Part shown: positions 1 to 64,000 of the stretch, one piece after another
Layout: each line of letters begins with the position of its first letter
Numbering within the stretch: position 1 is the stretch's first letter
Assembly: GCF_011038965.1 (NCBI RefSeq)
Contig: NZ_JAAKEB010000005.1
Coordinates: forward strand, 1 to 64,000
Reading direction: 5' to 3'
DNA: 64,000 nt
Source: Adlercreutzia sp. ZJ141
GTDB taxonomy: Bacteria; Actinomycetota; Coriobacteriia; Coriobacteriales; Eggerthellaceae
Notes under the pieces: generated by a model
Seen by the model: the letters and a program-made list of their open reading frames with translations, nothing else
Told to the model about the DNA's origin: nothing
Database searches by the model: none
Program-made: the position numbers and the translations under genes

Positions 1-201
<201 letters not shown>

Positions 202-343
202 AAGAAAACGCATGAGTGTATGTGTATATATGCTCATGCGCCTGTTCATTTCTTTTCCCACGTACTGTTTGGTTGTATCCTTATATATCATCTGGCGTCC
301 GCAAACGAAGAACTCATTTATCGTCTTCGAAATGTCTGCCTCA

Positions 344-364
344 CAGTATCCGGTTCTCAAGGTC
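344..364 (-). promoter_or_regulatory. boxA-like element in the rRNA leader
   Basis: On the minus strand the leader reads GACCTTGAGAACCGGATACTG, which resembles the Gram-positive rRNA antitermination/processing element (CTTTGAAAACTGGATA type). It lies between the promoter at 448-476 and the 16S start. A hairpin with 8-bp arms (ATAAGACC/GGTCTTAT) sits just upstream at 375-400. The rest of 202-616 is untranslated leader plus spacer, and I see no gene in it. A very similar element recurs in the prophage early region (52,252-52,265). Confidence 0.45.
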
Positions 365-447
365 CCTAACCTGCATAAGACCTGCTCTCTTTGGTCTTAT
401 CAGGGCTTGTGTTTGCTTTCGAGGTCTCCCCCGAAGCGCAAGGCGGT

Positions 448-476
448 ACTCTACCCCCTTAGCGAGGACAGGTCAA
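448..476 (-). promoter_or_regulatory. rRNA operon promoter
   Basis: The minus strand shows -35 TTGACC (471-476) and -10 TAGAGT (448-453) separated by exactly 17 bases, directed at the 16S gene. Transcription would start near 440 and give a leader of about 240 nt. The GC-rich stretch after the -10 is compatible with a stringently controlled promoter, but no discriminator function can be shown from sequence alone. Confidence 0.65.
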
Positions 477-616
477 GGGGTTTGAGGGGAAAATTTTCGT
501 ATTGTCTTTCGCTTGAATTCAAAAAGAGGTTGTTAGCTGGTAAAACCTCTGTAACACAACTGATAAGTAATTATGAAGGAATTATGGTTGCTTCCGATCA
601 ATTCCCCATTAATGCC

Positions 617-1627
617 TTATGGCTTACACGTACCACAGGGTTCATACCCGAGAGCAACCACCTCTTCACGTGTACCACTGAATGCCTTTCTGTTTGATTC
701 CTTAATGTCTACCACCGATGAACAGTTTGGTAGGTGGAACCGATTCGTGGAGGTATTCAGTACGTAAGAGCACTGCGAAATATCAGCAACGGCTTCTGGA
801 GCACCTGTTTGAAGCGCGCCTTGCGTCGACCCGTGAGCGGCGGCATTCTCGTTGTTCTCATCTTCCCCGTTTGCGCTCACCGCAGCGAAGTTCGACGTAT
901 TGTCAGGCCAGCTATCGCCTGTTTTGTAATCGATGGCAACGCCTGGCTCCACGTTGTAGCACCAAACACAGAATTCTAGGCCCCAGCCGTCATCTTCCAC
1001 CGAGCGCGCCTCCATGAGCACGCCTGAGGCAACTAAGTTGTCGCCTTCAAACACCGGCGTTACCCGATAGAGCACATGATTTCCCGTGGTGCGCACGTAG
1101 TCGGCAATGGATTCCTCATACGGGAGCATTCCCTGGGAATTCATACTTCTTGTTCCCGTTATGAGATTGAGTTCGTTGGCATTCTGCCCTGTTAGCTGAT
1201 ATGCAATAAGATGACTGCGGTTGTAGAGACTTTCGCCATCAACCCAATCGTATTGTTCCGAATGCCATCCGCTCGGGCGCACCTCCTGAATACTGCCCCG
1301 CTCTTCGGTCGGCATGGTTTCCTTGCCAACCACCGCCACCGCCGTGTTGCAGCGCCCCAATTCGTCCAAGGGGCTAAACGCCTCGAGCCCTTCAGGCGCA
1401 TCTGTATCGTCAAAGTACGGCGCGCCTCCGTTGAGTTCAACCGAAAGCTCCCCTTCGTACTGGGGAACAGTGGCCATGTCGAAGCCCTCGACGGATAACA
1501 GCGGGCCAGCTTCTGCAGCGGAAACCTCCACGCTGTTAAAGGCCGCTTGCGAGCCACTATCATTTGAGCACGCCGTAAGTGGCAACGAGAACACAAGCGC
1601 GCATACGAGCGCGAGCGCTACCCGCAT
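617..1627 (-). CDS. secreted DNA/RNA non-specific endonuclease (lipoprotein)
   Basis: This is an EndA/streptodornase-type nuclease. The core holds a NRSHLIAYQLTG segment, equivalent to the DRGH motif with the catalytic His, followed by NELNLITGTRSMN and the E/M-rich segment typical of Endonuclea_NS_2. The N-terminus (MRVALALVCALVFSLPLTAC) is a lipoprotein signal peptide with a lipobox Cys. The C-terminal 45 residues carry the NRFHLPNC ... PCGTCKP zinc-knuckle motif often appended to such exported nucleases. The frame stays open upstream to 1870 with other ATGs (one at 1711), but starting at 1627 puts the signal peptide first and removes the overlap with the divergent thioesterase gene. Its probable role is extracellular nucleic-acid degradation at the cell surface. 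It lies upstream of, and in the same direction as, the rRNA promoter. Confidence 0.8.
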   Translation of the reverse strand: MRVALALVCALVFSLPLTACSNDSGSQAAFNSVEVSAAEAGPLLSVEGFDMATVPQYEGELSVELNGGAPYFDDTDAPEGLEAFSPLDELGRCNTAVAVVGKETMPTEERGSIQEVRPSGWHSEQYDWVDGESLYNRSHLIAYQLTGQNANELNLITGTRSMNSQGMLPYEESIADYVRTTGNHVLYRVTPVFEGDNLVASGVLMEARSVEDDGWGLEFCVWCYNVEPGVAIDYKTGDSWPDNTSNFAAVSANGEDENNENAAAHGSTQGALQTGAPEAVADISQCSYVLNTSTNRFHLPNCSSVVDIKESNRKAFSGTREEVVALGYEPCGTCKP

Positions 1628-1847
1628 ATGCAGGTTCCACGTTCTCGAAACCAGCAGCCAGAAACGCCGCTTATTCTGTAGTTCGCCGTGCGGCTCATGT
1701 TTGCAATCCATGACGGGAATTCTACAACGCCATGCACGACCACCCTGCGCAAAATAAGGAGATGAACGAAAACAACCTGAACAACCCGAACAGCCTGGCG
1801 AAATAAGGAACATAATAAGCAAGACGTAAAAGAGAATGGAGCACCTC

Positions 1848-2285
1848 ATGCAGATTCGAACCCCTTTCAAAGTCCGTTACGCCGAAACTGACATGATGGG
1901 CGTTGTGTACCATGCCAACTACTTGTTGTACTTCGAAGACGCCCGCACCGATTTCTTAGAGCATGCCGGGTTCCCCTATACGAGTATCGAACAAGCTGGA
2001 TACATGTGCCCTGTTTACCACGCCGACATACAATACGGTGCCCCGCTACGCTTCGGGGAGGAAGCGTTCGTGCTCACGCGCGTGGTGAAGAGTACTCCGA
2101 CGAAGACCACCTACAAGCAAGAAGTGTTCCGTGCCGACATGAACCCCGCAACCGACAAGCCGCTTGTTACCGGTTACCTAACAGGATGCTTAGTTGAACG
2201 CAGCACCTTCAAGCCCGTCAGCATCAAACGAGCACTGCCCCAGCTGTACGCACTGTACGAAAAACTGGTCGAACCCGAACAATAA
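1848..2285 (+). CDS. acyl-CoA thioesterase (YbgC/FadM-like hot-dog fold)
   Basis: The 145-residue protein matches the 4HBT family. It has the N-terminal RYAETDMMGVVYHANYLLYFE motif region, whose Asp is the catalytic acid of YbgC-type thioesterases, followed by a glycine-rich hot-dog sheet. It probably hydrolyses short- or aryl-acyl-CoA thioesters in the cytoplasm, though the exact substrate cannot be read from sequence. An in-frame ATG exists at 1836, but GGAG at 1838-1841 sits 6 nt before the ATG at 1848, which decides the start. It is monocistronic and divergent from the nuclease. Confidence 0.87.
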   Translation: MQIRTPFKVRYAETDMMGVVYHANYLLYFEDARTDFLEHAGFPYTSIEQAGYMCPVYHADIQYGAPLRFGEEAFVLTRVVKSTPTKTTYKQEVFRADMNPATDKPLVTGYLTGCLVERSTFKPVSIKRALPQLYALYEKLVEPEQ

Positions 2286-2517
2286 TAAGATCGTGTGCTG
2301 GAAACACCACGCTGCCGATGTGGTGCGCACTGCCGGTCGCGAAACACGCTATTGACCAGGCACTTGCAACCGAAAGGCGCCATGAGTTTCCTCAAAATCG
2401 CGAGAAAAAGCAGCTCGAAGTTGGTAGATCGAAAACGCCCGTGATCCTAACGTAAGGAAACGTCAGGCACGTTTCAGTCGCATCACCAAGCGCGACACAA
2501 ACAGAGAAAGGAAGCTC

Positions 2518-3540
2518 ATGAGTTTTCGCGATAATCTTCAGCATATGCGAGCAACGAAAAACATGACACAGGAACAGCTGGCCATGCTGCTCGGTGTTAG
2601 CCGGCAATCGGTAACCAAATGGGAAGCCGAGCGCGCATACCCGGAAATGGACAAGCTCATCAAGATCTGTCAGATATTTGATTGTACGCTCGATGAACTG
2701 GTGCAGGGAGACTTAACGTCGCGAACACCTGACCCGACCTGCGCGGCAACTGAAAGCCTCGGCACATACACGCCGCAAGACATCTGCGGGTACGACGAGC
2801 ACATGCGGTCGTTCGCCCGCTCCATTGCAACCGGCGTGGCGGCTATCATCGCAGGCGTGGCCATTGGCAGCGCATTCGAGGGAGCAGCACCGAGCACGTT
2901 CTCCGACCCCGACGCCATCACGCTTATCTTTGTCTTTCTCGGCGTTGTCATCGGTATGGCTCTTCTCGTGCCTGCTGGCATCAACCATACCCGGTTCGTC
3001 AAGGAGCATCCCTTCGTCGAAGATTTCTACACACCCGAAGATCACAGCCATACGAACCGCTTGACCTCGCGCTGTGTCGTTTTCGGAATTGCGTTCATCT
3101 TCTTGGGTGTTCTGGCTTCGCTGATGTCCGCATTCAGCGAAACGACACAAACGGTTATCTTTCTTGCATTCGTGGCAGCAGGCGTGTGGGCATTCATATA
3201 CGGCGGCATCATGCATGGGCGACTCGACATAGCAAGCTACAACAAAGAAGCGGTGGAGGAATTATCTGACGCCGAGATAGCAAACCTGTACAGCGACGAT
3301 GAACAGCGCAAACGAGCTTTCGCAGCGCGGCGTAAGAGTAAGCTAACTGGCACTGTTTGCGGCATCATCATGCTTGCGGCCACCATCATCATGCTTGTCT
3401 GGCTGTTTATTCCGACTGCAAACGCAGGCTTCTCCTGGAACTACGACTCTGGGATTGGCAGCCTCTTCTGGCTACCCTTACCTATCGGCGGCATCTGCTG
3501 CGGCATCGCGGCTATTGTCATCGGGAGCTTTAAAGAGTAG
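2518..3540 (+). CDS. XRE-family regulator with C-terminal membrane domain
   Basis: Residues 1-65 form a canonical Cro/CI helix-turn-helix (TQEQLAMLLGVSRQSVTKWE). The remaining about 270 residues contain roughly six hydrophobic helices arranged as pairs, so the protein is a membrane-anchored DNA-binding regulator of the kind common in Coriobacteriia and Clostridia. A clear ribosome-binding site (AAAGGAAG) precedes the ATG. The ligand and target genes are unknown. The 230-bp spacer upstream contains no gene. Confidence 0.83.
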   Translation: MSFRDNLQHMRATKNMTQEQLAMLLGVSRQSVTKWEAERAYPEMDKLIKICQIFDCTLDELVQGDLTSRTPDPTCAATESLGTYTPQDICGYDEHMRSFARSIATGVAAIIAGVAIGSAFEGAAPSTFSDPDAITLIFVFLGVVIGMALLVPAGINHTRFVKEHPFVEDFYTPEDHSHTNRLTSRCVVFGIAFIFLGVLASLMSAFSETTQTVIFLAFVAAGVWAFIYGGIMHGRLDIASYNKEAVEELSDAEIANLYSDDEQRKRAFAARRKSKLTGTVCGIIMLAATIIMLVWLFIPTANAGFSWNYDSGIGSLFWLPLPIGGICCGIAAIVIGSFKE

Positions 3541-3610
3541 CAATGGGCGCTGCATCATTTTAGCCGCAGCGCCACTCGCTCGTCTGCACGATACACGAGC
3601 GCCTTCGCTT

Positions 3611-3644
3611 GGCCACTGTGCGACCACATGGTCGCACAGTGGCC
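3611..3644. repeat. 34-bp near-perfect palindrome
   Basis: Two 16-base arms (GGCCACTGTGCGACCA and its exact complement) flank a CA dinucleotide, and part of the arm sequence recurs just downstream (GGCCACATGG). It lies between the XRE gene and the ATP-grasp gene. No T-run follows on either strand, so it is more like an operator or REP-type element than an intrinsic terminator. Confidence 0.6.
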
Positions 3645-3730
3645 ACATGGTGGCGCCCCACTACACCCACTGCAGTTTGTGGTTATGGTCAGCTCCGCCC
3701 AGATGTGCAGGCGACGTGCCCCTTGGCTGG

Positions 3731-3736
3731 TATAAT
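3731..3736 (+). promoter_or_regulatory. extended -10 promoter for the cross-bridge cluster
   Basis: TGGTATAAT is a perfect -10 hexamer with the TGn extension, 41 bp before the start codon at 3777. No good -35 is visible 17 bp upstream, as expected for an extended -10 promoter. It would drive the cluster 3777-10017. Confidence 0.5.
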
Positions 3737-3776
3737 GGCGGTTCTCACGCATTCGTACGTTCAAGGAGCAATCAGC

Positions 3777-5060
3777 ATGCCCGACACAGAAGCAGCGACG
3801 CGCACCGCGTCCGCGCAACGCCCCGCTACGCCGGCAACCGACTTCATTCCGGTACTTATCGGTGGCGACATGAACTGCTATTCGGTGGCCCGCGCCATTC
3901 ACGAAGAATATGGCATCAAAAGCCAGGTGTTCGGCCGGTTCGCCGCAGGAGACACCAAATACAGCCGCATCGTGAACTGCACGTACGAACCGAACTTGCA
4001 CGATGTTGACGTGCTGTTGAAGACCGTTAACGACTTCGCCGGGAAGCACGCCGACACCACCTGTCTGGTGTGGGGTTGCACCGACGGCTACGCAGCAATG
4101 CTCATGGAAATCCAGGATCGCCTGCGGGAGAATTGTGTCACGCTGTATATCGGTACCGAACTGCGCGACAAGTTGGCGTCGAAAGCCAGCTTCTACCAAA
4201 TGTGCGAGCGCTACGGAATTCCCTACCCCAAAACATTCTACACCTCGGGTGAACTTGCGCCCGAAGAGCTGACCGAAGCGGCGATTGGCTTTCCCTACCC
4301 CATCATCGTGAAGCCTTCCATGAGCGACACATACTGGGAGCACCCCTTCGAGGGCATGAAGAAGGTGTACACCGCCGAATCACCCGAAGAAGCCTCGCGT
4401 ATCTTGGGTCTCATCTACGGTGCGGGCTACCCCGACCAGGTGCTGTTGCAGGACATGATCCCTGGCGATGACAGCAACATGCGCGTGCTTACCGGGTATT
4501 CCGATCGTAACAGTAAGGTGAAAATGATGTGCTTTGGCCACGTGGGGCTCGAAGAGCACACAGCCACGGCACTTGGCAACCCGTGCGCCATCATCACCGA
4601 AGCGAACCCCGAGTTAGAAAACCCTATTAAGGAATGGCTCGAAGAAATTGGATTTACGGGCTTTTCGAACTTCGATATCAAATACGACATGCGCGACGGT
4701 TCCTACAAGGTATTCGAAATTAACCTGCGTCAGGGTAGATCGAACTACTACGTTACCGGATCGGGCAACAATATTGCCCGCTATGTGGTGGAAGACCGCG
4801 TGTATAAGCGCGACTTGGGCGAATGCCATCACAACAAAAACGTTCACTTCTGGCATTCCGTGCCGCGCGAAATCGTGTTCCACTACGTGAAAGACAAGGC
4901 GTTCGTGTCACGCGCGCGGCGGCTTTCCGAAACTGGCAACGAGTCAGTGACATTCGACTACGCCCCCGACCTGAAGGGCAACCTGCTGAGGTGGCTGTAC
5001 GTGAAAATTCACATGCACCGCTACTTCGACAAGTTCGCCCACAGCGAGCGCTACAAGTAG
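3777..5060 (+). CDS. ATP-grasp carboxylate-amine ligase (D-aspartate ligase-like)
   Basis: The 427-residue protein begins with a segment like the Enterococcus faecium D-aspartate ligase Asl(fm): FIPVLIGGDMNCYSVARAIH, then GIKSQVFG and KYSRIVN. The ATP-grasp core follows (YPIIVKPS, VLLQDMIPGDDSNMR, and FEINLRQGRSNYY with the metal-binding Glu/Asn). The family activates a carboxylate with ATP and joins it to an amine. The start at 3777 has AAGGAG 8 nt upstream. The next genes are a class II Asn-synthetase-type amidotransferase and a MurE-like ligase, so the likely job is to add D-Asp (or a similar residue) to the peptidoglycan stem peptide. The amino-acid substrate is inferred from context and family resemblance. 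Confidence 0.78.
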   Translation: MPDTEAATRTASAQRPATPATDFIPVLIGGDMNCYSVARAIHEEYGIKSQVFGRFAAGDTKYSRIVNCTYEPNLHDVDVLLKTVNDFAGKHADTTCLVWGCTDGYAAMLMEIQDRLRENCVTLYIGTELRDKLASKASFYQMCERYGIPYPKTFYTSGELAPEELTEAAIGFPYPIIVKPSMSDTYWEHPFEGMKKVYTAESPEEASRILGLIYGAGYPDQVLLQDMIPGDDSNMRVLTGYSDRNSKVKMMCFGHVGLEEHTATALGNPCAIITEANPELENPIKEWLEEIGFTGFSNFDIKYDMRDGSYKVFEINLRQGRSNYYVTGSGNNIARYVVEDRVYKRDLGECHHNKNVHFWHSVPREIVFHYVKDKAFVSRARRLSETGNESVTFDYAPDLKGNLLRWLYVKIHMHRYFDKFAHSERYK

Positions 5061-5224
5061 AAACGAACGGGCGAGCTCCGAACGCAAACAAACAGGCAGA
5101 AAACAACAGGCGGACAGCGAGCGACACATCGCAGGATCGCAAACAGGTAAGCGACAGGCAGTCAAACACACGGCAGACGGGTGCAAACACAAACGCCTGT
5201 CTGCGAAAAGAAAGGACCGGTCAT

Positions 5225-7075
5225 ATGTGCGGATTCGTCGGCTTCACCGGCGAGGTGGAAAACCGGGAGGCAGTGCTTGAGACCATGATGCAGCGCATTG
5301 TGCATCGCGGCCCCGACATGGGCGGATCCCATTTCGACGAGGGCGTGGCCATGGGTTTTCGCCGCCTGTCTATTCTCGATTTGTCTGAAGCAGGTGCCCA
5401 GCCCATGGGCAACGACAACAGTTCTGTGGTGGTCACCTTCAACGGTGAGATTTACAACTTCCGCGAGCTAAGGACCGAACTTGAGGCAAAGGGCTACGTG
5501 TTCCACTGCGGTGCCGACACCGAATCGCTGCTGCATGGCTACGAGGAATGGGGCGAGCAGGTGGTTGACCACCTGCGTGGCATGTACGCGTTTGTAATCT
5601 ACGACAAACGCGCGAACAAGCTTTTCGGTGCACGCGATATTTTCGGCATCAAGCCGTTCTACTACTACCAAACAGCCACGGGTGACCTCTTGTATGGCAG
5701 CGAGATCAAGGGCTTTCTCGACCACCCCGGTTTCGAGAAAGCTGTGAATAAGCGCGCACTGCGCCCGTATATGACACTACAGTTCCCCGCCACCGACGAG
5801 ACGTTTTTCGCCGGTGTACACAAGCTGCCCGCCGCTCACTGCTTCACGTTTGACCTAAAAACGCACACCATGGACGTGCGCCGCTACTGGCAGTGCGATT
5901 TCTCCGACGACAACTCGAAGGATTTCGACGCCTACGTGGACGAATGCGACGCAATTGTGCGCGAGAGTGTGCAAGCTCACCGCATCGCCGACGTGAAGGT
6001 AGGGTCTTTTTTGTCGGGAGGCGTCGATTCCAGCTACATCACTGCGTGTCTCATGCCCGACAACACGTTTTCCGTAGGGTTTGACTACGAGAATTTCAAC
6101 GAAACGAACTACGCTGCCGAGCTTTCCGAGAAACTGGGCGTGAAGAACTTCCGCAAAATGGTAACCGCCGAAGAATGCTTCGAGGCGCTGCCCACCATCC
6201 AGTACCACATGGACGAACCGCAATCGAACCTGTCGAGCATTCCGCTGTACTTCCTGGCACGCATGGCGTCAGAGCAGGTGACGGTCGTACTTTCTGGCGA
6301 AGGAGCCGATGAACTGTTCGCCGGCTACGAATGGTACGAGGACACACCCGAAATGGCGAAGTTTAAGCGCACCGTGCCGCTGGGGGTACGTCGCGCACTG
6401 GGCTCGCTCGTGCAGCACCTTCCCTACTTCAAGGGCCACAACTTCCTCACAAAATGCGCCGAAGTACCCGAGCGGTGGTACGTGGGTCAAGCGTTCGTAT
6501 ACTCCGCCGAGGAGGCTGACGAGGTGCTCACCGAACCGTACCGGCATGGCCCCGACGCCTTCCAAGTTGCCGCGCCCATCTATGAGCGCGTGCAAGACTT
6601 CTGCGAGCTATCGAAGAAGCAGTACCTTGACATGAACCTGTGGCTGCCCGGCGACATTCTGCTGAAAGCCGACAAGATGTGCATGGCGCACTCACTCGAG
6701 CTGCGCGTGCCGTTTCTGGACAAGCGCGTGATGGAGTTCGCCGAACATGTGCCGGCGCGCTATCGCGTGAACGAACAGGGCAACAAACAGGTGCTGCGTA
6801 TGGCCGCAAACCGCGTGCTTCCTGATGAGTGGGCTACGCGCCCCAAGAAGGGTTTTCCCGTGCCTTTCCGCTACTGGCTGCGCGAGAAGCGCTACTACGA
6901 CTACGTGAAGGAGTACTTCTGCGCACCATGGGCAGCGGAGTTCTTCGACTGTGACAAGCTGATGAAACTGCTTGACGACCACTACGAGGGACGAGCAGCG
7001 AACCAGCGTAAGATCTACACCGCGCTCACCTTCCTGGTATGGTACAAGCGCTTCTTCATCGACGAAGCAGCGTAA
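5225..7075 (+). CDS. asnB: glutamine-dependent asparagine synthase family protein
   Basis: The start codon at 5225 places Cys directly after Met (MCGFVGF), the N-terminal nucleophile of class II glutamine amidotransferases, so the longer open frame upstream is not used. The N-terminal domain has RGPDMGG and FNGEIYNF. The C-terminal synthetase domain has the PP-loop SGGVDSSYI and LSGEGADELFAGY. At 616 residues the length is normal for AsnB. It could make free asparagine. Given the Asl-like ligase upstream and the MurE-like gene 12 bp downstream, it may instead amidate a cell-wall aspartate as AsnH does in lactobacilli. AAAGGA precedes the start. Confidence 0.88.
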   Translation: MCGFVGFTGEVENREAVLETMMQRIVHRGPDMGGSHFDEGVAMGFRRLSILDLSEAGAQPMGNDNSSVVVTFNGEIYNFRELRTELEAKGYVFHCGADTESLLHGYEEWGEQVVDHLRGMYAFVIYDKRANKLFGARDIFGIKPFYYYQTATGDLLYGSEIKGFLDHPGFEKAVNKRALRPYMTLQFPATDETFFAGVHKLPAAHCFTFDLKTHTMDVRRYWQCDFSDDNSKDFDAYVDECDAIVRESVQAHRIADVKVGSFLSGGVDSSYITACLMPDNTFSVGFDYENFNETNYAAELSEKLGVKNFRKMVTAEECFEALPTIQYHMDEPQSNLSSIPLYFLARMASEQVTVVLSGEGADELFAGYEWYEDTPEMAKFKRTVPLGVRRALGSLVQHLPYFKGHNFLTKCAEVPERWYVGQAFVYSAEEADEVLTEPYRHGPDAFQVAAPIYERVQDFCELSKKQYLDMNLWLPGDILLKADKMCMAHSLELRVPFLDKRVMEFAEHVPARYRVNEQGNKQVLRMAANRVLPDEWATRPKKGFPVPFRYWLREKRYYDYVKEYFCAPWAAEFFDCDKLMKLLDDHYEGRAANQRKIYTALTFLVWYKRFFIDEAA

Positions 7076-7087
7076 GGCGCACACCAC

Positions 7088-8689
7088 ATGAACGAGTATG
7101 AGTGCATGAGCAAACCTGTACAGGCGCCCAAAACGATAGGCTTTTTCGCCGAGCTTCTGCGCAATTGCGGCGTGCTGGCCGACGTCACAGATAACGAGGA
7201 AACCCCGCTTGACGAAGTGGCGGCATTTCTAGACGCGCCTGTTGAGTTCGCCACGTGCGACTCGCGCGACGTGCGCGCAAACACGCTGTTCGTATGTAAG
7301 GGAGCCGCATTCAAACGCGAGTATTTGGAAGCCGCCGTACAAGCTGGTGCTTGCGCCTACGTGTCAGAAACCCGCTACGACGGCATTCGTGCAGTGGCGC
7401 TGCGCGTGACCGACGTGCGTGCGGCCATGGGCACCATCGCCGACGCTGCATGGGACCACCCGTCGGCAGATATGGCTGTATGTGCGTTCACCGGCACGAA
7501 GGGCAAAACTACCAGTGCGTTTTACCTGCATGGTATCTTAAGCGAAGCGTCGAAGGTGGCGGGTACACCCCGTCCGGCGCTGCTTACTGGTATCTGTTTC
7601 GATGACGGCGTGGAGCAAGGATCCTCGAAGCTCACTACACCCGAGCCCTTCGACTTGCAACGCCATCTGGCAAACGCCCGGGCGGCAGGCGCGCCCGTAT
7701 TCGTGATGGAAGCGTCGAGCCAAGCGCTAAAGTACGGACGTATGCGCGGCGTTGCCGTGGCTGTAGGAGCGTTCACCAACATAGGAATCGACCACATATC
7801 ACCCATCGAACACCCCACGTTTGAGGATTACTTCGCTTCGAAGCTCGCGCTTTTCGACTTGGCCCACACGGCCGTGGTGAACCTCGATATCGAAGAACCC
7901 TATCGCACGTCCATCCTTAATGCGGCACGGGCCGCATGCGAGCGCGTGATTACCTATTCGTGCGACGCACGTGCGCATGCCGAGGCCGACGTGGCTCTCA
8001 CCCACGCGACACGATGCGACGGCGGCGTACAAGTGAAGGTGTGCACGCCTCAAGGCAACGTGTGTGCCCACATTCCCACACCGGCGATGTTCAACGTAGC
8101 AAACGCCGTTTCCGCCATAGCATGCGCGAGCGCACTGGATATTCCAGCCAACGTGATGTCGCGCGGGTTGTCGGACGTGACGGTGCCCGGGCGCATGGAA
8201 ACGTGCGCCACCGCCGACGGACGCGTGGTTACTATCGTCGATTACGCACACAACGGCATGAGCTTAACAGCCCTGCTTGAAAATGTGCGCGAGAGCTACC
8301 CCGACCGCGAATTGCGCGTGCTGTTCGGCGCAACAGGAAACAAGGGCGTCGAGCGTCGGGCTGATATGGGGGACGCCGCCGGTGCACTGGCTGACCGCGT
8401 AATTGTCACCGAAGATGACCCGGGAACCGAAGACCCCGCCGACATCGCGAGCGAGATCGTCGAACACCTTGAAGCGCAGGGACTGCATCAACATGAGATG
8501 ATTCTCGACCGCGAACAGGCCATTCGTCATGCTATCTTCAGCGCCGAGCGCCCCTGCGTGGTGGCCGTAGCCGGCAAGGGCCACGAGTGCACCATGAAGC
8601 GCGCCGGACACGATGACCCCTGGCCCACCGACAGCGCCGTAGTACGTGCCGCCATCGCCGACTACGACGCCATGCATGCGGTACAATAA
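7088..8689 (+). CDS. UDP-N-acetylmuramyl-tripeptide synthetase (MurE-like)
   Basis: The 533-residue Mur ligase has the substrate-binding N-terminal domain (FATCDSRDVRANTLFVCKG), the P-loop GTKGKTT, the MEASSQALKYGR motif, NIGIDHISPI, and the C-terminal rotation domain (VPGRMET, VDYAHNGMSL, GATGNKG). It joins an amino acid to UDP-MurNAc-L-Ala-D-Glu in the cytoplasm. Only 12 bp separate it from the upstream synthetase, so the three ligase genes probably form one transcript. The amino-acid specificity (L-Lys, meso-Dap or other) is not clear from the residues I can align by eye. A second ATG lies at 7109. Confidence 0.85.
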   Translation: MNEYECMSKPVQAPKTIGFFAELLRNCGVLADVTDNEETPLDEVAAFLDAPVEFATCDSRDVRANTLFVCKGAAFKREYLEAAVQAGACAYVSETRYDGIRAVALRVTDVRAAMGTIADAAWDHPSADMAVCAFTGTKGKTTSAFYLHGILSEASKVAGTPRPALLTGICFDDGVEQGSSKLTTPEPFDLQRHLANARAAGAPVFVMEASSQALKYGRMRGVAVAVGAFTNIGIDHISPIEHPTFEDYFASKLALFDLAHTAVVNLDIEEPYRTSILNAARAACERVITYSCDARAHAEADVALTHATRCDGGVQVKVCTPQGNVCAHIPTPAMFNVANAVSAIACASALDIPANVMSRGLSDVTVPGRMETCATADGRVVTIVDYAHNGMSLTALLENVRESYPDRELRVLFGATGNKGVERRADMGDAAGALADRVIVTEDDPGTEDPADIASEIVEHLEAQGLHQHEMILDREQAIRHAIFSAERPCVVAVAGKGHECTMKRAGHDDPWPTDSAVVRAAIADYDAMHAVQ

Positions 8690-8760
8690 GGGCATTGTAT
8701 GCGGCGCATGATGCGTCCGCCCGCCGTCGTTTTGCGCTTGCGCGCGTATTGGAGGTTCCC

Positions 8761-10017
8761 ATGAAGATTCTCCTGGTTAATCATTTTCCGCTTGAAGGGT
8801 CGGGAAGCGGCACGTACACCATGAACACCGCACAGCACCTCGCTAAACGCGGGCATGACGTTTGTATTGTGTTTCCAGAAAACCGCGTACCGACTCCCCT
8901 TGATGGGGTTTCGCTGCGCCCGGTTTATTTCGACGCCGGCGACGAGCAGCACGCACTTGCCGACAATCCCATATACGATGGCAGTACGCATGACGGCAGC
9001 ACACCAACGCGCCCACTGCCATTCAACTTCCCGTGCTTCACCACGCATCCGCGCAGCCTGATAACATTCGATGACCTGGACGACAACCAGATCGAGCGCT
9101 ACCTGAAAGCGTTCAGTGCAGCCATCGACACAGCGGTGCGCGAGTTTAAGCCCGACATCATCCACGCCCAGCACGTGTGGCTGCTTGCTAACGTGGCCGC
9201 AAAGACCGGCGTGCCCACCATTGTCACAGCGCATGGAACCGACATGATGGGGTACCGCAAGTGGCCGCGCTTCCACACGCTCGCCAACGAAACAGTGCAG
9301 CTGTGCCACAGCATCATTGCCATCTCGAAAGACAACTACGACGACACCGTAACGACCATTCCCGCCGCAGCCGATAAGATGGTATTGCTGTTAAACGGTT
9401 ACAACGAAGACATTTTCTACCGCGAAGACATTGACCGCACATCACTGCTTGCGCAACACGGCGTGCCCTACCAGGGGCAACGCATCGTGCTGTTCGCGGG
9501 GAAGCTTACCAACTTCAAGGGCGTCGACGTGCTACTACATGCCGCCGCGCGCTACGAACGTGAGCACCCCGACATCGTCACCTTGCTTGCTGGCAGTGGC
9601 GAAGAGCGTGTTATGCTCGAGCGCCTGCGCGTCGATTTAGGGCTTTCACGCACGTACTTCTTGGGTCATCAGCTGCAAGACAGCCTGCGCAGGCTCTACA
9701 ACGCAGCTGACTTGTTCGCCATGCCGTCGCGACGCGAGCCGTTCGGTTTGGTGGCACTCGAAGCTATGGCGTGCGGATTGCCCGTTGTCGCAACGAACCA
9801 GGGGGGTTTACCCGAGTTCGTTACGCAGGAATGCGGCACGCTTATTGATGTTGATGACGAGATTGCCCTTGCGCGTGCTATTGTTGAAGAGCTCGACCGT
9901 ACGGCCGCAACGCCCAACCGCAAAGAGCGCATTGCGGAAAACGTGTTCGAGCGCTATGCCCAGTCGAAATTCGTTGTACGTCTTGAAGCACTGTATCAGC
10001 AGGTTGTCTCAGTATAA
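8761..10017 (+). CDS. GT4-family glycosyltransferase
   Basis: The 418-residue GT-B protein starts with MKILLVNHFP and the donor-loop pattern GSGTYTMNTAQHLAKRGHDV. Its C-terminal half has the GT4 nucleotide-sugar signature PSRREPFGLVALEAMACGLPVVA. It transfers a sugar from an activated donor to an unknown acceptor, probably a cell-envelope glycan or glycolipid. The start at 8761 follows GGAGG by 5 nt. Weakly spaced from the MurE-like gene (71 bp), it may still be in the same transcription unit, which ends at the terminator at 10083-10121. Confidence 0.85.
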   Translation: MKILLVNHFPLEGSGSGTYTMNTAQHLAKRGHDVCIVFPENRVPTPLDGVSLRPVYFDAGDEQHALADNPIYDGSTHDGSTPTRPLPFNFPCFTTHPRSLITFDDLDDNQIERYLKAFSAAIDTAVREFKPDIIHAQHVWLLANVAAKTGVPTIVTAHGTDMMGYRKWPRFHTLANETVQLCHSIIAISKDNYDDTVTTIPAAADKMVLLLNGYNEDIFYREDIDRTSLLAQHGVPYQGQRIVLFAGKLTNFKGVDVLLHAAARYEREHPDIVTLLAGSGEERVMLERLRVDLGLSRTYFLGHQLQDSLRRLYNAADLFAMPSRREPFGLVALEAMACGLPVVATNQGGLPEFVTQECGTLIDVDDEIALARAIVEELDRTAATPNRKERIAENVFERYAQSKFVVRLEALYQQVVSV

Positions 10018-10082
10018 GCGCGACTTTACAATGCGGGTGTATGCGGTGTTTACAACAACCCGTACATACCCGAAGCACTAGT

Positions 10083-10121
10083 AAAGGCGGTGGGGGTTTC
10101 ATCTAAGCTCCCACCGCCTTT
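10083..10121. terminator. bidirectional intrinsic terminator
   Basis: A perfect 12-bp stem (AAAGGCGGTGGG with CCCACCGCCTTT, 15-nt loop) is flanked by A-rich and T-rich sides. It separates the rightward glycosyltransferase from the leftward protease gene and would serve both. Confidence 0.85.
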
Positions 10122-10211
10122 CAATTCGGCGAATTATAGTCCGCCTTTGATCGTGTCTGCGCGATACGCTACAAACAAGCAGCGCAGACACTTCGTTTCA
10201 TTCAACCAATC

Positions 10212-11672
10212 TTATGCGGCATCCTGCAACTGGTTGGAGTCGAGGTTACGCAGCAGGTCGAAGATCGACTCACCGCTCTGCTGGCGCTGTTGCTGCTGTT
10301 GTTGCTGCTGTTGCGTTTCCTCGTCGGAACCCAGCGTCACTTGAACCTCCTGTGTTTCGCCACCGCGATTGATCTCAAGCGTTACCGTATCACCGGGGTT
10401 CTTCGAGCGAACATCGAGCATCAAATCACTCGCCGACTCCACTGCCTTACCGTCGAACTTGGTTACGATGTCGCCCTCTTGCAAACCCGCCTCAGCGGCA
10501 CCAGAACCAGCGGCAACCGCAGCAATATAAGCGCCCGATTCAACTGACAAACCGTAACGCTGAGCGTTCTGGGCGGTGACATTCGACAACGACACGCCAA
10601 GCTGTGCATGAGTGGGTGTTTTTCCATCGATGATCTGCTGTGCGATGTTTACCGCATAGTTTACCGGAATGGCAAAACCAACGCCGGAATAGTTGCCGGA
10701 ATACGACGTGATCAGCGTGTTGATACCAATAAGCTTGCCGTCGGCGTCAACCAGCGCACCACCAGAGTTGCCCGGATTAATGGCGGCGTCGGTCTGAATC
10801 AGGTTCGCGTAGATGGTAGTGGTGCCAGAACCCTGACCCATGCCGTAGGGATCTTGCGCACTGCTGTCCATGATCTGCGAGCGGCTGGTGGCTGACACGA
10901 TGCCGGTTGCCACCGATTGCTCCAAGCCGAACGGGCTACCAATGCTCATCACCCATTCACCGATGGTCAGGTTATCGGAATCGCCCAACTCGATCGCCCG
11001 CAAGCCGCTCGCGTTCGCCGCTTTCACCACAGCTAGGTCGGAGCTGGGATCACTACCAACCACCTCGGCGTCGTACTGAGCACCCTCAACGGTAACCTTC
11101 AGCGCTTCGGCACCTTGGACCACATGGTAGTTCGTAAGGATATAACCATCCTCGGACAAAACCACACCGCTACCCAACGAGGACTGCGCGAGCTCGCCAG
11201 TGGATGCCCCAAACCCGTACATGTCAGACTGAGTTGTGTACACATCGATAGCAGCAACGGAAGGCAGCGCTTTCTGGGCGACCGCTTCAGCGAGTGTTGC
11301 ATCTTCATCCGCCGCAGTGACATCACTCGATCCAGACGAGCCAAGCTGCACCGGCGAGCCCGACCCCTCGTCGGATGGACCGAACATCTGCCAAGCGGCA
11401 AATCCACCGAGACCGAGTACGCATGCCAATGCCGCACCAGCAAATCCCAGGAGGAAGGTCTTTCCAGCATTCGACTCGCGCTTGACTGTAGTGGTTCCAT
11501 TCACCGGGCTGTATGGGGCACCGTATGCATACGGCTGCTGGCCGACCGGAGCCGTATACCCCTGATGTGATTGATAGGGCCGTGTCGGGTTCGTGCCGTG
11601 CGTCGGTGCCTGATGGCTCGCACTCTGCTGCGAAGACGGTTGTTGCGGCTGATAAGGCTGCTGTTCTCTCAT
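10212..11672 (-). CDS. htrA: HtrA/DegP-like membrane serine protease
   Basis: The protein has a Q/P/Y-rich cytoplasmic N-terminus, one transmembrane helix (TFLLGFAGAALACVLGLGGF), a trypsin-like domain with the triad in TNYHVV (His), SSDLAVV (Asp) and NPGNSGGALV (Ser), one PDZ domain (GAYIAAVAAGSGAAEAGLQE) and a C-terminal poly-Gln tract. It degrades or refolds damaged envelope proteins outside the membrane. The start at 11672 follows AAGGAG. The frame extends to 11831, but that extension has no ribosome-binding site and is unlike the family N-terminus. The poly-Gln run is a CAG/CAA microsatellite that could vary in length between strains. Confidence 0.92.
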   Translation of the reverse strand: MREQQPYQPQQPSSQQSASHQAPTHGTNPTRPYQSHQGYTAPVGQQPYAYGAPYSPVNGTTTVKRESNAGKTFLLGFAGAALACVLGLGGFAAWQMFGPSDEGSGSPVQLGSSGSSDVTAADEDATLAEAVAQKALPSVAAIDVYTTQSDMYGFGASTGELAQSSLGSGVVLSEDGYILTNYHVVQGAEALKVTVEGAQYDAEVVGSDPSSDLAVVKAANASGLRAIELGDSDNLTIGEWVMSIGSPFGLEQSVATGIVSATSRSQIMDSSAQDPYGMGQGSGTTTIYANLIQTDAAINPGNSGGALVDADGKLIGINTLITSYSGNYSGVGFAIPVNYAVNIAQQIIDGKTPTHAQLGVSLSNVTAQNAQRYGLSVESGAYIAAVAAGSGAAEAGLQEGDIVTKFDGKAVESASDLMLDVRSKNPGDTVTLEINRGGETQEVQVTLGSDEETQQQQQQQQQRQQSGESIFDLLRNLDSNQLQDAA

Positions 11673-11858
11673 ATCCTCACGCTCCTTACATACGAGACGC
11701 TTACTCGCTGAATCGGCGGCGGCACAACGCCAGCACACCGGTGATCGATGCATCGTTTGCAGCGTACCAAACCGAAAAACGCGCTGTACACCGGCATTCC
11801 TAAGCGTCATCTTCCCGTCAAAGAACGACAACAGTTAGGACACATAAGAAAGCACCCA

Positions 11859-13070
11859 TTAAAGCGACGCTTCCACCTCGCGTACGTTAAGGCCTGCCTC
11901 TTTCAAAGCTGCAACGATGCTTTCCTTGTGGCGCACGTCAAACGCCTCGATGGTCACGCGCAGTTCCACCGCCGCATTGCGGTTTACCGTGGCGAACTGA
12001 TTATGGTTGAGGCGAATCACGTTGCCCGAATGCTCGGCCACAATCCGTGACACTTGCACCAGACCACCCGGACGATCGGGCAGCATGATAGACACCGTGA
12101 AGATACGCCCACGCGCAATAAGCCCCAGCTGCACCACATTCGACATTGTGATTACGTCCATATTACCGCCAGAGAGAATTGCCACCACATTCTTCCCTTC
12201 GGCCGGCAGGTGCGATAGCGCCGCCACCGTAAGCAAACCGGAATTCTCCACTACCATCTTATGATTCTCAACCATATCAAGGAAGGCAGGGATGAGTTCC
12301 TCGTCGGGTATCACAATGATATCGTCAAGGTATTTCTGAATGTAGGGGAACACCTTGTGCCCCGGTTCAAGTACCGCCGTGCCGTCGGCAATCGTACTCG
12401 CATGCGATAAGCACACTACCTCACCAGCATCAAGCGACGCTTTCATACACGCCGCGCCCGCCGGTTCCACGCCGATAACGCACACCTCTGGGTTCACGAG
12501 CTTGGCTGCCGTAGCCACACCCGATGCGAGACCACCACCCCCAATGGGCACCAAAATGACATCGACTTCGGGCAGCTCGTCGAAAATCTCCATCGCCACC
12601 GAGCCTTGACCCGTGGCAACGTCTAAATCGTCGAAGGGATGCACCATCGTAAGACCCTCGTCAGACGCCAACTGTTGAGCGTAGGCAAATGCTTCGTCGA
12701 ACACCGAACCGTGCAGCACTACTTCCGCACCCAGCGCCTCGGTACGCGAAATCTTGATGGGCGGGGTTGTTTCCGGCATGACTACCACCGCACGCACACC
12801 GTACTGTTCCGCCGCGCGTGCCACACCCTGCGCGTGATTACCTGCCGATGCCGTAATAAGCCCGCGCTCGCGTTCGTCGTCGGTGAGCGTGGAAATCTTA
12901 TAGTAGGCTCCGCGAACCTTATATGCCCCTGTACGCTGCATGTTCTCGGGTTTCAGATACACGTGGTTGCCCGTACTGCGCCCGAAAGCGGGGCTTTCTA
13001 TCAGCGGCGTTGGAAGCGTAACCTCTTTCACCTTACGAGCAGCACGTTGAAAATCGTTCAAGTTATCCAT
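11859..13070 (-). CDS. ilvA: threonine ammonia-lyase with C-terminal ACT domain
   Basis: This is a PLP fold-type II enzyme of 403 residues. The PLP lysine lies in RTGAYKVRGA, the glycine-rich phosphate-binding loop is VPIGGGGLASG, and a C-terminal ACT domain (residues about 325-403, beginning IFTVSIMLPDRPGGL) follows. It converts L-threonine to 2-oxobutanoate and ammonia, feeding isoleucine synthesis or fermentation. Length and single ACT domain match the short IlvA/TdcB type. The start was set at MDNLNDF (13070), because the frame upstream to 13121 has no ribosome-binding site. It is transcribed leftward from the 13071-13391 intergenic region. Confidence 0.92.
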   Translation of the reverse strand: MDNLNDFQRAARKVKEVTLPTPLIESPAFGRSTGNHVYLKPENMQRTGAYKVRGAYYKISTLTDDERERGLITASAGNHAQGVARAAEQYGVRAVVVMPETTPPIKISRTEALGAEVVLHGSVFDEAFAYAQQLASDEGLTMVHPFDDLDVATGQGSVAMEIFDELPEVDVILVPIGGGGLASGVATAAKLVNPEVCVIGVEPAGAACMKASLDAGEVVCLSHASTIADGTAVLEPGHKVFPYIQKYLDDIIVIPDEELIPAFLDMVENHKMVVENSGLLTVAALSHLPAEGKNVVAILSGGNMDVITMSNVVQLGLIARGRIFTVSIMLPDRPGGLVQVSRIVAEHSGNVIRLNHNQFATVNRNAAVELRVTIEAFDVRHKESIVAALKEAGLNVREVEASL

Positions 13071-13391
13071 GGAGTCTTCTAATCTCTTTCGCTTTTTGAG
13101 GGAATCTCTGACTGGTATCATCTTACCCCGAACCCGCAGGATAGACGCCTGCAGTTACGGACTCTCAGGAAACACTGGTTAAATCTGCCGATCTTGCGAA
13201 CAAACGAGCTTTCGGGCAGCCTCCGTCTTAAGCTCCGTCACAACACACAACCTCGGCCCTGCCTGTGTCTTTACACCGCCTTTACCCCAATTCAAGGATG
13301 TCAATCGGTGCGGATGTTGGTATGATGATCATGGTCAGAAGCTGCCGTTCACGAAGGCAGGTGGCTTCATTTTCCCGAAAGAAGGTACATC
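13071..13391. other. ilvA-adk divergent intergenic region with a dispersed motif
   Basis: No gene is visible in these 321 bases. At 13166-13189 they hold a copy of a short motif (GGAAACACTGGTTAAAT) that recurs at 20124-20141, where the prophage attL core overlaps it, and at 59418-59441. The adk ribosome-binding site (AAGG) lies just before 13392. Confidence 0.5.
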
Positions 13392-14024
13392 ATGAAGATC
13401 GTTTTGCTGGGAGCACCGGGTGCCGGCAAAGGCACGCAGGCCAAAAGGCTCGTCGAGGACTTCGGCATGACGCACATCTCCACCGGAGACATGTTGCGTG
13501 AAGCTGTGGCCGCCGGCACGGAGCTGGGCCAGAAGGCGAAAACCTACATGGACGCCGGTAACCTGGTGCCCGATGACGTGATCATCGGGTTGGTATCTGA
13601 GCGCCTGCAGAACCTGGAGAACAAGTGGGCCGGCTTCATTCTCGATGGCTTCCCCCGCACGCCTGCCCAGGCGGTTGCTCTTGACAAAGAGCTTGCCAAG
13701 TTGGCCATGCCGCTTGATGCCGCTCTGCTCATCGACGTGAACTACGACCTTATCGTTGAGCGGCTCACCTCGCGCCGCATGTGCAAAGATTGCGGCTATA
13801 TTGGTTCGGTAGCCGACGCAGCTTGCCCGAAGTGTGGCGGCGAGATGTACCAGCGCGACGACGACAACGAAGCAACCGTGCGCAACCGTCTTGGCGTGTA
13901 CGAAACCACCATGGCACCGCTTATCGACCACTATCGCCGCAGCATGCTGCTGACCACCGTCGATGGTGCACAAGACGCCGACGAGGTGTACGCCGACGTG
14001 AAAAAGGCGCTGTACCTGGGCTAA
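13392..14024 (+). CDS. adk: adenylate kinase (zinc-binding LID)
   Basis: The 210-residue enzyme interconverts ATP + AMP and 2 ADP. It has the P-loop GAPGAGKGTQA, the AMP-binding ISTGDMLREA, DGFPRTPAQA, and a LID carrying two CxxC pairs (CKDC and CPKC), as in zinc-type adenylate kinases of Gram-positive bacteria. The family usually has about 16 residues between the Cys pairs. Here only 10 separate them, so the LID is short. A consensus ribosome-binding site precedes the ATG and an intrinsic terminator follows at 14106. Confidence 0.97.
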   Translation: MKIVLLGAPGAGKGTQAKRLVEDFGMTHISTGDMLREAVAAGTELGQKAKTYMDAGNLVPDDVIIGLVSERLQNLENKWAGFILDGFPRTPAQAVALDKELAKLAMPLDAALLIDVNYDLIVERLTSRRMCKDCGYIGSVADAACPKCGGEMYQRDDDNEATVRNRLGVYETTMAPLIDHYRRSMLLTTVDGAQDADEVYADVKKALYLG

Positions 14025-14105
14025 GCGCGCGCAGGTAATATGCGTTTCACGGATGGCGCAGACTCGATGCGCTTGTCTCACCTGTAAACCGCGTCTCAAT
14101 AATTT

Positions 14106-14141
14106 AGAAACGTCCGGAACCATGCGGCTCCGGACGTTTCT
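14106..14141 (+). terminator. adk intrinsic terminator
   Basis: A 13-bp stem (AGAAACGTCCGGA with its complement) around a 10-nt loop is followed by TCTGTTTT. It lies 82 bp downstream of the adk stop codon. Confidence 0.8.
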
Positions 14142-14219
14142 CTGTTTTGCGAGAATGTTTGCCACATCCTTGCGATGCGGCTTTAGCATTCGAGAAACTG
14201 CGCGTTTAAAACTGCTCGT

Positions 14220-15677
14220 TTAGTCTTCGTATGCCGAAGCGCGGTCGAACAGATCTTCCACTTCCTGCGACGGCTCCTTCGTGGCAAGCGTCACCGCCAC
14301 AGCAACAGCAAGGCCAGCAAGGAAGCCAGGCAACAGCTCATAGAGCCCCGTCGACGACAAGAACGTCAGCCACGCAATGTCGACCACAGCACCCGTCACG
14401 ATGCCCGCAACTGCACCCGCAAAGTTGAAGCGCTTCCAGAACAAACTCAGCAAAATGGCCGGACCGAATGCTGCGCCAAAAATACCCCAGGCGTTCGACA
14501 CCAAGCTCATGATGGAACCAGAGTTCGGGTTCGACGCAATGAGCACCGCAACGAACGCGATAGCCAGCACCACGAAGCGGCTCAACCACAGCATCTCTTT
14601 CTCACTGGCCTTATTCTTGCGGATGACCGGCTTGTATACGTCGGCAGAAAACGCCGAAGCCGCCGCCAACAGCTGACTGTCGGCCGTACTCATGGACGCG
14701 CTCAGCACCGCCGCCAGCAAAATGCCCGAAATAACCGCCGGGAACAGCGAGCGCACCATGACGATAAATACGAGCGAATCGGCCTCAATGGCGCTGTCAT
14801 ACCCCAAAAACATGCGTCCGACAATGCCGATGAGCGCAGCAAAAATGACGATGAGCACGGTCCAGGTAATGCCAATCTTTGCCGATTTGCGCATTTCCTT
14901 CTGAGAGCGCAGCGACATGAAACGCACGATAATGTGTGGCATGCCGAAATAACCCAAGCCCCACGCCAAGCCTGACAGCACGTCCTGCCAGCTGGTCAGT
15001 GGCTGCCAGTAGCCCGGATCGACCGGAGCTGTGGTAACGCTATTCAGCGCGAACAGCGCAAAGATGGGAGCGATCATCATAGCTGCCAGCACGAGCATTC
15101 CTTGGAAGAAGTCGGTCCAGCACACGGCTTTGAAACCGCCCAAAAACACATAGCCCACAATGACAAGAGCCGCCACATACATGGCAACCTCAGCATCGAT
15201 GCCCACCACGGTGTGGAACAGTGTGCCACACGCCAGCACGCTCGACGACGCGTAGATGGTGTAGGCAACCAAGAAGATGACAGCGCAGATGATCTGCAAC
15301 GCCTTCGATTTCGCCAAGAAGCGGTTCGACAGATACTGTGGGATGGTAATAGAGTCATTCGCCACAATAGAGAACTTACGCAGGCGCGGTGCCATGGTCA
15401 GCCAGCTGATAGTGTAACCGATAGCCAAGCCAACGGGAATCCACACCTGCCCCAAACCAGCAGCGTAAATGGCCGTAGGCAAACCCATCAGCACCCACGC
15501 GCTCATGTCGGAGGCCCCAGCGGAAAGCGCCGTCACCCACGGACCCATCTGGCGACCGCCCAGGAAGTAGTCTTTGTCGCCGCCCGACCTGGTTTTGATG
15601 AAGAAGTAGATGCCGACCCCCAGCATACATGCCAGGTAAATGAGGAAAATAATAAGCTCGATCGTGTTCCGTTCCAT
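14220..15677 (-). CDS. putP: sodium/proline symporter
   Basis: The 485-residue solute:sodium symporter family protein has about 13 membrane helices. Diagnostic segments include SAGASDMSAWVLMGLPTA near the N-terminus and the SSS signature region GILLAAVLSASMSTADSQLLAAASAF. It imports proline (or a similar substrate) with Na+. The ATG at 15677 has AAAGG 8 nt upstream. The divergent LysR gene 121 bp away is the probable regulator, sharing this promoter region. Confidence 0.92.
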   Translation of the reverse strand: MERNTIELIIFLIYLACMLGVGIYFFIKTRSGGDKDYFLGGRQMGPWVTALSAGASDMSAWVLMGLPTAIYAAGLGQVWIPVGLAIGYTISWLTMAPRLRKFSIVANDSITIPQYLSNRFLAKSKALQIICAVIFLVAYTIYASSSVLACGTLFHTVVGIDAEVAMYVAALVIVGYVFLGGFKAVCWTDFFQGMLVLAAMMIAPIFALFALNSVTTAPVDPGYWQPLTSWQDVLSGLAWGLGYFGMPHIIVRFMSLRSQKEMRKSAKIGITWTVLIVIFAALIGIVGRMFLGYDSAIEADSLVFIVMVRSLFPAVISGILLAAVLSASMSTADSQLLAAASAFSADVYKPVIRKNKASEKEMLWLSRFVVLAIAFVAVLIASNPNSGSIMSLVSNAWGIFGAAFGPAILLSLFWKRFNFAGAVAGIVTGAVVDIAWLTFLSSTGLYELLPGFLAGLAVAVAVTLATKEPSQEVEDLFDRASAYED

Positions 15678-15798
15678 ACAAATGCCTTTCAAAAGACGTG
15701 AAAACCCTTCGCGAAAAATGCGTGCGACTTATTGAACCACGACTGATACAATTCTAAAAGCGAATATTTAACATTTCTGATATGAAGGATACGCATAG

Positions 15799-16707
15799 AT
15801 GGAAGCGAGCCTACAAAAATACATCGCATTCGTGGCCGCCGTTGAGGCGGGGTCGTTCTCGGGAGCGGCGGCGAAACTCACCTATTCGCAAAGTGCCGTG
15901 AGTCGCATGATTGCCGATTTGGAATCGGAATGGGGCATTCCCCTGTTCAAGCGGCAAAAAGGAGGCGTGCGCTTGACTGACGACGGCGCAAAGGTGTTGC
16001 CCTACGTAAAAAGCATCTGCAAGGAGTACGAGAACTTGCAGATGCAGGTTGATGAGATTAACGGGCTACAGTCGGGGCTTATCCGCATTGGCACGTTCTC
16101 GAGCGGCGCGTCGCTGTGGCTGCCCGATATTATCAAGGAATTCCAGCGCGACTACCCCAACATCGACTACGAGGTGATGATCGGCGACTACACCGACATC
16201 GAGCGCTGGATCTTGGACGGCACCGTCGACTGCGGCTTTTTGTCGCTTCCCGTGAGCGCCAAACTTCGCACGGTGTTTCTCGAGCGCGATCAGCTGCTCG
16301 TAGTCATGCCGCCCGACCATCCCTTGGCACATGCCGAAACATTTCCCGCACAAGCTCTGGCCGATGAGCCGCTCATGCTGCTAGAGAAGGGAAATGGCGC
16401 CGAAGTGCGCAAGAAGGTGCTTGAAAAGCACGGGATCAAACCGCGTATCAACTTCACCACCTGGGACGACTACGCCATTATGGCCATGATCGAAAAGGGG
16501 CTTGGCATCAGCGTGCTCACTGAGATGATCATGAAGCGCTGCCCGTATAATGTGGTGTCGAAAAGCTTCGATGAGCCCGTTTATCGCGACGTAGTACTGG
16601 CATTTCGAAGCGAGGGAACCGCATCGCTCGCATTGCAGCGATTCATGGACTACCTGCCGTTCCGAGAGAAGAACACCACCGCAGAACAACCAGCACAGCA
16701 CAACTAA
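15799..16707 (+). CDS. LysR-family transcriptional regulator
   Basis: The 302-residue protein has an N-terminal winged helix (FSGAAAKLTYSQSAVSRMIADLE) and a periplasmic-binding-like effector domain (GLIRIGTFSSGASLWLPDIIKEF), the standard LTTR layout. It is divergent from putP. Such pairs usually reflect control of the neighbouring transporter, so a role in proline or amino-acid uptake is likely but inferred. The ribosome-binding site is AAGGA, 9 nt before the ATG. Confidence 0.9.
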   Translation: MEASLQKYIAFVAAVEAGSFSGAAAKLTYSQSAVSRMIADLESEWGIPLFKRQKGGVRLTDDGAKVLPYVKSICKEYENLQMQVDEINGLQSGLIRIGTFSSGASLWLPDIIKEFQRDYPNIDYEVMIGDYTDIERWILDGTVDCGFLSLPVSAKLRTVFLERDQLLVVMPPDHPLAHAETFPAQALADEPLMLLEKGNGAEVRKKVLEKHGIKPRINFTTWDDYAIMAMIEKGLGISVLTEMIMKRCPYNVVSKSFDEPVYRDVVLAFRSEGTASLALQRFMDYLPFREKNTTAEQPAQHN

Positions 16708-16796
16708 AGCAACCGCGCCCGCACGCTCAGCCCTCCCGTTGTATCAACGCTGCAAGCGTACAAGAAAACGAAGTTCTAGCGTGTCCCCTATAGCAC

Positions 16797-16831
16797 GCGA
16801 GCGCTGCCGGTAGCAAACCGGCAGCGCTCGC
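16797..16831. terminator. hairpin between convergent genes
   Basis: A 14-bp stem (GCGAGCGCTGCCGG with its complement) and a 7-nt loop lie between the LysR gene and the ACT-protein gene. Neither side has a long T-run, so termination is plausible but not certain. Confidence 0.5.
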
Positions 16832-16884
16832 AATCGTAACAACTTCAGCGCATGAGTCGCATTAGCTCGTAGCGTTCGACATCC

Positions 16885-17304
16885 TTACGCCAGATCGGCG
16901 GCCTTCACCACTTTAAACCCGGCAGCGGCCAGCTTCACGGCAGCCTGCTCGGCGTCGGCAACCTTAAACACGTCAACAGCCTGCTCGCCCTTAAAGGCAA
17001 AACAATAGCCGTACTCGATGTTCACGCCCATGTCGTCAAGCTTCTCCAACAGCTCGGAAAGCGAGCCGGGGCGATTCTCAAGCGCGATCGCAACCACGTT
17101 AGTGCTGATGGCGCGATAGTCGGCAGCATGCAGTGCCGCAAGCGCCGCCTCGGGATCGTCCGCGATCAGACGCACCAAGCCGTACTCGGCAGTTTCTGCA
17201 ATGGTGAGGGCCTTCATGTCGATGCCCGCCTCGCTGAGCACGCGGCACATAGCAGACAGGCGGCCTTCTTTGTTCTCCAGAAAAACGGTGATCTGCTGAA
17301 TCAT
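16885..17304 (-). CDS. tandem ACT-domain protein
   Basis: The 139 residues form two ACT domains: ITVFLENKEGRLSAMCRVLSEAGIDMKALT, then VVAIALENRPGSLSELLEKLDDMGVNIEYGY. These are small-molecule (amino-acid) sensing modules. It starts 5 bp after the stop codon of the upstream aryl-CoA ligase gene, so the two are cotranscribed. This pair is widespread in amino-acid-fermenting anaerobes and probably senses aromatic or branched amino acids for the ligase pathway. Its biochemical role is unproven. Confidence 0.85.
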   Translation of the reverse strand: MIQQITVFLENKEGRLSAMCRVLSEAGIDMKALTIAETAEYGLVRLIADDPEAALAALHAADYRAISTNVVAIALENRPGSLSELLEKLDDMGVNIEYGYCFAFKGEQAVDVFKVADAEQAAVKLAAAGFKVVKAADLA

Positions 17305-17309
17305 GGCGA

Positions 17310-18626
17310 TTACCCCTCCCTCTTGTCGATGACGCGCTTTGCTTTGCCCTCGGAGCGGGCGATGGTCTTCGGCTCAACGAGCCGCACCCTGATGCCGACG
17401 GACAGCGCCGCCTTCATCTTCTCCTGGATATCCTTCTGCAGACGGTCGATGGATGCGATGTTGTCGAAGTTGAAGTCGGGATTAAGCTCGGCCTTCAGGG
17501 TAACAACGTCGAGATGGTTCTCGGTGGTCAGCTCGATAACGTACCACGACGACACATCGGGGAAGGTCTTCATGACATCTTCGATCTGGCTCGGGAACAC
17601 GTTCACGCCACGAACGATGAGCATGTCGTCGGTACGGCCACGCAAGCGGTCGATACGACGATGAGTGCGCCCGCACGCGCATTCGCCCGGCAGGATGCGG
17701 GTGATGTCGCGTGTACGGTAGCGAACAACCGGCGACGCCTCGCGGTCGACCGTGGTCAGCACCAACTCGCCCCATTCGCCGTCGGGCAAGTTCTCACCGG
17801 TGGTCGGGTCGATGATCTCAGCGATGAAGTGATCCTCGGCCAAGTGCAGACCGTCCTGCTCCATACACTCGATGGCAACACCCGGACCCATCGTTTCGGT
17901 CAGGCCGTACACGTCGAGCACCTTGTAGTTCAGCTTCTCTTCCAGATCGCGGCGGAAGTTGTCAGAGAACGGCTCAGCACCGTGGATGCCAGCGCGCAGC
18001 GAGAACTCGGTCTTTGGATCGATACCCATCTCGATAGCAGTGTCGGCGATATGCATGGCATACGACGGCGTGCAGCAAATGATGGACGAACCCATGGTCT
18101 TGAGCACGCGGATCTGACGCTCAGTATTGCCAGCCGACATGGGGATAGTGGTGCAGCCAGCAGACAAGCCGCCGTAGTGTGCGCCAAGACCACCTGTGAA
18201 CAGGCCGTAGCCGTAGCATACGTGACACACGTCGTTCTCGTCGCCATCGGCGTACTCGATGCCGCGGGCGAAGCAGTCGCCCCAAATCTCCAGGTCGTGC
18301 TCGGTGTAAGCGCCAACCGTGGCAACACCCATCGTGCCCGAAGACATATGGATTTCGCGCACATCAGAAAGCGGCACCGCCAGCATGCCATAAGGATACG
18401 CATCACGAAGGTCTTGCTTGGTGACGAAGGGGGCCTTCTTCAAGTCATCCAGCGTTTCGACAGCATACGGATCAAACCCTGCAGCGTCAAAGCTCTCCTT
18501 GTAGAAGGGAATGTTCTCGTAGACATTCACGACGGTTTTCTTGAGCCCCTCGAGCTGAACCCTCTCCAGCTCGTCATGAGGCATGTGCAAAATCTCGGTT
18601 TGCTTGCTCATCATCTTGCCTTTCAT
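17310..18626 (-). CDS. paaK: phenylacetate-CoA ligase
   Basis: The 438-residue adenylate-forming enzyme has MSSGTMGVATVGAYT (phosphate-binding loop), DVYGLTETMGPGV, the YRTRDI motif and a PaaK C-terminal domain ending in SEGKAKRVIDKR. It activates phenylacetate or a related aryl acid with ATP and CoA. In anaerobes these enzymes work with 2-oxoacid:ferredoxin oxidoreductases in aromatic amino-acid metabolism. The start was set at 18626, where GGAGGA lies 8 nt upstream; a second ATG at 18614 is also possible. It is cotranscribed with the ACT gene. Confidence 0.88.
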   Translation of the reverse strand: MKGKMMSKQTEILHMPHDELERVQLEGLKKTVVNVYENIPFYKESFDAAGFDPYAVETLDDLKKAPFVTKQDLRDAYPYGMLAVPLSDVREIHMSSGTMGVATVGAYTEHDLEIWGDCFARGIEYADGDENDVCHVCYGYGLFTGGLGAHYGGLSAGCTTIPMSAGNTERQIRVLKTMGSSIICCTPSYAMHIADTAIEMGIDPKTEFSLRAGIHGAEPFSDNFRRDLEEKLNYKVLDVYGLTETMGPGVAIECMEQDGLHLAEDHFIAEIIDPTTGENLPDGEWGELVLTTVDREASPVVRYRTRDITRILPGECACGRTHRRIDRLRGRTDDMLIVRGVNVFPSQIEDVMKTFPDVSSWYVIELTTENHLDVVTLKAELNPDFNFDNIASIDRLQKDIQEKMKAALSVGIRVRLVEPKTIARSEGKAKRVIDKREG

Positions 18627-18774
18627 TACCTTCCTCCTTGACAGGACCGCTTTCCTGCCAGGAGCACTCACGCGGCATATTCTAAAACTGCACAAAACTA
18701 TCCGAGGGCACAGGTTGAAAAAAATATGGCCCATGCGAAAAAACGTTCAGGAACCGAACGCGAACAACCTGACC

Positions 18775-19995
18775 TTACGCCATCATGCGCCCGATGCGGG
18801 CCATGGCCTCCTTCGTGGCTTCAGCATCGCCGAATGCGGTCAAACGCACGTAGCCCTCACCCGACGGACCAAAGCCAGCGCCCGGAGTGGTGACCACGTT
18901 GCAGTCGACAAGCAACCGATCGAAGAATTCCCATGATCCAACACCATCAGGGGTCTTACACCACACATACGGGCTGTTCACCGCACCGAACACGGTAAAG
19001 CCAGCAGCTTCGAGCCCCTGCTTAATAACTCGGGCATTTTCACGGTAGTAGTCAAGCGTTTCCTCAACCTGACGCGCGCCTTCCTCGGTATACACTGCCG
19101 CCGCACCGCGCTGGATTACATACGACGCGCCGTTGAACTTCGTGCACTGACGGCGATTCCACATGGCGTTCAAGCTTTGCCCGTTGCGCACGAGCTGCTT
19201 GGGAACCACGGTGTAGCCGCAGCGCGCGCCCGTAAAGCCAGCGGTTTTGGAAAACGAACGGAACTCGATGGCGCAGGTTTTCGCACCCTCGACCTCGAAG
19301 ATGGAGTGTGGCACACCCTCTTCCACGATAAAGCGCTCATACGCCGCATCAAACATGATGACTGAGCCGTTTTCGTTCGCGTAGTCGACCCACGCCTTCA
19401 GCTGCTCGTAATTGAGCACTGTGCCCGTGGGATTGTTGGGGCTACACAGGTAGATGATGTCCACCGGCACCTCGGGCAATGCCGGCGAGAAGCTGTTTTC
19501 GGCAGTGGTGGGCATATAGTAGATGTTCGTCCAACCCTGCACGGCCTCGTCATAGTCGCCGGCGCGGCCCGCCATGGCGTTCGTGTCAACGTACACGGGA
19601 TACACCGGATCACACACGGCTATCTTGTTGTTTATGTCGAAGATGTCGCCGATGTTGCCACAGTCCGATTTCGCGCCATCGGACACGAATATCTCGTCAA
19701 CGGCAATGTCAACGCCGCGCGCTGCGAAGTCGTGTTTGGCGATAGCTTCACGTAAGAAGTCGTAACCCTGCTCGGGACCGTACCCATGAAACGTCTCGGC
19801 GCGGGCAAGGTCGTCCACTGCGGCATGCATGGCCGCAACCACGGCCGGCACGAGCGGGCGTGTGACGTCACCGATGCCCATCTTAATGAGCTGCGCGTCG
19901 GGATGCGCTTCGGCGTAGGCGGCGGTGCGACGCGCGATCTCCGAGAACAGATAGCTTCCCGGGAGCTTCTGATAGTTTTCGTTGACGTTAGCCAT
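18775..19995 (-). CDS. dapL: LL-diaminopimelate aminotransferase
   Basis: The 406-residue class I PLP aminotransferase opens with [19 protein letters not shown], the DapL-specific N-terminus, and has GIGDVTRPL, the NNPTG motif and the PLP-lysine segment [17 protein letters not shown]. It makes LL-diaminopimelate directly from tetrahydrodipicolinate, bypassing the acylated intermediates of lysine and cell-wall synthesis. AAGGAG precedes the ATG at 19995. The prophage attL lies 141 bp upstream, so the insertion may have altered dapL's upstream control region. Confidence 0.95.
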
Positions 19996-20135
19996 GCGAT
20001 TCTCCTTCATCATGCGAGTTCGGTCGCTTGCGCAAACAGTTCACGCGCAAGCGCCCTGCGAGCGATCCCGCATATACTACCCCACTCGCACCCCACAAAG
20101 CATGACCGCGACGTTAAATGTCTGAGGGAACACTG

Positions 20136-20151
20136 GTTAAAAGTGGATGAA
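20136..20151 (+). other. attL core
   Basis: GTTAAAAGTGGATGAA is identical to 56115-56130 and marks the left prophage junction. The host side (AACACTG) joins it to a host motif that also occurs at 13166 and 59418. Confidence 0.8.
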
Positions 20152-20236
20152 CTCTAACTGCATCATATGTTTTTTACAAGCCCGTGAACTGGCTCTACAT
20201 ATGCGAGAGTTACGAGAAACACGCTAATAGCGTCGA

Positions 20237-20256
20237 CTTAGGATATAGTTAGGATA
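20237..20256 (+). repeat. putative integrase arm-type repeats, left end
   Basis: TTAGGATA occurs twice in tandem (TTAGGATATAGTTAGGATAT), about 86 bp inside the attL core. A near copy lies just inside attR at 56041-56059. Paired direct repeats flanking both junctions fit arm-binding sites of a tyrosine recombinase; this is inferred from position and symmetry. Confidence 0.5.
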
Positions 20257-20355
20257 TGAAAAGCTTACAACCTTCGGCACGTAAAACGCACAAAGAGCGG
20301 GGCATTCCGAAGGACGCCACCACAGATTATTAAGCTACTTTTTTCAAAATTCCTC

Positions 20356-20384
20356 TTGCATTATTATGTGGTATACCATATAAT
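20356..20384 (+). promoter_or_regulatory. sigma70 promoter with overlapping palindromic operator
   Basis: TTGCAT (20356-20361) and a perfect TATAAT (20379-20384) are 17 bp apart. A near-perfect 18-bp palindrome centred on GGTATACC (about 20366-20383) covers the spacer and -10, as expected for a repressor site. It drives the short rightward cassette at the prophage edge. Confidence 0.6.
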
Positions 20385-20417
20385 ATCAAGTGTCGGAAAA
20401 CGAAAGGAGGTGAAGCG

Positions 20418-20510
20418 ATGAAAAGGGTTAGCGTGGAGCTGGCTCTGGGTGACTGGGTTATTCGTTTTAGCGTTTGGCGTCGCAAGAATAACCGGAAAGC
20501 CACCCGATAG
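20418..20510 (+). CDS. 30-residue basic peptide of the left-end cassette
   Basis: A near-perfect Shine-Dalgarno (AAAGGAGGTGAAGCG) precedes this ATG. The peptide begins MKRVSVELALGDWVIRFSVW and ends in a basic tail (RRKNNRKATR). It has its own promoter upstream and an intrinsic terminator 6 bp downstream, so it is a self-contained moron-like unit on the strand opposite to the late genes. No function is recognised. The amphipathic middle and basic end would suit a nucleic-acid- or membrane-associated peptide. Confidence 0.5.
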   Translation: MKRVSVELALGDWVIRFSVWRRKNNRKATR

Positions 20511-20516
20511 CCAAAA

Positions 20517-20544
20517 GGTGCCGCTTGCAAAAGCGGGCGGCACC
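20517..20544 (+). terminator. hairpin after the 30-residue gene
   Basis: An 8-bp GC-rich stem (GGTGCCGC with GCGGCACC, 12-nt loop) lies just after the stop codon. No T-run follows, so it may also attenuate or protect the RNA rather than terminate fully. Confidence 0.45.
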
Positions 20545-20576
20545 GCTTCACCGCCCATCATACCATCGCTCTAGAT

Positions 20577-20759
20577 ATGAAAACAGATGCACAGAGAAAG
20601 GCAGAGAACACCTACAGGAAAAAGAGCGTCAAGCAGCTTGTACTACGGTTCTATCCGAATGCCGAAGATGAAGCCATGTACGATTGGCTGAAATCGCAAG
20701 AAAACGTCACCGAGTATCTGAAAACACTTGTTGCCGACGATATGCAAAAGATCAGATAG
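20577..20759 (+). CDS. small CopG/RHH-like protein
   Basis: The 60-residue protein contains KKSVKQLVLRFYPNAEDEAMYDWLKSQENVTEYLKTLV, a pattern typical of small mobile-element proteins: a short beta strand (QLVLRF) followed by two helices, resembling ribbon-helix-helix domains. It might repress the palindromic promoter at 20356-20384. The ribosome-binding site is poor, so the start or translation level is uncertain. The bidirectional terminator at 20790 follows. Confidence 0.6.
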   Translation: MKTDAQRKAENTYRKKSVKQLVLRFYPNAEDEAMYDWLKSQENVTEYLKTLVADDMQKIR

Positions 20760-20789
20760 ACAACTTTCGTAATCGCTCTCTAACGCACG

Positions 20790-20823
20790 AATTTGGGGCA
20801 CCGATTCCATGGTGCCCCAAATT
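20790..20823. terminator. bidirectional terminator
   Basis: A perfect 13-bp stem (AATTTGGGGCACC with its complement, 8-nt loop) lies between the rightward cassette and the 3' end of the leftward late operon, with A/T flanks serving both directions. Confidence 0.8.
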
Positions 20824-20827
20824 GTCG

Positions 20828-21877
20828 CTAGACTATAAGCCTTTGCCCCGTATAGATTCTGTTCGGGTCAGCAATGCCGTTCTTTGCTGCAATGTCTACG
20901 TAAGTTGTACCGTACTTTGCAGCGATACGAGAAAGCGTATCACCAGGCTTGACGGTGTATGTACGCCCTGCTGACACATTACTGTTAATCACGGACATAA
21001 CCTCATCATAACGATGCGCGAGTACTGCCTTTCGCTCTGACCCGTTGCGGTACTTACCCGCCCATGTTTCCCTTGCCAACTCTTCTGCCGATGCGCTGCA
21101 TATATGGTTGACCATGGATTGCACGGCGTTATAGCGCCCGCCAAGCTTTGCACGACGGCTATCGCCATCACCATAGTCGCCACGGAACACACCGGCAACA
21201 AGGTCGAGTAAGTCCATGCTCTCAACGCCGGTAGCGGGCTTTGATGTCGTGGGCACAGGCTGCACTTGCTCACCGTTTACAGCGGCATATCTCTGCCATT
21301 GTTCGGCGTCCATATAGGCTTTATTCAGGTCTAAGTTACCGACCCACCCGTCAAGACGTCCGGTGCTTGCGTATTGCCGGATAGCGCAGCTATACGCGCC
21401 TTCATTCCATGGGCTATTTTGAAGCCCTGTTGGATTCATGTTTGCGTACTGCGCTACCCAATTGCCACAGTTATGTTTCCTAGAAACATCCCATGGGAAA
21501 ACGCTTGCACTGGAATATACAAGTGGTGTTACGCCGGTAATCTGCTTTACCTTGGCGATAATGGCGTCAAGATACGCGGTATTGCCCCAAGCGTTGTTTT
21601 GGTAATCTTCCCAGTCAAGCGCAATGATGGCTCTACCAATGTAACCTTTGATACTACGTGCGAAGTGCTGTGCTTCGGCATCCACGCCCGCACCGTCAAT
21701 GTAGTGATATACACCTACTAAGAGTCCACGTCTCATGGCTTGTTGCATTTGACGGTCGCATTCAGGCGACACATAGCCTGTGCCCTGCGTGGCCTTGCAT
21801 ATCACGAAGTCAATGTTCAAAACATCAAGATTAATCCCAGCTTGCCAATTGCTGATATCGATTCCTTGCAAAGTCAT
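20828..21877 (-). CDS. endolysin: GH25 muramidase with CW_7-like repeats and LysM
   Basis: The last gene of the late operon encodes a 349-residue modular lysin. Residues 1-190 are a glycosyl hydrolase 25 domain (GIDISNWQ, VYHYIDG and ALDWEDYQ with the catalytic acids). Residues about 225-300 hold two copies of a CW_7 (Cpl-7)-like wall-binding repeat (LVAGVFRGDYGDGDSRRAKL and the related TWAGKYRNGSERKAVL). The C-terminal 45 residues are LysM (YTVKPGDTLSRIAAKYGTT). It cleaves the glycan backbone at lysis. The holin gene lies 5 bp upstream. Confidence 0.93.
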   Translation of the reverse strand: MTLQGIDISNWQAGINLDVLNIDFVICKATQGTGYVSPECDRQMQQAMRRGLLVGVYHYIDGAGVDAEAQHFARSIKGYIGRAIIALDWEDYQNNAWGNTAYLDAIIAKVKQITGVTPLVYSSASVFPWDVSRKHNCGNWVAQYANMNPTGLQNSPWNEGAYSCAIRQYASTGRLDGWVGNLDLNKAYMDAEQWQRYAAVNGEQVQPVPTTSKPATGVESMDLLDLVAGVFRGDYGDGDSRRAKLGGRYNAVQSMVNHICSASAEELARETWAGKYRNGSERKAVLAHRYDEVMSVINSNVSAGRTYTVKPGDTLSRIAAKYGTTYVDIAAKNGIADPNRIYTGQRLIV

Positions 21878-21882
21878 AGGTC

Positions 21883-22158
21883 CTAAGCACTTTCATAGTC
21901 GGTTTTTTTGGGCTCGGTGTAGGTCATCGCCTGCGTACTGTCACCCACACCATCAGTAGTTGGGTCAATAACAACACCAAGAATAGTTAGAACGGAGAAG
22001 ACTGTGCCTACAATGGCAATAATCTGATCTTGCAGCACTGCAAAGGTAAACGTCACGCCAAAAACCGCGCCTACCTGTTGCACAAGCAGCAGTACCGCAG
22101 GAATGATCGCAACCCAAAACGCCTTATTCTTAAGTCGCACGCTCCAATTGATATTCAT
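21883..22158 (-). CDS. phage holin, phiLC3 family
   Basis: The 91-residue protein has the family pattern: INWSVRLKNKAFWVAIIPAVLLLVQ, a second hydrophobic helix (VFSVLTILGVVIDPTTDGVGDS) and a short charged tail. It forms membrane lesions that release the endolysin. It directly precedes the lysin gene, the normal order for a Gram-positive phage lysis cassette. Confidence 0.92.
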   Translation of the reverse strand: MNINWSVRLKNKAFWVAIIPAVLLLVQQVGAVFGVTFTFAVLQDQIIAIVGTVFSVLTILGVVIDPTTDGVGDSTQAMTYTEPKKTDYESA

Positions 22159-22179
22159 TACGTCACCTCTCTTACACGG

Positions 22180-22509
22180 TTATTCGGGGAAACACCCACG
22201 AACCTCTAAATCCTCATTTGCGTGTCGCACCACCGCATGAATATAGTGGTTGCCACCTAGCTTGAAATAGCTGTCAGCGCGCCGGTTAAGCGTGTCAAGC
22301 TCCATGGGTGTAATGTATCCTCGTCCCTCGCACTCTTCGTACTCACGTACGATCGACGCCTTGAGCTGGCACCGTTGGCTTTCCATGAGTGCATCGTGCT
22401 GCTCCTGGAATTCCTTGAGAAACGTTGTTACTTTTCGTGCGAGAAATCCAGCTACGCCAAGTGTCGCTGCGCTGATGACGGCGGGAAGCGCCTGAATGAG
22501 CACGTTCAT
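22180..22509 (-). CDS. small phage membrane protein of the lysis/tail junction
   Basis: The start at MNVLIQALP (22509) has AAAGGTGG 6 nt upstream, whereas the frame further upstream lacks one. One N-terminal membrane helix is followed by an amphipathic helix (LKASIVREYEECEGRGYITPMELDTLNRR). This is a layout I recognise from small proteins encoded beside holins in Gram-positive phages. It could be a holin-like or antiholin protein; its function is unassigned. Confidence 0.65.
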   Translation of the reverse strand: MNVLIQALPAVISAATLGVAGFLARKVTTFLKEFQEQHDALMESQRCQLKASIVREYEECEGRGYITPMELDTLNRRADSYFKLGGNHYIHAVVRHANEDLEVRGCFPE

Positions 22510-22567
22510 ATACCACCACCTTTCGGGTATAAAAAAGCACCGTATCGGTGCTTCGTTAAAACCTCTG

Positions 22568-22681
22568 TCATGCTTGCTGTTTGGGTGCGATAAGAGCTGC
22601 GGTTGCATCCCTCCAACGCTGCGGAACGTCATCAAGCGTCATCTTACCGCGGCGAATGCGGCCCGCGTAGTATTTCGCCAT
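22568..22681 (-). CDS. 37-residue CD1375-like phage protein
   Basis: A short frame below the usual length cut-off begins MAKYYAGRIRRGKMTLDDVP and ends in PKQQA, resembling the CD1375/XkdX-type small proteins found at the ends of phage tail operons. Its ribosome-binding site (GGAGGTGAGTAAGT) is strong and overlaps the 3' end of the upstream gene. The role is unknown. Confidence 0.6.
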   Translation of the reverse strand: MAKYYAGRIRRGKMTLDDVPQRWRDATAALIAPKQQA

Positions 22682-22683
22682 AC

Positions 22684-23010
22684 TTACTCACCTCCCACCA
22701 TCATAAGCGCAAGTTCTTCGATTGCACCGGCTTGCTCTTCAACCTGTAGCTCAAGGTCGCGAACACGGTCATCAACTGTCGGAATAGGAGCGGCCACTTG
22801 TTCGGCGCTATCGAACAACTCATCAAACATTGCGACAACGTCATCGCGCGACAATGTGGTGCGAAGGTAAACCTCTTCGCACTCCCAACAAACAGAACCT
22901 TCGTCATCTTCGCTTTCGGAAACACCCTTGCGAAGCCATACGTCAGCGCGCCCATCAGGCAGCGGCATATACGCCACAGCATCAGGCAGCATGTAATAGA
23001 TTGCCTTCAT
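22684..23010 (-). CDS. hypothetical acidic phage protein
   Basis: The 108-residue acidic protein has an N-terminal beta-rich part and a C-terminal coiled coil (VDDRVRDLELQVEEQAGAIEELALMM). It starts inside the end of the reverse-transcriptase gene (29-bp overlap) with AGAGGA upstream, so it is translationally linked to it. It is not Avd-like: Avd is basic and helical. Many tail operons carry a similar small coiled-coil protein after the fibre gene, possibly a chaperone, but this is a guess. Confidence 0.6.
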   Translation of the reverse strand: MKAIYYMLPDAVAYMPLPDGRADVWLRKGVSESEDDEGSVCWECEEVYLRTTLSRDDVVAMFDELFDSAEQVAAPIPTVDDRVRDLELQVEEQAGAIEELALMMVGGE

Positions 23011-24199
23011 GTTTTGTCCTCTCATATCTGCTTACTTTGCGTGCAGCACGCTTTGAAACCTGGTGGTACTTGTAGCGCCTGCATATAAGCCCCGAATCAG
23101 AATGCACAACCCACCCTTTGTAGGAACAGATGCGCTTTGCCTGTGATAGCGCAAGCGTGCATTGCCCGCGGCAACGCATGGCCATGCGGCGCACACGAAC
23201 AAACACACGCGGGCGAATGGAAACCTTGCCCGATGCATGAATGCGGTAACCCATCATGTCGATCGGCGTTTTGTCATGACGGCATATCTGCCAGTTCGGC
23301 TTGATGGTAAGGCCACGCTGCGCAAACCAACGCACTACTTCGCGTGATGCGATAAGCAGATCGCGTCGTGATGGTGATGTAAGCAAAATATCATCCATAT
23401 ACATTAAGCAGTGCGAAACAAGTCGCTTACGCTTTCCACGCCTTGTTTTGTGTAAGGTTGTTATGTGGCGGTATGCAAAACTCATCACGTACTGCGCTGC
23501 ATATTGGCTCACAAGCGAACCGATCATGAAGCCTTCGTAGCCGTCAACCCGGTGACTATCGAGCAGTGCCCACCACAGCCAAATGATGTCGTCGTTTGCG
23601 ACATCACGTACAAACAGCTCCAAAAAGATATCAAGCCGCATCGACTGATAGCACTTAGTGGTATCTAGAATCACCCAATAGGCGCATGCACGGTGATATC
23701 GCGCACCATGGGCGCACGCCCATCTGTATGCTCTCAAGTCATGTTGTACCCATTTGCGTATCATCTGCATACCGTAGACTTGACCACGGCCCGGAATTGA
23801 CGATGCTTGCTGCGGTACTATCCGGCGCGCCCACACAGCATCACATGACGCAACAGCTATCGCATCTAATACCTGCTGCATTGCCGATTGGCAGCCTATG
23901 AGTCTCACCTTGCCGCTTGACTTATCAACACGCTCGCGCATGCTGACTTTTGGTTCGTTGAGCTTTCGTGAACTTATAATGCTCACCGCATGCTTTGCTA
24001 TCCGTTCAATAGCTGGTTTAAGTAGTGTCTTGTCACAGCTATTGAGAGCTTTTATGTAGTCATCATTGCTCACACCTCCCACACTAGTTGCGAGACGAGC
24101 GAACCTGCGCTTGCGACGGTGCTTCCATACGCACGCTTCCACCCATGGGTAGAGTGTTCGCCAATCTCGCATATCTATATCTTTACAGCTGCGTTTCAT
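22982..24199 (-). CDS. DGR reverse transcriptase
   Basis: The 405-residue reverse transcriptase has catalytic motif A (VILDTTKCYQS, Asp179), the IGSLVSQYAAQYVMS motif (226-240) and the active-site YMDD (267-270). It lies downstream of a template repeat (24358-24459) and a target gene whose 3' end is the variable repeat. In DGRs this enzyme copies TR RNA with errors at adenines and the cDNA replaces VR. It is highly basic, as usual for the family. The start at 24199 has GGAAAGGA 9-11 nt upstream. No accessory Avd gene is visible beside it. Confidence 0.93.
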   Translation of the reverse strand: MKRSCKDIDMRDWRTLYPWVEACVWKHRRKRRFARLATSVGGVSNDDYIKALNSCDKTLLKPAIERIAKHAVSIISSRKLNEPKVSMRERVDKSSGKVRLIGCQSAMQQVLDAIAVASCDAVWARRIVPQQASSIPGRGQVYGMQMIRKWVQHDLRAYRWACAHGARYHRACAYWVILDTTKCYQSMRLDIFLELFVRDVANDDIIWLWWALLDSHRVDGYEGFMIGSLVSQYAAQYVMSFAYRHITTLHKTRRGKRKRLVSHCLMYMDDILLTSPSRRDLLIASREVVRWFAQRGLTIKPNWQICRHDKTPIDMMGYRIHASGKVSIRPRVFVRVRRMAMRCRGQCTLALSQAKRICSYKGWVVHSDSGLICRRYKYHQVSKRAARKVSRYERTKHEGNLLHAA

Positions 24200-24357
24200 A
24201 CAGCGAGTTTCCTTTCCCTGACAGACGTGCGCTTTCGCCGTTACCTACTAACGCACGGGTGTTACCTGCCAATTTCGCCTACCGGCATGGGACGCAAAAG
24301 CGCCTGCACCAGTCTTTAAGGTGCCGCCGCATGGTGTATAGATGTGATTCAGGGATT

Positions 24358-24459
24358 GCCGGGAAACGATGTTCCAGTTCGCGTTACCGAGCCCGTTGTT
24401 GCCGTTACCGCAAGACAAGCCAGCTTGCGCCGCACCGTTGTTCAAGTTGCCGAAGAGCA
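24358..24459 (-). repeat. DGR template repeat (TR)
   Basis: These 102 bp match 24582-24683 except at 14 positions. All 14 are T on the plus strand, that is A in the coding-sense TR. TR has 21 such adenines, most in AAC codons. The unaltered 3' segment ATCGTTTCCCGGC (24358-24370) is the expected initiation-of-mutagenic-homology region. TR lies between the target stop codon and the RT gene. It happens to be within an open 74-codon frame, which is a consequence of TR mimicking VR rather than a gene. Confidence 0.93.
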
Positions 24460-24519
24460 CGAAAGAGGCCATCGCCGTTCACCATACGACCCATTATGCA
24501 GTTAACTCACTTAGTTCTA

Positions 24520-24534
24520 AGGGGCAAAGCCCCT
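24520..24534 (-). other. hairpin just 3' of the target gene
   Basis: AGGGGC-TTT-GCCCCT on the coding strand directly follows the target stop codon, 47 bp past the VR 3' end. Known DGRs need a short GC-rich hairpin or cruciform at this place for efficient retrohoming, and this is its positional equivalent. There is no T-run, so termination is less likely. Confidence 0.6.
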
Positions 24535-26238
24535 CTACGCTGCTAGCGCATCGTATTCACCCCGGTTTCCATTGGGGGAAAGCCGGGAAACGATGTACCA
24601 GTGCGCGTTACCGAGCCCGTAGAGGCCGGAACCGCAAGACAAGCCAGCTGGCGCCGCACCGAGGAACAAGGAGCCGAAGAGCAGTACCTCACGAAGCCCC
24701 GTTGTTGCAGCAGCGTCCGAATAGAATGCGTCTCGCGTGTAGGTGCTCGATGAGCCGCCCGTAACGGTCGGCATTGTCACGCCGCAAGAAAAGCCCTGCT
24801 TCTTTATATAGGCCCATCCTGCGGTAGCAGCCTTCGGAAGACGCAGCCCTGCATCGACGTAATCAGCAGTGACAGACGATGCCTGTTTGGTTGCGTCAGA
24901 ACATGTATACGCCGAATAGGCTTGCGTATCTTCAGAGAAAATAGCATCTCCTATAACCTCATATGCTCCCACCATGTACTCGACGCCCTGAAGCTTGGCC
25001 GGATACTTGCCCGAGGTGCAGGATTTCGGTGAGCCGTCGTTTCCTCGCACGCCGTCCGTTGTTCCCGTAGCCCAATGAAAGCTAGAGATGTAAGTGGTAC
25101 CCGCTGTAGCAGCTCCATTCGCGGCTGTGTCAAACGCTTCCGGTACATCAACGTATACCGCTGTGTAATCAACGCCGCCAACAGTCACGGGCTCCACGGC
25201 AGTAACAATAGCGCCACCCGTGCCTGTAATCGAGTACAAGTAGCTTCTATCAACGTTCGTTGTGTAGTTGCCTATAAGTACACCCATACCAGGCTCAAAT
25301 ACGGCACCCTGCGCAGCGGTGAGCAGCACGCGCTTAACGCCTGTTTCTGCAAGCGCTGCGGGGTACTGATAGTTGTTCTGGCAGCATCCTTGCAAAATAC
25401 CATCAAGCGTGAGTGATGCATACTTAATGTTTGCCATCAGAATAAGCCACGAAGCATCACAAGCGCACTCGCCGCTATATCGTGCACCGTTAACATTTGC
25501 GGCCGAGCGCACCGCATTGTGCGACATCCAGGCCGACGGAACAACGCCCGCACAGCTTGTTAGCGCACCGCTTGTTAGCTTGTGGGCGGCATACTTGGGA
25601 TGCAGTACAAACTCCGATAGTGTGCCGTCGGGCTGCACTGCTTCAACAAGCGGATGCACGTCATAGTCAACCGACTGCTGCGCGGCAATACCGCGCGCAT
25701 AAACATTGTTGTCAGCGTACTCAAAATACCATGGAGCCATCTGCATCACGCCGACGTATACCGACGTATCACGACGTCGAAAGTTGCTGGTAATGCCATC
25801 AATTGCCGTAATCAAGCGCTTGCCAGTTGCATCAAGCGTCCAGTTAACATCGGTAGGAACAAACAGCGGTTCGCCCGCGTAGTCATCTGTATTCGCTACG
25901 GTATCGGTCGATGGCACACACGTCATGCCCACGTTGTCTCCGAAGCGCTCGCCCGTGGAAACAGCGGAAACAGTAGGCTGATAAAACTCCACGCCGCCGC
26001 ACCACGTGGTAATCGTGCGAGTGGCCGCATACCATTCGTTGCACAGTTCGGTCAGCTCACGTGGTGTAGCTCGAGCGGCACCACGGTACAAAAACCAGTC
26101 GCGCATACACTTGCGATACGTTGTAACCGTGCCGTCAAGCTGCGCGAGCACCTGCTGTGTGTGATTTCTTTCCAGCGCATCAGCAATTCGTACCAACGTG
26201 CTCTCACGTGGGAAGTTAGTTACTTCGGTTGTTGCCAT
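24535..26238 (-). CDS. DGR target: diversified tail/receptor-binding protein
   Basis: The 567-residue protein follows the baseplate genes and precedes TR and RT. Its C-terminus (about residues 450-567) has the pattern of a DGR C-type-lectin-fold domain, ending GLGNAHWYIVSR. Residues about 519-552 are encoded by VR. The Asn codons of TR appear here as Ser, Phe, Leu, Ser, Leu, Tyr, unchanged Asn, His and Tyr, and one Gln as Pro. The protein is probably the adhesin at the tail tip that contacts the bacterial surface. The start at 26238 has AGGAGG upstream. Confidence 0.88.
   Translation of the reverse strand: MATTEVTNFPRESTLVRIADALERNHTQQVLAQLDGTVTTYRKCMRDWFLYRGAARATPRELTELCNEWYAATRTITTWCGGVEFYQPTVSAVSTGERFGDNVGMTCVPSTDTVANTDDYAGEPLFVPTDVNWTLDATGKRLITAIDGITSNFRRRDTSVYVGVMQMAPWYFEYADNNVYARGIAAQQSVDYDVHPLVEAVQPDGTLSEFVLHPKYAAHKLTSGALTSCAGVVPSAWMSHNAVRSAANVNGARYSGECACDASWLILMANIKYASLTLDGILQGCCQNNYQYPAALAETGVKRVLLTAAQGAVFEPGMGVLIGNYTTNVDRSYLYSITGTGGAIVTAVEPVTVGGVDYTAVYVDVPEAFDTAANGAATAGTTYISSFHWATGTTDGVRGNDGSPKSCTSGKYPAKLQGVEYMVGAYEVIGDAIFSEDTQAYSAYTCSDATKQASSVTADYVDAGLRLPKAATAGWAYIKKQGFSCGVTMPTVTGGSSSTYTRDAFYSDAAATTGLREVLLFGSLFLGAAPAGLSCGSGLYGLGNAHWYIVSRLSPNGNRGEYDALAA
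24582..24683 (-). repeat. DGR variable repeat (VR)
   Basis: This is the 3' part of the target gene, homologous to TR at an offset of exactly 224 bp with no indels. All 14 differences are at TR adenines. Identity stops within one base of the LFG codons at the 5' side and after CCCGGC at the 3' side, defining the exchanged segment. Confidence 0.93.
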
Positions 26239-26251
26239 GTTTCGTTTCCTC

Positions 26252-26902
26252 CTAATACGAATAGGTTATGTCGAGTCCGCCATCATCAGGGTTTACGCTG
26301 AAACTAACAGCGGAATACTTAGCCATTTCAGATGCAACAGCATTCGCTACCTCATCCGGCACAATCTCTGTCACTGCCTTATCAATAGCCGAATTCGCCG
26401 ATGCAGCTGCCGTGTTAGCTGACTGCGCAGCGGCGTTGGCGTTGGCCGTTGCTTGTTCCATTGCACGCATGTGTTCGTCGTACTTTGGTAGGTAGTCTGT
26501 CGCACCGGCATCCGATATATCGACACCGCGTGCGACGTCGAAGAAAAACGGCTGCGCGCAGGCAATCTCAACCCCGTTACACTTAATCTTGAAGTGAGCA
26601 CGCACACGACCAACAACCGCGCCAAGCACACCCGGCACAAGATAGTCAACACGTCCGTAGAGTGCTTTGGTTATCGTTGCCGCATCAATTACCGACGTCC
26701 CATTAGGTCGTGCCGCACACAGCTCTACAGAACACCCAGTCAAATTAAAGGGGCTTCCGTGGTCAGTTATGGATACCTCTAACTTGAGTGTGTCGGCTTC
26801 ACCTTGCACGACAGCTATTGGTTCGCCGCCATTCGGTCGCCCAAACGTATCTCTGTCCTTGCGCAGGTCACACACAATACGTATTGCTTTCCTGTCCACC
26901 AT
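26252..26902 (-). CDS. BppU-like baseplate upper protein
   Basis: The first about 120 residues (beta-rich, with LKLEVSITDHGSPFNLTGCSVEL) match the BppU N-terminal domain that anchors receptor-binding proteins to the baseplate in lactococcal-type siphophages. An Ala-rich coiled coil (TANANAAAQSANTAAASANSA) and a short C-terminal strand region follow. It sits directly before the diversified protein and probably attaches it to the tail tip. Confidence 0.75.
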   Translation of the reverse strand: MVDRKAIRIVCDLRKDRDTFGRPNGGEPIAVVQGEADTLKLEVSITDHGSPFNLTGCSVELCAARPNGTSVIDAATITKALYGRVDYLVPGVLGAVVGRVRAHFKIKCNGVEIACAQPFFFDVARGVDISDAGATDYLPKYDEHMRAMEQATANANAAAQSANTAAASANSAIDKAVTEIVPDEVANAVASEMAKYSAVSFSVNPDDGGLDITYSY

Positions 26903-27168
26903 TAACTCCTAACCCGCGCTATCACTGCGCTTTCACCGCTTGCCATCGTCAAAACGATCACCCTGTCGCCATTCGAAACGTCACAGCACAGCACACAGTC
27001 GACGTCAACCGTCGCTCCATCGAGCCTAACCTTGCAACGCCCGCCAGAAGGCAAACCGCCAACCGTTCCCCATGAGTGCGACTCATCGCGTACGGGTGCA
27101 GTTATGCGCATCGACTTCGCGAATTCATCGAGCGAGATCATGCCATTTGTCGTTTCGCTATCAACCAC
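26902..27168 (-). CDS. hypothetical small tail protein
   Basis: The 88-residue protein is rich in beta strands (CKVRLDGATVDVDCVL, DRVIVLTMASGESAVIARV) and looks like a small OB-like domain. A GTG start at 27168 is favoured because GGGAGGG lies 8 nt upstream and the start overlaps the upstream stop codon by 8 bp; the next ATG is at 27141. Its position between the hub-like protein and BppU suggests a baseplate part. Confidence 0.6.
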   Translation of the reverse strand: MVDSETTNGMISLDEFAKSMRITAPVRDESHSWGTVGGLPSGGRCKVRLDGATVDVDCVLCCDVSNGDRVIVLTMASGESAVIARVRS

Positions 27169-28264
27169 AAATAACCCTCCCTCCCGACTCGGTTTTAAAT
27201 GCTGTACGAACGAATCGCCGCGCTTCGGTTGTGCATATAGGCGAGCCTGCAAGCGGTATGCGAATCGATGTAACGCACCCACGCCACGACAGTCCAGCCG
27301 CCGTATACTCAATCGCTATTGCATCATCAGGCCACACTGGCACCCAGGGGCTTTTGATCTTTACCTTTTCAACCCTTGCAGAAGATGCAACCAGCTTACG
27401 TTCAGCAAGCGCCACAAGGCTTGCGAGTCGCTCTTGCGGGCTATCACCTGCTAGCTCTGACACGGCTTCGTATTTTGTAACCTCAAATCCAAGTGAAGGC
27501 ACCGACGATGGGCTATCGGGGTCCACGTTAATACACCATGCTTCTAAACACTCGTCTGCTGTCGAGTGACATAACCTCACGGCGTTTGGTACCGAAAGGT
27601 CTCGCTTAACCTCAACCTCGCCGACAAGAATCGAGCCGTCACCGTCACGAAACTCCCATACCGGCGAACGTTCCATTGGCTCCACGTAAGGCGCGGCAAC
27701 AATGGTGCCGTATGGGTCGGCGCGAAGCGAAGCAAATCCGGCCTTGTCGAGCAGTTCGTTACACACCGACAGCCACGTTACTCCCGCTTTCGACGTCCAA
27801 TCAGATGAAAGTACGTAGGCACTTGGCGTGATAGATGCAGCCAAACCACACTCGGCGCACATGTTAGCCACAAGCTCCGTAGGGCGCGACCCGGCAGGCG
27901 CGGTGTATGGGGCGGCAAAGCGTCTGCCAGATAGTATCGAAAGCATTCCCGACAGCTCAAGCTTACCCGATGTGCGCCCGCCAAGCAGCGTCGGCGATTC
28001 ACAAGCAGCACGCATGGTTGCCACAACGCGATCGTCATGCTCACCGTACTCATCAACAAACGCATACGACACGCGCACTAGCCCGCCATTCCTGGGCTCA
28101 TCGCCGTCGAAGCTCACATTGCCTGAACCTTTAATTTCTGAAAGCGCCGAAAGATCAAGCGTTCCGCCGGTTGCGCACGCAATCTCTCCCGCTTCATCCA
28201 TCGACGGCCACTCAACGCGACGAAACGTGCGTGTCTGTAGCCTTCTTGTTGTCCAGTCAACCAT
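27161..28264 (-). CDS. putative baseplate hub/distal tail protein
   Basis: The 367-residue protein lies between the FN3 tail protein and BppU genes. It starts on the ATG that shares one base with the upstream TGA. The sequence has no catalytic motif I recognise. Segments such as LVRVSYAFVDEYGEHDDRVV and KPTELVANMCAECGL-type helices (TELVANMCAECGLA in the sequence) resemble baseplate hub proteins of the phage T4 gp27/gpD type. The assignment rests mainly on position. Confidence 0.55.
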   Translation of the reverse strand: MVDWTTRRLQTRTFRRVEWPSMDEAGEIACATGGTLDLSALSEIKGSGNVSFDGDEPRNGGLVRVSYAFVDEYGEHDDRVVATMRAACESPTLLGGRTSGKLELSGMLSILSGRRFAAPYTAPAGSRPTELVANMCAECGLAASITPSAYVLSSDWTSKAGVTWLSVCNELLDKAGFASLRADPYGTIVAAPYVEPMERSPVWEFRDGDGSILVGEVEVKRDLSVPNAVRLCHSTADECLEAWCINVDPDSPSSVPSLGFEVTKYEAVSELAGDSPQERLASLVALAERKLVASSARVEKVKIKSPWVPVWPDDAIAIEYTAAGLSWRGCVTSIRIPLAGSPICTTEARRFVRTAFKTESGGRVICG

Positions 28265-30444
28265 CACAGCACCCTTCCGTCGATCTGTTGCCAGCTCGCT
28301 CGCACGGTGCCCCACCAGCCACGTTCAACGTCTGCCGGGTCAAGTGACACATCAACAGCAGCGTGCATTACATCGCCATCAGCTGTCTTCATCACACAGA
28401 AGCCACCTGTCTGCACAAGATGCTCGAATGCCATACGCTCCGACCGAGCCGTGAGCGCCAAAGACACATCACCCGTACGTTTTATGTGTCCATCGTCATA
28501 GAGCACTGGCAAGCTGCGTCCAGCAAACCATTCAAGGGCTCGAGACGGTCGCTCTGATGCCCAGCTTGAATCGGGATTCCATTTGCCGCGCGCGATCTGT
28601 GTGTCACCATCGCCAAAGTAAAAGAACCACCATGGCGTGCAAACCTTGCCAGGAAACGACGTCGCATTTGCAGCACCAGCACCCGAATAAGTTACGCATT
28701 CATACGAGTAAACGACATTAAGCGGGGCATAGCGGTCAGTAAGTGCATGACCAGCGTCAACACCTTTCGCAAGTTCCACTCGCCCTGTCTCGCTCACACG
28801 GAATACATCCACGTGGTAAACCTCTGCAAGTTCCGGGTCATCAAGCACCGAGACCTCCAAAGACACAAGTCCTGTTTCAGGGTCAGGGTCAATATCAAGG
28901 TGTGCAGGACACGGCAGCACGTAGTTCACAGCAACTGCGCGTGATGCACTTGCCGATAGCGTTGATGTTGACCGAGCTGTCACGGCCATAACATAGCGCT
29001 CTCCGTTGGTAGGAAACCATTCAACCGGTGCAATATCGCTCACGGTTGCAGTGCCCATGTCAATGCGACACACTTCCGCGCCACGCGAATCTTTTACGGT
29101 AAGCACTGCCGAAGCAAGCTTTCCAGACGGGTCCGAATACTGAAGCCGCACACGAACGGGCAAATCGCGAATCACATATCCTTCCGATGGCTCGGCGAAT
29201 ACAACAGAAGGCACCTGGCACACCCGAAACGCAGAATTCGCACTCCATGGGCCCCATTCAGCGTGCGCACCCTTAGTACGTACCCTCCACGTAACAGTTG
29301 AGTTGATGTCCCATAAGTTTGCCACCTCAACTCGCTGTGCAGAGCCACTCACCTCTACAGACGTCCACGTTGCGCCACCGTCAACTGAATATTGAAGCTG
29401 TGCAGCAGTTTGAGCCGAGCCATCAGCAGGATTATGCAACCATCCGAAAACAACGCGCGCATGTGCCTTCGATACCGTTGCCGATGACACAGGAGAAGTG
29501 AGTGTCGGCGCTGCTGGCGGGCACATGGTAATTACGGCCGACGACCACGGCGACCAAGCAGATGCCAAGCTACCGCGCACATTACGCGCACGATAATAGA
29601 ACGTACCACCGCCAGGGTTATCTGATGCAGACGTAGCCATGCCATCAATTGTTATCGTGGTAATAACAGTTGATTTGTCGGCTGATCTTTGTATTTCAGT
29701 GGCCGTGGCCGTACGCGACTCATTGGTAAGAGCAAGCGCAACACCAGTCTCGCCGGTACGCGACGCTTCTACCTTGGAAGGTGCAGCAGGTGTGTTGTAG
29801 GTGTAGTTTGTCTCTGACCATGTACCAAAATGTACACCGTTATACGGGCGTATGCGATAGCGGTAGAAGCAGTCGGCGGCCGTGGTGGAGTCAGCATATG
29901 AGGTAGCACCTGCATTCAGGCTCACCAGTGCCGACCACTCACCACCGTTTATACTGCGCTCTACGTATAGCCCGCTATAGGGCTTTGATGCACTCGACGC
30001 AAGCGTCCACGAAACCGTGTTCTGGTTGTCAGAAACGCGCCTGGCGGCCGCACCGGTAACAGCGTCAGGAGTTCCCGCACCCGCAACCGCAACAACGCCG
30101 GATGCAGTAGTCGTAGAGCCAACACCACCGTATCCGTTTACCGTCGCAGAATAACTCGAAGCGGAAAACGACACTTGTCTTCCAGTAGCTCCCTTAGCTA
30201 CTGTCACCGACCCCGAACATGCACAAACGGTCTGATACCTCGACGTACACGCCCCCTCAATGGCGCGTACATGCGTGCCATTGACATAAACGTTAAGACC
30301 AACGCCCCACAAATACCAGTCACCAAAGCTAATACTTGCCGACCACGAAATGATCGCATGGGTATCAGTTTCAGAAGACACCCAGGCAGAAACATCGACG
30401 GAATAAAACTTTACGCCGTTGCGGTAAACGGTCGAACTTGCCAT
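28264..30444 (-). CDS. tail protein with fibronectin type III repeats
   Basis: The 726-residue protein has a beta-rich N-terminal domain (about 110 residues) that appears to be a distal tail or lectin-like module. At least two or three FN3-like domains follow (VSWTLASSASKPYSGLYVERS, YYRARNVRGSLASAWSPW, WRVRTKGAHAEWGPWS), then a C-terminal region typical of siphovirus tail-tip proteins. FN3 domains of tail proteins bind surface carbohydrate. It follows the tape measure gene by 12 bp. Confidence 0.75.
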   Translation of the reverse strand: MASSTVYRNGVKFYSVDVSAWVSSETDTHAIISWSASISFGDWYLWGVGLNVYVNGTHVRAIEGACTSRYQTVCACSGSVTVAKGATGRQVSFSASSYSATVNGYGGVGSTTTASGVVAVAGAGTPDAVTGAAARRVSDNQNTVSWTLASSASKPYSGLYVERSINGGEWSALVSLNAGATSYADSTTAADCFYRYRIRPYNGVHFGTWSETNYTYNTPAAPSKVEASRTGETGVALALTNESRTATATEIQRSADKSTVITTITIDGMATSASDNPGGGTFYYRARNVRGSLASAWSPWSSAVITMCPPAAPTLTSPVSSATVSKAHARVVFGWLHNPADGSAQTAAQLQYSVDGGATWTSVEVSGSAQRVEVANLWDINSTVTWRVRTKGAHAEWGPWSANSAFRVCQVPSVVFAEPSEGYVIRDLPVRVRLQYSDPSGKLASAVLTVKDSRGAEVCRIDMGTATVSDIAPVEWFPTNGERYVMAVTARSTSTLSASASRAVAVNYVLPCPAHLDIDPDPETGLVSLEVSVLDDPELAEVYHVDVFRVSETGRVELAKGVDAGHALTDRYAPLNVVYSYECVTYSGAGAANATSFPGKVCTPWWFFYFGDGDTQIARGKWNPDSSWASERPSRALEWFAGRSLPVLYDDGHIKRTGDVSLALTARSERMAFEHLVQTGGFCVMKTADGDVMHAAVDVSLDPADVERGWWGTVRASWQQIDGRVL

Positions 30445-30456
30445 TGTGTCGCCCCC

Positions 30457-33400
30457 TTACCTTCCGTACTCCGCATTCGCGCGGTTTGCGTAGTCAACTA
30501 TCAGCCGCAGCGCATCGGCCGCAGCACTTTCTGGTGGCACACTCACGTTGCCAACGCTGTAGTAGTTATTTGTTACCGTCTGCGCTTTGTTTCGTACGCC
30601 CTCGGCAATAAGATCAACAAAGGGCTGCGAATAACGTCTATTTGTAAGCGGAACAATGGCCTCGGCACCGTCTTCTCCCACAATGTCAAGCGGAACAGCA
30701 CGCGTTGCGATTGCGCCATCGGCGTGCATGCGGTAGCCACCTTCGGCGTTAAGCCGAATACCGCCCGCGGCATTTCGGCTCACGCCGCCGCTCATGGTCT
30801 GGCTTATGGCAAGACTTACCCGTGCACTAAACGAACGGAACCAGCCGCCATTCCAAATATCACGAAGACGAATCGATTCAGCGATATTGCCATTAACGTG
30901 TGCACTACCATTGAGCTTTGCAAGATGTGATCCGTTCCACGTATACACACGGCCCTGGGCGTCTTGCAGCTGCTGATCTGCGACAGCAACATTTCCATCC
31001 TGGTCAACAAGGTCTGTTCCATTCCATGTGTACACACGGCCCTGGGCGTCGATAAGCTGGCCGCGCTCGACTACGATGTTGCCATCTTTGTCAACGATAG
31101 ATGTGTCGTTGTAGTGCTGCACGCTCCACACCATCGCATCCATGTTGCCCTGGCAATTCGCGGCGAGCTGCATCAGGTTATCCGAACCAATAGCGTTTAA
31201 TTGTTCCGACGAAACACCCGCTTCACCTAATTTCCCGGCAAAGTCTGTCACGCTTACGCCGGCAACCTCAAGTATTTCACCCACGCCGTCCATGCCAGTA
31301 AGCGTTTCGGTAATATCCGCAACCATCCTGGCGGTGTCTGCCACCGCGTCATCCATCCCAACGCCCATGTTGTCAAGTGTGCCAACAATTGATGCTGCGG
31401 TACCGTCGTATGAATCGGCAAGGGTAAGTAGTTGCTCATCGGTAAGCGCCGAGAGGTCGGATGTTTCAACTCCAAGTTCACGCAGATCGTCTTTGAGCAT
31501 AGAAAGCGACGTACCGCCTTCGGAAAGCACCGCCGAAAACATGGCCGGAAGTGATGCGCCCCACTGGTCAAACTCATCAGCAGAGTCACTTGCAGCCCTG
31601 GCTGCATCTCCGAGCTCGCCTTCAAGCTGTGCAACCGCACCGTCGGCTACTTCGGCGGCCGCCTTTGCGTCCAAATACTCGCCGTTAAGCCCCTGCATGG
31701 CAAGGGTGTTTTCAGCACATGCTCTCGCGTCTTCGTACGTGCGCCCTTCGTGAATCATCAGACGCTGCGTTTCTTCCTCTAAAGCATCGTTGTATTCGCG
31801 ACGCTCTGCTGCATAAGTAGCAGCCGCATCGGCCTGCATCTTGTATGCTTCCGATAAATTCTCGGTAAGCGCACTTATGCGAATTTCTTCTTTCTTCGCT
31901 TCAATAAGGTTGTTTACCGTGTCAGTAAGGTCTTGTGCATTGCCATCAGCATCAACATACGCATCAGCGGCAACGTCTGCTGCGGTAGCCGATAACCCAA
32001 ACTGCTCGTTCACCAGTTGCAGCGCCCACTCAAGCCGCCCTTGTGCTTCGGCGCTTAGGTCGGTTTTCCCGGCGTAGTCATTTATGATCTGCTGTGCAGC
32101 TGAAAGCTCCGAAATCTGTGCCTGGGCACTCGCTGTTGTCTCATTCATGCGCCCAACACCTTGCGCCATTGACTCTGCAAGCTCTGAAACACTCTTAGCA
32201 GCGGGTCCCGCGGCTGATGCAATACCATCAAGTTGCACCGAGTAGCCATCGAGTGCCGCAGCATTACTCACCGCATCAGCAAGCCCTTCGGTCGATTCAA
32301 CAAAATTCTTGTGTTCGGCGTACGCCGCCGCCGCAGCAGATGCCACAAGTCCGAAAGCTGCCGCCCCAGCTGCAAGCCCAAGCGACGCTGGTGTCATCGA
32401 CGTGCCAAGCAGCTTATTCGCGCCCGCCAAAAGCGTCGTTTCCTTCTTCGCATCCTTCACCCTGTCGGCAAACCCCTGTATATGGGTTCCCGCCGACCGG
32501 GCAACACTAAACCCAGCAAACGCCGTAACAGCAGAGGGCCCGATATCTCGCAGCCAAGAAGCAAGCATCTTAACAGGGGGCATTACCACCCGCACGCCAT
32601 CAGATAGCGCATCAAACGTTTTGTTTATGGCTCCCTTCATGCCGTCAAACACACCGGCAATATTCTCCGAGCCAACAGCATCCATCACATCGGCGATTCC
32701 GCGCGTAACGGCGTTTCCCATGTTGGCAACCGACGTCTGCACGCCACCAGATGCGGTTTCTGCTTGCTCACGGAAGCTCGCAAAGCTCTCGCCGCCTTCA
32801 TTGTCAAGCCGCACCATGGCGCGCAACAGGTCATCCATCGACAGAATAGCTTCACCACCGCCGCCACCCAGTGCGGCGTAAAGATCGTTTGCTGTAGCCG
32901 TCGGGCCTAGCATCGACTTTGCGAGCTGATCCATCTGTCCAGGCATTGCTGCCGTGAAGCTCTTCCAATCCTCAAGTTCGGGCTTGCCCTTCGCCAGCAT
33001 CTGCCGGAACTGCTCCATGGCAGCTGTTGTAAGCTGTGTCGAGCTACCAGACGCCACCAGCATGTCGTTGAGTGCCAAACCAGCATCAGTTGCTAAATCA
33101 AGGTCGCGCGTAACAACAGCAAGCCCCTGCACGGTCGATACCATGTCATCAAGCCTTGTGGGCAACCCTTGCAGCCTGCTGCTCATCTTTTCAATGGATG
33201 CTTCTGCCGACTGCGCACCAAAGCCTAAGTTTTCCATGGTGCGCGGGTAGTTATTCAGCGTGTCGAAGCGAGCAGCAGCGTCCCCCACATGGCTCGCAAT
33301 GCTTTCCATGGCCATGTTTGTCATTGCAGAAAACGCACCAATAGCAGCGCCAGACTTAACGAGTCCGCCACCCATTCCGCGCCCGTACTCGCCACCGGCG

Positions 33401-33510
33401 CGCTCTCCTGCTTCGCTCGCATCTACTTTCGCGAATTCGGCCTTCACGGCAGCAGATAACCCCGGGAACTTTGGAACAACATTCAGTGTTGCCTTCCCAA
33501 TAACTGCCAT
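30457..33510 (-). CDS. tail tape measure protein
   Basis: The 1,017-residue protein has the tape-measure features: an N-terminal TMP domain (MSSRLQGLPTRLDDMVSTVQGLAVV, MLAKGKPELEDWKSF), long helical Ala-rich stretches, hydrophobic segments (LGLAAGAAAFGLVASAAAAAYA) and a late region with imperfect repeats (DGNIVVERGQLIDAQGRVYTWNG and a related copy). It sets tail length and is injected at the tip. By the rule of about 1.5 angstrom per residue the tail would be near 150 nm. It follows the tail chaperone genes as usual. Confidence 0.93.
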   Translation of the reverse strand: MAVIGKATLNVVPKFPGLSAAVKAEFAKVDASEAGERAGGEYGRGMGGGLVKSGAAIGAFSAMTNMAMESIASHVGDAAARFDTLNNYPRTMENLGFGAQSAEASIEKMSSRLQGLPTRLDDMVSTVQGLAVVTRDLDLATDAGLALNDMLVASGSSTQLTTAAMEQFRQMLAKGKPELEDWKSFTAAMPGQMDQLAKSMLGPTATANDLYAALGGGGGEAILSMDDLLRAMVRLDNEGGESFASFREQAETASGGVQTSVANMGNAVTRGIADVMDAVGSENIAGVFDGMKGAINKTFDALSDGVRVVMPPVKMLASWLRDIGPSAVTAFAGFSVARSAGTHIQGFADRVKDAKKETTLLAGANKLLGTSMTPASLGLAAGAAAFGLVASAAAAAYAEHKNFVESTEGLADAVSNAAALDGYSVQLDGIASAAGPAAKSVSELAESMAQGVGRMNETTASAQAQISELSAAQQIINDYAGKTDLSAEAQGRLEWALQLVNEQFGLSATAADVAADAYVDADGNAQDLTDTVNNLIEAKKEEIRISALTENLSEAYKMQADAAATYAAERREYNDALEEETQRLMIHEGRTYEDARACAENTLAMQGLNGEYLDAKAAAEVADGAVAQLEGELGDAARAASDSADEFDQWGASLPAMFSAVLSEGGTSLSMLKDDLRELGVETSDLSALTDEQLLTLADSYDGTAASIVGTLDNMGVGMDDAVADTARMVADITETLTGMDGVGEILEVAGVSVTDFAGKLGEAGVSSEQLNAIGSDNLMQLAANCQGNMDAMVWSVQHYNDTSIVDKDGNIVVERGQLIDAQGRVYTWNGTDLVDQDGNVAVADQQLQDAQGRVYTWNGSHLAKLNGSAHVNGNIAESIRLRDIWNGGWFRSFSARVSLAISQTMSGGVSRNAAGGIRLNAEGGYRMHADGAIATRAVPLDIVGEDGAEAIVPLTNRRYSQPFVDLIAEGVRNKAQTVTNNYYSVGNVSVPPESAAADALRLIVDYANRANAEYGR

Positions 33511-33511
33511 T

Positions 33512-33841
33512 TCACACCTCTTCCCACTCTGTTGACCCTATGACGTCTACCGCCTTGCGTACCGACGCTCTCGCACGGGCGTTTTCCACGATGTCAGCGG
33601 GTCTAAACGTCTGTGGAGGGTTACTCTTTACGCCTGCCTGCGCATAGGCAATCCTCCACAGTTCGTCTTGGATGTCGGCCGCAGCATGTCTCCATTCAGG
33701 CCAAGAATCTTGAGGGCGCGTTACCCTCACGTAGAGCGAACCTGGCGGCAGCGTTAGCACAAGGTCGATAGCTTCGTCGGTAGGAACTTCGTCGTACGAC
33801 ACGCCATAAACGCGCCTAAAGTCGTGACGCAGCTCGCGCAC
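33512..33841 (-). CDS. tail assembly chaperone, second frame (DUF5361-like)
   Basis: The 109-residue frame (HDFRRVYGVSYDEVPTDEAIDLVLTLPPGSLYVRV) resembles DUF5361/Gp15-type proteins found between the tail-tube chaperone and the tape measure. It has a usable GTG start at 33841 with GGAGG 8 nt upstream. It is also in the -1 frame of the preceding gene, with no stop codon in between, so it is probably made mainly as the extension of a frameshift product (gpGT-like). Confidence 0.75.
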   Translation of the reverse strand: MRELRHDFRRVYGVSYDEVPTDEAIDLVLTLPPGSLYVRVTRPQDSWPEWRHAAADIQDELWRIAYAQAGVKSNPPQTFRPADIVENARARASVRKAVDVIGSTEWEEV

Positions 33842-33867
33842 ATGACCCGCCTCCAGGTGCGCGAGCG

Positions 33868-34254
33868 TTAGAAGTTTTTTAGTTCTGGCGAGGTAAGAAT
33901 CTTAGTGAACGCAACACCTATAGCGCCCACATCAACCGTGCCATCTTCGTCGGTACACGCCGCGGTAAGTTCAGCCATCTGATCGGCACCCAAAAGCAGG
34001 AGCAACGCCTGTTCGGCATCTTCATCACGAAGCTGACCAGACAAAAGGTCGCTTACCCGCTTATCGTGTGCGCGTTTTACGGGCACCTCAAAGTCGATAC
34101 CAAGCGCCCGGATAGTCGCTACGCGCGAACGCCGTGATTCAATGAGCTTCATTTTCGCGTCAATGCCTTTGGCGTGTCCCGTTTCAATACCAATACCACG
34201 CGCATACTCGTCAAGATCGGCGGCGCTCATGCGCGCCATTGCTTCCCGGTTCAT
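33868..34254 (-). CDS. tail assembly chaperone (gpG-like)
   Basis: The 128-residue acidic helical protein sits between the major tail protein and the tape measure. The 3' end reads CTA AAA AAC TTC TAA, which puts the slippery heptamer A AAA AAC in zero frame two codons before the stop. A -1 shift there runs straight into the next frame (33512-33841), giving an extended chaperone of about 247 residues, as for lambda gpG/gpGT. Confidence 0.75.
   Translation of the reverse strand: MNREAMARMSAADLDEYARGIGIETGHAKGIDAKMKLIESRRSRVATIRALGIDFEVPVKRAHDKRVSDLLSGQLRDEDAEQALLLLLGADQMAELTAACTDEDGTVDVGAIGVAFTKILTSPELKNF
33874..33880 (-). promoter_or_regulatory. programmed -1 frameshift site (AAAAAAC)
   Basis: The heptamer AAAAAAC is in the correct phase (A AAA AAC), and the -1 frame beyond it is open through 33512. 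A GC-rich stretch capable of pairing (GCTCGCGCACCTGGAGGCGGG) follows within 10 nt and may stimulate slippage. Confidence 0.75.
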
Positions 34255-34257
34255 GCG

Positions 34258-34851
34258 CTACACCGAAGCAGGCGCGGCGGGCTTTGCGCGATAAATATCG
34301 AACATGCGCCCATCATCTTCAATGGCGGTAAACGTCATGCCATAAACCATGAGCGAGCCGCGCTGGTGGGGAACATCATCAAACGACGTGATAGATGCCT
34401 TGCGCACAACCGTACGGCGCAGATACCCGTTCGATTCCAGCTCGTCAATAACAAGCGGCACCGTGGTAATAGAACCAGCCACCCCTTTGATGTGAGTAAC
34501 AGAGCCATCTGATGCCGACTCGACGTTACCCGCGCCGTAGCGCAGCTTTGCCACCGCAGCACGGTTTGGCTCAATGAACTCCATCTTGTAAGTGTTCTGC
34601 TCTCCGGTAGCTTCGGTTAAAACCGTGCTTCCGTGCCACCCCTTAAACTCGCTGGTGTCAACCGTCTTGCCTTCGGTAAACCCGTTCTCGCTCAATTCAC
34701 CAAGCGATTCAAAGCCCTCAACGGTACTCATCTTCGTTGTCGCGTCGGTGGGCAGCGTCGGGTTGTCATCGAAGCTTGTCCAGCAGCACCCTCCCTCAAC
34801 CGGCTTACCAACCGTTACAAGAGAGCTATCAATTTCCTTTATAGCAGTCAT
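34258..34851 (-). CDS. major tail (tube) protein
   Basis: The 197-residue protein matches siphovirus major tail proteins in length, beta-rich composition and place (between the tail terminator and the chaperone frames). Typical segments are GFESLGELSENGFTEGKTVD, TYKMEFIEPNRAAVAKLRYG and a final VYGMTFTAIEDDGRMFDIYRA. It polymerises into the tail tube. Confidence 0.85.
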   Translation of the reverse strand: MTAIKEIDSSLVTVGKPVEGGCCWTSFDDNPTLPTDATTKMSTVEGFESLGELSENGFTEGKTVDTSEFKGWHGSTVLTEATGEQNTYKMEFIEPNRAAVAKLRYGAGNVESASDGSVTHIKGVAGSITTVPLVIDELESNGYLRRTVVRKASITSFDDVPHQRGSLMVYGMTFTAIEDDGRMFDIYRAKPAAPASV

Positions 34852-34882
34852 AGCTGTTCCCTTCTGTAATTCTCTTCATCTC

Positions 34883-35248
34883 TTATTTGGGCGGCACGTA
34901 CGTCGCCACGGTGTAGCTTGCAGTCCATCTCGGCAAGCGCGAGTCTGGGTCGGGGTCGCTATAAAACGACTCTTGAAACACATCCGCATAACCGCCAGAA
35001 AATGGCAGCGCGTCGATAACATCGCACGCCGCATCGGCAAGTTCGAAAGCTTCCTGCTCGGTTTTTGCCCAGCAGTAAATACGAATGCCCGCGCGGTCAA
35101 CAAGTGTGTTTTCTCTGGCTCCGCCTTCACGGTACACAACAACAAGCGGAACCGAGCAGTCGGCAGGTGCTCGCACTCTCACCTCAACAGGCGAAAGCGC
35201 ATCTTCTAAGCGTTTGCGCACGTCGGCCTGCACGTTAAGCGTTGGCAT
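34883..35248 (-). CDS. tail terminator/minor tail protein (gpU-like position)
   Basis: The 121-residue protein has the alternating strand-helix pattern of tail-terminator proteins (VRVRAPADCSVPLVVVYREG, IRIYCWAKTEQEAFELADAACDVID, RWTASYTVATYV). It lies immediately upstream of the tube gene, the standard place for this function. Confidence 0.7.
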   Translation of the reverse strand: MPTLNVQADVRKRLEDALSPVEVRVRAPADCSVPLVVVYREGGARENTLVDRAGIRIYCWAKTEQEAFELADAACDVIDALPFSGGYADVFQESFYSDPDPDSRLPRWTASYTVATYVPPK

Positions 35249-35264
35249 AGCGTCCCCCTATCCC

Positions 35265-35555
35265 TTAATGACACTGTTTTCCCAAGCTCTTATACTTCGC
35301 TTCGTTGATACGCCCAAGCTTTGTGCGCGTATGTGCCGCGCCAACAGCCGTGCGTGATAACACGTCAACGTGCGCGCCGTATGGCTCGTGTTCAAACCCT
35401 TTTGAGCCAACCCACTTAGCTTCGTGTGAGTGCGCGTCTGCATTGGCGGCGTCGGCGAGCTTGAATGCCTGACGAAGCAGTTCCGACTTCATGCCCGCCG
35501 ACTTGCATATTTCTTGCAAACCGTCATGGTCAATCTCAAACTCGATATCAGCCAT
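35265..35555 (-). CDS. HK97 gp10-like tail completion protein
   Basis: The 96-residue protein begins MADIEFEIDHDGLQEICKSA and overlaps the upstream gene by 8 bp. It contains helices followed by a TAVGAAHTRTKLGRINEAKYKSL tail, a pattern seen in short tail-completion or neck proteins. The assignment comes from order (connector, closure, this gene, terminator). Confidence 0.6.
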   Translation of the reverse strand: MADIEFEIDHDGLQEICKSAGMKSELLRQAFKLADAANADAHSHEAKWVGSKGFEHEPYGAHVDVLSRTAVGAAHTRTKLGRINEAKYKSLGKQCH

Positions 35556-35883
35556 CGCACACCACCGCCAACACAGCTCGGTTCCAGGGGCCAGGGACAT
35601 CAGGGCCGTAAGGCTGCGGGTCGCCAACAATGCGATAACGCCTGTCTAAGCGTTCAATCTCGCAGCCCTGAAGAGGTGAATCGTAAGCCTTCGGTATATG
35701 AAACGTCGCATCACAGCGTGCCCCGTTCGGGCGCGCTGCTGCAAGCTCGCGCCATACACCCGGCTCGAACAGCACGCCCGTTACGGTTTCGCCTTCAAAG
35801 GTCACAGACGGTTCACCCATTTCATCAGGCTCGCCCTCAATCGGGTGCCACACCTTAACCGTTTCTCCCGTAATAAGGCTCAT
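35548..35883 (-). CDS. head closure/stopper protein
   Basis: The 111-residue beta-barrel-like protein (MSLITGETVKVWHPI, GVLFEPGVWRELAAARPNG, FHIPKAYDSPLQGCEIE, YRIVGDPQPYG) resembles SPP1 gp16/HK97 head-closure proteins, especially in the ...G..i...g..Y.V.G... arrangement. It starts on the stop codon of the connector gene. Confidence 0.75.
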   Translation of the reverse strand: MSLITGETVKVWHPIEGEPDEMGEPSVTFEGETVTGVLFEPGVWRELAAARPNGARCDATFHIPKAYDSPLQGCEIERLDRRYRIVGDPQPYGPDVPGPWNRAVLAVVCDG

Positions 35884-36278
35884 CAGCTCACCTCATTGCG
35901 TTCAATAGGGTGCATCGATCGCACAATCTGGCCATCAAGCCCAAGCGAAGCCCGCATTGACTTACTAACGTACATGCTGCCAAGCGCGCTTCCGTACGTC
36001 ACCGATGCCGTGTATCCGCCTGCACCCTGGCTATACTGTGTCGCACCAGCCATCTGTGCGGGAGCTGCCAGCACCTGATTAACCAGCAAGCAACAAGCCG
36101 CCTCTACACCTCGGTCAAATGCGGCGTGTACACCGGGCTCATACGCCACACCCCAGAAACTCTCGTATTCCGAAAGCAGCTTGGCCGTCGCATCAGCAAG
36201 TAACTTATCCATGCGGGCAGTATCACCTACCTCGCCGTATCGCGCCGCATAGTCAGCCGCGCTAGCAAAAGGCTCCAC
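35883..36278 (-). CDS. head-tail connector (gp6/gp15-like)
   Basis: The 131-residue, mainly helical protein (FASAADYAARYG, AATKLLSEYESFWG-like middle) is placed as an adaptor between capsid and closure genes. A GTG start at 36278 with GGAG 7 nt upstream was chosen, because the frame to 36323 would overlap the previous gene and lacks a ribosome-binding site. DNA-packaging adaptor proteins have this size and start. Confidence 0.7.
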   Translation of the reverse strand: MEPFASAADYAARYGEVGDTARMDKLLADATAKLLSEYESFWGVAYEPGVHAAFDRGVEAACCLLVNQVLAAPAQMAGATQYSQGAGGYTASVTYGSALGSMYVSKSMRASLGLDGQIVRSMHPIERNEVS

Positions 36279-36282
36279 GGCT

Positions 36283-36495
36283 CTACTCCGATGCAAGACC
36301 TGCGGCCACCAGTGCATCAACAAGCGCGTTATATGCCGCTGCTGTCGCCTTTACGGTGGCACCATCTGGCAGCTTATCCAGCTTGCCAAGTACGGCATTT
36401 CCTTCTTCGTCGGTCAGCGCAACGTGCTGCGGCATAATCGGAGACGCATCAGCAGGCTTACCAAGAATGTAGCGTTGCATAAGTATTGCAGACAT
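36283..36495 (-). CDS. small head protein
   Basis: The 70-residue protein ends DGATVKATAAAYNALVDALVAAGLASE, a short helix pair like the C-terminus of phage head-fibre proteins. It lies right after the capsid gene and may decorate the capsid. The function is tentative. Confidence 0.55.
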   Translation of the reverse strand: MSAILMQRYILGKPADASPIMPQHVALTDEEGNAVLGKLDKLPDGATVKATAAAYNALVDALVAAGLASE

Positions 36496-36507
36496 ACATA
36501 CACCCCC

Positions 36508-37392
36508 TTACGCGCCTGCGGTCTTAAGCACCGCAAAGCCCTTGGGGTCAAGCACGGCATAGGCGAGCACTGCTTCGGTGCGGTATGCAACCTGGTTAGA
36601 ACCCTTCAAGTCATTGCCAGTGTTATCGGGATCGCCAAACTCAATCAGTTCGGAATACATATCGCGAACCATGCCCCACTTAATGAGCCCGAAATCGCCC
36701 ATGATCGCCTTGACGTTAGTCGGAGTCGTAGCCAAGCGTCCGTTGACGGTGCCCGACGCAGCCGCTGCAATACCATCAACACTACCCACATTCAAAGACA
36801 GCGGGATTTCCGGGTACAGGCGCATGCCCGTAGACGGAACGCGAATCTTGCGCAGTTCGCTCGCAAAGCGGCGAGACAACGCAAAACCGTTAATGTTGTA
36901 GTCGATAAGGGCGTCGGTCAGCGCATCAATATCAGCCGTGGGGTCATTGGTTGCCGTAACGGCAGTAGCACCCGTAGTAAGCGCGGTGTACCCATCAAGA
37001 GCAGCTCCCGTCTTGGGGTTGATCGCGTGGTAAACAATATAGTCAAGCGCACGACCAAGTGCCGCCGTCTGATCGGCGATGATGTTCGACACAATCTCAA
37101 GGCGGTTGTCCTCGTCTGCCCACTTCAACTCGTCAGATACGCGCGTAGTTGTAACAATCTTGGCACGCTTCGCAACAATCGGCGTGGTGTTAATGTCGTA
37201 GCTTGTCTTCTTTGCGCCCTCTGCCACAACCTCGGCTTCGGCGGTCGGATTAAACACCAAATAGGTGGTATCCGCAAATTTCTGCGGCGTGCTCGGGGAG
37301 AGCGCCGCAATGGTGGAGGTGTCCTTCACCTTGCCAAGAAGCTCGGTGACAACACTCTTGGGTAAGGTTACTTTCTCGGTTCCGTTTGCCAT
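36508..37392 (-). CDS. major capsid protein (HK97 fold)
   Basis: The 294-residue protein resembles HK97-type capsid proteins of Gram-positive siphophages, including VVAEGAKKTSYDINTTPIVAKRAKIVTTTRVSDEL (the E-loop and spine region) and a P-domain tail. It follows a scaffold gene, so it probably lacks a delta domain. The ATG at 37392 has GGAAG upstream. Confidence 0.9.
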   Translation of the reverse strand: MANGTEKVTLPKSVVTELLGKVKDTSTIAALSPSTPQKFADTTYLVFNPTAEAEVVAEGAKKTSYDINTTPIVAKRAKIVTTTRVSDELKWADEDNRLEIVSNIIADQTAALGRALDYIVYHAINPKTGAALDGYTALTTGATAVTATNDPTADIDALTDALIDYNINGFALSRRFASELRKIRVPSTGMRLYPEIPLSLNVGSVDGIAAAASGTVNGRLATTPTNVKAIMGDFGLIKWGMVRDMYSELIEFGDPDNTGNDLKGSNQVAYRTEAVLAYAVLDPKGFAVLKTAGA

Positions 37393-37406
37393 TTCTTCCA
37401 ACCTTT

Positions 37407-37901
37407 CTAGTTGTTACCGGTGAGCTTTCGCGCGAATTCGCGAAGCTCGTCATTTCCACCCGTCCCCTTATCAAAAGAGCCGGGGTCGGAGACTTTCGGG
37501 GCAGGCTTGGTCTTGAAATGGGCGAGCATCTTGTCAGCCCATGCACCCATTTCCTCTTCGGTTTCCCCGTTTAGTAGGTCAACCGGAACACCCTTCTCGC
37601 GTGCCACCTTTGCAGCTATCGACGCCCTTTGTTCGGCCTTTTCCTTCTCGTCAAGTTTGGCCTTAAGCTCTGCAATCTGCTGCTCAACGCTCTTTCCTCC
37701 GTTGCCTTGCAGTTTTGCAAGCTCTTCGGCGGCTTCCTTGTTTGACTTCGCCCGCGTTTCCCACTTGCGCGAGTTTGCCTTCGCCTGCTCGTAGAGCGCC
37801 TTGTAGTCGGGCTCCTGTTGCTGTCCGCCACCGTTTTGTTCGGCACCTTGCGCTGTGGCCTGTGCTCCGTCTTGTCCGGTGGTCTGCGTTCCGTCTGCCA
37901 T
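37407..37901 (-). CDS. phage scaffolding protein (DUF4355-like)
   Basis: The 164-residue protein is highly charged and coiled-coil forming. It has a Gln/Gly-rich N-terminus and a central helix (EQQIAELKAKLDEKEKAEQRASIAAKVAREKGVPVDLL) as in gp20-type capsid scaffolds. It lies directly before the capsid gene and guides procapsid assembly. The ribosome-binding site GGAAGGGAG is strong. Confidence 0.87.
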   Translation of the reverse strand: MADGTQTTGQDGAQATAQGAEQNGGGQQQEPDYKALYEQAKANSRKWETRAKSNKEAAEELAKLQGNGGKSVEQQIAELKAKLDEKEKAEQRASIAAKVAREKGVPVDLLNGETEEEMGAWADKMLAHFKTKPAPKVSDPGSFDKGTGGNDELREFARKLTGNN

Positions 37902-37914
37902 TTCGTCTCCCTTC

Positions 37915-38003
37915 CGCGCCGTGCGGCGCGAGTCGTGCCCTTACGGGCGATGAAAAATAAATGCCCGCGTGCGCGGGCATGAAAAAAGCGCCGTTCGGCG
38001 CTT
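37915..38003 (-). terminator. tandem hairpins/intrinsic terminators before the scaffold gene
   Basis: Read leftward, an 8-bp stem (37986-38003) followed by TTTTTT is succeeded by a perfect 9-bp stem ATGCCCGCG/CGCGGGCAT (37961-37980) followed by TTTATTTTT, then a third GC hairpin at 37915-37930 next to the scaffold ribosome-binding site. Two good terminators inside the late operon imply a control point between packaging and capsid genes, or reliance on antitermination. The 38004-38099 part of the spacer can also fold (AGCCA ... TGGCT). Confidence 0.75.
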
Positions 38004-38099
38004 AATCCCAAAAAGTACGGTACTATCATCTGCGAAGGAGCCACCCCCCGCCTGAACAAGGAGGGCAATGGCTAGCTCTTTTTTTTCTGATTCTTGAAG

Positions 38100-38267
38100 C
38101 TAATCAATATCAGCAAGTTTCACCTGGTTCGCTTTGAAAAACTCGTCTTCGTATGCATCGGGGCCATCTGGTGTTCTAAACTCAACAAGACAGTCACCGT
38201 TGTCGAAAAGTTCTATGATGTGGCCGATTCGTCCATCGGGCACGATAACCTCGTCGTATTCCTTCAT
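38100..38267 (-). CDS. small acidic protein, DUF4926-like, candidate immunity protein
   Basis: This 55-residue frame (too short for a 60-residue cut-off) begins MKEYDEVIVPDGRIGHIIEL and continues with CLVEFRTPDG ... KANQVKLADID. It is strongly acidic and has the small beta-barrel pattern of DUF4926. It starts 11 bp downstream of the MuF gene, whose C-terminus resembles DUF6883. In many bacteria DUF6883 and DUF4926 genes are neighbours, which suggests a toxin-immunity pair. That role is an inference. Confidence 0.65.
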   Translation of the reverse strand: MKEYDEVIVPDGRIGHIIELFDNGDCLVEFRTPDGPDAYEDEFFKANQVKLADID

Positions 38268-38277
38268 ATCGCACCGC

Positions 38278-39339
38278 CTACTTATTAACGTAGATTGAAG
38301 TCAATCTAAGTTTACCCTTTTTCTTATCCGTAATCCATCCTGCTTTGACTAATGCGCTTCTACCATCCTTACCATCCATCGTCATATGGGTCGTAAAGCG
38401 GTCGCCATATTCGTCCGTGTTTCTGCGTTCGGGCTCGTGTTCGGCAACATGGGCGTACATCCGCGCGGCAACCTCTGCGGCGTCTTTCGCGGTGTAGCCG
38501 AGGTATCCTGCAAAAGCTTTTGCCTTGTTTGCGTCGCCATCGGGTGAAAGGGCGTATCGCTCGAGTTTCGCCGACGTAATTTCGTAATCATCAAGCGCTT
38601 TCATCACACGATCGTATGGCTCACGCCCCTGAACAAACGCAGCCTTGAGTACTCTTTTGTCGAAGTCACTAACGCCCTGCATCTTGTCTATCTTATCGAA
38701 CCCTTTCCATTTTCGATACAGTTCGTCGGGGTCATAGCCTTCGACCTCCATGCCGGAAAACCCTGGCACAACCTTGCACCGGCAGCCGCGGTGAAAGTGG
38801 TTTCCTTCGCCCGCGGCGCTTGCCGACAGGTAAACAAACCCCCTACTTGCAAGCATGATGCAAAACGTGCACGTCTCGCTACCCATGGGCACACGCGCAT
38901 AACGTATCCCGTCGCGTTTCGCATTAATACGCATGGTCTGGTTTGCCCTGCGGCCAACTTGCTCGCTTGCTTGGTTCCCGCAGGCATCAGAAAACCCCGC
39001 GGTGTCGCCATCAAGATACTTGCGTATCTGATAGCGAACTTCACGCTCCACGTATGCAGAAACATCTGATGTGTCTATTACCGCTGAATCTATCGTAACG
39101 CCCGCTGATTCGGCCATTTCATCGTACAAATCAGCTGCAAGAGACGATGCACCGTCACCATAGGTAAGCACTGCATCGTTTACTTGCTCTATAGCGAATT
39201 CGCGCACCGATTCAGCTGAAACGCGAGGAAAAGCAGCCAAATATGCTTCAATGCGTTTTCTCACATGGTCATACGCTGCCCCCTCAAGTTTCGCAAGACG
39301 TGCGTCGTATTCACTAAGCGCCTTCCTGGACAGCCGCAT
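38278..39339 (-). CDS. minor head protein (MuF/VG15-like) with C-terminal toxin-like domain
   Basis: The 353-residue protein has two parts. Residues 1-200 resemble phage minor capsid proteins, with the diagnostic CTFC (157-160) and HRGCRC (183-188) metal-binding motif. Residues about 255-353 are a separate domain (KLERYALSP, NKAKAFAGYLGYTAKDAAEV, DEYGDRF, SALVKAGWI, LRLTSIYV) that matches my memory of DUF6883. Temperate phages of Gram-positive bacteria often fuse polymorphic toxins to MuF proteins. The small acidic gene directly downstream would be the immunity partner. It overlaps the portal gene by 26 bp. Confidence 0.82.
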   Translation of the reverse strand: MRLSRKALSEYDARLAKLEGAAYDHVRKRIEAYLAAFPRVSAESVREFAIEQVNDAVLTYGDGASSLAADLYDEMAESAGVTIDSAVIDTSDVSAYVEREVRYQIRKYLDGDTAGFSDACGNQASEQVGRRANQTMRINAKRDGIRYARVPMGSETCTFCIMLASRGFVYLSASAAGEGNHFHRGCRCKVVPGFSGMEVEGYDPDELYRKWKGFDKIDKMQGVSDFDKRVLKAAFVQGREPYDRVMKALDDYEITSAKLERYALSPDGDANKAKAFAGYLGYTAKDAAEVAARMYAHVAEHEPERRNTDEYGDRFTTHMTMDGKDGRSALVKAGWITDKKKGKLRLTSIYVNK

Positions 39340-40738
39340 TGCTATCCTCCGTTCCGCCTGCGATCAGCTGCTCAACAACCGCACGACCTTGCGCTCGTCG
39401 GCTGTCGGAATTGATGCGCTTAATCTGATCTGCCGTATACCCCAACATCTCAAGCGAAACATCAGAGTTTGCTATCTTCGGAATGCTCTGCACTTGCTTC
39501 AAGAGCGCATCAGACTGACTTACCACAGAAGGGTAGGCCGCTGGTAAGAAGTTAGCAGTAACGTTGTAACCAGCGTCTCGCTCTGTGGCAAAGTCGGTGC
39601 CATGCAGTACCGCAAGCGCCATGTAAGCCACGTTGCGAAGCGCACTTCCGTTGTCGCGGTTCATGTTTCGCGCATCTATAACAAGCGGCTCAAGAGACGC
39701 CGCTATAGCATCCGACGAACTCGGGTTATCATTTGACACTCCAAAGAACGAAACGGGCACATTGGTTACTGCCGACATCTGACACGCAAGCTGCCGCAAG
39801 TACTCCGTCAGTGGCGCCATTTGAAGTTGTGCCGACTGCCACACGGTCGGCCTGTCACCGTCGGCGTCTTTGGTGATCTCGTTTACCGCTCCCATGCTTG
39901 CGTCAAACTTGTTGCCACCGTCGGTAACACGCTTATACGTTCCAAGTAGCCAAATCTGCGGAAGCGTTGACGACTCTGCGGCTACCTCCATACGGGCTCG
40001 CTGGCGAATTGCGTCGTCGGTGATACTCATCACCGAGCGTGTGATTCGAGACGTGCCGAACGGACGCTCAAGCGTAGGGCCATAAGGCATGTGCTCCATA
40101 AGCGGGCGCCCCATGGAGTGCTCCAAGTATTCAGCCCTCCATGCTCCACCACGAAAACGCAGCGAGATAATCGCGTCTGCGGTGTAAACGTCAATGGCCA
40201 TAGGAACACGCTCGCCACCACGCGCCTTCGACTCGACCATGACAAGCCCCGCGCGAATTGTCTTGCTAGAGTCATCCCAAACAGCACTCGCAGCAGTCGC
40301 TGGATAAGCACTAATAACCGGCCTGGCGTCATCGCCGCTTGTCACCGTCCAGAAACCGCAACAATGCTTAAGAGCACCAATGAGATTCTTCCGATAGAGT
40401 TCGTTTAATCCATTCGCGGCGCATATCTCCATAAGTTCGGCCTGCACAACCTCATCCGATGCGGTAAAGCCGTCAAGCACGCTGCGGTCAGCCAGGGCAT
40501 GAACCGCCTTGCGCGGCCAGTCAACACGTGGATCAATCTTTTTTGCCAAGCTATCTGGCATTGAGATTCCTAAGTCCTTCACGCGAACATGGCAAAGGTA
40601 GTAATCTTCACGCAGCAGGTTACGCCTGCGCTTCTTACGCCACACATCTACCAGTTCTTTTACCAGATCACGATCTTCGGGAAGAAGCCCCGAAGCGTTT
40701 GAAACGCCTGTTGCGAGATTCAAGTTGATGTCGTTCAT
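39314..40738 (-). CDS. portal protein (SPP1 gp6-like)
   Basis: The 474-residue protein lies between terminase and MuF genes and has portal features: GVSNDNPSSSDAIAASLEPLV in the C-terminal half, an N-terminal YYLCHVRVKDLG and a TRDVP-type wing (TSRITRSVMSITDDAIRQRA). It forms the dodecameric ring at the packaging vertex. The ATG at 40738 has GGAGG 10 nt upstream; a TTG 3 bp earlier is an alternative. Confidence 0.9.
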   Translation of the reverse strand: MNDINLNLATGVSNASGLLPEDRDLVKELVDVWRKKRRRNLLREDYYLCHVRVKDLGISMPDSLAKKIDPRVDWPRKAVHALADRSVLDGFTASDEVVQAELMEICAANGLNELYRKNLIGALKHCCGFWTVTSGDDARPVISAYPATAASAVWDDSSKTIRAGLVMVESKARGGERVPMAIDVYTADAIISLRFRGGAWRAEYLEHSMGRPLMEHMPYGPTLERPFGTSRITRSVMSITDDAIRQRARMEVAAESSTLPQIWLLGTYKRVTDGGNKFDASMGAVNEITKDADGDRPTVWQSAQLQMAPLTEYLRQLACQMSAVTNVPVSFFGVSNDNPSSSDAIAASLEPLVIDARNMNRDNGSALRNVAYMALAVLHGTDFATERDAGYNVTANFLPAAYPSVVSQSDALLKQVQSIPKIANSDVSLEMLGYTADQIKRINSDSRRAQGRAVVEQLIAGGTEDSNAAVQEGA

Positions 40739-42231
40739 CAAAAGCTCGCCTCCTGTACTCTTCCTGGGTCACGCTTTGTTGTTCGTGCTGCGTAAAGCGC
40801 AAGTGATACCGACTCAATGGGGGCAGACACACTATCTGGGCCATCACCAAAGCCCCAGCCCCCGTTCTTTCCTATGTCACGCTTGATCGATCTTGTAGCC
40901 GATTCATCAAGCGCAGGGGATGCGATATGCGTAAGCGTTTTCGAACAAATTTCGTCGCGAAGCATCGTTGCTGCTGCCTGCACAACCGCAGACGAACCTT
41001 GCATGATCGCCTTCTTTGGAAACCCACCATCATTCAGGCGCTGAATCAATGCATCCGCGCCAGATTTGCCGTCAATACACACAGCCGCTATCTCGGCGGC
41101 GTTGCGTAGCAACATGTCCGATACACCGGCGGTTCCGCCACTCGCTCCTTGTACGTCGTACAGCTCTACGTATGAGCCTGCGCCCCTTTCGGCGCGCGCC
41201 CACGATATAGCAACTATTGCGCCGTCGGGGCTGAACTTAACGCCGAAGGCAAGCTTGCCGCCTGCCATGGGAGCATCTGTCTCGCACGCTTTCCACGCGG
41301 CGGCATCAATCGCCGAAGCCGCCGTTGTTCCTGGCAACCAATAGCCGAAATACTCCTGGGCTGCCGCAAGATCATCAGGCAGCATTGCGCGAATACCGGC
41401 GCTGATTGCATTAATGTCGGCATGGCCCGACGCAAGCGAAGGGTTAACCTCATACAATCGCGCTTCATCGCGCACGTCCCCAATTTCTGGCGCACCCCAT
41501 TCAACCCACGACAGATCATCGCCGCATGCATCCCCAAGCGCTTCTGTCCGCATCTGCATGAAGTTCGTTGCCGGGCTTCCAGCTCGCGTTGGTGTGCCCA
41601 GATAAATTGCCTGGAAGTTATGCTTTGCCCCAGACGAAGTGGTGGGCATAATTGCCTGCACGTGTTCTGGCATAAGCTCCTGCGCTTCGTCATACACAAC
41701 AACATCGAAGCTATAACCAAGACCAGCAGATTTCGTACGCGTAGAAAACGCAATTACGCCGCCGCCTTTAAATTCGTATGACTCCTGGGCAGTTTTCGAA
41801 CACGCAGCGGTAACAAGCCGATTGAACGCTTTAATACCGTAGTTGTCATCCGGTCTTCGCCCGAGAATCTTTCTAAACCTGTCAAGCATCTCGCAGGTAG
41901 TCGAGTAGTTATGATCTGTCCAAAGCACCTTGTAACCCATCATGCAGGCAAGAAAAATAACCCACACAATGCCGTTGACTGATTTTCCGGCCTGGCGCGG
42001 AACAGATGCGCCGTTTCTGCGGTGAACCCATTGTCCGAGCGCATCAAATGCCGACCAGACAGCAATAACGTCTACTTGCCAGTCAAGCAAGCTATACCCC
42101 GCAAGCCTTGCTGTTTCTCTAACCTCTTCCACAAGGTTACCCGCGCCGAACCCTTGTGTTACCCAGTGCCTAGGATGGCATCCGTCGCGCGATTGATTCG
42201 GCAACGGCATCGAGCGCGATTGCTGCTTCAT
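40738..42231 (-). CDS. terminase large subunit
   Basis: The 497-residue motor has the ATPase Walker A-like loop (ASVPRQAGKS), Walker B VVYDEAQE and the coupling motif IYLGTPTRAG. A C-terminal RNase H-like nuclease (FGVKFSPDGA, VCIDGKSGADALIQ, ending SVSLALYAARTT) cuts the concatemer. It packages DNA through the portal. ATG 42231 is the likely start; the frame is open up to 42258. It overlaps the small subunit gene by about 60 bp. Confidence 0.92.
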   Translation of the reverse strand: MKQQSRSMPLPNQSRDGCHPRHWVTQGFGAGNLVEEVRETARLAGYSLLDWQVDVIAVWSAFDALGQWVHRRNGASVPRQAGKSVNGIVWVIFLACMMGYKVLWTDHNYSTTCEMLDRFRKILGRRPDDNYGIKAFNRLVTAACSKTAQESYEFKGGGVIAFSTRTKSAGLGYSFDVVVYDEAQELMPEHVQAIMPTTSSGAKHNFQAIYLGTPTRAGSPATNFMQMRTEALGDACGDDLSWVEWGAPEIGDVRDEARLYEVNPSLASGHADINAISAGIRAMLPDDLAAAQEYFGYWLPGTTAASAIDAAAWKACETDAPMAGGKLAFGVKFSPDGAIVAISWARAERGAGSYVELYDVQGASGGTAGVSDMLLRNAAEIAAVCIDGKSGADALIQRLNDGGFPKKAIMQGSSAVVQAAATMLRDEICSKTLTHIASPALDESATRSIKRDIGKNGGWGFGDGPDSVSAPIESVSLALYAARTTKRDPGRVQEASF

Positions 42232-42571
42232 CTTGCGGGTCACCCTCCATTCTCTCAACTGACTCTACCGTTGCTCGATACTCGCGAGCGAGCGAAGCCA
42301 TCTCTTTTGGGCCCGCCTCTTTGAGCGATTCTCTAAGCATGTCGCGAAGCTCTTTTAAGCGCGAAAGCGAGTCCTGTGGGTCGTTTACAGCAATGCTGTT
42401 TTTTACCTCCTGTCGTTTACACTTTTCACGCAGCCCTTCTTTGTTCACAATGCCGCTCACGCACGTACGTGATCGACCAATGTTTCTCGCGATTTCAGAT
42501 ATGCTCATCTGCGGAAACTTTGAGCGCACATATTCGCGCTCCATTTCCGTAACTGCTCCTTTTGTCCGCAT
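42170..42571 (-). CDS. terminase small subunit-like DNA-binding protein
   Basis: The 133-residue protein has an N-terminal helix-turn-helix (MSISEIARNIGRSRTCVSGIVNKEG) and a C-terminal helical oligomerisation region. It is immediately upstream of terL. It should recognise the cos/pac region, which probably lies in the adjacent 42572-42769 spacer. Confidence 0.75.
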   Translation of the reverse strand: MRTKGAVTEMEREYVRSKFPQMSISEIARNIGRSRTCVSGIVNKEGLREKCKRQEVKNSIAVNDPQDSLSRLKELRDMLRESLKEAGPKEMASLAREYRATVESVERMEGDPQDEAAIALDAVAESIARRMPS

Positions 42572-42769
42572 GCAAACCCCCTTTCCGTTTACACCCTAAA
42601 AGGCGTGAGAAAAAAAGGCCGTATGGCTCCGGGGTGGCCGGTAGGTACGGGGAGAGGGTAAGCCCCCCGGTTGTTCTCTATTTTTCTCGTTCTGAATCAG
42701 GCACTCTTCAAAAAAAGAAAGTGCTGCTTGCTTATCCTGGAGAAGTGTCGTCAATAACGCTTCTCTTAT
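42572..42769. other. non-coding packaging-site candidate (cos/pac)
   Basis: No gene is seen between terS and HNH. The region contains inverted arms GTTCTGAAT/ATTCAGAAC about 70 bp apart, a hairpin around GCACTTTC ... GAAGAGTGC between them, and a GGGG/CCCC-rich segment at 42630-42680. An HNH gene next to terS is the hallmark of cos phages, so this spacer is the best place for the cos site. The exact cut cannot be read from sequence. Confidence 0.45.
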
Positions 42770-43066
42770 TCAGAACAGGCGCGTCCGAACTATTGGCAGG
42801 GCTGTTGCGCTGGCGTCACCCGGCATTCGGCAACCTTTGCGTTGGTTACAAATGCGGTGTGCGGCGTCAACGTTGGTGTAATCGTACGGGTCACCACCAC
42901 GCGCGATCGGAACCACATGGTCAAGCTCGAAGCTCCACGGGTCACCCGGTGGCAGTGAGTAATCAATAGGCTGTTTGCACAAATGGCACGGCCTGCCTTC
43001 TGCACGCAAACGCGCTCGCATCTTGCGGGTGGCGTTACCGTTTGAGCTCCAGCGTTGGCGACTCAT
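42770..43066 (-). CDS. HNH endonuclease
   Basis: The 98-residue protein has a zinc-ribbon CxxC (CHLC), the HNH core ELDHVVPIARGGDPYDYTNVDAAHRICNQRK, and a second Cys (KGC). Phage HNH proteins next to terminase are needed for cos cleavage together with the terminase. It starts in a 4-bp overlap with the upstream gene. Confidence 0.9.
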   Translation of the reverse strand: MSRQRWSSNGNATRKMRARLRAEGRPCHLCKQPIDYSLPPGDPWSFELDHVVPIARGGDPYDYTNVDAAHRICNQRKGCRMPGDASATALPIVRTRLF

Positions 43067-43272
43067 GATTCGCCCCTCATATACTCATCCATGGGCGCAT
43101 GCTTAATCTTATTGTGCTCCCTGATGTCGCGCATAAAACTTGGCGACGGGCCGAGACAATCAAACTGTTGGCATGAGCGCGGCGCTGGTTCACCACATGC
43201 GCGCAGCATGGCGCAACTCATTGAGGTGTCAAAGCGCAACGCTGAACTAATCATGTAGTCAATCGTTACCAT
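43063..43272 (-). CDS. hypothetical Cys-containing phage protein
   Basis: The 69-residue protein starts at 43272 behind a near-perfect ribosome-binding site (CAGGAGGTGGCT). It overlaps the HNH gene (ATGA). It has scattered Cys residues but no recognised motif. Coupling to HNH suggests a packaging- or late-stage role. Confidence 0.55.
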   Translation of the reverse strand: MVTIDYMISSALRFDTSMSCAMLRACGEPAPRSCQQFDCLGPSPSFMRDIREHNKIKHAPMDEYMRGES

Positions 43273-43410
43273 AGCCACCTCCTGACGTTCTATTCAGTAA
43301 GGGCAAAATAAAAGCCGCCCACCCGGACGGCCTTACTTGAACTTCTCGACGATAGCAAAATAGCACGGAACATACGGACATTTACGGACATCTTTTCATA
43401 CACATTTCCA

Positions 43411-43884
43411 TCACATAGTCACAGCATCGGGAAATAACCCCGATTTGAACTGCTCGGGGATCATCGGGTACAGTTCACGCACGCCACCATCTGCAATACG
43501 ACAAGCCTGCTTTGCGCTGTAGCCGATCTCATCTCCCACAGCATTCCATGTAAGCCCATCTACCTCATGCAACCACATTGCACGCCGCCCTAGAAAACCA
43601 GCCGAGCACATGCGCTTTGCTGCGGCAACCTCGGCATGATTTGCTCGTACAAGTTCTGACCACTCTCTTTCAAGGTCGACAAGCTGCACAACCATATCAG
43701 CTGTCGAGCAGCCTTGACCACCTGATGTTATATCGTCGAAACTCACGCCTGCCACACCTTCGGCACGCTCACGAATGGTACGGATACGACGCTCGGCGTC
43801 ACGGATATCGGCGTCAAGTGCGCGAATATGATGCATCCAAGCTCTCACGCACTCCCGCATAACGTATATATCGTGTTCTTCCAT
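43411..43884 (-). CDS. ArpU/RinA-like late transcription regulator
   Basis: The 157-residue protein starts near MEEHDIYVMRECVRAW and ends in a sigma-like helix-turn-helix (VDGLTWNAVGDEIGYSAKQACRIADGGVRELYP). It has the layout of the DUF1492/ArpU/RinA regulators that switch on phage late genes and lies just before the packaging module. The frame extends upstream to 44016 but without support. A hairpin overlaps its start region (43885-43955). Confidence 0.72.
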   Translation of the reverse strand: MEEHDIYVMRECVRAWMHHIRALDADIRDAERRIRTIRERAEGVAGVSFDDITSGGQGCSTADMVVQLVDLEREWSELVRANHAEVAAAKRMCSAGFLGRRAMWLHEVDGLTWNAVGDEIGYSAKQACRIADGGVRELYPMIPEQFKSGLFPDAVTM

Positions 43885-43963
43885 GAGCACCCCCAACATG
43901 TTGCGGTACAATTCCCGTACTTGCTCGGGACCCTCAATATGTTGGGGGTTCTTTTTTTTGTCG

Positions 43964-44077
43964 TTACGTCGCAGCAACTCCAAGGCAGGCGCAGGCCGCA
44001 GAGAAAAGAATGCCAATCCACCTGGCTATCTGGAAAGCAGCAAGGAATAACCCAGCAGCCATAAGTATGAACAGCAC
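43964..44077 (-). CDS. 37-residue hydrophobic peptide
   Basis: A GTG start at 44077 sits 5 nt after GGAGGT. The peptide (LFILMAAGLFLAAFQIARWI ...) is nearly all hydrophobic, with one or two membrane helices. The frame extends upstream as MMRSHLP... to give 54 residues, so the start is uncertain. It is unrecognised; it could be a small phage membrane peptide. Confidence 0.45.
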   Translation of the reverse strand: MLFILMAAGLFLAAFQIARWIGILFSAACACLGVAAT

Positions 44078-44153
44078 AGCGCACCTCCAATTACATGGCT
44101 CACGATCGGGAAGATGAGATCGCATCATTCACTCACAACCTTCATGGTTATAC

Positions 44154-44597
44154 CTAACCAATACCCGTGCTACCGAAGCCACCAGTGCCGCGCTCGGTTT
44201 CACTCAATGAATCAACCGGCACCAACTCGCACGGCACGTATGGCATAACAACCAACTGGCAAACACGGGTGCCAGCATCAAGCGTTATGGTTTCATCGGA
44301 CGTGTTAACAAGACTTGCACCGATCTCGCCACGGTAGCCCGAATCAATAACGCCCACGCTATTTGAAAGCGTGATGCCGTGTTTTGTCGCAAGGCCGCTG
44401 CGCGGAAACACAAGCCCCACGCACCCCTGCGGAATCTCAACAGCAACACCGGTGCCGATGTTAACACGCTGCCCGGGCTCCAATGTCACATCATGCTTAA
44501 TGCGCAAGTCAAGACCTGCGTCACCTTCATGCGCGTAGCTTGGCGGCTCCATGCCATCAGTTATACGAACATTCATCTTCCGCTCTTTGAGTTTCAT
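44154..44597 (-). CDS. dut: dUTP diphosphatase
   Basis: The 147-residue trimeric dUTPase has all five motifs in order: AGLDLR, PRSGLATKHG, GVIDSGYRGEI, RVCQLVV and RGTGGFGSTG. It removes dUTP during phage DNA synthesis. The start codon overlaps the upstream gene (ATGA). It is complete. Confidence 0.96.
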   Translation of the reverse strand: MKLKERKMNVRITDGMEPPSYAHEGDAGLDLRIKHDVTLEPGQRVNIGTGVAVEIPQGCVGLVFPRSGLATKHGITLSNSVGVIDSGYRGEIGASLVNTSDETITLDAGTRVCQLVVMPYVPCELVPVDSLSETERGTGGFGSTGIG

Positions 44598-44869
44598 TGT
44601 CGTATCACCTTTACATCCTTGACTGCTTCAAGTATCTGCCGCTCTACAGCTTGTGCTCGCTTGATTGCTTGCGGCAAATCGTACGTTCCCTCAAGAAACC
44701 GAAGCTCCCGCTCATACACGTCTTTCAAGGCAGAAGCGAAGTTTTGGTAATAACGCCCCGTGGATTTCCATTTATAGTTTCCGTCTTTGCCTTTAGAAAG
44801 CATCCAGAGCTGCCAGTTGAGCGAATCCATCGGACGTAGCTCATAGGTGTCTAAGATTCTCACGACCAT
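44594..44869 (-). CDS. hypothetical phage protein (DUF5405-like)
   Basis: The 91-residue protein has the short pattern YELRPMDSLNWQLWMLSKGKD ... KWKSTGRYYQNFASALKDVYERELR seen in small phage proteins of the DUF5405 type: two strands followed by helices. It is coupled by overlap to dut and to the upstream gene. Function unknown. Confidence 0.6.
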   Translation of the reverse strand: MVVRILDTYELRPMDSLNWQLWMLSKGKDGNYKWKSTGRYYQNFASALKDVYERELRFLEGTYDLPQAIKRAQAVERQILEAVKDVKVIRQ

Positions 44870-45558
44870 TACATATCACCCTCTAAGAGCTTACGCTGAC
44901 GCGCCAAAAGATCAAACGCTTTCGCGGTGTCGCACGAATTAACGCCGTAATACCCCCTCGGTTTTTTGCCGTCGATTTTTGAAGGACATTCTTCGCAGGA
45001 AAACGCTATGCAGCCCCAATACTGAAACATTGATTTTCTCGCATCTTCGTCAATGCGATCCTGCGAGTCTGGTTCCTTATGGGTAAATACCGACGGCGTG
45101 TAAATATGACATTCGGTTCCGTGATTATCCACCACAAGCGGGCTAACACTGATGACCGTATACTGCTTGCCGTTGCGCTTATGGTACAAAGTATCGCCGA
45201 CGTTTATTTCAGCTCCGTCGCCGTCAAGTACAGTCTTTCTAGGAACGTCTCCGTATCCGTGACGCTCACGCAAACTATCGTAGATTGTCCATGAACCAGT
45301 ATTGCTAACCTCATACCCTATGATCGCGCCGTCCAATCCATCGGCGTAATCACCGACCTGTACCAGTGCCCCATCTTCAAAGCAAGGTCGAGGAATAAAA
45401 CACCGATTGATGTAATCGGAAAAACTCTCGTCATCGTCTAACCGTTTCGGCCAACCTTCACCGCTTTCGCGTGTGTACACTGGCGTAAACTGAACATCGT
45501 AGTTGTACTCAATGTCAGCAATTGTGTCAGCAGTAGTCCTTATCGTCCAGATTGTCAT
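44869..45558 (-). CDS. hypothetical early phage protein
   Basis: The 229-residue protein contains VGDTLYHKRNGKQYTVISVSPLVV and a Cys-rich C-terminus (CIAFSCEECPSKIDGK ... NSCDTAKAFDLLARQRKLL). The segment FTHKEPDSQDRIDEDARKS is a pattern I associate with prophage proteins of related anaerobes. No enzyme motif is visible. It overlaps its neighbours, so it is translated with the early module. Confidence 0.6.
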   Translation of the reverse strand: MTIWTIRTTADTIADIEYNYDVQFTPVYTRESGEGWPKRLDDDESFSDYINRCFIPRPCFEDGALVQVGDYADGLDGAIIGYEVSNTGSWTIYDSLRERHGYGDVPRKTVLDGDGAEINVGDTLYHKRNGKQYTVISVSPLVVDNHGTECHIYTPSVFTHKEPDSQDRIDEDARKSMFQYWGCIAFSCEECPSKIDGKKPRGYYGVNSCDTAKAFDLLARQRKLLEGDM

Positions 45559-45989
45559 TTCTTCACCACCTTAGCGCCGCAATACGGGCAAAAGCTAAAC
45601 CGCGGCTTGTAGTTCCAGCCACCGTACTTGCCCCTTGTCTCATCAAACCACCCCAATTCACCGCCAAGCATCATGCCCCCGCACTCCGAGCACGCATAAT
45701 CGCATCCGTCTGGGTGCGTCTCGCCCGTCTCGACCTCGTTATCATCATCGTCGTACACAACATGCACTACGTCCGGGGAGTAGTAGCATGTGCGCTCGAT
45801 TCGGTCGTTCCAATCCTGCACAGCCCTGTCGCCAATCAGGTTGTAATCTCCGGGCACATTCGCACCACATTCGCGGCACTCTACTGCCACGAACTCGCCC
45901 CCGTCGCTATCCGTCTTCATAGATCGCCGAACATGATCGCTGCCGCAGAATGGGCACGGTTTCAAACCTTCGCTAATCTTTTCGCCCAT
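45555..45989 (-). CDS. Lar-like zinc-ribbon protein
   Basis: The 144-residue protein has an N-terminal Lar-type zinc ribbon (LKPCPFCGSDHV, VECRECGANV, AVQDWNDR), which in the Rac prophage modulates host restriction. It has a second ribbon (CSECGGM ... FCPYCGAKVV). The start at 45989 (TGATG overlap) has GGAGG 5 nt upstream. Restriction alleviation is a reasonable but unproven role. Confidence 0.7.
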   Translation of the reverse strand: MGEKISEGLKPCPFCGSDHVRRSMKTDSDGGEFVAVECRECGANVPGDYNLIGDRAVQDWNDRIERTCYYSPDVVHVVYDDDDNEVETGETHPDGCDYACSECGGMMLGGELGWFDETRGKYGGWNYKPRFSFCPYCGAKVVKK

Positions 45990-46237
45990 CATGACCTCCG
46001 AATCCATGACCCGCAGTTCGGGCAAAAGTTGAACGAATCCGCCGAATCAAACTGCGCTAAACACGTATCACACACGTCAAAGATCATCCCGTCATCGTGT
46101 TCCTTTTCAACCATCGTGCATTCACGCACGGGGCAATACCTGATAGTGTGCCCGTCTTTTTCGTGATTGACCGCAATGTAATCCGGCCATTCCCATGTCT
46201 CCCAAAAGCCGTCAAGCGTTAAGTTATCGTGTAACAT
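45989..46237 (-). CDS. small zinc-ribbon protein
   Basis: The 82-residue protein has CDTCLAQFDSADSFNFCPNCGSW, a four-Cys metal site, plus an extra N-terminal Cys pair (CPVREC). It overlaps the Lar-like gene by one base. Function unknown. Confidence 0.6.
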   Translation of the reverse strand: MLHDNLTLDGFWETWEWPDYIAVNHEKDGHTIRYCPVRECTMVEKEHDDGMIFDVCDTCLAQFDSADSFNFCPNCGSWIRRS

Positions 46238-46248
46238 CCTCTGTCCCC

Positions 46249-46677
46249 CTAAAACAGCACGTCAGTGTCATAGATGTCCGATACGCCAACGGGTTGTTGC
46301 GGTTCAACCGAAACGGGTTGTTGCACCTCTTCGGACGCAGCTTGTAGCTCGCGCCGGGTGTTCATCAGATCAATATCGTCAACGATGATTTCAATCTTGC
46401 TTCGACGGTGCCCGTCTCTTTCATACGTTGACTGATGCAGGTGCCCGGCCAACGTGAGCTTGGAGCCCTTAGCAAGGTACGGATGCAGCGCTTCGGCACG
46501 CGAACCAAACATCACGCAATCAAGCCAACTTACTTCGTCTTGATAGCTGCCGTCCGCTTGTCTGCGTCGCTCATTGACAGCCACCGAAAAGCTCACAACA
46601 GCAAGTCCGCTCGCTGTATAACGAAGCTCTGCCGCCTTGCCAAGGTTGCCCGATACAGCACAGGTATTCAGGCTCAT
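46249..46677 (-). CDS. ssb: single-stranded DNA-binding protein
   Basis: The 142-residue OB-fold protein has CAVSGNLGKAAELRYTASGLAVVSFSVAVNE and VSWLDCVMFG and ends in an acidic tail (YDTDVLF), a variant of the usual DDDIPF partner-binding tip. It coats single-stranded DNA during phage replication. Confidence 0.94.
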   Translation of the reverse strand: MSLNTCAVSGNLGKAAELRYTASGLAVVSFSVAVNERRRQADGSYQDEVSWLDCVMFGSRAEALHPYLAKGSKLTLAGHLHQSTYERDGHRRSKIEIIVDDIDLMNTRRELQAASEEVQQPVSVEPQQPVGVSDIYDTDVLF

Positions 46678-46997
46678 AGCGCCACCCCGTCAAGCTTCTC
46701 AATGAGCGAACGGGCTTGCCTAACACTTAGGCCACCAACGCGCCTATTGTCAGCAATGCCTATCATATCCATGAGCTCGCGCGTCTTTACAGTCCCGTAT
46801 CCCGGATGCGCGCTTATCAGATGTTTCACGCGCATGCCGCTCGCTGCTTGGTCACCACGATCGGCAAGCATGATGACGTCATAAGCATTCATGATGCCGT
46901 TGCCAAGGTCTTTACGTATTTCGGCGCGGCGGTGGCGCAGCTTAAGCCCCTTCTCAAGGTTTTGCCTGCGGTCTGCGCTCGACAATACTGGAATCAT
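46674..46997 (-). CDS. phage-encoded actinobacterial-type integration host factor (mIHF-like)
   Basis: The 107-residue protein has the mIHF pattern: a charged N-terminal helix (RRQNLEKGLKLRHRRAEIRKDL), then DRGDQAASGMRVKHLISAHPGYGTVKTRELMDMIGIADNRRV and GGLSVRQARSLIEKL. mIHF is the DNA-bending nucleoid protein of Actinomycetota and a cofactor of phage integration in mycobacteriophage L5. The start at 46997 follows AAAGGA. It overlaps ssb. Such a copy in a phage may support recombination or the replication origin; that is inferred. Confidence 0.82.
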   Translation of the reverse strand: MIPVLSSADRRQNLEKGLKLRHRRAEIRKDLGNGIMNAYDVIMLADRGDQAASGMRVKHLISAHPGYGTVKTRELMDMIGIADNRRVGGLSVRQARSLIEKLDGVAL

Positions 46998-46999
46998 TT

Positions 47000-47248
47000 T
47001 CAGCATCCTTTCTTTGATGACCGGTACGTGCCGGTAATCCCTAAACCCTTCAACGTGCGAATGGTGAATCTGACACTTTCTTCGCCATAGATAGTGAGAG
47101 TCTGTGCCGGAACGTCTATCTGATAGACCGTTTCCTCGCAAGCCTTGTCGAGCTTCCACTTGTCTTGCAAGGCTGCATAGGCGCGCTGCATCGACCCCGT
47201 AAGGTCGGGTCCTAGCGGCTCGCTGTATGGTTCACATTCAGCCGTCAT
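47000..47248 (-). CDS. hypothetical small phage protein
   Basis: The 82-residue protein starts at 47248 with AAGGGG upstream and ends just before the mIHF-like start (coupled by 2 bp). It has a beta-rich middle (VYQIDVPAQTLTIYGEESVRFTIR). No motif recognised. Confidence 0.55.
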   Translation of the reverse strand: MTAECEPYSEPLGPDLTGSMQRAYAALQDKWKLDKACEETVYQIDVPAQTLTIYGEESVRFTIRTLKGLGITGTYRSSKKGC

Positions 47249-47384
47249 TCGCACCCCTTTTCACGCTGTTTCTGATAATTACTTCTTATCTGATACCGTC
47301 TGTTTCCCGAGCCGTGCTTTTCTGCGTCGCACCTGCTGTTTTCAGGCGATGCGCAACCGGCTATCGAAAAGTGCCATTGCAACA

Positions 47385-48584
47385 TCATTGCAACACCGCG
47401 CTAAGCTTCGTTGAAGCATCCTGTGCCGCTTGCTCAAAGACGCTTGCAGCGTATGCATCGCGCCCTGGCAGCACGTGTGCATAGATGCGAAGCGTGGTTG
47501 CTTCATCGGCATGTCCTAAGCGCTCACTCACCGTTTTCAGATCAACACCGTGCGTGAGAAGCCATGTGGCATGCGTATGGCGCAGATCATGGAAGGTGAA
47601 GCCTTGTGGCATAGCTAAGTTGCTAGCAAGCGTGGTGAAAGCGCGTGAGACAACGCACGGGCGCTCAAAGCCACCGTCATACGTGACAAGTGGTGAAGCG
47701 GCGCCAAGCGCCCCGCAAAACCGCTCACGCAGCTCAACAAACGCATCAATGGTGTGAATGTCGGTATCGGTAATGGCGATGTTTCTGCACTTGCGGCCTT
47801 TAGTCACATCACGCCTATAAGGCCGCTTTCCTTTTTCCTCAATGACGTTACCGCCAACGTGAATGTATTTTGCCGCCCGGTACACATCACGATCGCGCAC
47901 TGCACAAACCTCGCCAACTCTCATACCGGTGCGAAGCGCCAGCCAGGCGGCGAAGGAATCAAGCGCTTTTCGGTACGAATCAGCATCAAGCTCCTGCGGG
48001 CTCAAAAGCGTTTTCAGTTGCGCATCGAGCACCTGAAAGTCACCAACAGCAAGCGCCTGGGCTTCGTGTCTTTCAGGCGTTGGCTTGTCAACGTTAATAA
48101 GCGGGTTGCTCTCACATATGCCAGCACGAACAAAGAACCTATAAGCACCGCGCAAGAAATCATGAACGTTGCGCACACTGTTGCGGGAAAGCCCCTGGCC
48201 ACCCATTTCTTTTGGCATCATCAAGCGTTGCTCAAAGCGGTTAAAGTCATAAACTCGCAAATCGCGAGCATTGGCGGTTGTGAGGTACTTGCGTACATAG
48301 CGCGTGAACGTACCATAGCTTCGCGTGCTGTTCGGGCTTGCACCATTGCGGCGTCGCATGGCCGCATAATCGTCCAACAAGTCAGCAAGCAAGGCGCTGC
48401 GCACCAACCCATCAGCAGTAAGGTTTGCCGCCCAAGCGTCGGCCATGTCCTGCGCTTCTGCTTCGGTTTTGGCCGTATCAAACTGCTTGTAGGGCTGAAT
48501 CGGTTTGCCGTCAGGTGTGCGCCCAAGATAAGGCCGCGCATACCAAACCCCGTCTTTGCCCTGTTTGACCTTACAGACGGTCAT
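47385..48584 (-). CDS. tyrosine recombinase/integrase (second)
   Basis: The 399-residue protein has an AP2-like arm domain (VWYARPYLGRTPDGKPIQPYKQFDT), a SAM-like core and a full catalytic set: Arg in ALRTGMRVGEVCAV, HDLRHTHATWLL, RLGHADEATTLRIYAHV with the Tyr. It lies inside the early operon, far from the att sites, while another integrase borders attR. It may resolve phage dimers, drive a different site, or be a relic of another element. It overlaps no neighbour but sits 0 bp from the upstream gene. Confidence 0.9.
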   Translation of the reverse strand: MTVCKVKQGKDGVWYARPYLGRTPDGKPIQPYKQFDTAKTEAEAQDMADAWAANLTADGLVRSALLADLLDDYAAMRRRNGASPNSTRSYGTFTRYVRKYLTTANARDLRVYDFNRFEQRLMMPKEMGGQGLSRNSVRNVHDFLRGAYRFFVRAGICESNPLINVDKPTPERHEAQALAVGDFQVLDAQLKTLLSPQELDADSYRKALDSFAAWLALRTGMRVGEVCAVRDRDVYRAAKYIHVGGNVIEEKGKRPYRRDVTKGRKCRNIAITDTDIHTIDAFVELRERFCGALGAASPLVTYDGGFERPCVVSRAFTTLASNLAMPQGFTFHDLRHTHATWLLTHGVDLKTVSERLGHADEATTLRIYAHVLPGRDAYAASVFEQAAQDASTKLSAVLQ

Positions 48585-49055
48585 CTATTCCTCTAGTTCG
48601 TCAATCAGAAGATCAATACACTGCTTGCACTTTTGCAAATCCTGAATGCCGTTTTTCTTGTTCCAGCGCCACAGGTATTTGAAGGCACATCCCCACCAAT
48701 AGAACACCATTGCTGGCAATCCATGATCGCCGAATCCGCTTGCGCCGCCAAAAGCCGCTTTGAGAGCGTCTTTGCACTCAACGCCACCGCTTGTGTAGTG
48801 AGACGGATACGTAACGTCGTTGCTTTGCAGCTGCGACGTTTCATCGTGTGATGCATTACTTGTGCAATACATAATATCGCCTTCAAACAGCACTTCGTAG
48901 GCGCAAACGCATTCGTACGGGTTGACGTGCCTGCACGGCATCAGATCATCAAGGCCGCACCCGCATTCAGAATCCGGGTTTGAAAGCCCGTCATACTGGT
49001 TTTCCTGCAACCACTGCTCAACCATATCGCGCACACAGGTGCCGTCTTTTCTCAT
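48585..49055 (-). CDS. DUF3310-containing phage protein
   Basis: The 156-residue protein has an N-terminal VRDMVEQWLQENQYDGL with a Cys-rich loop and a C-terminal DUF3310 domain (YPSHYTSGGVECKDAL ... AFKYLWRWNKKNGIQDLQKCKQCIDLLI), a helical family common in phage nucleotide or replication modules. The exact role is not known. Confidence 0.8.
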   Translation of the reverse strand: MRKDGTCVRDMVEQWLQENQYDGLSNPDSECGCGLDDLMPCRHVNPYECVCAYEVLFEGDIMYCTSNASHDETSQLQSNDVTYPSHYTSGGVECKDALKAAFGGASGFGDHGLPAMVFYWWGCAFKYLWRWNKKNGIQDLQKCKQCIDLLIDELEE

Positions 49056-49327
49056 AGAACCACCCCCAGTTTTCTTAGCCGATCGCCATACATCCGGCGC
49101 GCATCGCTCGATGGCGGGATTTCGTCCGGGTGCTTTTCGTCATGCTCAATGATTTCCTGGTACATATCGAATGCGATCTTCTCTAAGCTGTCAGAGCCTG
49201 TGCTGTGGCCCCGTTTTAGGTTCTCGTGGGTATCGCTACCACTTTGAGCACAAACGGCGCTGCTATGCTGTCTGTATGCCTTTGTAAGGCGCTTTGAAAG
49301 ATTCGCAAGGTGCGTCATTACCGTCAT
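49052..49327 (-). CDS. hypothetical phage protein
   Basis: The 91-residue protein is mostly helical (THLANLSKRLTKAYRQH ... SLEKIAFDMYQEIIEHDEKHPDEIPPSSDARRMYGDRLRKLG) and starts with MTVMTHL. It overlaps the DUF3310 gene by 4 bp. Function unknown. Confidence 0.55.
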   Translation of the reverse strand: MTVMTHLANLSKRLTKAYRQHSSAVCAQSGSDTHENLKRGHSTGSDSLEKIAFDMYQEIIEHDEKHPDEIPPSSDARRMYGDRLRKLGVVL

Positions 49328-49344
49328 ACCTGCATCACATCCTT

Positions 49345-49551
49345 TCACAAATCGTCTTCGGCAAGCCCTTGCCGAATCTGTTCGACCTCTGCTTTGAATG
49401 AAGCGTCTGCTGACGTTTTCTTCACCGGCACGCGACTCTTGCACTTCCAGCACGGAGCGTCATCGGCGGTAAACCAGTCAATCGGATGAACTACGCCGCA
49501 TGATGGACAGCGCCTTCGATCGATCTTGTTTTCGTAGTCACTGAACCACAC
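49345..49551 (-). CDS. small zinc-finger phage protein
   Basis: A GTG at 49551 with GGAGG 8 nt upstream starts a 68-residue protein with CPSCGVVHPIDWFTADDAPCWKC, a clear four-Cys zinc site, followed by a charged helix. The open frame extends to 49866 through the origin repeats, but that part is low-complexity and not coding-like. It lies just beside the putative origin. Confidence 0.6.
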   Translation of the reverse strand: MWFSDYENKIDRRRCPSCGVVHPIDWFTADDAPCWKCKSRVPVKKTSADASFKAEVEQIRQGLAEDDL

Positions 49552-49555
49552 TCCC

Positions 49556-49862
49556 AAACCTCCGATCTGTCCGATTGTGGAAAACTCTGTTGAAAACTTG
49601 CGGCAGCGAAAAACATGGCGCCGAATTCGAGCGAAAGCGATTTGCGTCGCAAAAGAAGAGGCAAGAAAAGAAAACTTACTTGTTAGTACATGCCACAAGT
49701 AACAATGTTTTGGTTTTGGTTTTGGTTTTGGTGTAACCAAAACCAAAACATTAGACCTAGACCTAGACATAGACCTAGATATTGTTAAAAGGTCAATTTC
49801 ACTTTTATAAAACCTTAGGTTTAAGCATAGGTTTAAGCCCTGGTTTTTTTGCTTCCCGAAAT
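49556..49862. other. putative phage replication origin
   Basis: The 307-base spacer beside the replication gene holds an 18-bp inverted repeat (AATGTTTTGGTTTTGGTT and its complement, 49704-49752), four copies of a 6-7-bp direct repeat (AGACCTA type, 49753-49780), two TAGGTTTAAGC iterons (49816-49838) and an AT-rich stretch (TTGTTAAAAGGTCAATTTC, TTTTATAAAA). This combination of iterons, hairpin and easily melted DNA is typical of a theta-type phage origin. No coding potential was seen. Confidence 0.6.
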
Positions 49863-50309
49863 TCATTGTTTGTTAGGCATTTCTTGTGCCGGTTTCGTTT
49901 TGCGTGGTCTGCCGCCCTTGTGCCCTCCTGCACGCTTTTTGCCAAAGGAAAGCGCGTTAGCGTGCATGCGTGGGTTTTCTAAACACCCGTTTTTGTCGGT
50001 CTGCAACAGCCCAATATCAAGCAATTCAGAAACGAAATCGGTTACTTCTTCAATGCACAAAAGGTCATCGAAACTGGCACCGTTTCCAAACTTCAGCACT
50101 GCGCCTAATATCAACTTGTCTTCGTCGGTTTCAAACGGAATCGTGTGGCCCCGAACCGATGCCAGATGCTCGCATAATCGCCACCAGCGCCCGTATCCGG
50201 CAAAGCCGCGCCGGATAATCAAACGCTGGCACTTGATGTCGCTTGCGGCGTTAGAATCGTGCGGGAAATACGCCATGCTTTCCGCTGCAAGATCACTCGC
50301 GCTCGGCAT
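49863..50309 (-). CDS. DUF4373-like replication protein
   Basis: The 148-residue protein matches the DUF4373 (Lin1244/Lin1753) pattern (AYFPHDSNAASDIKCQRLIIRRGFAGYGRWWRLCEHLA), a winged-helix DnaD/DnaB-like domain often found in phage replisome organisers. The basic C-terminus (KKRAGGHKGGRPRKTKPA) would bind DNA. It probably binds the repeats next to it and recruits the host helicase. The start could be 50309 or 50276. It is shorter than the classic organisers, so a C-terminal domain may be missing. Confidence 0.7.
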   Translation of the reverse strand: MPSASDLAAESMAYFPHDSNAASDIKCQRLIIRRGFAGYGRWWRLCEHLASVRGHTIPFETDEDKLILGAVLKFGNGASFDDLLCIEEVTDFVSELLDIGLLQTDKNGCLENPRMHANALSFGKKRAGGHKGGRPRKTKPAQEMPNKQ

Positions 50310-50652
50310 TGCCGCACCTAGTCTCATCATCTGTAGCACACACTTCTTCGTGGCTCACAACGTCTGTAGTCACGTCATACTGATATGAATTGAGCTTGCG
50401 ACGAAGACAGTCCTCTGTCGCTTTTCTCATAGCTGCGCGAATCATGCTGTGATCGCGTGGAAGAGCAGGGTCACCAATAATCACGTATGCAAGCGCCAAT
50501 CCTGTTTGTATGCCGGAAAGCAACGTGTCCCCATCGATCTTAATACTCTCACCTGTTACCTTGTTATAAGCATCGACATCAGCGCCGACGCTACCGAACA
50601 TCTCTAGTGCTTGATAGATGTTCGTTTTTGCCTTCTCAGTTGTTGTAATCAT
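50293..50652 (-). CDS. hypothetical early phage protein
   Basis: The 119-residue protein is mainly helical (KTNIYQALEMFGSVGADVDAYNK, GLALAYVIIGDPALPRDHSMIRAAMRKATEDCLRRKL). It overlaps the DUF4373 gene by 17 bp and the upstream gene by 4 bp, so it belongs to the replication operon. No motif recognised. Confidence 0.6.
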   Translation of the reverse strand: MITTTEKAKTNIYQALEMFGSVGADVDAYNKVTGESIKIDGDTLLSGIQTGLALAYVIIGDPALPRDHSMIRAAMRKATEDCLRRKLNSYQYDVTTDVVSHEEVCATDDETRCGNAERE

Positions 50653-51047
50653 TTCGTACCCTCTTTTCTGTCAAACATCGACCTGCGTGTTTCTATGCGC
50701 AAATCGGGGTGTTGCTCCAAGAGCCAACGCGATAGCAGCGGCGTTATGGTGTTGTTGATGATGTAGTGGTGCGCTTCTCCGTACTGGTCAACGTAGGGCA
50801 CCGCCACAAGCGTGTAAGAGCTCTCATAGCGGGTGCGCTCGATCAGATACTTAGCAGACACCCGCAAACCGCGCCGGTGAATCGAGAGCGCCGTTAGCTC
50901 AATCTCATGCATCACCTTCGGGTTAGCGCGTCGCCATGCGTCGAACAACGCGCGGTAGCTTGCAGCCTTAAGCGGCACCGGTAACACAAACGCCCGCTCT
51001 TGCGCTATAACGGCTTCGACCGGCTGCGTGTAGTCATCAACGTTCAT
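50649..51047 (-). CDS. hypothetical early phage protein
   Basis: The 132-residue protein, with a start at MNVDDYTQP, contains a winged-helix-like segment (IHRRGLRVSAKYLIERTRYESSYTLVAVPYVDQYGEAHHYIINNTITPLLSRWLL). It overlaps the next gene by 4 bp (ATGA type). It could be a DNA-binding replication accessory protein; this is weak. Confidence 0.58.
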   Translation of the reverse strand: MNVDDYTQPVEAVIAQERAFVLPVPLKAASYRALFDAWRRANPKVMHEIELTALSIHRRGLRVSAKYLIERTRYESSYTLVAVPYVDQYGEAHHYIINNTITPLLSRWLLEQHPDLRIETRRSMFDRKEGTK

Positions 51048-51086
51048 CGCCGCACCGTCCAGGCACCAAAACGGGCACGACACCCA

Positions 51087-51254
51087 TCAGATCACACCCA
51101 TCTCGGTAAGCATCACAAACAGCCCGAAGGCAACCATCAACACCGCCATACCGCGCCCCGCGCGCTCAATCTCAACATGCGTGCAATCATCGTTGCAACG
51201 GGCCCGCGGGCAGGTTTTCGCCCCGCGGCATTCCTGCACATCAAACCTTTCCAC
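51087..51254 (-). CDS. 55-residue Cys-rich membrane peptide
   Basis: A GTG at 51254 lies 5 nt after GGAGGG. The peptide has four Cys residues in the first half (CRGAKTCPRARCNDDC) and one C-terminal membrane helix (MAVLMVAFGLFVMLTEMGVI). It overlaps the upstream helix-turn-helix gene. Function unknown. Confidence 0.5.
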   Translation of the reverse strand: MERFDVQECRGAKTCPRARCNDDCTHVEIERAGRGMAVLMVAFGLFVMLTEMGVI

Positions 51255-51468
51255 TGATTCCCTCCTGCATCCATTCGTCCACCCACTCCGGGCGAACAAG
51301 CTTTCCGCGCTTGCGACCCGGCGGCATAAACGAGCGCAGCCGAGACGATGCCGCTTCCTCGTAGAGCGTTGTCATCGGTACGCCGGTCACGGCGGACACA
51401 TCGCCGAGCGTATACATGCACTTCTTGCGGATACCCGCTTCATCAACCATTTCCGCAAACGTCACCAT
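51241..51468 (-). CDS. excisionase-like helix-turn-helix protein
   Basis: The 75-residue protein has a MerR/excisionase-type winged helix (MYTLGDVSAVTGVPMTTLYEEAASSRLRSFMPPGRKRGKLVRPEWVDEWMQE). The GGAGAGGA upstream suits MVTFAEM at 51468 better than the frame opening at 51534. It may be the phage Xis or an early regulator. Confidence 0.65.
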   Translation of the reverse strand: MVTFAEMVDEAGIRKKCMYTLGDVSAVTGVPMTTLYEEAASSRLRSFMPPGRKRGKLVRPEWVDEWMQEGISGKV

Positions 51469-51564
51469 GAACGTATCCTCTCCTCCGTTGGTTTCTTCTT
51501 CCGATAGCCCCGGTGTTCCCCGCTTGGCACCCATACAGGCGAGCGGGTATTAAGCGGAACCCTA

Positions 51565-51578
51565 AGTTTTCAAAGTGC
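51565..51578 (-). promoter_or_regulatory. boxA-like element, copy 1
   Basis: GCACTTTGAAAACT on the minus strand is identical to 52252-52265 and resembles the CTTTGAAAACT antitermination or processing element of Gram-positive rRNA operons. Right beside it at 51583-51599 is a 17-bp arm repeated in inverted form at 52235-52251 (16 of 17 matches). Confidence 0.45.
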
Positions 51579-51651
51579 AACCGAATACCTAGAAACGTGA
51601 CGGCCTGTTAGAATTTGTCCTACACAACACGCCTTGTAGAAAGTGACGGTC

Positions 51652-52107
51652 ATGGAAGAGCTGAACAAAGAAGAAGAAGTTGCTCTTCGAGAATTGCTTG
51701 AGGTATATCAAGACGGCGCTGACATTGACACCTTCATTAGTGACAAGCTGTTCCATGAACTCGCAGAGTATGGCGAACCTGACGAGATGGGCGAGCGCCA
51801 GATGATAGAGCTTCCTGGCCATGCCAAACAAAAGAGTATCTACGTCAGCCTTATCGAAAAGGGAATGCTTCGAGGATTCAGGCCATCCCGCTTCTCTTGG
51901 TACTTCGATGTCGAACTTACGAGCAATGGACGCTGCTACTTCGAAAACCAAAAGAAGCGTAAGAGCGAAGAACGCAAAAGGAAGTGGTCTGATCGCCGGT
52001 TTGCCATTTTTATGGCGCTTTTGTCATTTGCGCTTAGCGTTCTAGCGTCTTGGATCATCACGAACCGAGAAATCGATTCAGCATTGATGTCGCTGTTAGG
52101 TGGCTAA
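51652..52107 (+). CDS. membrane-anchored hypothetical protein (lysogeny-region cassette)
   Basis: The 151-residue protein has a cytoplasmic helical/winged part (KEEEVALRELLEVYQDGADIDTFI ... YFDVELTSNGRCYFENQKKRKSEERKRK) and one C-terminal membrane helix (FAIFMALLSFALSVLASWIIT). It reads against the early lytic genes, between two inverted repeats. Such isolated rightward genes in the lysogeny region are often expressed in lysogens and block superinfection; that role is inferred. The start at 51652 was preferred to a GTG at 51643. Confidence 0.65.
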   Translation: MEELNKEEEVALRELLEVYQDGADIDTFISDKLFHELAEYGEPDEMGERQMIELPGHAKQKSIYVSLIEKGMLRGFRPSRFSWYFDVELTSNGRCYFENQKKRKSEERKRKWSDRRFAIFMALLSFALSVLASWIITNREIDSALMSLLGG

Positions 52108-52213
52108 CTACTGCTGACATCACAAACACAAAAGCGAAGTAGAGCACGATGTGATACCAGCGAAGCCCCCTCTTTTCACATTCCTCGGCGAACCACTTAC
52201 AGAAACTTCTCAT
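52058..52213 (-). CDS. 51-residue small membrane protein
   Basis: ATG 52213 follows AAAGGCGG. The peptide (MRSFCKWFAEECEKRGLRWY then one membrane helix HIVLYFAFVFVMSAVVSHL) overlaps the 3' end of the rightward gene by 50 bp. The good ribosome-binding site and clear membrane helix support a real gene, but its short length leaves doubt. Confidence 0.45.
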   Translation of the reverse strand: MRSFCKWFAEECEKRGLRWYHIVLYFAFVFVMSAVVSHLTATSMLNRFLGS

Positions 52214-52251
52214 AGTAACCGCCTTTCCGGTCGCCACGTTTCCAGGTATTC

Positions 52252-52265
52252 AGTTTTCAAAGTGC
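52252..52265 (-). promoter_or_regulatory. boxA-like element, copy 2
   Basis: The minus strand reads GCACTTTGAAAACTGAATAC, close to the host rRNA-leader element at 344-364. It begins 7 nt downstream (leftward) of a strongly folded 121-nt segment, so the two may form one antitermination leader on the early transcript. Confidence 0.5.
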
Positions 52266-52271
52266 GTGCCG

Positions 52272-52392
52272 AGCAGACACAGGCGCGGCATCGGGAGCAG
52301 CTTGGCCGTTGAGGGTTAGTCAGCTTTAACGCTTTCGCGCAGCCGCTCCACCGCTAAGGAGTCTCACGGCTGATGCCGCGCCTGTGTCTGCT
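52272..52392 (-). ncRNA. candidate structured RNA (early leader)
   Basis: Perfect 21-bp inverted arms at 52272-52292 and 52372-52392 enclose 79 nt. On the minus strand the inside folds further: AGCCG/CGGCT with CTCC/GGAG, and CGC-GAAA-GCG with a GNRA tetraloop. The GNRA loop appears only on this strand, which favours leftward transcription. No family is recognised. It could be a put-like antitermination element, a small regulatory RNA, or a DNA cruciform. Confidence 0.5.
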
Positions 52393-52430
52393 AGACAGGA
52401 GTGCATCGTCAATTGGTAAAATCACCGGCA

Positions 52431-52452
52431 TGACAACCGCATACAGCGCAAC
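52431..52452 (+). repeat. 22-bp leader repeat, copy 1
   Basis: A 22-base sequence beginning TGACAACCGC lies 15 nt before the start codon of the gene at 52468. Its exact inverted copy is at 52823-52844, again just upstream of a gene (on the minus strand). Both genes therefore share the same leader or operator. Confidence 0.6.
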
Positions 52453-52467
52453 GGAAAAGAGGTGGAT

Positions 52468-52659
52468 ATGAACAGTGAAATAAGAGTTGTGTCAGATGAA
52501 GAAGCTATTGCTGCTGTCGTACAAAATATTTCGGAAGGGCATGTGCAAAGCGGCGAAATGGAGTACGAATGCCCAGAGTGCGGAAAGCCCATCAAGATAA
52601 CTGGGTTTACGAACGTCTGCGAGTGTGGCTTCATTCTCGATGTAACGATTGGTGAATAA
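52468..52659 (+). CDS. small zinc-ribbon protein
   Basis: The 63-residue protein (SEIRVVSDEEAIAAVVQNIS, then ECPECGKPIKITGFTNVCECGFILDV) has a four-Cys zinc ribbon. The start at 52468 has GAGGTGG upstream. It is on the strand opposite to the early genes and overlaps the 3' end of the coiled-coil gene by 29 bp. Confidence 0.6.
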   Translation: MNSEIRVVSDEEAIAAVVQNISEGHVQSGEMEYECPECGKPIKITGFTNVCECGFILDVTIGE

Positions 52660-52789
52660 CTACGTTGATAGAAAGGCCCTCGATCTTTTGAATAAGCTCG
52701 TTGACCTCATTAATCTTCGTTTCGAGTTCACCGGCAAGCCTTGTTAGCTCTTCAATGCCTTCATGGTCTACAACCGGGGTAAGTTTCAA
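52631..52789 (-). CDS. small coiled-coil protein, possibly frameshifted at its start
   Basis: From a TTG at 52789 the frame gives 52 residues (KLTPVVDHEGIEELTRLAGE ... LETKINEVNELIQKIEGL), a phage coiled-coil pattern. The best ribosome-binding site (AGGAG) and ATG lie at 52808, but that ATG is one base out of frame because of an AAAA run. With three As the reading would be MGNRATLKLTPVVD, a natural N-terminus. Either a real frameshift or a homopolymer error is likely. Confidence 0.45.
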   Translation of the reverse strand: MKLTPVVDHEGIEELTRLAGELETKINEVNELIQKIEGLSINVVIHQSLHRE

Positions 52790-52822
52790 GGTAGCTCTGT
52801 TTCCCATAGAGGCTCCTAAATG

Positions 52823-52844
52823 TTGCGCTGTATGCGGTTGTCAA
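52823..52844 (-). repeat. 22-bp leader repeat, copy 2
   Basis: This is the exact inverted copy of 52431-52452. Read on the minus strand it lies 14 nt before the ATG at 52808. On that strand it begins with TTGACA when one flanking base is included, which could serve as a -35 box. Confidence 0.6.
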
Positions 52845-52871
52845 AGTCCCCTCGCTACTTGGCTTAAGAAT

Positions 52872-53144
52872 CTACGATGCGCACACGGTGGCGCACCGCT
52901 CCTGGCGCTGCTTAATAACGCGATCGATGTCATCCATCACGCGCTTACCTGACACGCCGAACAAGTTTTCTATGAACTCTTGCTGTGTACACGCATGCAC
53001 AGCTTGTGGCTTAACGCACAGCTTGAAGTGCTTCTCGCGGCAGTATTCCGGCATCACCTTGTTCGCGTTATTAATGCTGCGGAACAACTCTTCGGCATCG
53101 GCGGCAATGTCGATTGCCTTGCGGTAGAGCTTCTCGTTCTTCAT
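52872..53144 (-). CDS. hypothetical early phage protein
   Basis: The 90-residue protein is helical and charged (NEKLYRKAIDIAADAEELFRSINNANKVMPEYC ... VMDDIDRVIKQRQERC). It follows the Cro-like gene. GGAG-type ribosome-binding sequence (AAAGGAGAACCCCC) precedes the ATG. Function unknown. Confidence 0.6.
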   Translation of the reverse strand: MKNEKLYRKAIDIAADAEELFRSINNANKVMPEYCREKHFKLCVKPQAVHACTQQEFIENLFGVSGKRVMDDIDRVIKQRQERCATVCAS

Positions 53145-53164
53145 GGGGGTTCTCCTTTACGGTG

Positions 53165-53371
53165 TTAGCTAACGGTTTTTCTCTCGTTCGAAACACCAAT
53201 AAGCCAGTCGATATCACATCCGAATAGACCGCGCATCTTGATCATTTTTTCTTGAGGGATGCTGCCACCTGCTTCCCAGCGAACAACGGTTGACTTATCA
53301 ACGCCGACTCTTTCTGCAAGTTCTGCTTGAGTCCAACCTCTGTTGTTGCGTTCCGAGCAGACACGGTTCAT
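53165..53371 (-). CDS. Cro-like XRE regulator
   Basis: The 68-residue single-domain helix-turn-helix protein (GWTQAELAERVGVDKSTVVRWEAGG) is divergent from the CI-like repressor gene across a 132-bp operator region. It is the first gene of the lytic early operon and should act as Cro. Confidence 0.88.
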   Translation of the reverse strand: MNRVCSERNNRGWTQAELAERVGVDKSTVVRWEAGGSIPQEKMIKMRGLFGCDIDWLIGVSNERKTVS

Positions 53372-53384
53372 TACTTACCTCCTT

Positions 53385-53470
53385 ACAAGCAATACTTGTT
53401 ATTTACGAAGATTAACAAGTAGTGCTTGTAAATTCAAGTCCGTATATTGCATTGGTTCAAGAAATTCTTG
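53385..53470. promoter_or_regulatory. repressor operators between cro and cI
   Basis: Two palindromes with the form ACAAG-N5-CTTGT (53385-53399 and 53415-53429) and a third, CAAG-N5-CTTG (53458-53470), lie in the 132-bp divergent spacer. Centre-to-centre spacing is 30 and 42 bp. This is the expected O1-O3 arrangement for a lambdoid-type switch. Confidence 0.78.
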
Positions 53471-53503
53471 TAATCTTACAAATATTCAGTGTTAGGAGTT
53501 GAA

Positions 53504-54145
53504 ATGAGATACAAGAACCGCTTGTTTGAATTGCGTGGTGATCTCTCGCAAAAGGAGTTCGCGGAGAGAATAGGTCTAACCCAACAGAATTACGCTAATT
53601 ATGAAAACGGGAAACAGGGCCTTAAATCTGACCTCATTACAAGAATATGTGAGACTTTCGGTTGTTCTGCAGAATGGCTTTTAGAGCTGGACGGAGCGAG
53701 ACCAACCAGAGCGTACTCAATGCCCGTTTCTGGCATGGCCATGGGGCACGTTCCTCTTCTGGGGAGGGTTCATGCAGGAAAACCAAACGACCCTGACGAA
53801 TTCGACGGAGAAACAGCTCTTATTCCCCAGTTTCTTATTGATGAAGACCCCGACACCTATGCTTGCTTATCGGAAGGCGATTGCATGAATAGGGTATATC
53901 CAGAAGGGTGCCTAATCGCCATATCGCCCAATCGTGAGCCACAAAACGGCTCGGTAGCTGTTGTAACCATAGACGGGCGCGACGCTGTAATGCGCAGAAT
54001 GTATCGCACCACGCAAACCCTGGTTCTCTCGCCCGACAGTTTCAACCCCGAACACGAAGACATCGTCATACGAGCAACCGACGATCACATCATAGAATTC
54101 GGCGGCCGGGTTGTCTGGTTCCAATCAAAAGACGAGATGGAATGA
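53504..54145 (+). CDS. CI-like phage repressor with S24-type domain, altered dyad
   Basis: The 213-residue protein has an N-terminal XRE domain (LSQKEFAERIGLTQQNYANYENG) and a C-terminal LexA-like domain. The Ala-Gly cleavage pair is present (GRVHAGKP, residues 91-92). The catalytic Ser of the usual GDSM motif is Cys here (GDCM, Cys127), and the catalytic Lys of the usual VKRVY segment is Arg (MRRMY, Arg164). RecA-stimulated self-cleavage should therefore be lost or changed. It would maintain lysogeny through the operators upstream. The start at 53504 follows TTAGGAG. Confidence 0.88.
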   Translation: MRYKNRLFELRGDLSQKEFAERIGLTQQNYANYENGKQGLKSDLITRICETFGCSAEWLLELDGARPTRAYSMPVSGMAMGHVPLLGRVHAGKPNDPDEFDGETALIPQFLIDEDPDTYACLSEGDCMNRVYPEGCLIAISPNREPQNGSVAVVTIDGRDAVMRRMYRTTQTLVLSPDSFNPEHEDIVIRATDDHIIEFGGRVVWFQSKDEME

Positions 54146-54157
54146 AGAGATGACATC

Positions 54158-54661
54158 ATGAGCAATATTGCGTACATAGACGGCCAGAATCTCTACATGG
54201 CAACTACCATGGGAATCGACCCGTGGCATATGGACATGCGACGGTTTAGAGTGTACTTGCAACAAAAATACCACGTAGACGAAGCGTACTATTTCATTGG
54301 CGCATTCGACGATTCCAAGATCGACCTGTACAGTTCACTTCAAAAAGCAGGCTATATCGTCATATGGCGCTTGCACGGCATTAAGCTCAAAAGCAACAAG
54401 AAGGGAAACGTGGACGTTGATATCACGTTTCAGATGATGCGAGACCTATACGAGCGCGGGAGCGAGTACGATAAGGTGCTGCTCGTTTCCGGAGATGGCG
54501 ACTACTACAGAGTCGTGGAGTACTTCGATGAGAAAGACAAGCTAGAAAAGGTGCTTTTGCCCAATAGGCAGTTCGCTTCGTCGCTGTACAAGCGGCTAAC
54601 ACGCAGCAAGTGGGCCTACGTCGACACGCCAGATATGCGTGAGAGATTGAAAAACAGATGA
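54158..54661 (+). CDS. NYN/PIN-like nuclease
   Basis: The 167-residue protein has the NYN pattern: YIDGQNLY at the N-terminus, central NVDVDITFQMM and LVSGDGDYYRVVEYF, giving the conserved acidic metal-binding residues. NYN proteins act on RNA. It begins 12 bp after the repressor gene and is probably cotranscribed, so it is expected in the lysogen. Possible roles are defence against other phages or RNA-level control; these are inferred. Confidence 0.82.
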   Translation: MSNIAYIDGQNLYMATTMGIDPWHMDMRRFRVYLQQKYHVDEAYYFIGAFDDSKIDLYSSLQKAGYIVIWRLHGIKLKSNKKGNVDVDITFQMMRDLYERGSEYDKVLLVSGDGDYYRVVEYFDEKDKLEKVLLPNRQFASSLYKRLTRSKWAYVDTPDMRERLKNR

Positions 54662-54672
54662 GACGGGGAGCT

Positions 54673-54712
54673 AAGGTATTAACCGTCGCGGCCCGCCTCG
54701 TGTTGATACCTT
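54673..54712 (+). terminator. terminator-like hairpin after the repressor operon
   Basis: AAGGTATTAAC pairs with GTTGATACCTT (11 bp with one G-U), ending the repressor-NYN transcript. A second GC stem (CCCCGCGCA/TGCGCGGGG, 54819-54851) lies further on before the integrase gene. The 54662-54901 spacer has no other gene. Confidence 0.55.
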
Positions 54713-54901
54713 TATGCTAGCAGACCTGCGCAATAAGTCAAACTCTTTTCTCCGTCTGTTTTAGAAAACTTGACAAGCGAAGGCGATGCTGGCTTAAGGA
54801 CGATTCGAACGCAAGAATCCCCGCGCATATGGACGGCAACCCTGCGCGGGGAACAGCAAACACCCCTGCCGACGAATCGGAAAGGCACGGTGAATTGTAA
54901 C

Positions 54902-56044
54902 ATGGCTAATAAGAAACGCCGTCGTTCATGGGGAAGCGTCACAACTATTACCCGCGATAAGCATGTGTTACGGTGGATGGAAAACACCGAAAACGGCCGC
55001 AAACGCCGATCGCGCACAGTTCGCTGTAGCTATCGCGAAGCGTGCCAGGAACTCGCGCGTTTGCAAGTGGCACACGCCGACGATCGCCCGGTGCCAACTG
55101 TCGGAGAATGCCATGACGTCTGGTGGCTGCCCTGGATGCAACGTCGCATAGCCGATGGCCTGACAAAGCAAAAGACATTCGACAACTACGAGCTTAACTG
55201 GAAAACCCACGCGAAACAGCGCTGGGAAAATGTACCGGTCGATTCGGTAAAGCCGGTTGAAGTGCAAAAGTGGCTGCTCGAGTTGCCGCATGCTACAGCG
55301 AATGTTTCTCTAACCATACTCCGACGCATCTGCGACTTTGCCGTACAGTACGAGGTAGTTGAGTCAAACAAGTTCCGTATTTCATACGAGATACCTAAAC
55401 AAAGCGCATACAAGAAACGTGGTGGCCTTCTTACGCTTGAACAAGCCGATGCAGCGCTTTCCGAGCTGCGCGGCTCCTTAGTGGAAGCACCTTTCATCCT
55501 GGCTTGCTTCGGCGGAACACGAACAGGTGAAGCGTGCGGGGTTCGTGCCGACGAAGTCACCTTGATAGAGCTTCATGGTGTGCGTATGGCGTTAGTTCCC
55601 ATTGTTCGCATGGTGGGCGAAAAAGGATGCGATGCGACACCAGACGGCGTGCTTAAGAACGCGCAAAGCGTAAGAACTGCTGCTATACCCGAGCCGTACG
55701 GCACGCGGCTTCATGAGATAACGTGCGCCCTTCTATCCGACGGGCGCGAGTGGCTTGCCGACCGTGGCGACGGGCTCCCGCTGAACACGCATGCACTCAA
55801 TCGCTTGTGGGAGCCTTACTCTTTGGCAGCCGACGTTCCATTCGCCAACTTGCGCAAATCATGGCGCACTTTCGCGCAATACGATTGGGGCATCGACTAC
55901 GACACTTTGGAGCTTTTAATGGGTCATAAGCTTCCCGGAGTAACCGGCACACATTACCTAAAACCATCGCCAGAAAAGCTCGCCGAAGCCCTCGCGAAGG
56001 CGTACGCAAAATCAGGCTTCCATCGCAAAGTTCAAGCAACTTAG
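54902..56044 (+). CDS. int: tyrosine integrase (att-adjacent)
   Basis: The 380-residue phage integrase has an N-terminal arm-binding region (RRRSWGSVTTITRDKHVLRWME), a SAM-like core-binding domain and the catalytic domain (FGGTRTGEACGVR, NLRKSWRTF, LLMGHKLPGVTGTHYLK). The usual His of the HxxR box reads Asn (NLRK), a tolerated variation. It ends 70 bp from the attR core and next to arm-type repeats, so it is the enzyme that integrated this prophage. The start at 54902 has a modest ribosome-binding site. Confidence 0.92.
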   Translation: MANKKRRRSWGSVTTITRDKHVLRWMENTENGRKRRSRTVRCSYREACQELARLQVAHADDRPVPTVGECHDVWWLPWMQRRIADGLTKQKTFDNYELNWKTHAKQRWENVPVDSVKPVEVQKWLLELPHATANVSLTILRRICDFAVQYEVVESNKFRISYEIPKQSAYKKRGGLLTLEQADAALSELRGSLVEAPFILACFGGTRTGEACGVRADEVTLIELHGVRMALVPIVRMVGEKGCDATPDGVLKNAQSVRTAAIPEPYGTRLHEITCALLSDGREWLADRGDGLPLNTHALNRLWEPYSLAADVPFANLRKSWRTFAQYDWGIDYDTLELLMGHKLPGVTGTHYLKPSPEKLAEALAKAYAKSGFHRKVQAT

Positions 56045-56059
56045 GATAAGTTAGGATAT
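56041..56059 (+). repeat. putative integrase arm-type repeats, right end
   Basis: TTAGGATAAGTTAGGATAT repeats the TTAGGATA unit twice and matches the left-end copy at 20237-20256 apart from a one-base spacer change. It overlaps the end of the integrase gene. Confidence 0.5.
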
Positions 56060-56114
56060 TTTACATTCAAGAATTACAAAATACCTGGTCAGAATAGGGT
56101 TAATATTACACGAA

Positions 56115-56130
56115 GTTAAAAGTGGATGAA
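56115..56130 (+). other. attR core
   Basis: GTTAAAAGTGGATGAA is identical to attL (20136-20151). Host sequence resumes with ATTCGCC. The excised chromosome would read ...CACTG, the core, then ATTCGCC.... The following 56131-56302 has no gene and leads to ilvE. Confidence 0.8.
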
Positions 56131-56302
56131 ATTCGCCGTGCTTGCGCTTCGCTTCGGTAAAGCAGGAGTAAGATGAGCGCGGCAACAAAGCGGCGGGAAA
56201 GACTCGACGGACGCTGCTCTGCGCCGCCTACACGGTGCATTGCTCTACCCATGCCCTTCCCACCCATGCAAGCACAAAGGTTTTCATAAGGAGACGATAC
56301 CC

Positions 56303-57340
56303 ATGGAAAAGAAGAATCTGGACTGGGGCAACCTCGGATTCGCCTACATGCCCGCCGATTACAGCTACGTGTGCAACTACCGCAACGGTGTCTGGGAAGA
56401 AGGTGGGCTAACTACCGAGCACTCCCTCACGCTGAGTGAATGCGCTGGTATTTTCCATTACTGCCAGGAAATCTTTGAGGGCTTGAAGGCTTATACCGCC
56501 GAGAACGGTGACATTGTTTGCTTCCGCCCCGACCTAAACGCCCAGCGCATGGGCGATTCGGCGCAGCGTTTGTGCATGCCCCCCTTCCCCGAAGACCGCT
56601 TCGTGGAAGCCGTGAAAGAGGTCGTCCGCGCAAACGCCGCATGGGTGCCACCCTTCGGTTCGGGCGCCACGCTGTACATCCGTCCCTTCATGATTGCAAC
56701 CGGCAACGTTATCGGCGTGAAGCCCGCTGACGAATACCAGTTCCGCATCTTCGTTACGCCGGTGGGCCCTTACTTCAAGGGTGGCGATACCGCCATCACC
56801 ATCACCGTGGCCGACTACGACCGTGCTGCACCGCACGGCACCGGCAACATCAAAGCCGGCTTGAACTACGCCATGAGCCTATACCCGGGCGAGAAGGCGC
56901 ATGCTGCCGGCTATTCTGAGAACCTGTACCTCGACTCGCAGACCCGCACCTACGTGGAAGAAACGGGCGGCGCGAACGTGCTGTTCGTGGATAAGCAAGG
57001 CGATCTGATCGTGCCGCAGTCGGCAACCGATTCTATTCTTCCCTCCATCACGCGCCGTTCGCTGGTTACGGTTGCCAAAGACTACCTGGGACTTACCGTC
57101 ATCGAGCGCCCCGTGAAATTCGAAGAAGTGTTAAACGGCGACTTTGTGGAATGTGGATTGTGCGGCACCGCTGCGGTTATCTCGCCAGTGGGCCATATCG
57201 AAGCCGAAGGCGTTGATGTCACGTTCCCCGACGGCACAGAGACGTCCGGCCCCGTGATGAAGAAGCTGCGCGCCACGCTCACCGACATCCAAGCCGGCAA
57301 AATCGAAGGACCCGACGGCTGGGTCGTGAAGATCCTGTAA
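56303..57340 (+). CDS. ilvE: branched-chain amino-acid aminotransferase
   Basis: The 345-residue fold-type IV PLP enzyme has the BCAT II pattern: GIFHYCQEIFEGLKAY, DLNAQRMGDSAQRLCMP, the PLP-lysine segment TGNIKAGLNYA, and ETGGANVLFV. It interconverts branched-chain 2-oxo acids and Val/Leu/Ile. AAGGAG is 9 nt before the ATG at 56303, so the longer frame from 56240 is not used. The prophage attR is 173 bp upstream, so the native promoter region was probably split. Confidence 0.93.
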   Translation: MEKKNLDWGNLGFAYMPADYSYVCNYRNGVWEEGGLTTEHSLTLSECAGIFHYCQEIFEGLKAYTAENGDIVCFRPDLNAQRMGDSAQRLCMPPFPEDRFVEAVKEVVRANAAWVPPFGSGATLYIRPFMIATGNVIGVKPADEYQFRIFVTPVGPYFKGGDTAITITVADYDRAAPHGTGNIKAGLNYAMSLYPGEKAHAAGYSENLYLDSQTRTYVEETGGANVLFVDKQGDLIVPQSATDSILPSITRRSLVTVAKDYLGLTVIERPVKFEEVLNGDFVECGLCGTAAVISPVGHIEAEGVDVTFPDGTETSGPVMKKLRATLTDIQAGKIEGPDGWVVKIL

Positions 57341-57381
57341 CATCATACGCCCGCAACGCGCACGCATCGAAAGGACACCTT

Positions 57382-57747
57382 ATGAGCAACGACTGCCTGT
57401 TCTGCAAGATCGTGGCCGGAGACATCCCGTCGGCCAAAGTGTACGAAGACGACCTGTGCTACGCCTTTGACGATATCGAACCCGAAGCGCCGGTGCACAC
57501 CTTGGTGGTTCCCAAACAGCACTTCGACAACCTGCAAGACGGCGTTCCCACCGACCTTTTGGGACATCTGCTGTCCGTTGTGCCCGAAATAGCAAAGATT
57601 AAGGGCGTGAGTGAGTCGGGCTACCGTACTGTCATCAACACCGGCCCCGATTCCGCCGCCACCGTGGGCCATTTGCACCTGCACATTCTCGGCGGCACGA
57701 AGATGGGGCGTTTCACGTTCGAGAATTCCCAACGCGTGGAGGGTTAG
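57382..57747 (+). CDS. HIT-family nucleotide hydrolase
   Basis: The 121-residue protein has CLFCKIVAGDIPSAKVYEDD and the His triad HLHLHI, as in HinT-type purine phosphoramidases. It starts 41 bp after ilvE and may be cotranscribed. The reaction is the hydrolysis of nucleoside phosphoramidates. Confidence 0.92.
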   Translation: MSNDCLFCKIVAGDIPSAKVYEDDLCYAFDDIEPEAPVHTLVVPKQHFDNLQDGVPTDLLGHLLSVVPEIAKIKGVSESGYRTVINTGPDSAATVGHLHLHILGGTKMGRFTFENSQRVEG

Positions 57748-57761
57748 GAAAACAATAGAGA

Positions 57762-57807
57762 AGACGATCGTGTGCAGGCTTATTGTGTGGCCTGCACACG
57801 ATCGTCT
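57762..57807. terminator. long convergent hairpin
   Basis: An 18-bp perfect stem (AGACGATCGTGTGCAGGC and its complement, 10-nt loop) sits between the HIT gene and the leftward transporter. One arm lies within the last codons of the transporter gene, so sense and hairpin functions overlap. Confidence 0.7.
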
Positions 57808-58760
57808 AACCACGCAGGCACGCACTCACTCACCACAATGGCGGCGAACACGAGCACAAAGCCTGCCACCATAGAAGCAGTGAGCACTTCACCGAGCAAC
57901 GCCACGCCGAACACCGTGCCGAATATCGACTCGGTCGCCAAGAACAGCGACGCCGACGAAGCGGGTATGTTCGCCACAGCGATATTTTGAAGACCAAGCG
58001 TGATGATGCTCGCCGGAATAGCCAGATACGCCAGCCCACCGATCATCCGCGCATCGAATGCCTGTGGGTCAAGCGGCACCCCAAACACCACGGCCCCGAT
58101 AACTCCCATGACCCCGGCCACCAGGAATTGCAGCCCTGTTATCACCATGATGTCACATCCTGGCGCATATTTCGCCGTTGCCACCAGATGAAGTGCGCAG
58201 AAGAGCGCCGACACCAACGTGATGGCATCACCCCACCCAAACCTCGCGCCCTCCGTTGGCTGTAACGCAATAAGCCCTACACCGACAATACAGAGTACCG
58301 CCGCCAGAAGGCTTGTCGACGACGGCTGGATACGCTGCATAGCCCACGCCACAAACGGAACCATCACGCAGTACGTGGCAGTGAGAAACACGCTTTTCGA
58401 CGCCGTCGTGTCCAGCAGCCCTGAGGTGTTACACAAATACGTTGCTCCCGTGAGTACACCGAGGATTATGCTGACGCGAACATGCTTCGCGTCGAAGTTC
58501 GCCTTCATGCGGCGAGCCATCACTGCACACAGCACACCGCCCGCAACCAGAAAGCGAATGCCTACCAGCCACGCTGGAGCAAGCGCATCTACGGAGTCTT
58601 TGATGACAATAGTTCCCATACCCCAGATAGCCGCAGCAAGCAGCAGCATGCAACCGTATCCCCAGTAAGGAATGCGGCTCTGCTTGGAAGGCGTGGCGGA
58701 CCTGGGGCTCACGTCGTATGAAGAATGCGTCGCGCGGACGCTGTCAGATGTGTGCTTCAT
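57780..58760 (-). CDS. EamA/DMT-family transporter
   Basis: The 326-residue protein has ten hydrophobic helices and two EamA domains (AAAIWGMGTIVIKDSVDALAPAWLVGIRFLVAGG and LFLATESIFGTVFGVALLGEVLTASMVAGFVLV). It exports or imports metabolites, often amino acids; the substrate is unknown. It overlaps the hairpin at its 3' end and is divergent from ybaK. Confidence 0.88.
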   Translation of the reverse strand: MKHTSDSVRATHSSYDVSPRSATPSKQSRIPYWGYGCMLLLAAAIWGMGTIVIKDSVDALAPAWLVGIRFLVAGGVLCAVMARRMKANFDAKHVRVSIILGVLTGATYLCNTSGLLDTTASKSVFLTATYCVMVPFVAWAMQRIQPSSTSLLAAVLCIVGVGLIALQPTEGARFGWGDAITLVSALFCALHLVATAKYAPGCDIMVITGLQFLVAGVMGVIGAVVFGVPLDPQAFDARMIGGLAYLAIPASIITLGLQNIAVANIPASSASLFLATESIFGTVFGVALLGEVLTASMVAGFVLVFAAIVVSECVPAWLDDRVQATQ

Positions 58761-58923
58761 AGCAAACGATTGTATCAGACGCCGTGCAAGGTTTCGTTAC
58801 TCCACCATCTACCCACGGCTCAATACCAGTGGTAAATACCGGTACGCAACGACAAAGCACAACAAGCCACGTCCGGCACGTTTTCCACCCCATACGGCAC
58901 TTATGCGCTAAGATATTGGCACT

Positions 58924-59403
58924 ATGACGAAACCAGATGGAAAAACCAACGCCATCCGCACACTCGATGCAGCGCACGTTGCCTACACCTTCCTTACCTT
59001 CGAATGCGACGGCGCGCTTGCGGGCACCGAGGTGGCAGCTAAACTCGGACAAGACCCCGACTGCGTGTTCAAAACCTTAGTCACGCAAGGGAAATCGGGG
59101 GAGTTTTACGTATTCATGATCCCCGTTGCTGCAGAACTCGACTTGAAGAAAGCCGCTGCGGCAGCTGGTGAGAAGGCTATTCATATGATCAAGTCACGAG
59201 ATCTGTTACCGCTCACCGGGTACATTCACGGAGGATGCTCGCCTATCGGCATGAAAAAGCGCTTCCCCACGTTCGTCGACGAAACTGCCCAGCTGTTCGA
59301 TCGCATCATGTTCTCGGGAGGGCGCATCGGTTGTCAGATCCAGCTTGCCCCCGATGATCTGGCAGTAGTGGTGCCGTTCTCATACGCCGATCTGACTGTT
59401 TAG
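58924..59403 (+). CDS. ybaK: Cys-tRNA(Pro)/Cys-tRNA(Cys) deacylase (YbaK)
   Basis: The 159-residue YbaK/EbsC protein has the conserved Lys motif VFKTLVTQGKSG and the GGCSPIGMKKRFPTF segment. It clears mischarged Cys-tRNA(Pro) in trans. Its length is typical. The spacer to the next gene (59404-59492) contains another copy of the dispersed AACACTGG motif and an imperfect hairpin. Confidence 0.93.
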   Translation: MTKPDGKTNAIRTLDAAHVAYTFLTFECDGALAGTEVAAKLGQDPDCVFKTLVTQGKSGEFYVFMIPVAAELDLKKAAAAAGEKAIHMIKSRDLLPLTGYIHGGCSPIGMKKRFPTFVDETAQLFDRIMFSGGRIGCQIQLAPDDLAVVVPFSYADLTV

Positions 59404-59492
59404 AAAAACACGAAGACGAGAAAACACTGGTAAATTCCGCCAACCCTGCATTTACAGGGAGACTTTAATCAGTGTCTCCTTGCGAAGAACCG

Positions 59493-59921
59493 TCAGATCA
59501 CATACATGTTCACATCGGCACCGCGTTCGAGCACGTCTTGCAACGTGATGCTCGCAAGATAGTCGGCCATAACGCGTTCGAGTCCGAGCCAGATGTCCTT
59601 CGACAGGCAAAAGCTATCGCGCGGACATGCGAGCGCGCCATTCGCGCAATCGAGAAGCCCCAGGCCGTCTTCGGTGGCTGTCATAATATCGGCGCAGGTG
59701 ATTTGACGAGGATCGCGCGCAAGCTCGTAGCCACCTTGGTTGCCCCGTGTCACATGCAGCAGCCCTGCCGATACCAGCGGTGCCACCACCTGCTCCATAT
59801 ACTTCTTCGATATCTCCTGCCGCTCAGCAATGTCGCGAAGCGCCACACGACCTGCTCCCCAATGCTGGGCGAGATCGATCATGAGCCTCATTCCGTATCG
59901 AGTTTTTGTCGAGATCCTCAT
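59493..59921 (-). CDS. Rrf2-family regulator (IscR/CymR-like)
   Basis: The 142-residue protein has the Rrf2 winged helix (MRISTKTRYGMRLMIDLAQHW, ISKKYMEQVVAPLVSAGLLHVTRGNQGGYELAR) and three Cys residues in CANGALACPRDSFC, the right kind of site for an Fe-S cluster. It therefore may sense Fe-S status or cysteine. The iscS-iscU operon two genes away has a 23-bp palindromic operator (61449-61471), its likely target. The start at 59921 follows GGAG. Confidence 0.85.
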   Translation of the reverse strand: MRISTKTRYGMRLMIDLAQHWGAGRVALRDIAERQEISKKYMEQVVAPLVSAGLLHVTRGNQGGYELARDPRQITCADIMTATEDGLGLLDCANGALACPRDSFCLSKDIWLGLERVMADYLASITLQDVLERGADVNMYVI

Positions 59922-59943
59922 TCGAGCTCCCTCCTCGCTCACC

Positions 59944-59991
59944 ACCCCGCCCCTCTTCTCGAGCATATCTTTGAGGCGAAGTGCGTTGTGG
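59944..59991 (+). repeat. intergenic palindromic repeat, partial copy A
   Basis: CCCCGCCCCTCTTCTCGAGC and the following bases to GTGCGTTGTGG match the right half of the larger element at 61260-61377 and the inverted left half at 63400-63448. It overlaps the upstream region of the Rrf2 gene. Confidence 0.6.
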
Positions 59992-60006
59992 AAATGCGTA
60001 CTTCGT

Positions 60007-61092
60007 CTACGCCAAAATATCAGTGATCATGCGGTCTTTCAGGCGGTTAACGGCGGCGAGCTTCCATGCGGGGTAGCCAAGGCCCGGATCGGTGTACTCG
60101 AAGTCCTTGAGCGCTATCAACTTCGCGCGAATACTGGGCGTAAGCAGCGCACGGGCTATGCTTACGAACGTTGTGCCGATCTTTGGCCCAATCATGCTCA
60201 GGTAAGTGTCGAAGTCATCGTACTCCATCATCATAGGCAGACATGCCATGTTCTGATCGAACAGCGGCGCCATATGCAAAATTTCGCCCGTGTCGTTGTC
60301 GACCAAAAAACCGTAGTTGCCCGCATGACGGTCGACATTGGCCGTGACGGCATCCATGACAACCATCTCACGAAAGCGCTCTTCTGAGTTATTGCGCTTA
60401 CAAAACGCAAGCATATCCTCGATGTCAAAAGGTCCCTCAAAGAAGCGATGAGCCGACACGAATCCGACTTTTTCCGAGGTAAATAGGGGGCACTTGCTAG
60501 CAAGCTTGCCATGATAGTTCACAATGGTATAGGGAACATGATCGATGCTTGCTGCATCGAGTACATTGGATGCGAGCACCTCCGAATAGGGCTCAAACCC
60601 AGCGTTTGCATAACCCGACGATCCGCGCTTGAGGAGCGAGATTTCATTTCCTTCGCGAACCCAGCATTTCGCAAAGGAACCAGAGGTGGCGTACTCGGGC
60701 GAAGTGGGAGAATTCTGTCGGCCGTACATGCCGGTTCCGTCGAAAGCAATGCGTGCAATCACGTCGTCAAACGGATTGTGATACAGCGATACCTCGTTCC
60801 AAGAGATGTTCTCGTCTGCCCGCTTCATCCAGAACGTGTCAGTGAGCGAGAGACAACGTGCCATCGCAATAAAGTCGTGTCGCGTGGTAAGTCCTAACTC
60901 GCGCATGAGTTTTTCGATTGATGTGCGATGCTTGGCTATTTGACGCCCATCAATCCAGTCATTGATGTTCACAAACCCGTAAGGAAGATATGCGTCAAAA
61001 CGCTCAATTACGCTGTATCGATAATCGTCGAGCTGTTTCTCTTCCCGATACGTTGCCACAACCACATCTTTGTTCATCAGCTGGTAGAGCAT
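60007..61092 (-). CDS. HipA-like kinase-fold protein
   Basis: The 361-residue protein has the HipA kinase active-site pattern (VTANVDRHAGNYGFLVDNDTGEILHMAPLFDQN, with the catalytic Asp and metal-binding Asn/Asp). No HipB-type helix-turn-helix partner gene lies next to it. HipA proteins phosphorylate proteins such as aminoacyl-tRNA synthetases and cause dormancy. A solitary family member may serve another protein-kinase role. The start at 61092 has GGAGG 7 nt upstream. Confidence 0.75.
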   Translation of the reverse strand: MLYQLMNKDVVVATYREEKQLDDYRYSVIERFDAYLPYGFVNINDWIDGRQIAKHRTSIEKLMRELGLTTRHDFIAMARCLSLTDTFWMKRADENISWNEVSLYHNPFDDVIARIAFDGTGMYGRQNSPTSPEYATSGSFAKCWVREGNEISLLKRGSSGYANAGFEPYSEVLASNVLDAASIDHVPYTIVNYHGKLASKCPLFTSEKVGFVSAHRFFEGPFDIEDMLAFCKRNNSEERFREMVVMDAVTANVDRHAGNYGFLVDNDTGEILHMAPLFDQNMACLPMMMEYDDFDTYLSMIGPKIGTTFVSIARALLTPSIRAKLIALKDFEYTDPGLGYPAWKLAAVNRLKDRMITDILA

Positions 61093-61259
61093 CAAGCACC
61101 TCCTCCACGTTCATCGGTCGACTTCTCATTATACTACCAGGCTTTCGTGTTTCGATTTCCTTGCTGAGGGATTGAGGAAGGGGTCATATGTCGGTCATGC
61201 ATCCGTTGAGTGCGTAAGAGGCTGCTCTTGATGCTTAGAAAACCGAGCACGTTACTCAG

Positions 61260-61377
61260 AGAAGAGGGGGCAGGCATGCCGTGCTCACACAGTGCTCGCT
61301 TCGCTGCGCAACTGCGCGCGGCACACCTGCCCCCTCTTCTCGAGCGTTGCTTTAAGGCGAGGTGCATTGTGGGCATT
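61260..61377. repeat. intergenic palindromic repeat, copy B
   Basis: Arms AGAAGAGGGGGCAGG (61260-61274) and its complement (61326-61340) enclose 51 nt containing GTGCTCACACAGTGCTCGCT. A tail GAGCGTTGCTTTAAGGCGAGG follows. The same layout recurs at 63400-63560. It fills the hipA-iscS spacer (61093-61420), in which no gene is seen. Confidence 0.75.
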
Positions 61378-61420
61378 GGGCTTGGTTTCACGTCCGTTCA
61401 TCTAAAACCTACCATTTCAC

Positions 61421-61471
61421 TTGACTATCGTTTCGGTCGAACGGTAATATTCCTAGTATTCTACTAGGAAT
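61421..61471 (+). promoter_or_regulatory. iscS promoter with Rrf2-type palindromic operator
   Basis: TTGACT (61421-61426) and TAATAT (61445-61450) are 18 bp apart. ATTCCTAGTA-TTC-TACTAGGAAT (61449-61471) is a perfect 10-bp palindrome overlapping the -10 and start region, a typical Rrf2-family site. It sits 29 bp before the iscS start codon. Confidence 0.75.
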
Positions 61472-61500
61472 ACGAACTTGCATCTGAGAGGACCAAGCAC

Positions 61501-62724
61501 ATGAGAACTATATACCTCGACAACGCAGCCACCACGCGCGTTCGCGACGACGTACTGGCGGCTATGCTTCCCTTCTTCACCGAAGAATACGGCAACCCGT
61601 CATCCATCTACCAGTTGGGACAGAACGCCTCCGATGCCGTGGCCGATGCGCGCGAGACTATCGCGCACGCTATCGGAGCGAAGCCGAAACAGGTGTTTTT
61701 CACCAGCGGTGGGTCGGAGTCGGATAACTGGGCTATCAAGGGCACAGCGTGGGCAGCGCGAGATCGTGGCAACCACATCATTACGAGTACGGTTGAGCAT
61801 CATGCTGTGTTGCACGCCTGTCAGGCACTCGAGCGCGAGGGCTTCGAAGTCACTTACTTGCCTGTTGACGCTGATGGCCTGGTGAGTGTACACGATTTCG
61901 AAGCTGCCATCAGGCCCGATACCGTACTCGCTTCCATCATGTTCGCGAACAACGAAATAGGCACGCTGCAACCCATACGAAAGCTTGCCGCCATCGCTCA
62001 CAAACATGGCGTCATTTTCCACACCGATGCCGTGCAGGCACTCGGTCACGAACACATTGATGTGCGCGAACTTGGCGTCGATTTGCTGTCGGCATCAGCG
62101 CACAAGCTGTACGGCCCAAAGGGTGTGGGGCTGCTCTACATCGGCGCGAACGTGAAGCCGCGCAACTTGATCGACGGCGGACAGCAAGAACGCGGCCGAC
62201 GCGCTTCCACCGAAAACGTGCCTGGCATCGTGGGTTTCGCGAAGGCAGTCGAACTTGCCTGCGCTGAACGCGAAGCTGAGCATAAGCGTCAAACCACGCT
62301 GCGCGACCATGCCATACGCCGCATCTTGGACGAGATTCCCTACAGCAAGCTGAATGGGCATCCCACGAAGCGTTTGGCGAATAACGTAAACATTAGTTTC
62401 GAATTCATCGAAGGCGAAGGTATGCTGCTGCAGCTATCGTTTCGGGGAATATGTGTCTCCAGCGGCAGCGCTTGTACGTCTGGCTCGCTCGATCCCAGCC
62501 ATGTGCTGCTGGCCATTGGGCTTCCCCACGAGATCGCCCATGGATCGATGCGCCTCACTATCGGACGCGACACCACACGCGATGACATCGACTATACGGT
62601 TGACGCCCTCGTGCAAACCATCGCGAACCTGCGCGCGATGAGTCCGCTTTGGGAAGACTTCCAGGCGGGAAACGCAATCTCGATTATCGAAGAGCGCTTC
62701 TCTGGTATGGCTGCGCAGGAATAA
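61501..62724 (+). CDS. iscS: cysteine desulfurase
   Basis: The 407-residue fold-type I PLP enzyme (IYLDNAATTRVRDDVL, PLP lysine in SASAHKLYGPKGVG, catalytic Cys in SSGSACTSGSLDPSHVLLAIG) takes sulfur from cysteine for Fe-S assembly. An IscU-like scaffold gene follows 86 bp downstream. Rrf2-type control is suggested by the operator. NifS or IscS naming is uncertain; the SACTSGS loop fits IscS/NifS rather than SufS. Confidence 0.94.
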   Translation: MRTIYLDNAATTRVRDDVLAAMLPFFTEEYGNPSSIYQLGQNASDAVADARETIAHAIGAKPKQVFFTSGGSESDNWAIKGTAWAARDRGNHIITSTVEHHAVLHACQALEREGFEVTYLPVDADGLVSVHDFEAAIRPDTVLASIMFANNEIGTLQPIRKLAAIAHKHGVIFHTDAVQALGHEHIDVRELGVDLLSASAHKLYGPKGVGLLYIGANVKPRNLIDGGQQERGRRASTENVPGIVGFAKAVELACAEREAEHKRQTTLRDHAIRRILDEIPYSKLNGHPTKRLANNVNISFEFIEGEGMLLQLSFRGICVSSGSACTSGSLDPSHVLLAIGLPHEIAHGSMRLTIGRDTTRDDIDYTVDALVQTIANLRAMSPLWEDFQAGNAISIIEERFSGMAAQE

Positions 62725-62810
62725 CGAACGACTCGCTTGCGGCTGCGTACTGCGTTCGCAAGCACGCTCAAATACAACGTAAACTCTCCCAGTGAACAGG
62801 AACACCTATC

Positions 62811-63248
62811 ATGGCAATGAATTACTCCGAGAAGGTTATCGATCACTTCACCAACCCCCGAAATGTCGGCGAGATCAGTTGCGCATCTGGTTGCGGTACC
62901 GTCGGTAACGCGGTGTGCGGCGACATCATGCGTGTGTATTTGGATATCGACGACAACCAAGTGATTCGCGACGCGAAGTTCAAGACGTTCGGCTGCGGCG
63001 CGGCCATAGCCACCAGCTCTATGGCAACGCTGCTCATCAAAGGCAAAACCGTACAGGAAGCACTTGAGGTTACCAACAAGGCAGTCATGGAAGCACTCGA
63101 CGGCTTGCCGCCCGTGAAAGTACACTGCTCTCTTCTGGCTGAAGAAGCCATCCATGCGGCACTGTGGGACTACGCCGAAAAGCACAACCTAACCATTGAG
63201 GGGCTGGAAAAGCCCGTAGATGACATCGAAGAGCTCGAGCATCACTAG
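62811..63248 (+). CDS. iscU: Fe-S cluster scaffold protein (IscU/NifU N-like)
   Basis: The 145-residue protein has the IscU pattern with cluster-binding Cys residues: GNAVCGDIMRVYL, KFKTFGCGAAIATSSM and VKVHCSLLAEEAIHAAL. It receives sulfur from the desulfurase upstream and assembles the cluster. A short hairpin at 63282-63318 ends the operon. Confidence 0.93.
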   Translation: MAMNYSEKVIDHFTNPRNVGEISCASGCGTVGNAVCGDIMRVYLDIDDNQVIRDAKFKTFGCGAAIATSSMATLLIKGKTVQEALEVTNKAVMEALDGLPPVKVHCSLLAEEAIHAALWDYAEKHNLTIEGLEKPVDDIEELEHH

Positions 63249-63281
63249 CGCCAAGATCGCGAAAGACGCACGAAACAACAA

Positions 63282-63318
63282 CGCCCTTACCTTCGCACAA
63301 TCAGCGGAGATAAGGGCG
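63282..63318 (+). terminator. iscSU terminator-like hairpin
   Basis: CGCCCTTA pairs with TAAGGGCG around a 21-nt loop, 34 bp after the iscU stop codon, followed by CTTGTGTT. Confidence 0.55.
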
Positions 63319-63399
63319 CTTGTGTTACTTCGCACACGGTACGCGCGGTGCGCACAGGGATGAGCGAGGTGTACCGTATTCAAACAGTGCTCGCCATTC

Positions 63400-63560
63400 C
63401 CACAATACGCCTCACTTCAAAACTACGCTCCGAGAAGAGGGGCGGGGCACGCCGTGCTCACACAGTGCTCGCTTTGCTGCGCAACTGCGCGCGGCACGCC
63501 CCGCCCCTCTTCTCGGGAATGCGCAACTGCGCGCGGCACGCCCCGCCCCTCTTCTCGGAG
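63400..63560. repeat. intergenic palindromic repeat, copy C with internal duplication
   Basis: 18-bp arms (63431-63448 and 63498-63515, CGAGAAGAGGGGCGGGGC type) enclose the same core as copy B. A 38-bp unit beginning GCGCAACTGCGCGCGGCACG and ending CTTCTCGG is duplicated in tandem at the right side. It occupies the 63249-63572 spacer, which has no gene. Confidence 0.75.
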
Positions 63561-63572
63561 CTGAACGTGTAT

Positions 63573-64000
63573 TTAGAACCCGAACATCGCCGTGGTCAGG
63601 TAGCGCTCACCGGTGTCGGGTAATATGACCACGATCATCTTGCCCTTGTTTTCAGGACGCCGCGCGAGCTTCGCCGCAGCCGCTACGGCAGCACCCGACG
63701 ATATGCCTACGAGCAGCCCCTCTTTGCCAGCCAACTCGCGTCCGACGGTAAACGCTTCTTCGTCTTCGATAGTAAGCACCTCGTCATAAACGCTGGTGTC
63801 GAGTGTGTCCGGCACGAAACCCGCACCAATACCCTGGATTTTATGCGCTCCCGCACGCCCCTGCGACAGCACCGGAGAGGACGCCGGCTCCACGGCAACC
63901 ACCTTGATATCGGGGTTTTTCGACTTCAGGAAACGGCCCGCGCCAGACAACGTACCGCCGGTTCCCACGCCCGAAACGAAAATATCGACCTTGCCGTCGG
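63573..64000 (-). CDS. cysK: cysteine synthase (partial, C-terminal part)
   Basis: The frame enters from the right window edge and ends at 63573. The about 142 residues carry [18 protein letters not shown] (PLP phosphate loop region), [16 protein letters not shown], and [39 protein letters not shown], the conserved C-terminus of CysK (O-acetylserine sulfhydrylase). It makes cysteine, the substrate for the neighbouring desulfurase. The N-terminal half, with the PLP lysine, is outside the window. Confidence 0.92.

Follow-up and report, generated by a model that had tools for sequence, protein, structure and literature searches.

A diversity-generating retroelement in the tail module of a coriobacterial prophage

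The stretch of 64,000 nucleotides analysed here (the window) carries a prophage in which a reverse transcriptase (RT) gene lies close to two similar repeats, one of them within a tail gene. Is this a genuine diversity-generating retroelement (DGR) and, if so, of what kind? We read the locus, with a probability of about 0.95, as an intact DGR carried by a siphophage-like temperate prophage whose host is a coriobacterium, placed in Eggerthellaceae by its relatives. The identification is based on the adenine bias of the repeats, the SQ motif and catalytic residues of the RT, the RT tree and the folds of both RT and target, and on the findings that A-biased repeat pairs recur beside nearly all RT relatives and that the variable repeats (VRs) of relatives vary at adenines of the template repeat (TR). 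It is a genuine but ordinary DGR; elements of this kind are known from Eggerthella lenta prophages and have been shown to be active there. The features are as follows.

20136-56130, no strand assigned: host prophage of about 36 kb, with 16-bp direct repeats GTTAAAAGTGGATGAA at 20136-20151 and 56115-56130
24535-26238, minus strand: target gene, 567 aa, probable tail-tip receptor-binding protein with the DGR variable-protein fold (PHROG 17147; phrog_17147 E=7.5e-141)
24576-24683, minus strand: VR, 108 bp, within the 3' end of the target gene, about 85% identical to TR
24556-24563, minus strand: GGGGTGAA motif of the post-VR element; GGGTGA follows VR in 42 of 45 loci
24536-24555, minus strand: post-VR hairpin 1, TACGATGC-GCTA-GCAGCGTA, one mismatch, GNNA loop
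24520-24534, minus strand: post-VR hairpin 2, AGGGGC-TTT-GCCCCT, immediately past the target stop codon
24352-24459, minus strand: TR, 108 bp, its single other copy in the genome being VR
24200-24351, minus strand: TR-RT spacer, 152 bp (median in relatives 180 bp)
22982-24199, minus strand: DGR RT, 405 aa, with IGSLVSQ and YMDD (RVT_1 E=1.5e-13; phrog_1423 E=3.5e-45)
22684-23025, minus strand: orf113, acidic tail-module protein adjoining RT, with a family member at 31 of 34 related loci

Repeats and target gene

The prophage gene set includes an integrase (54770-56044), repressor, terminase, portal, protease, scaffold, capsid, tape measure, holin and endolysin, and its host is a gut-type bacterium, probably of Eggerthellaceae as judged by relatives. 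An earlier note made from the bare sequence had placed a DGR in the prophage tail module, and this placement stands: the target gene comes after a baseplate-type gene (BppU_N) and before the lysis genes (holin and endolysin). The interval given there, 22982-26238, runs exactly from the RT gene end to the target gene start and contains all the parts claimed in the order claimed, target with VR, then TR, then RT. As DGRs usually have it, VR is inside the target ORF at its 3' end.

All 16 TR/VR mismatches fall at TR adenines (coding sense) with none at C, G or T positions, whereas chance would put all 16 on the 23 adenines of the 108-bp repeat with P=4.8e-14. The pattern was correctly recognised as the fingerprint of adenine-directed mutagenic retrohoming, and seven of the 23 TR adenines are indeed the same in VR, although the mismatches had been counted as 14. 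The repeat pair is likewise real, with a length of 108 bp (VR 24576-24683) rather than the 102 bp first given, and the 224 bp reported between TR and VR is the start-to-start spacing, the gap being 116 bp. The substitutions from TR to VR are 10 A to T and 6 A to C. Read in the target frame, the TR codons include nine AAC, two CAA and one ATC; all TR adenines sit in codons safe from stops, so that A substitution cannot give a stop codon, and up to 7e13 DNA variants are possible. A whole-genome search with the repeat gave two copies only, and therefore the element has one target.

The target model (pLDDT 88.8) had significant PDB matches only to chains of TaqVP, the Thermus aquaticus variable protein (PDB 5vf4; E=1.4e-4), a DGR variable protein of C-type-lectin fold that shares 11-12% identity with the target and gives a TM-score of 0.48 on TaqVP length. 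Position and modelled fold thus support, short of proof, the tail-tip adhesin proposed in the earlier note, and the target is a probable tail-tip receptor-binding protein. By analogy with Bordetella phage BPP-1, the phage would retarget its host range through VR change, the outcome of diversification being a change of host receptor. It is rather unlikely that the target is diversified for a non-receptor purpose such as attachment to mucus or environmental surfaces. The ligand is unreadable from sequence and the target has no sequence match to any solved structure, which leaves room for such a purpose, but the place between BppU_N and lysis genes is the usual one for a receptor-binding protein and the BPP-1 order is similar.

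Variation in relatives and activity of the element

Adenine bias is general among the relatives of the RT, which were collected by scanning with a 3-row RT alignment (a 12-row alignment was too diverse). The 45 distinct TR/VR pairs found beside these RTs (window included) have 663 of 681 mismatches at A. As controls, the TR/VR script found BPP-1 (17 of 17 mismatches at adenine) and cyanobacterial and chlorobial DGRs, and gave nothing with three group II loci. No pair was found beside six RT relatives, none of which is counted as an exception: the RT is near a contig end in L023, L029, L052 and L063 and near the record start in L013, and L064 is a partial RT match only. VR variation away from TR adenines, named in the earlier note as grounds for refutation, was sought in near-identical relatives, where variation proved to be restricted to TR adenines. 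This held for 19 of 19 variable VR columns in L036/L037 (99.8% identical over 8 kb), 14 of 14 in L065/L066 and 4 of 4 in L053/L058/L059.

Across the 45-pair set A to G makes up 40% of the changes, against none of the 16 at this locus. Allowing for between-locus spread the absence has P of about 0.007, and 0.6 loci without A to G are expected among 45. An altered RT misincorporation that excludes A to G was considered and is unneeded once this spread is allowed for.

Could the DGR be inactive, with TR, VR and RT as intact remnants and the present VR fixed? The lack of A to G changes would fit, as would the absence of an Avd gene, which BPP-1 needs. The only other public copy of the phage, on IMG/VR contig IMGVR_UViG_2889674127_000001, shows no difference, in VR or elsewhere, across the 10.4 kb compared, although it looks like the same genome; searches of IMG/VR, the GTDB species genomes, relatives in the same family and phage records yielded no close relative of the phage. 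On the other hand, RT, target and TR are intact, all catalytic residues are present, RT and target are preserved relative to relatives at 20-44% identity (many of them varying), and the TR/VR adenine pattern carries no later mutations at other bases. We think loss of activity improbable and infer that this copy of the DGR is active.

In an active DGR of this kind TR would be transcribed and its RNA copied by RT with misincorporation at template adenines, presumably by RNA-primed copying and homing as in BPP-1. The mutated cDNA would then take the place of VR in the 3' end of the tail-tip gene, leaving TR as it is; the GC-rich end of VR and the hairpin element downstream would define the homing boundary. 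The outcome would be many versions of one surface of the probable receptor-binding protein with no new stop codons.

The post-VR element, Avd and orf113

A GC-rich hairpin or cruciform downstream of VR is a DGR feature (PMC3240598) and is present here at 24520-24555. The preceding GGGTGA occurs equally where its position is coding and where it is non-coding. Folding of the hairpin 1 region has z=-3.3, and 25 of 38 loci have a hairpin here, with 23 different stems, compared with 8% of shuffles; it is likely the counterpart of the BPP-1 target-recognition hairpin. The GGGG/CCCC hairpin follows VR in 43 of 45 loci and TR in none of the 45. As the element is found after VR but never after TR, it suggests a mark of the recipient site. 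BPP-1 has one post-VR hairpin and requires a GRNA loop (PMC3240598), whereas here there are two in tandem, hairpin 1 with a GNNA loop and hairpin 2 with a 3-nt TTT loop. One tentative reading, to which we give somewhat less than even odds as a whole, is that the phage clade homes without Avd and finds its target via a two-hairpin DNA element consisting of GGGGTGA, a first hairpin of variable stem and G-N(1-2)-A loop, and a second whose AGGGG/CCCCT stem is fixed and whose loop varies. This last hairpin would invert the rule known from BPP-1, where the loop is fixed and the stem may have any sequence. This element is the less-described feature of an otherwise ordinary DGR.

The DGR had been called complete, which is correct for target, VR, TR and RT; an Avd gene is absent, as is general in the clade. 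The BPP-1 DGR needs Avd. An HMM of four Avds, which found a fifth, untrained Avd at 2e-54, detected none in the window or relatives, and the NCBIfam Avd model had no match in the whole genome, its controls being likewise unmatched. Because the VR-TR gap is 116 bp there is no room for avd between target and TR, and the TR-RT spacer is probably, by analogy with BPP-1, the trailing part of the template RNA. The avd gene is common rather than universal: in complete genomes 62% of DGR RTs have it (PMC8934634). The RT clade of this element seems to function with no recognisable Avd.

Its tight linkage made orf113 a candidate for a new Avd-like accessory protein of this clade. Of the 34 related loci, 31 carry a family member, in most cases immediately behind RT; strong matches among 137 genomes of the bacterial family lie only beside RT; and in a motif scan blind to RT, 8 of 9 strong hits have one. 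However, in L118 a family member lies behind a target-like tail gene without RT or TR/VR, and in two genomes that lack RT weaker relatives come after different tail-fibre genes. The protein is acidic (pI 4.05; family median 4.5), unlike RNA-binding Avd, and the corresponding ORF of one relative has an XkdX domain. Since the family also occurs behind tail genes without RT, we dropped the accessory role as leading reading and consider it quite unlikely; orf113 is probably a tail-module gene linked to the cassette and outside the DGR mechanism.

The reverse transcriptase and known systems

The YMDD reported in the earlier note was confirmed (...HCLMYMDDIL...), and IGSLVSQ fits the DGR motif IGxxxSQ; (I/V/L)GxxxSQ with YxDD is the hallmark of DGR-clade RTs (PMC3521204). 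Residues D179 and D269 are invariant and D270 almost so among 12 relatives. The best PDB fold match of the AlphaFold model is the BPP-1 DGR RT (8ub7; E=6e-13), with retron RTs matching more poorly, and a 12-RT profile gave 9e-37 to the same 8ub7 chain versus 4e-20 to the best group II RT. PDB sequence searches with single proteins as queries found nothing, nor did an Rfam search of 22000-27000. The tree, covering DGR and group II RTs (retron RTs entered only the fold and PDB-profile comparisons), was rebuilt without one other long row and without a degraded fragment of group II type from L073, whose very long branch had fallen among the relatives. Clustering with group II RTs, also named beforehand as refutation, was looked for there: the split between all DGR RTs and the group II RTs has 100/100, and the RT of the window falls inside a subclade of DGR RTs that also has 100/100. 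That the RT is instead of group II intron, retron or defence (DRT) type near a chance or gene-duplication repeat is close to inconceivable. Weak hits to group II, UG4 and UG26 profiles would speak for this, but the group II hit has 22 bits, far under the cut-off of 300, profile and fold comparisons both put the BPP-1 DGR RT first, the tree sets the RT apart from group II, and a duplication would neither confine all 16 differences to A nor be repeated next to dozens of relatives.

The locus offers a clean, intact DGR from a family of gut-type anaerobes whose phage-host biology is little known, and its anatomy lends itself to direct tests. Its wider value is the clade of phage DGRs without recognisable Avd and with a conserved post-VR element; confirmation would reveal what the BPP-1 mechanism can do without.

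Human-gut phage DGRs (MT835485, MT835469, MT835477, MT836575, MT839517) and IMG/VR relatives belong to the same RT clade and have the same order, a PHROG 17147-like target and, in nearly all, the post-VR element, although their RTs are only about 25-38% identical to that of the window. The E. lenta DGRs, of prophage clades 2, 3, 4, 7 and 10 with VR variation observed in culture for clade 4 (PMC8778435), are likened here by published description: they also have RT, TR and a VR in the target gene and reside in prophages of the same bacterial family. Most of those clades have a possible avd between target and TR (PMC8778435), whereas here there is none. BPP-1 (brt, avd, mtd) differs in having Avd, an RT of 328 aa rather than 405 aa, a target of another sequence family and an unrelated host, but shares the order target-VR, TR, RT, adenine-only mismatches, the GC-rich hairpin after VR, a TR-RT spacer of like length and the best RT fold match.

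Cassette layout and the template and variable repeats

On the minus strand the cassette runs from the target gene, with the variable repeat (VR) at its 3' end, through a 116-bp gap, the template repeat (TR) and a 152-bp spacer to the reverse transcriptase (RT) gene, which bears out the order that the earlier note had read between 26238 and 22982.

26238-24535 (-): target gene, carrying the VR at its 3' end
24576-24683 (-): VR, 108 bp
24352-24459 (-): TR, 108 bp
24199-22982 (-): RT gene, after the 152-bp spacer

The repeat pair had been put at 102 bp with 14 mismatches; it is slightly longer, at 108 bp, and the differences number 16 (10 A to T and 6 A to C), every one of them at a TR adenine as claimed, with 7 of the 23 TR adenines unchanged, also as claimed. 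The chance of this adenine-only pattern under random placement is 4.8e-14. In the target frame the TR adenines fall in nine AAC, two CAA and one ATC codons, in which no stop codon can arise by substitution of A, and 7e13 DNA and 3.8e12 protein variants of the VR are possible. No further TR/VR copies were found in the whole genome. The 16 substitutions in the VR (24576-24683) include no A to G, whereas about 40% of those in relatives are A to G; this is odd (P about 0.007 for one locus), yet lies inside the between-locus spread, about 0.6 such loci being expected in 45.

A 74-aa ORF with an ATG (24248-24472, -) runs through the TR in the frame of the target and is probably a leftover of a duplicated target end.

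Reverse transcriptase, target and prophage setting

The RT carries the motifs YMDD and IGSLVSQ, the latter fitting the (I/V/L)GxxxSQ motif that marks the RTs of diversity-generating retroelements (DGRs) (PMC3521204). It matches RVT_1 and PHROG 1423, and its matches to group II and defence RT models are weak. The best structural match of its AlphaFold model (pLDDT 90.3) is PDB 8ub7, described as a DGR ribonucleoprotein RT, and a profile of 12 relatives matched the 8ub7 chain at 9e-37, the best group II RT reaching 4e-20. We take 8ub7 to be the Bordetella phage BPP-1 enzyme, its 328-aa length being equal to that of Brt, the BPP-1 RT. The DGR-type assignment of the earlier note thus stands. Clustering with group II RTs, which would have spoken against it, was not seen: a maximum-likelihood tree of group II RTs and DGR RTs (including BPP-1 and cyanobacterial and chlorobial RTs adjoining Avd genes) split all DGR RTs from the group II RTs at 100/100, with the window RT inside a 100/100 group of phage RTs.

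A profile HMM of the DGR accessory protein Avd, built from four Avd proteins and recovering a fifth at 2e-54, found nothing in the window or the relatives, and the VR-TR gap is too small for an Avd gene. In complete genomes Avd is reported to accompany 62% of DGR RTs (PMC8934634), so its lack does not exclude DGR membership. The gene nearly always directly following the RT in its clade, orf113 (22684-23025, -), was considered as an Avd substitute given this tight linkage; the acidity of its product and the occurrence of its family behind tail genes in phages without an RT (locus L118; weaker in L108-L110) speak against this. We read orf113 as a putative tail-module gene, the TR and RT separating it from the tail-tip gene.

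Nearly the whole length of the 567-aa target is covered by a match to PHROG 17147, a family of function not known, and the sole significant PDB match of its model (pLDDT 88.8) is TaqVP, the Thermus aquaticus DGR variable protein. A BppU_N gene and tape-measure and tail genes precede it, and holin and endolysin genes follow. By position the earlier note had called it the tail-tip adhesin; the tail-module place holds, and together with the variable-protein fold makes a tail-tip receptor-binding protein likely. The cassette lies within a prophage of about 36 kb encoding integrase, repressor, terminase, portal, protease, scaffold, capsid, tape measure, holin and endolysin. A direct repeat adjoining the integrase flanks it and is the probable att core; no tRNA was found in the window.

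20136-20151 and 56115-56130: 16-bp direct repeat GTTAAAAGTGGATGAA
54770-56044: phage-integrase gene at the prophage end
47385-48584 (-): second phage-integrase gene, mid-prophage, possibly a nested element or remnant
54158-54661 (+): NYN-domain (nuclease-like) gene, adjoining the prophage repressor and integrase

Adenine-restricted variation among relatives

Dozens of RT relatives, mostly at 25-38% identity, were found in phages, prophages and IMG/VR contigs from Coriobacteriia (Collinsella, Olsenella, Eggerthellaceae), Bifidobacterium, Bacillota and gut metagenomes; within the family of the host, probably Eggerthellaceae, 5 of 138 genomes carry a related RT, that of the window included. Nearly all the RT relatives adjoin an A-biased TR/VR pair, and 663 of the 681 mismatches in 45 distinct pairs (the window's counted) are at A. 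The repeat script favours A-biased repeats by design and therefore its controls matter: it recovered four plasmid DGRs as well as BPP-1 (17/17 at A), and at three group II loci it reported no repeat pair. The target family was that of the window at 33 of 34 loci examined. The RTs of Lactobacillus phage LBR48 and an Apilactobacillus plasmid-like element branch beside the DGR clade of the window RT, but the stretches examined around them yielded no TR/VR pair.

VR variation limited to TR adenines, which the earlier note had proposed to seek in related genomes, is seen in this clade, where near-identical relatives exist. Two IMG/VR contigs (L036 and L037) share 99.8% identity across 8 kb, and each of the 19 columns at which their VRs differ is a TR adenine; the counts are 14/14 for L065/L066 and 4/4 for L053/L058/L059, with identical TRs. 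The L036/L037 pair shows an active DGR from the clade of the window RT as it occurs in nature. The sole other public copy of the window phage is identical to it.

Mechanism, post-VR element and known systems

The mechanism is likely adenine-mutagenic reverse transcription of TR RNA with VR replacement. The TR would be transcribed, reverse transcription would be primed in the TR-RT spacer, the RT would copy the TR RNA with mutations at adenines, and the copy would replace the VR, homing being guided by a post-VR element; the outcome would be receptor change. Support comes from the parts, the adenine bias, homology and VR variation in relatives.

In relatives the post-VR order is GGGGTGA, a short hairpin 1, whose stem differs widely between loci and whose loop is mostly G-N(1-2)-A, and hairpin 2, in which the AGGGG/CCCCT stem is near-constant and the loop varies. 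The GGGG hairpin follows the VR at 43 of 45 loci and the TR at none of 45.

24556-24563: GGGGTGA motif part
24536-24555: hairpin 1
24520-24534: hairpin 2

In the window this post-VR region gives a better fold than any of 200 shuffled versions. The element is kept both where the target stop codon precedes it and where that codon follows, so selection probably acts on nucleic acid, not protein. BPP-1 requires a hairpin after the VR with free stem sequence and a fixed GRNA loop (PMC3240598); hairpin 1 fits this description, whereas hairpin 2 looks like an addition. No description of the tandem arrangement was found in the literature, our coverage of which is incomplete. The window element is a genuine DGR of an already known kind: DGRs in Eggerthella prophages have been published, one of which varied in culture (PMC8778435).
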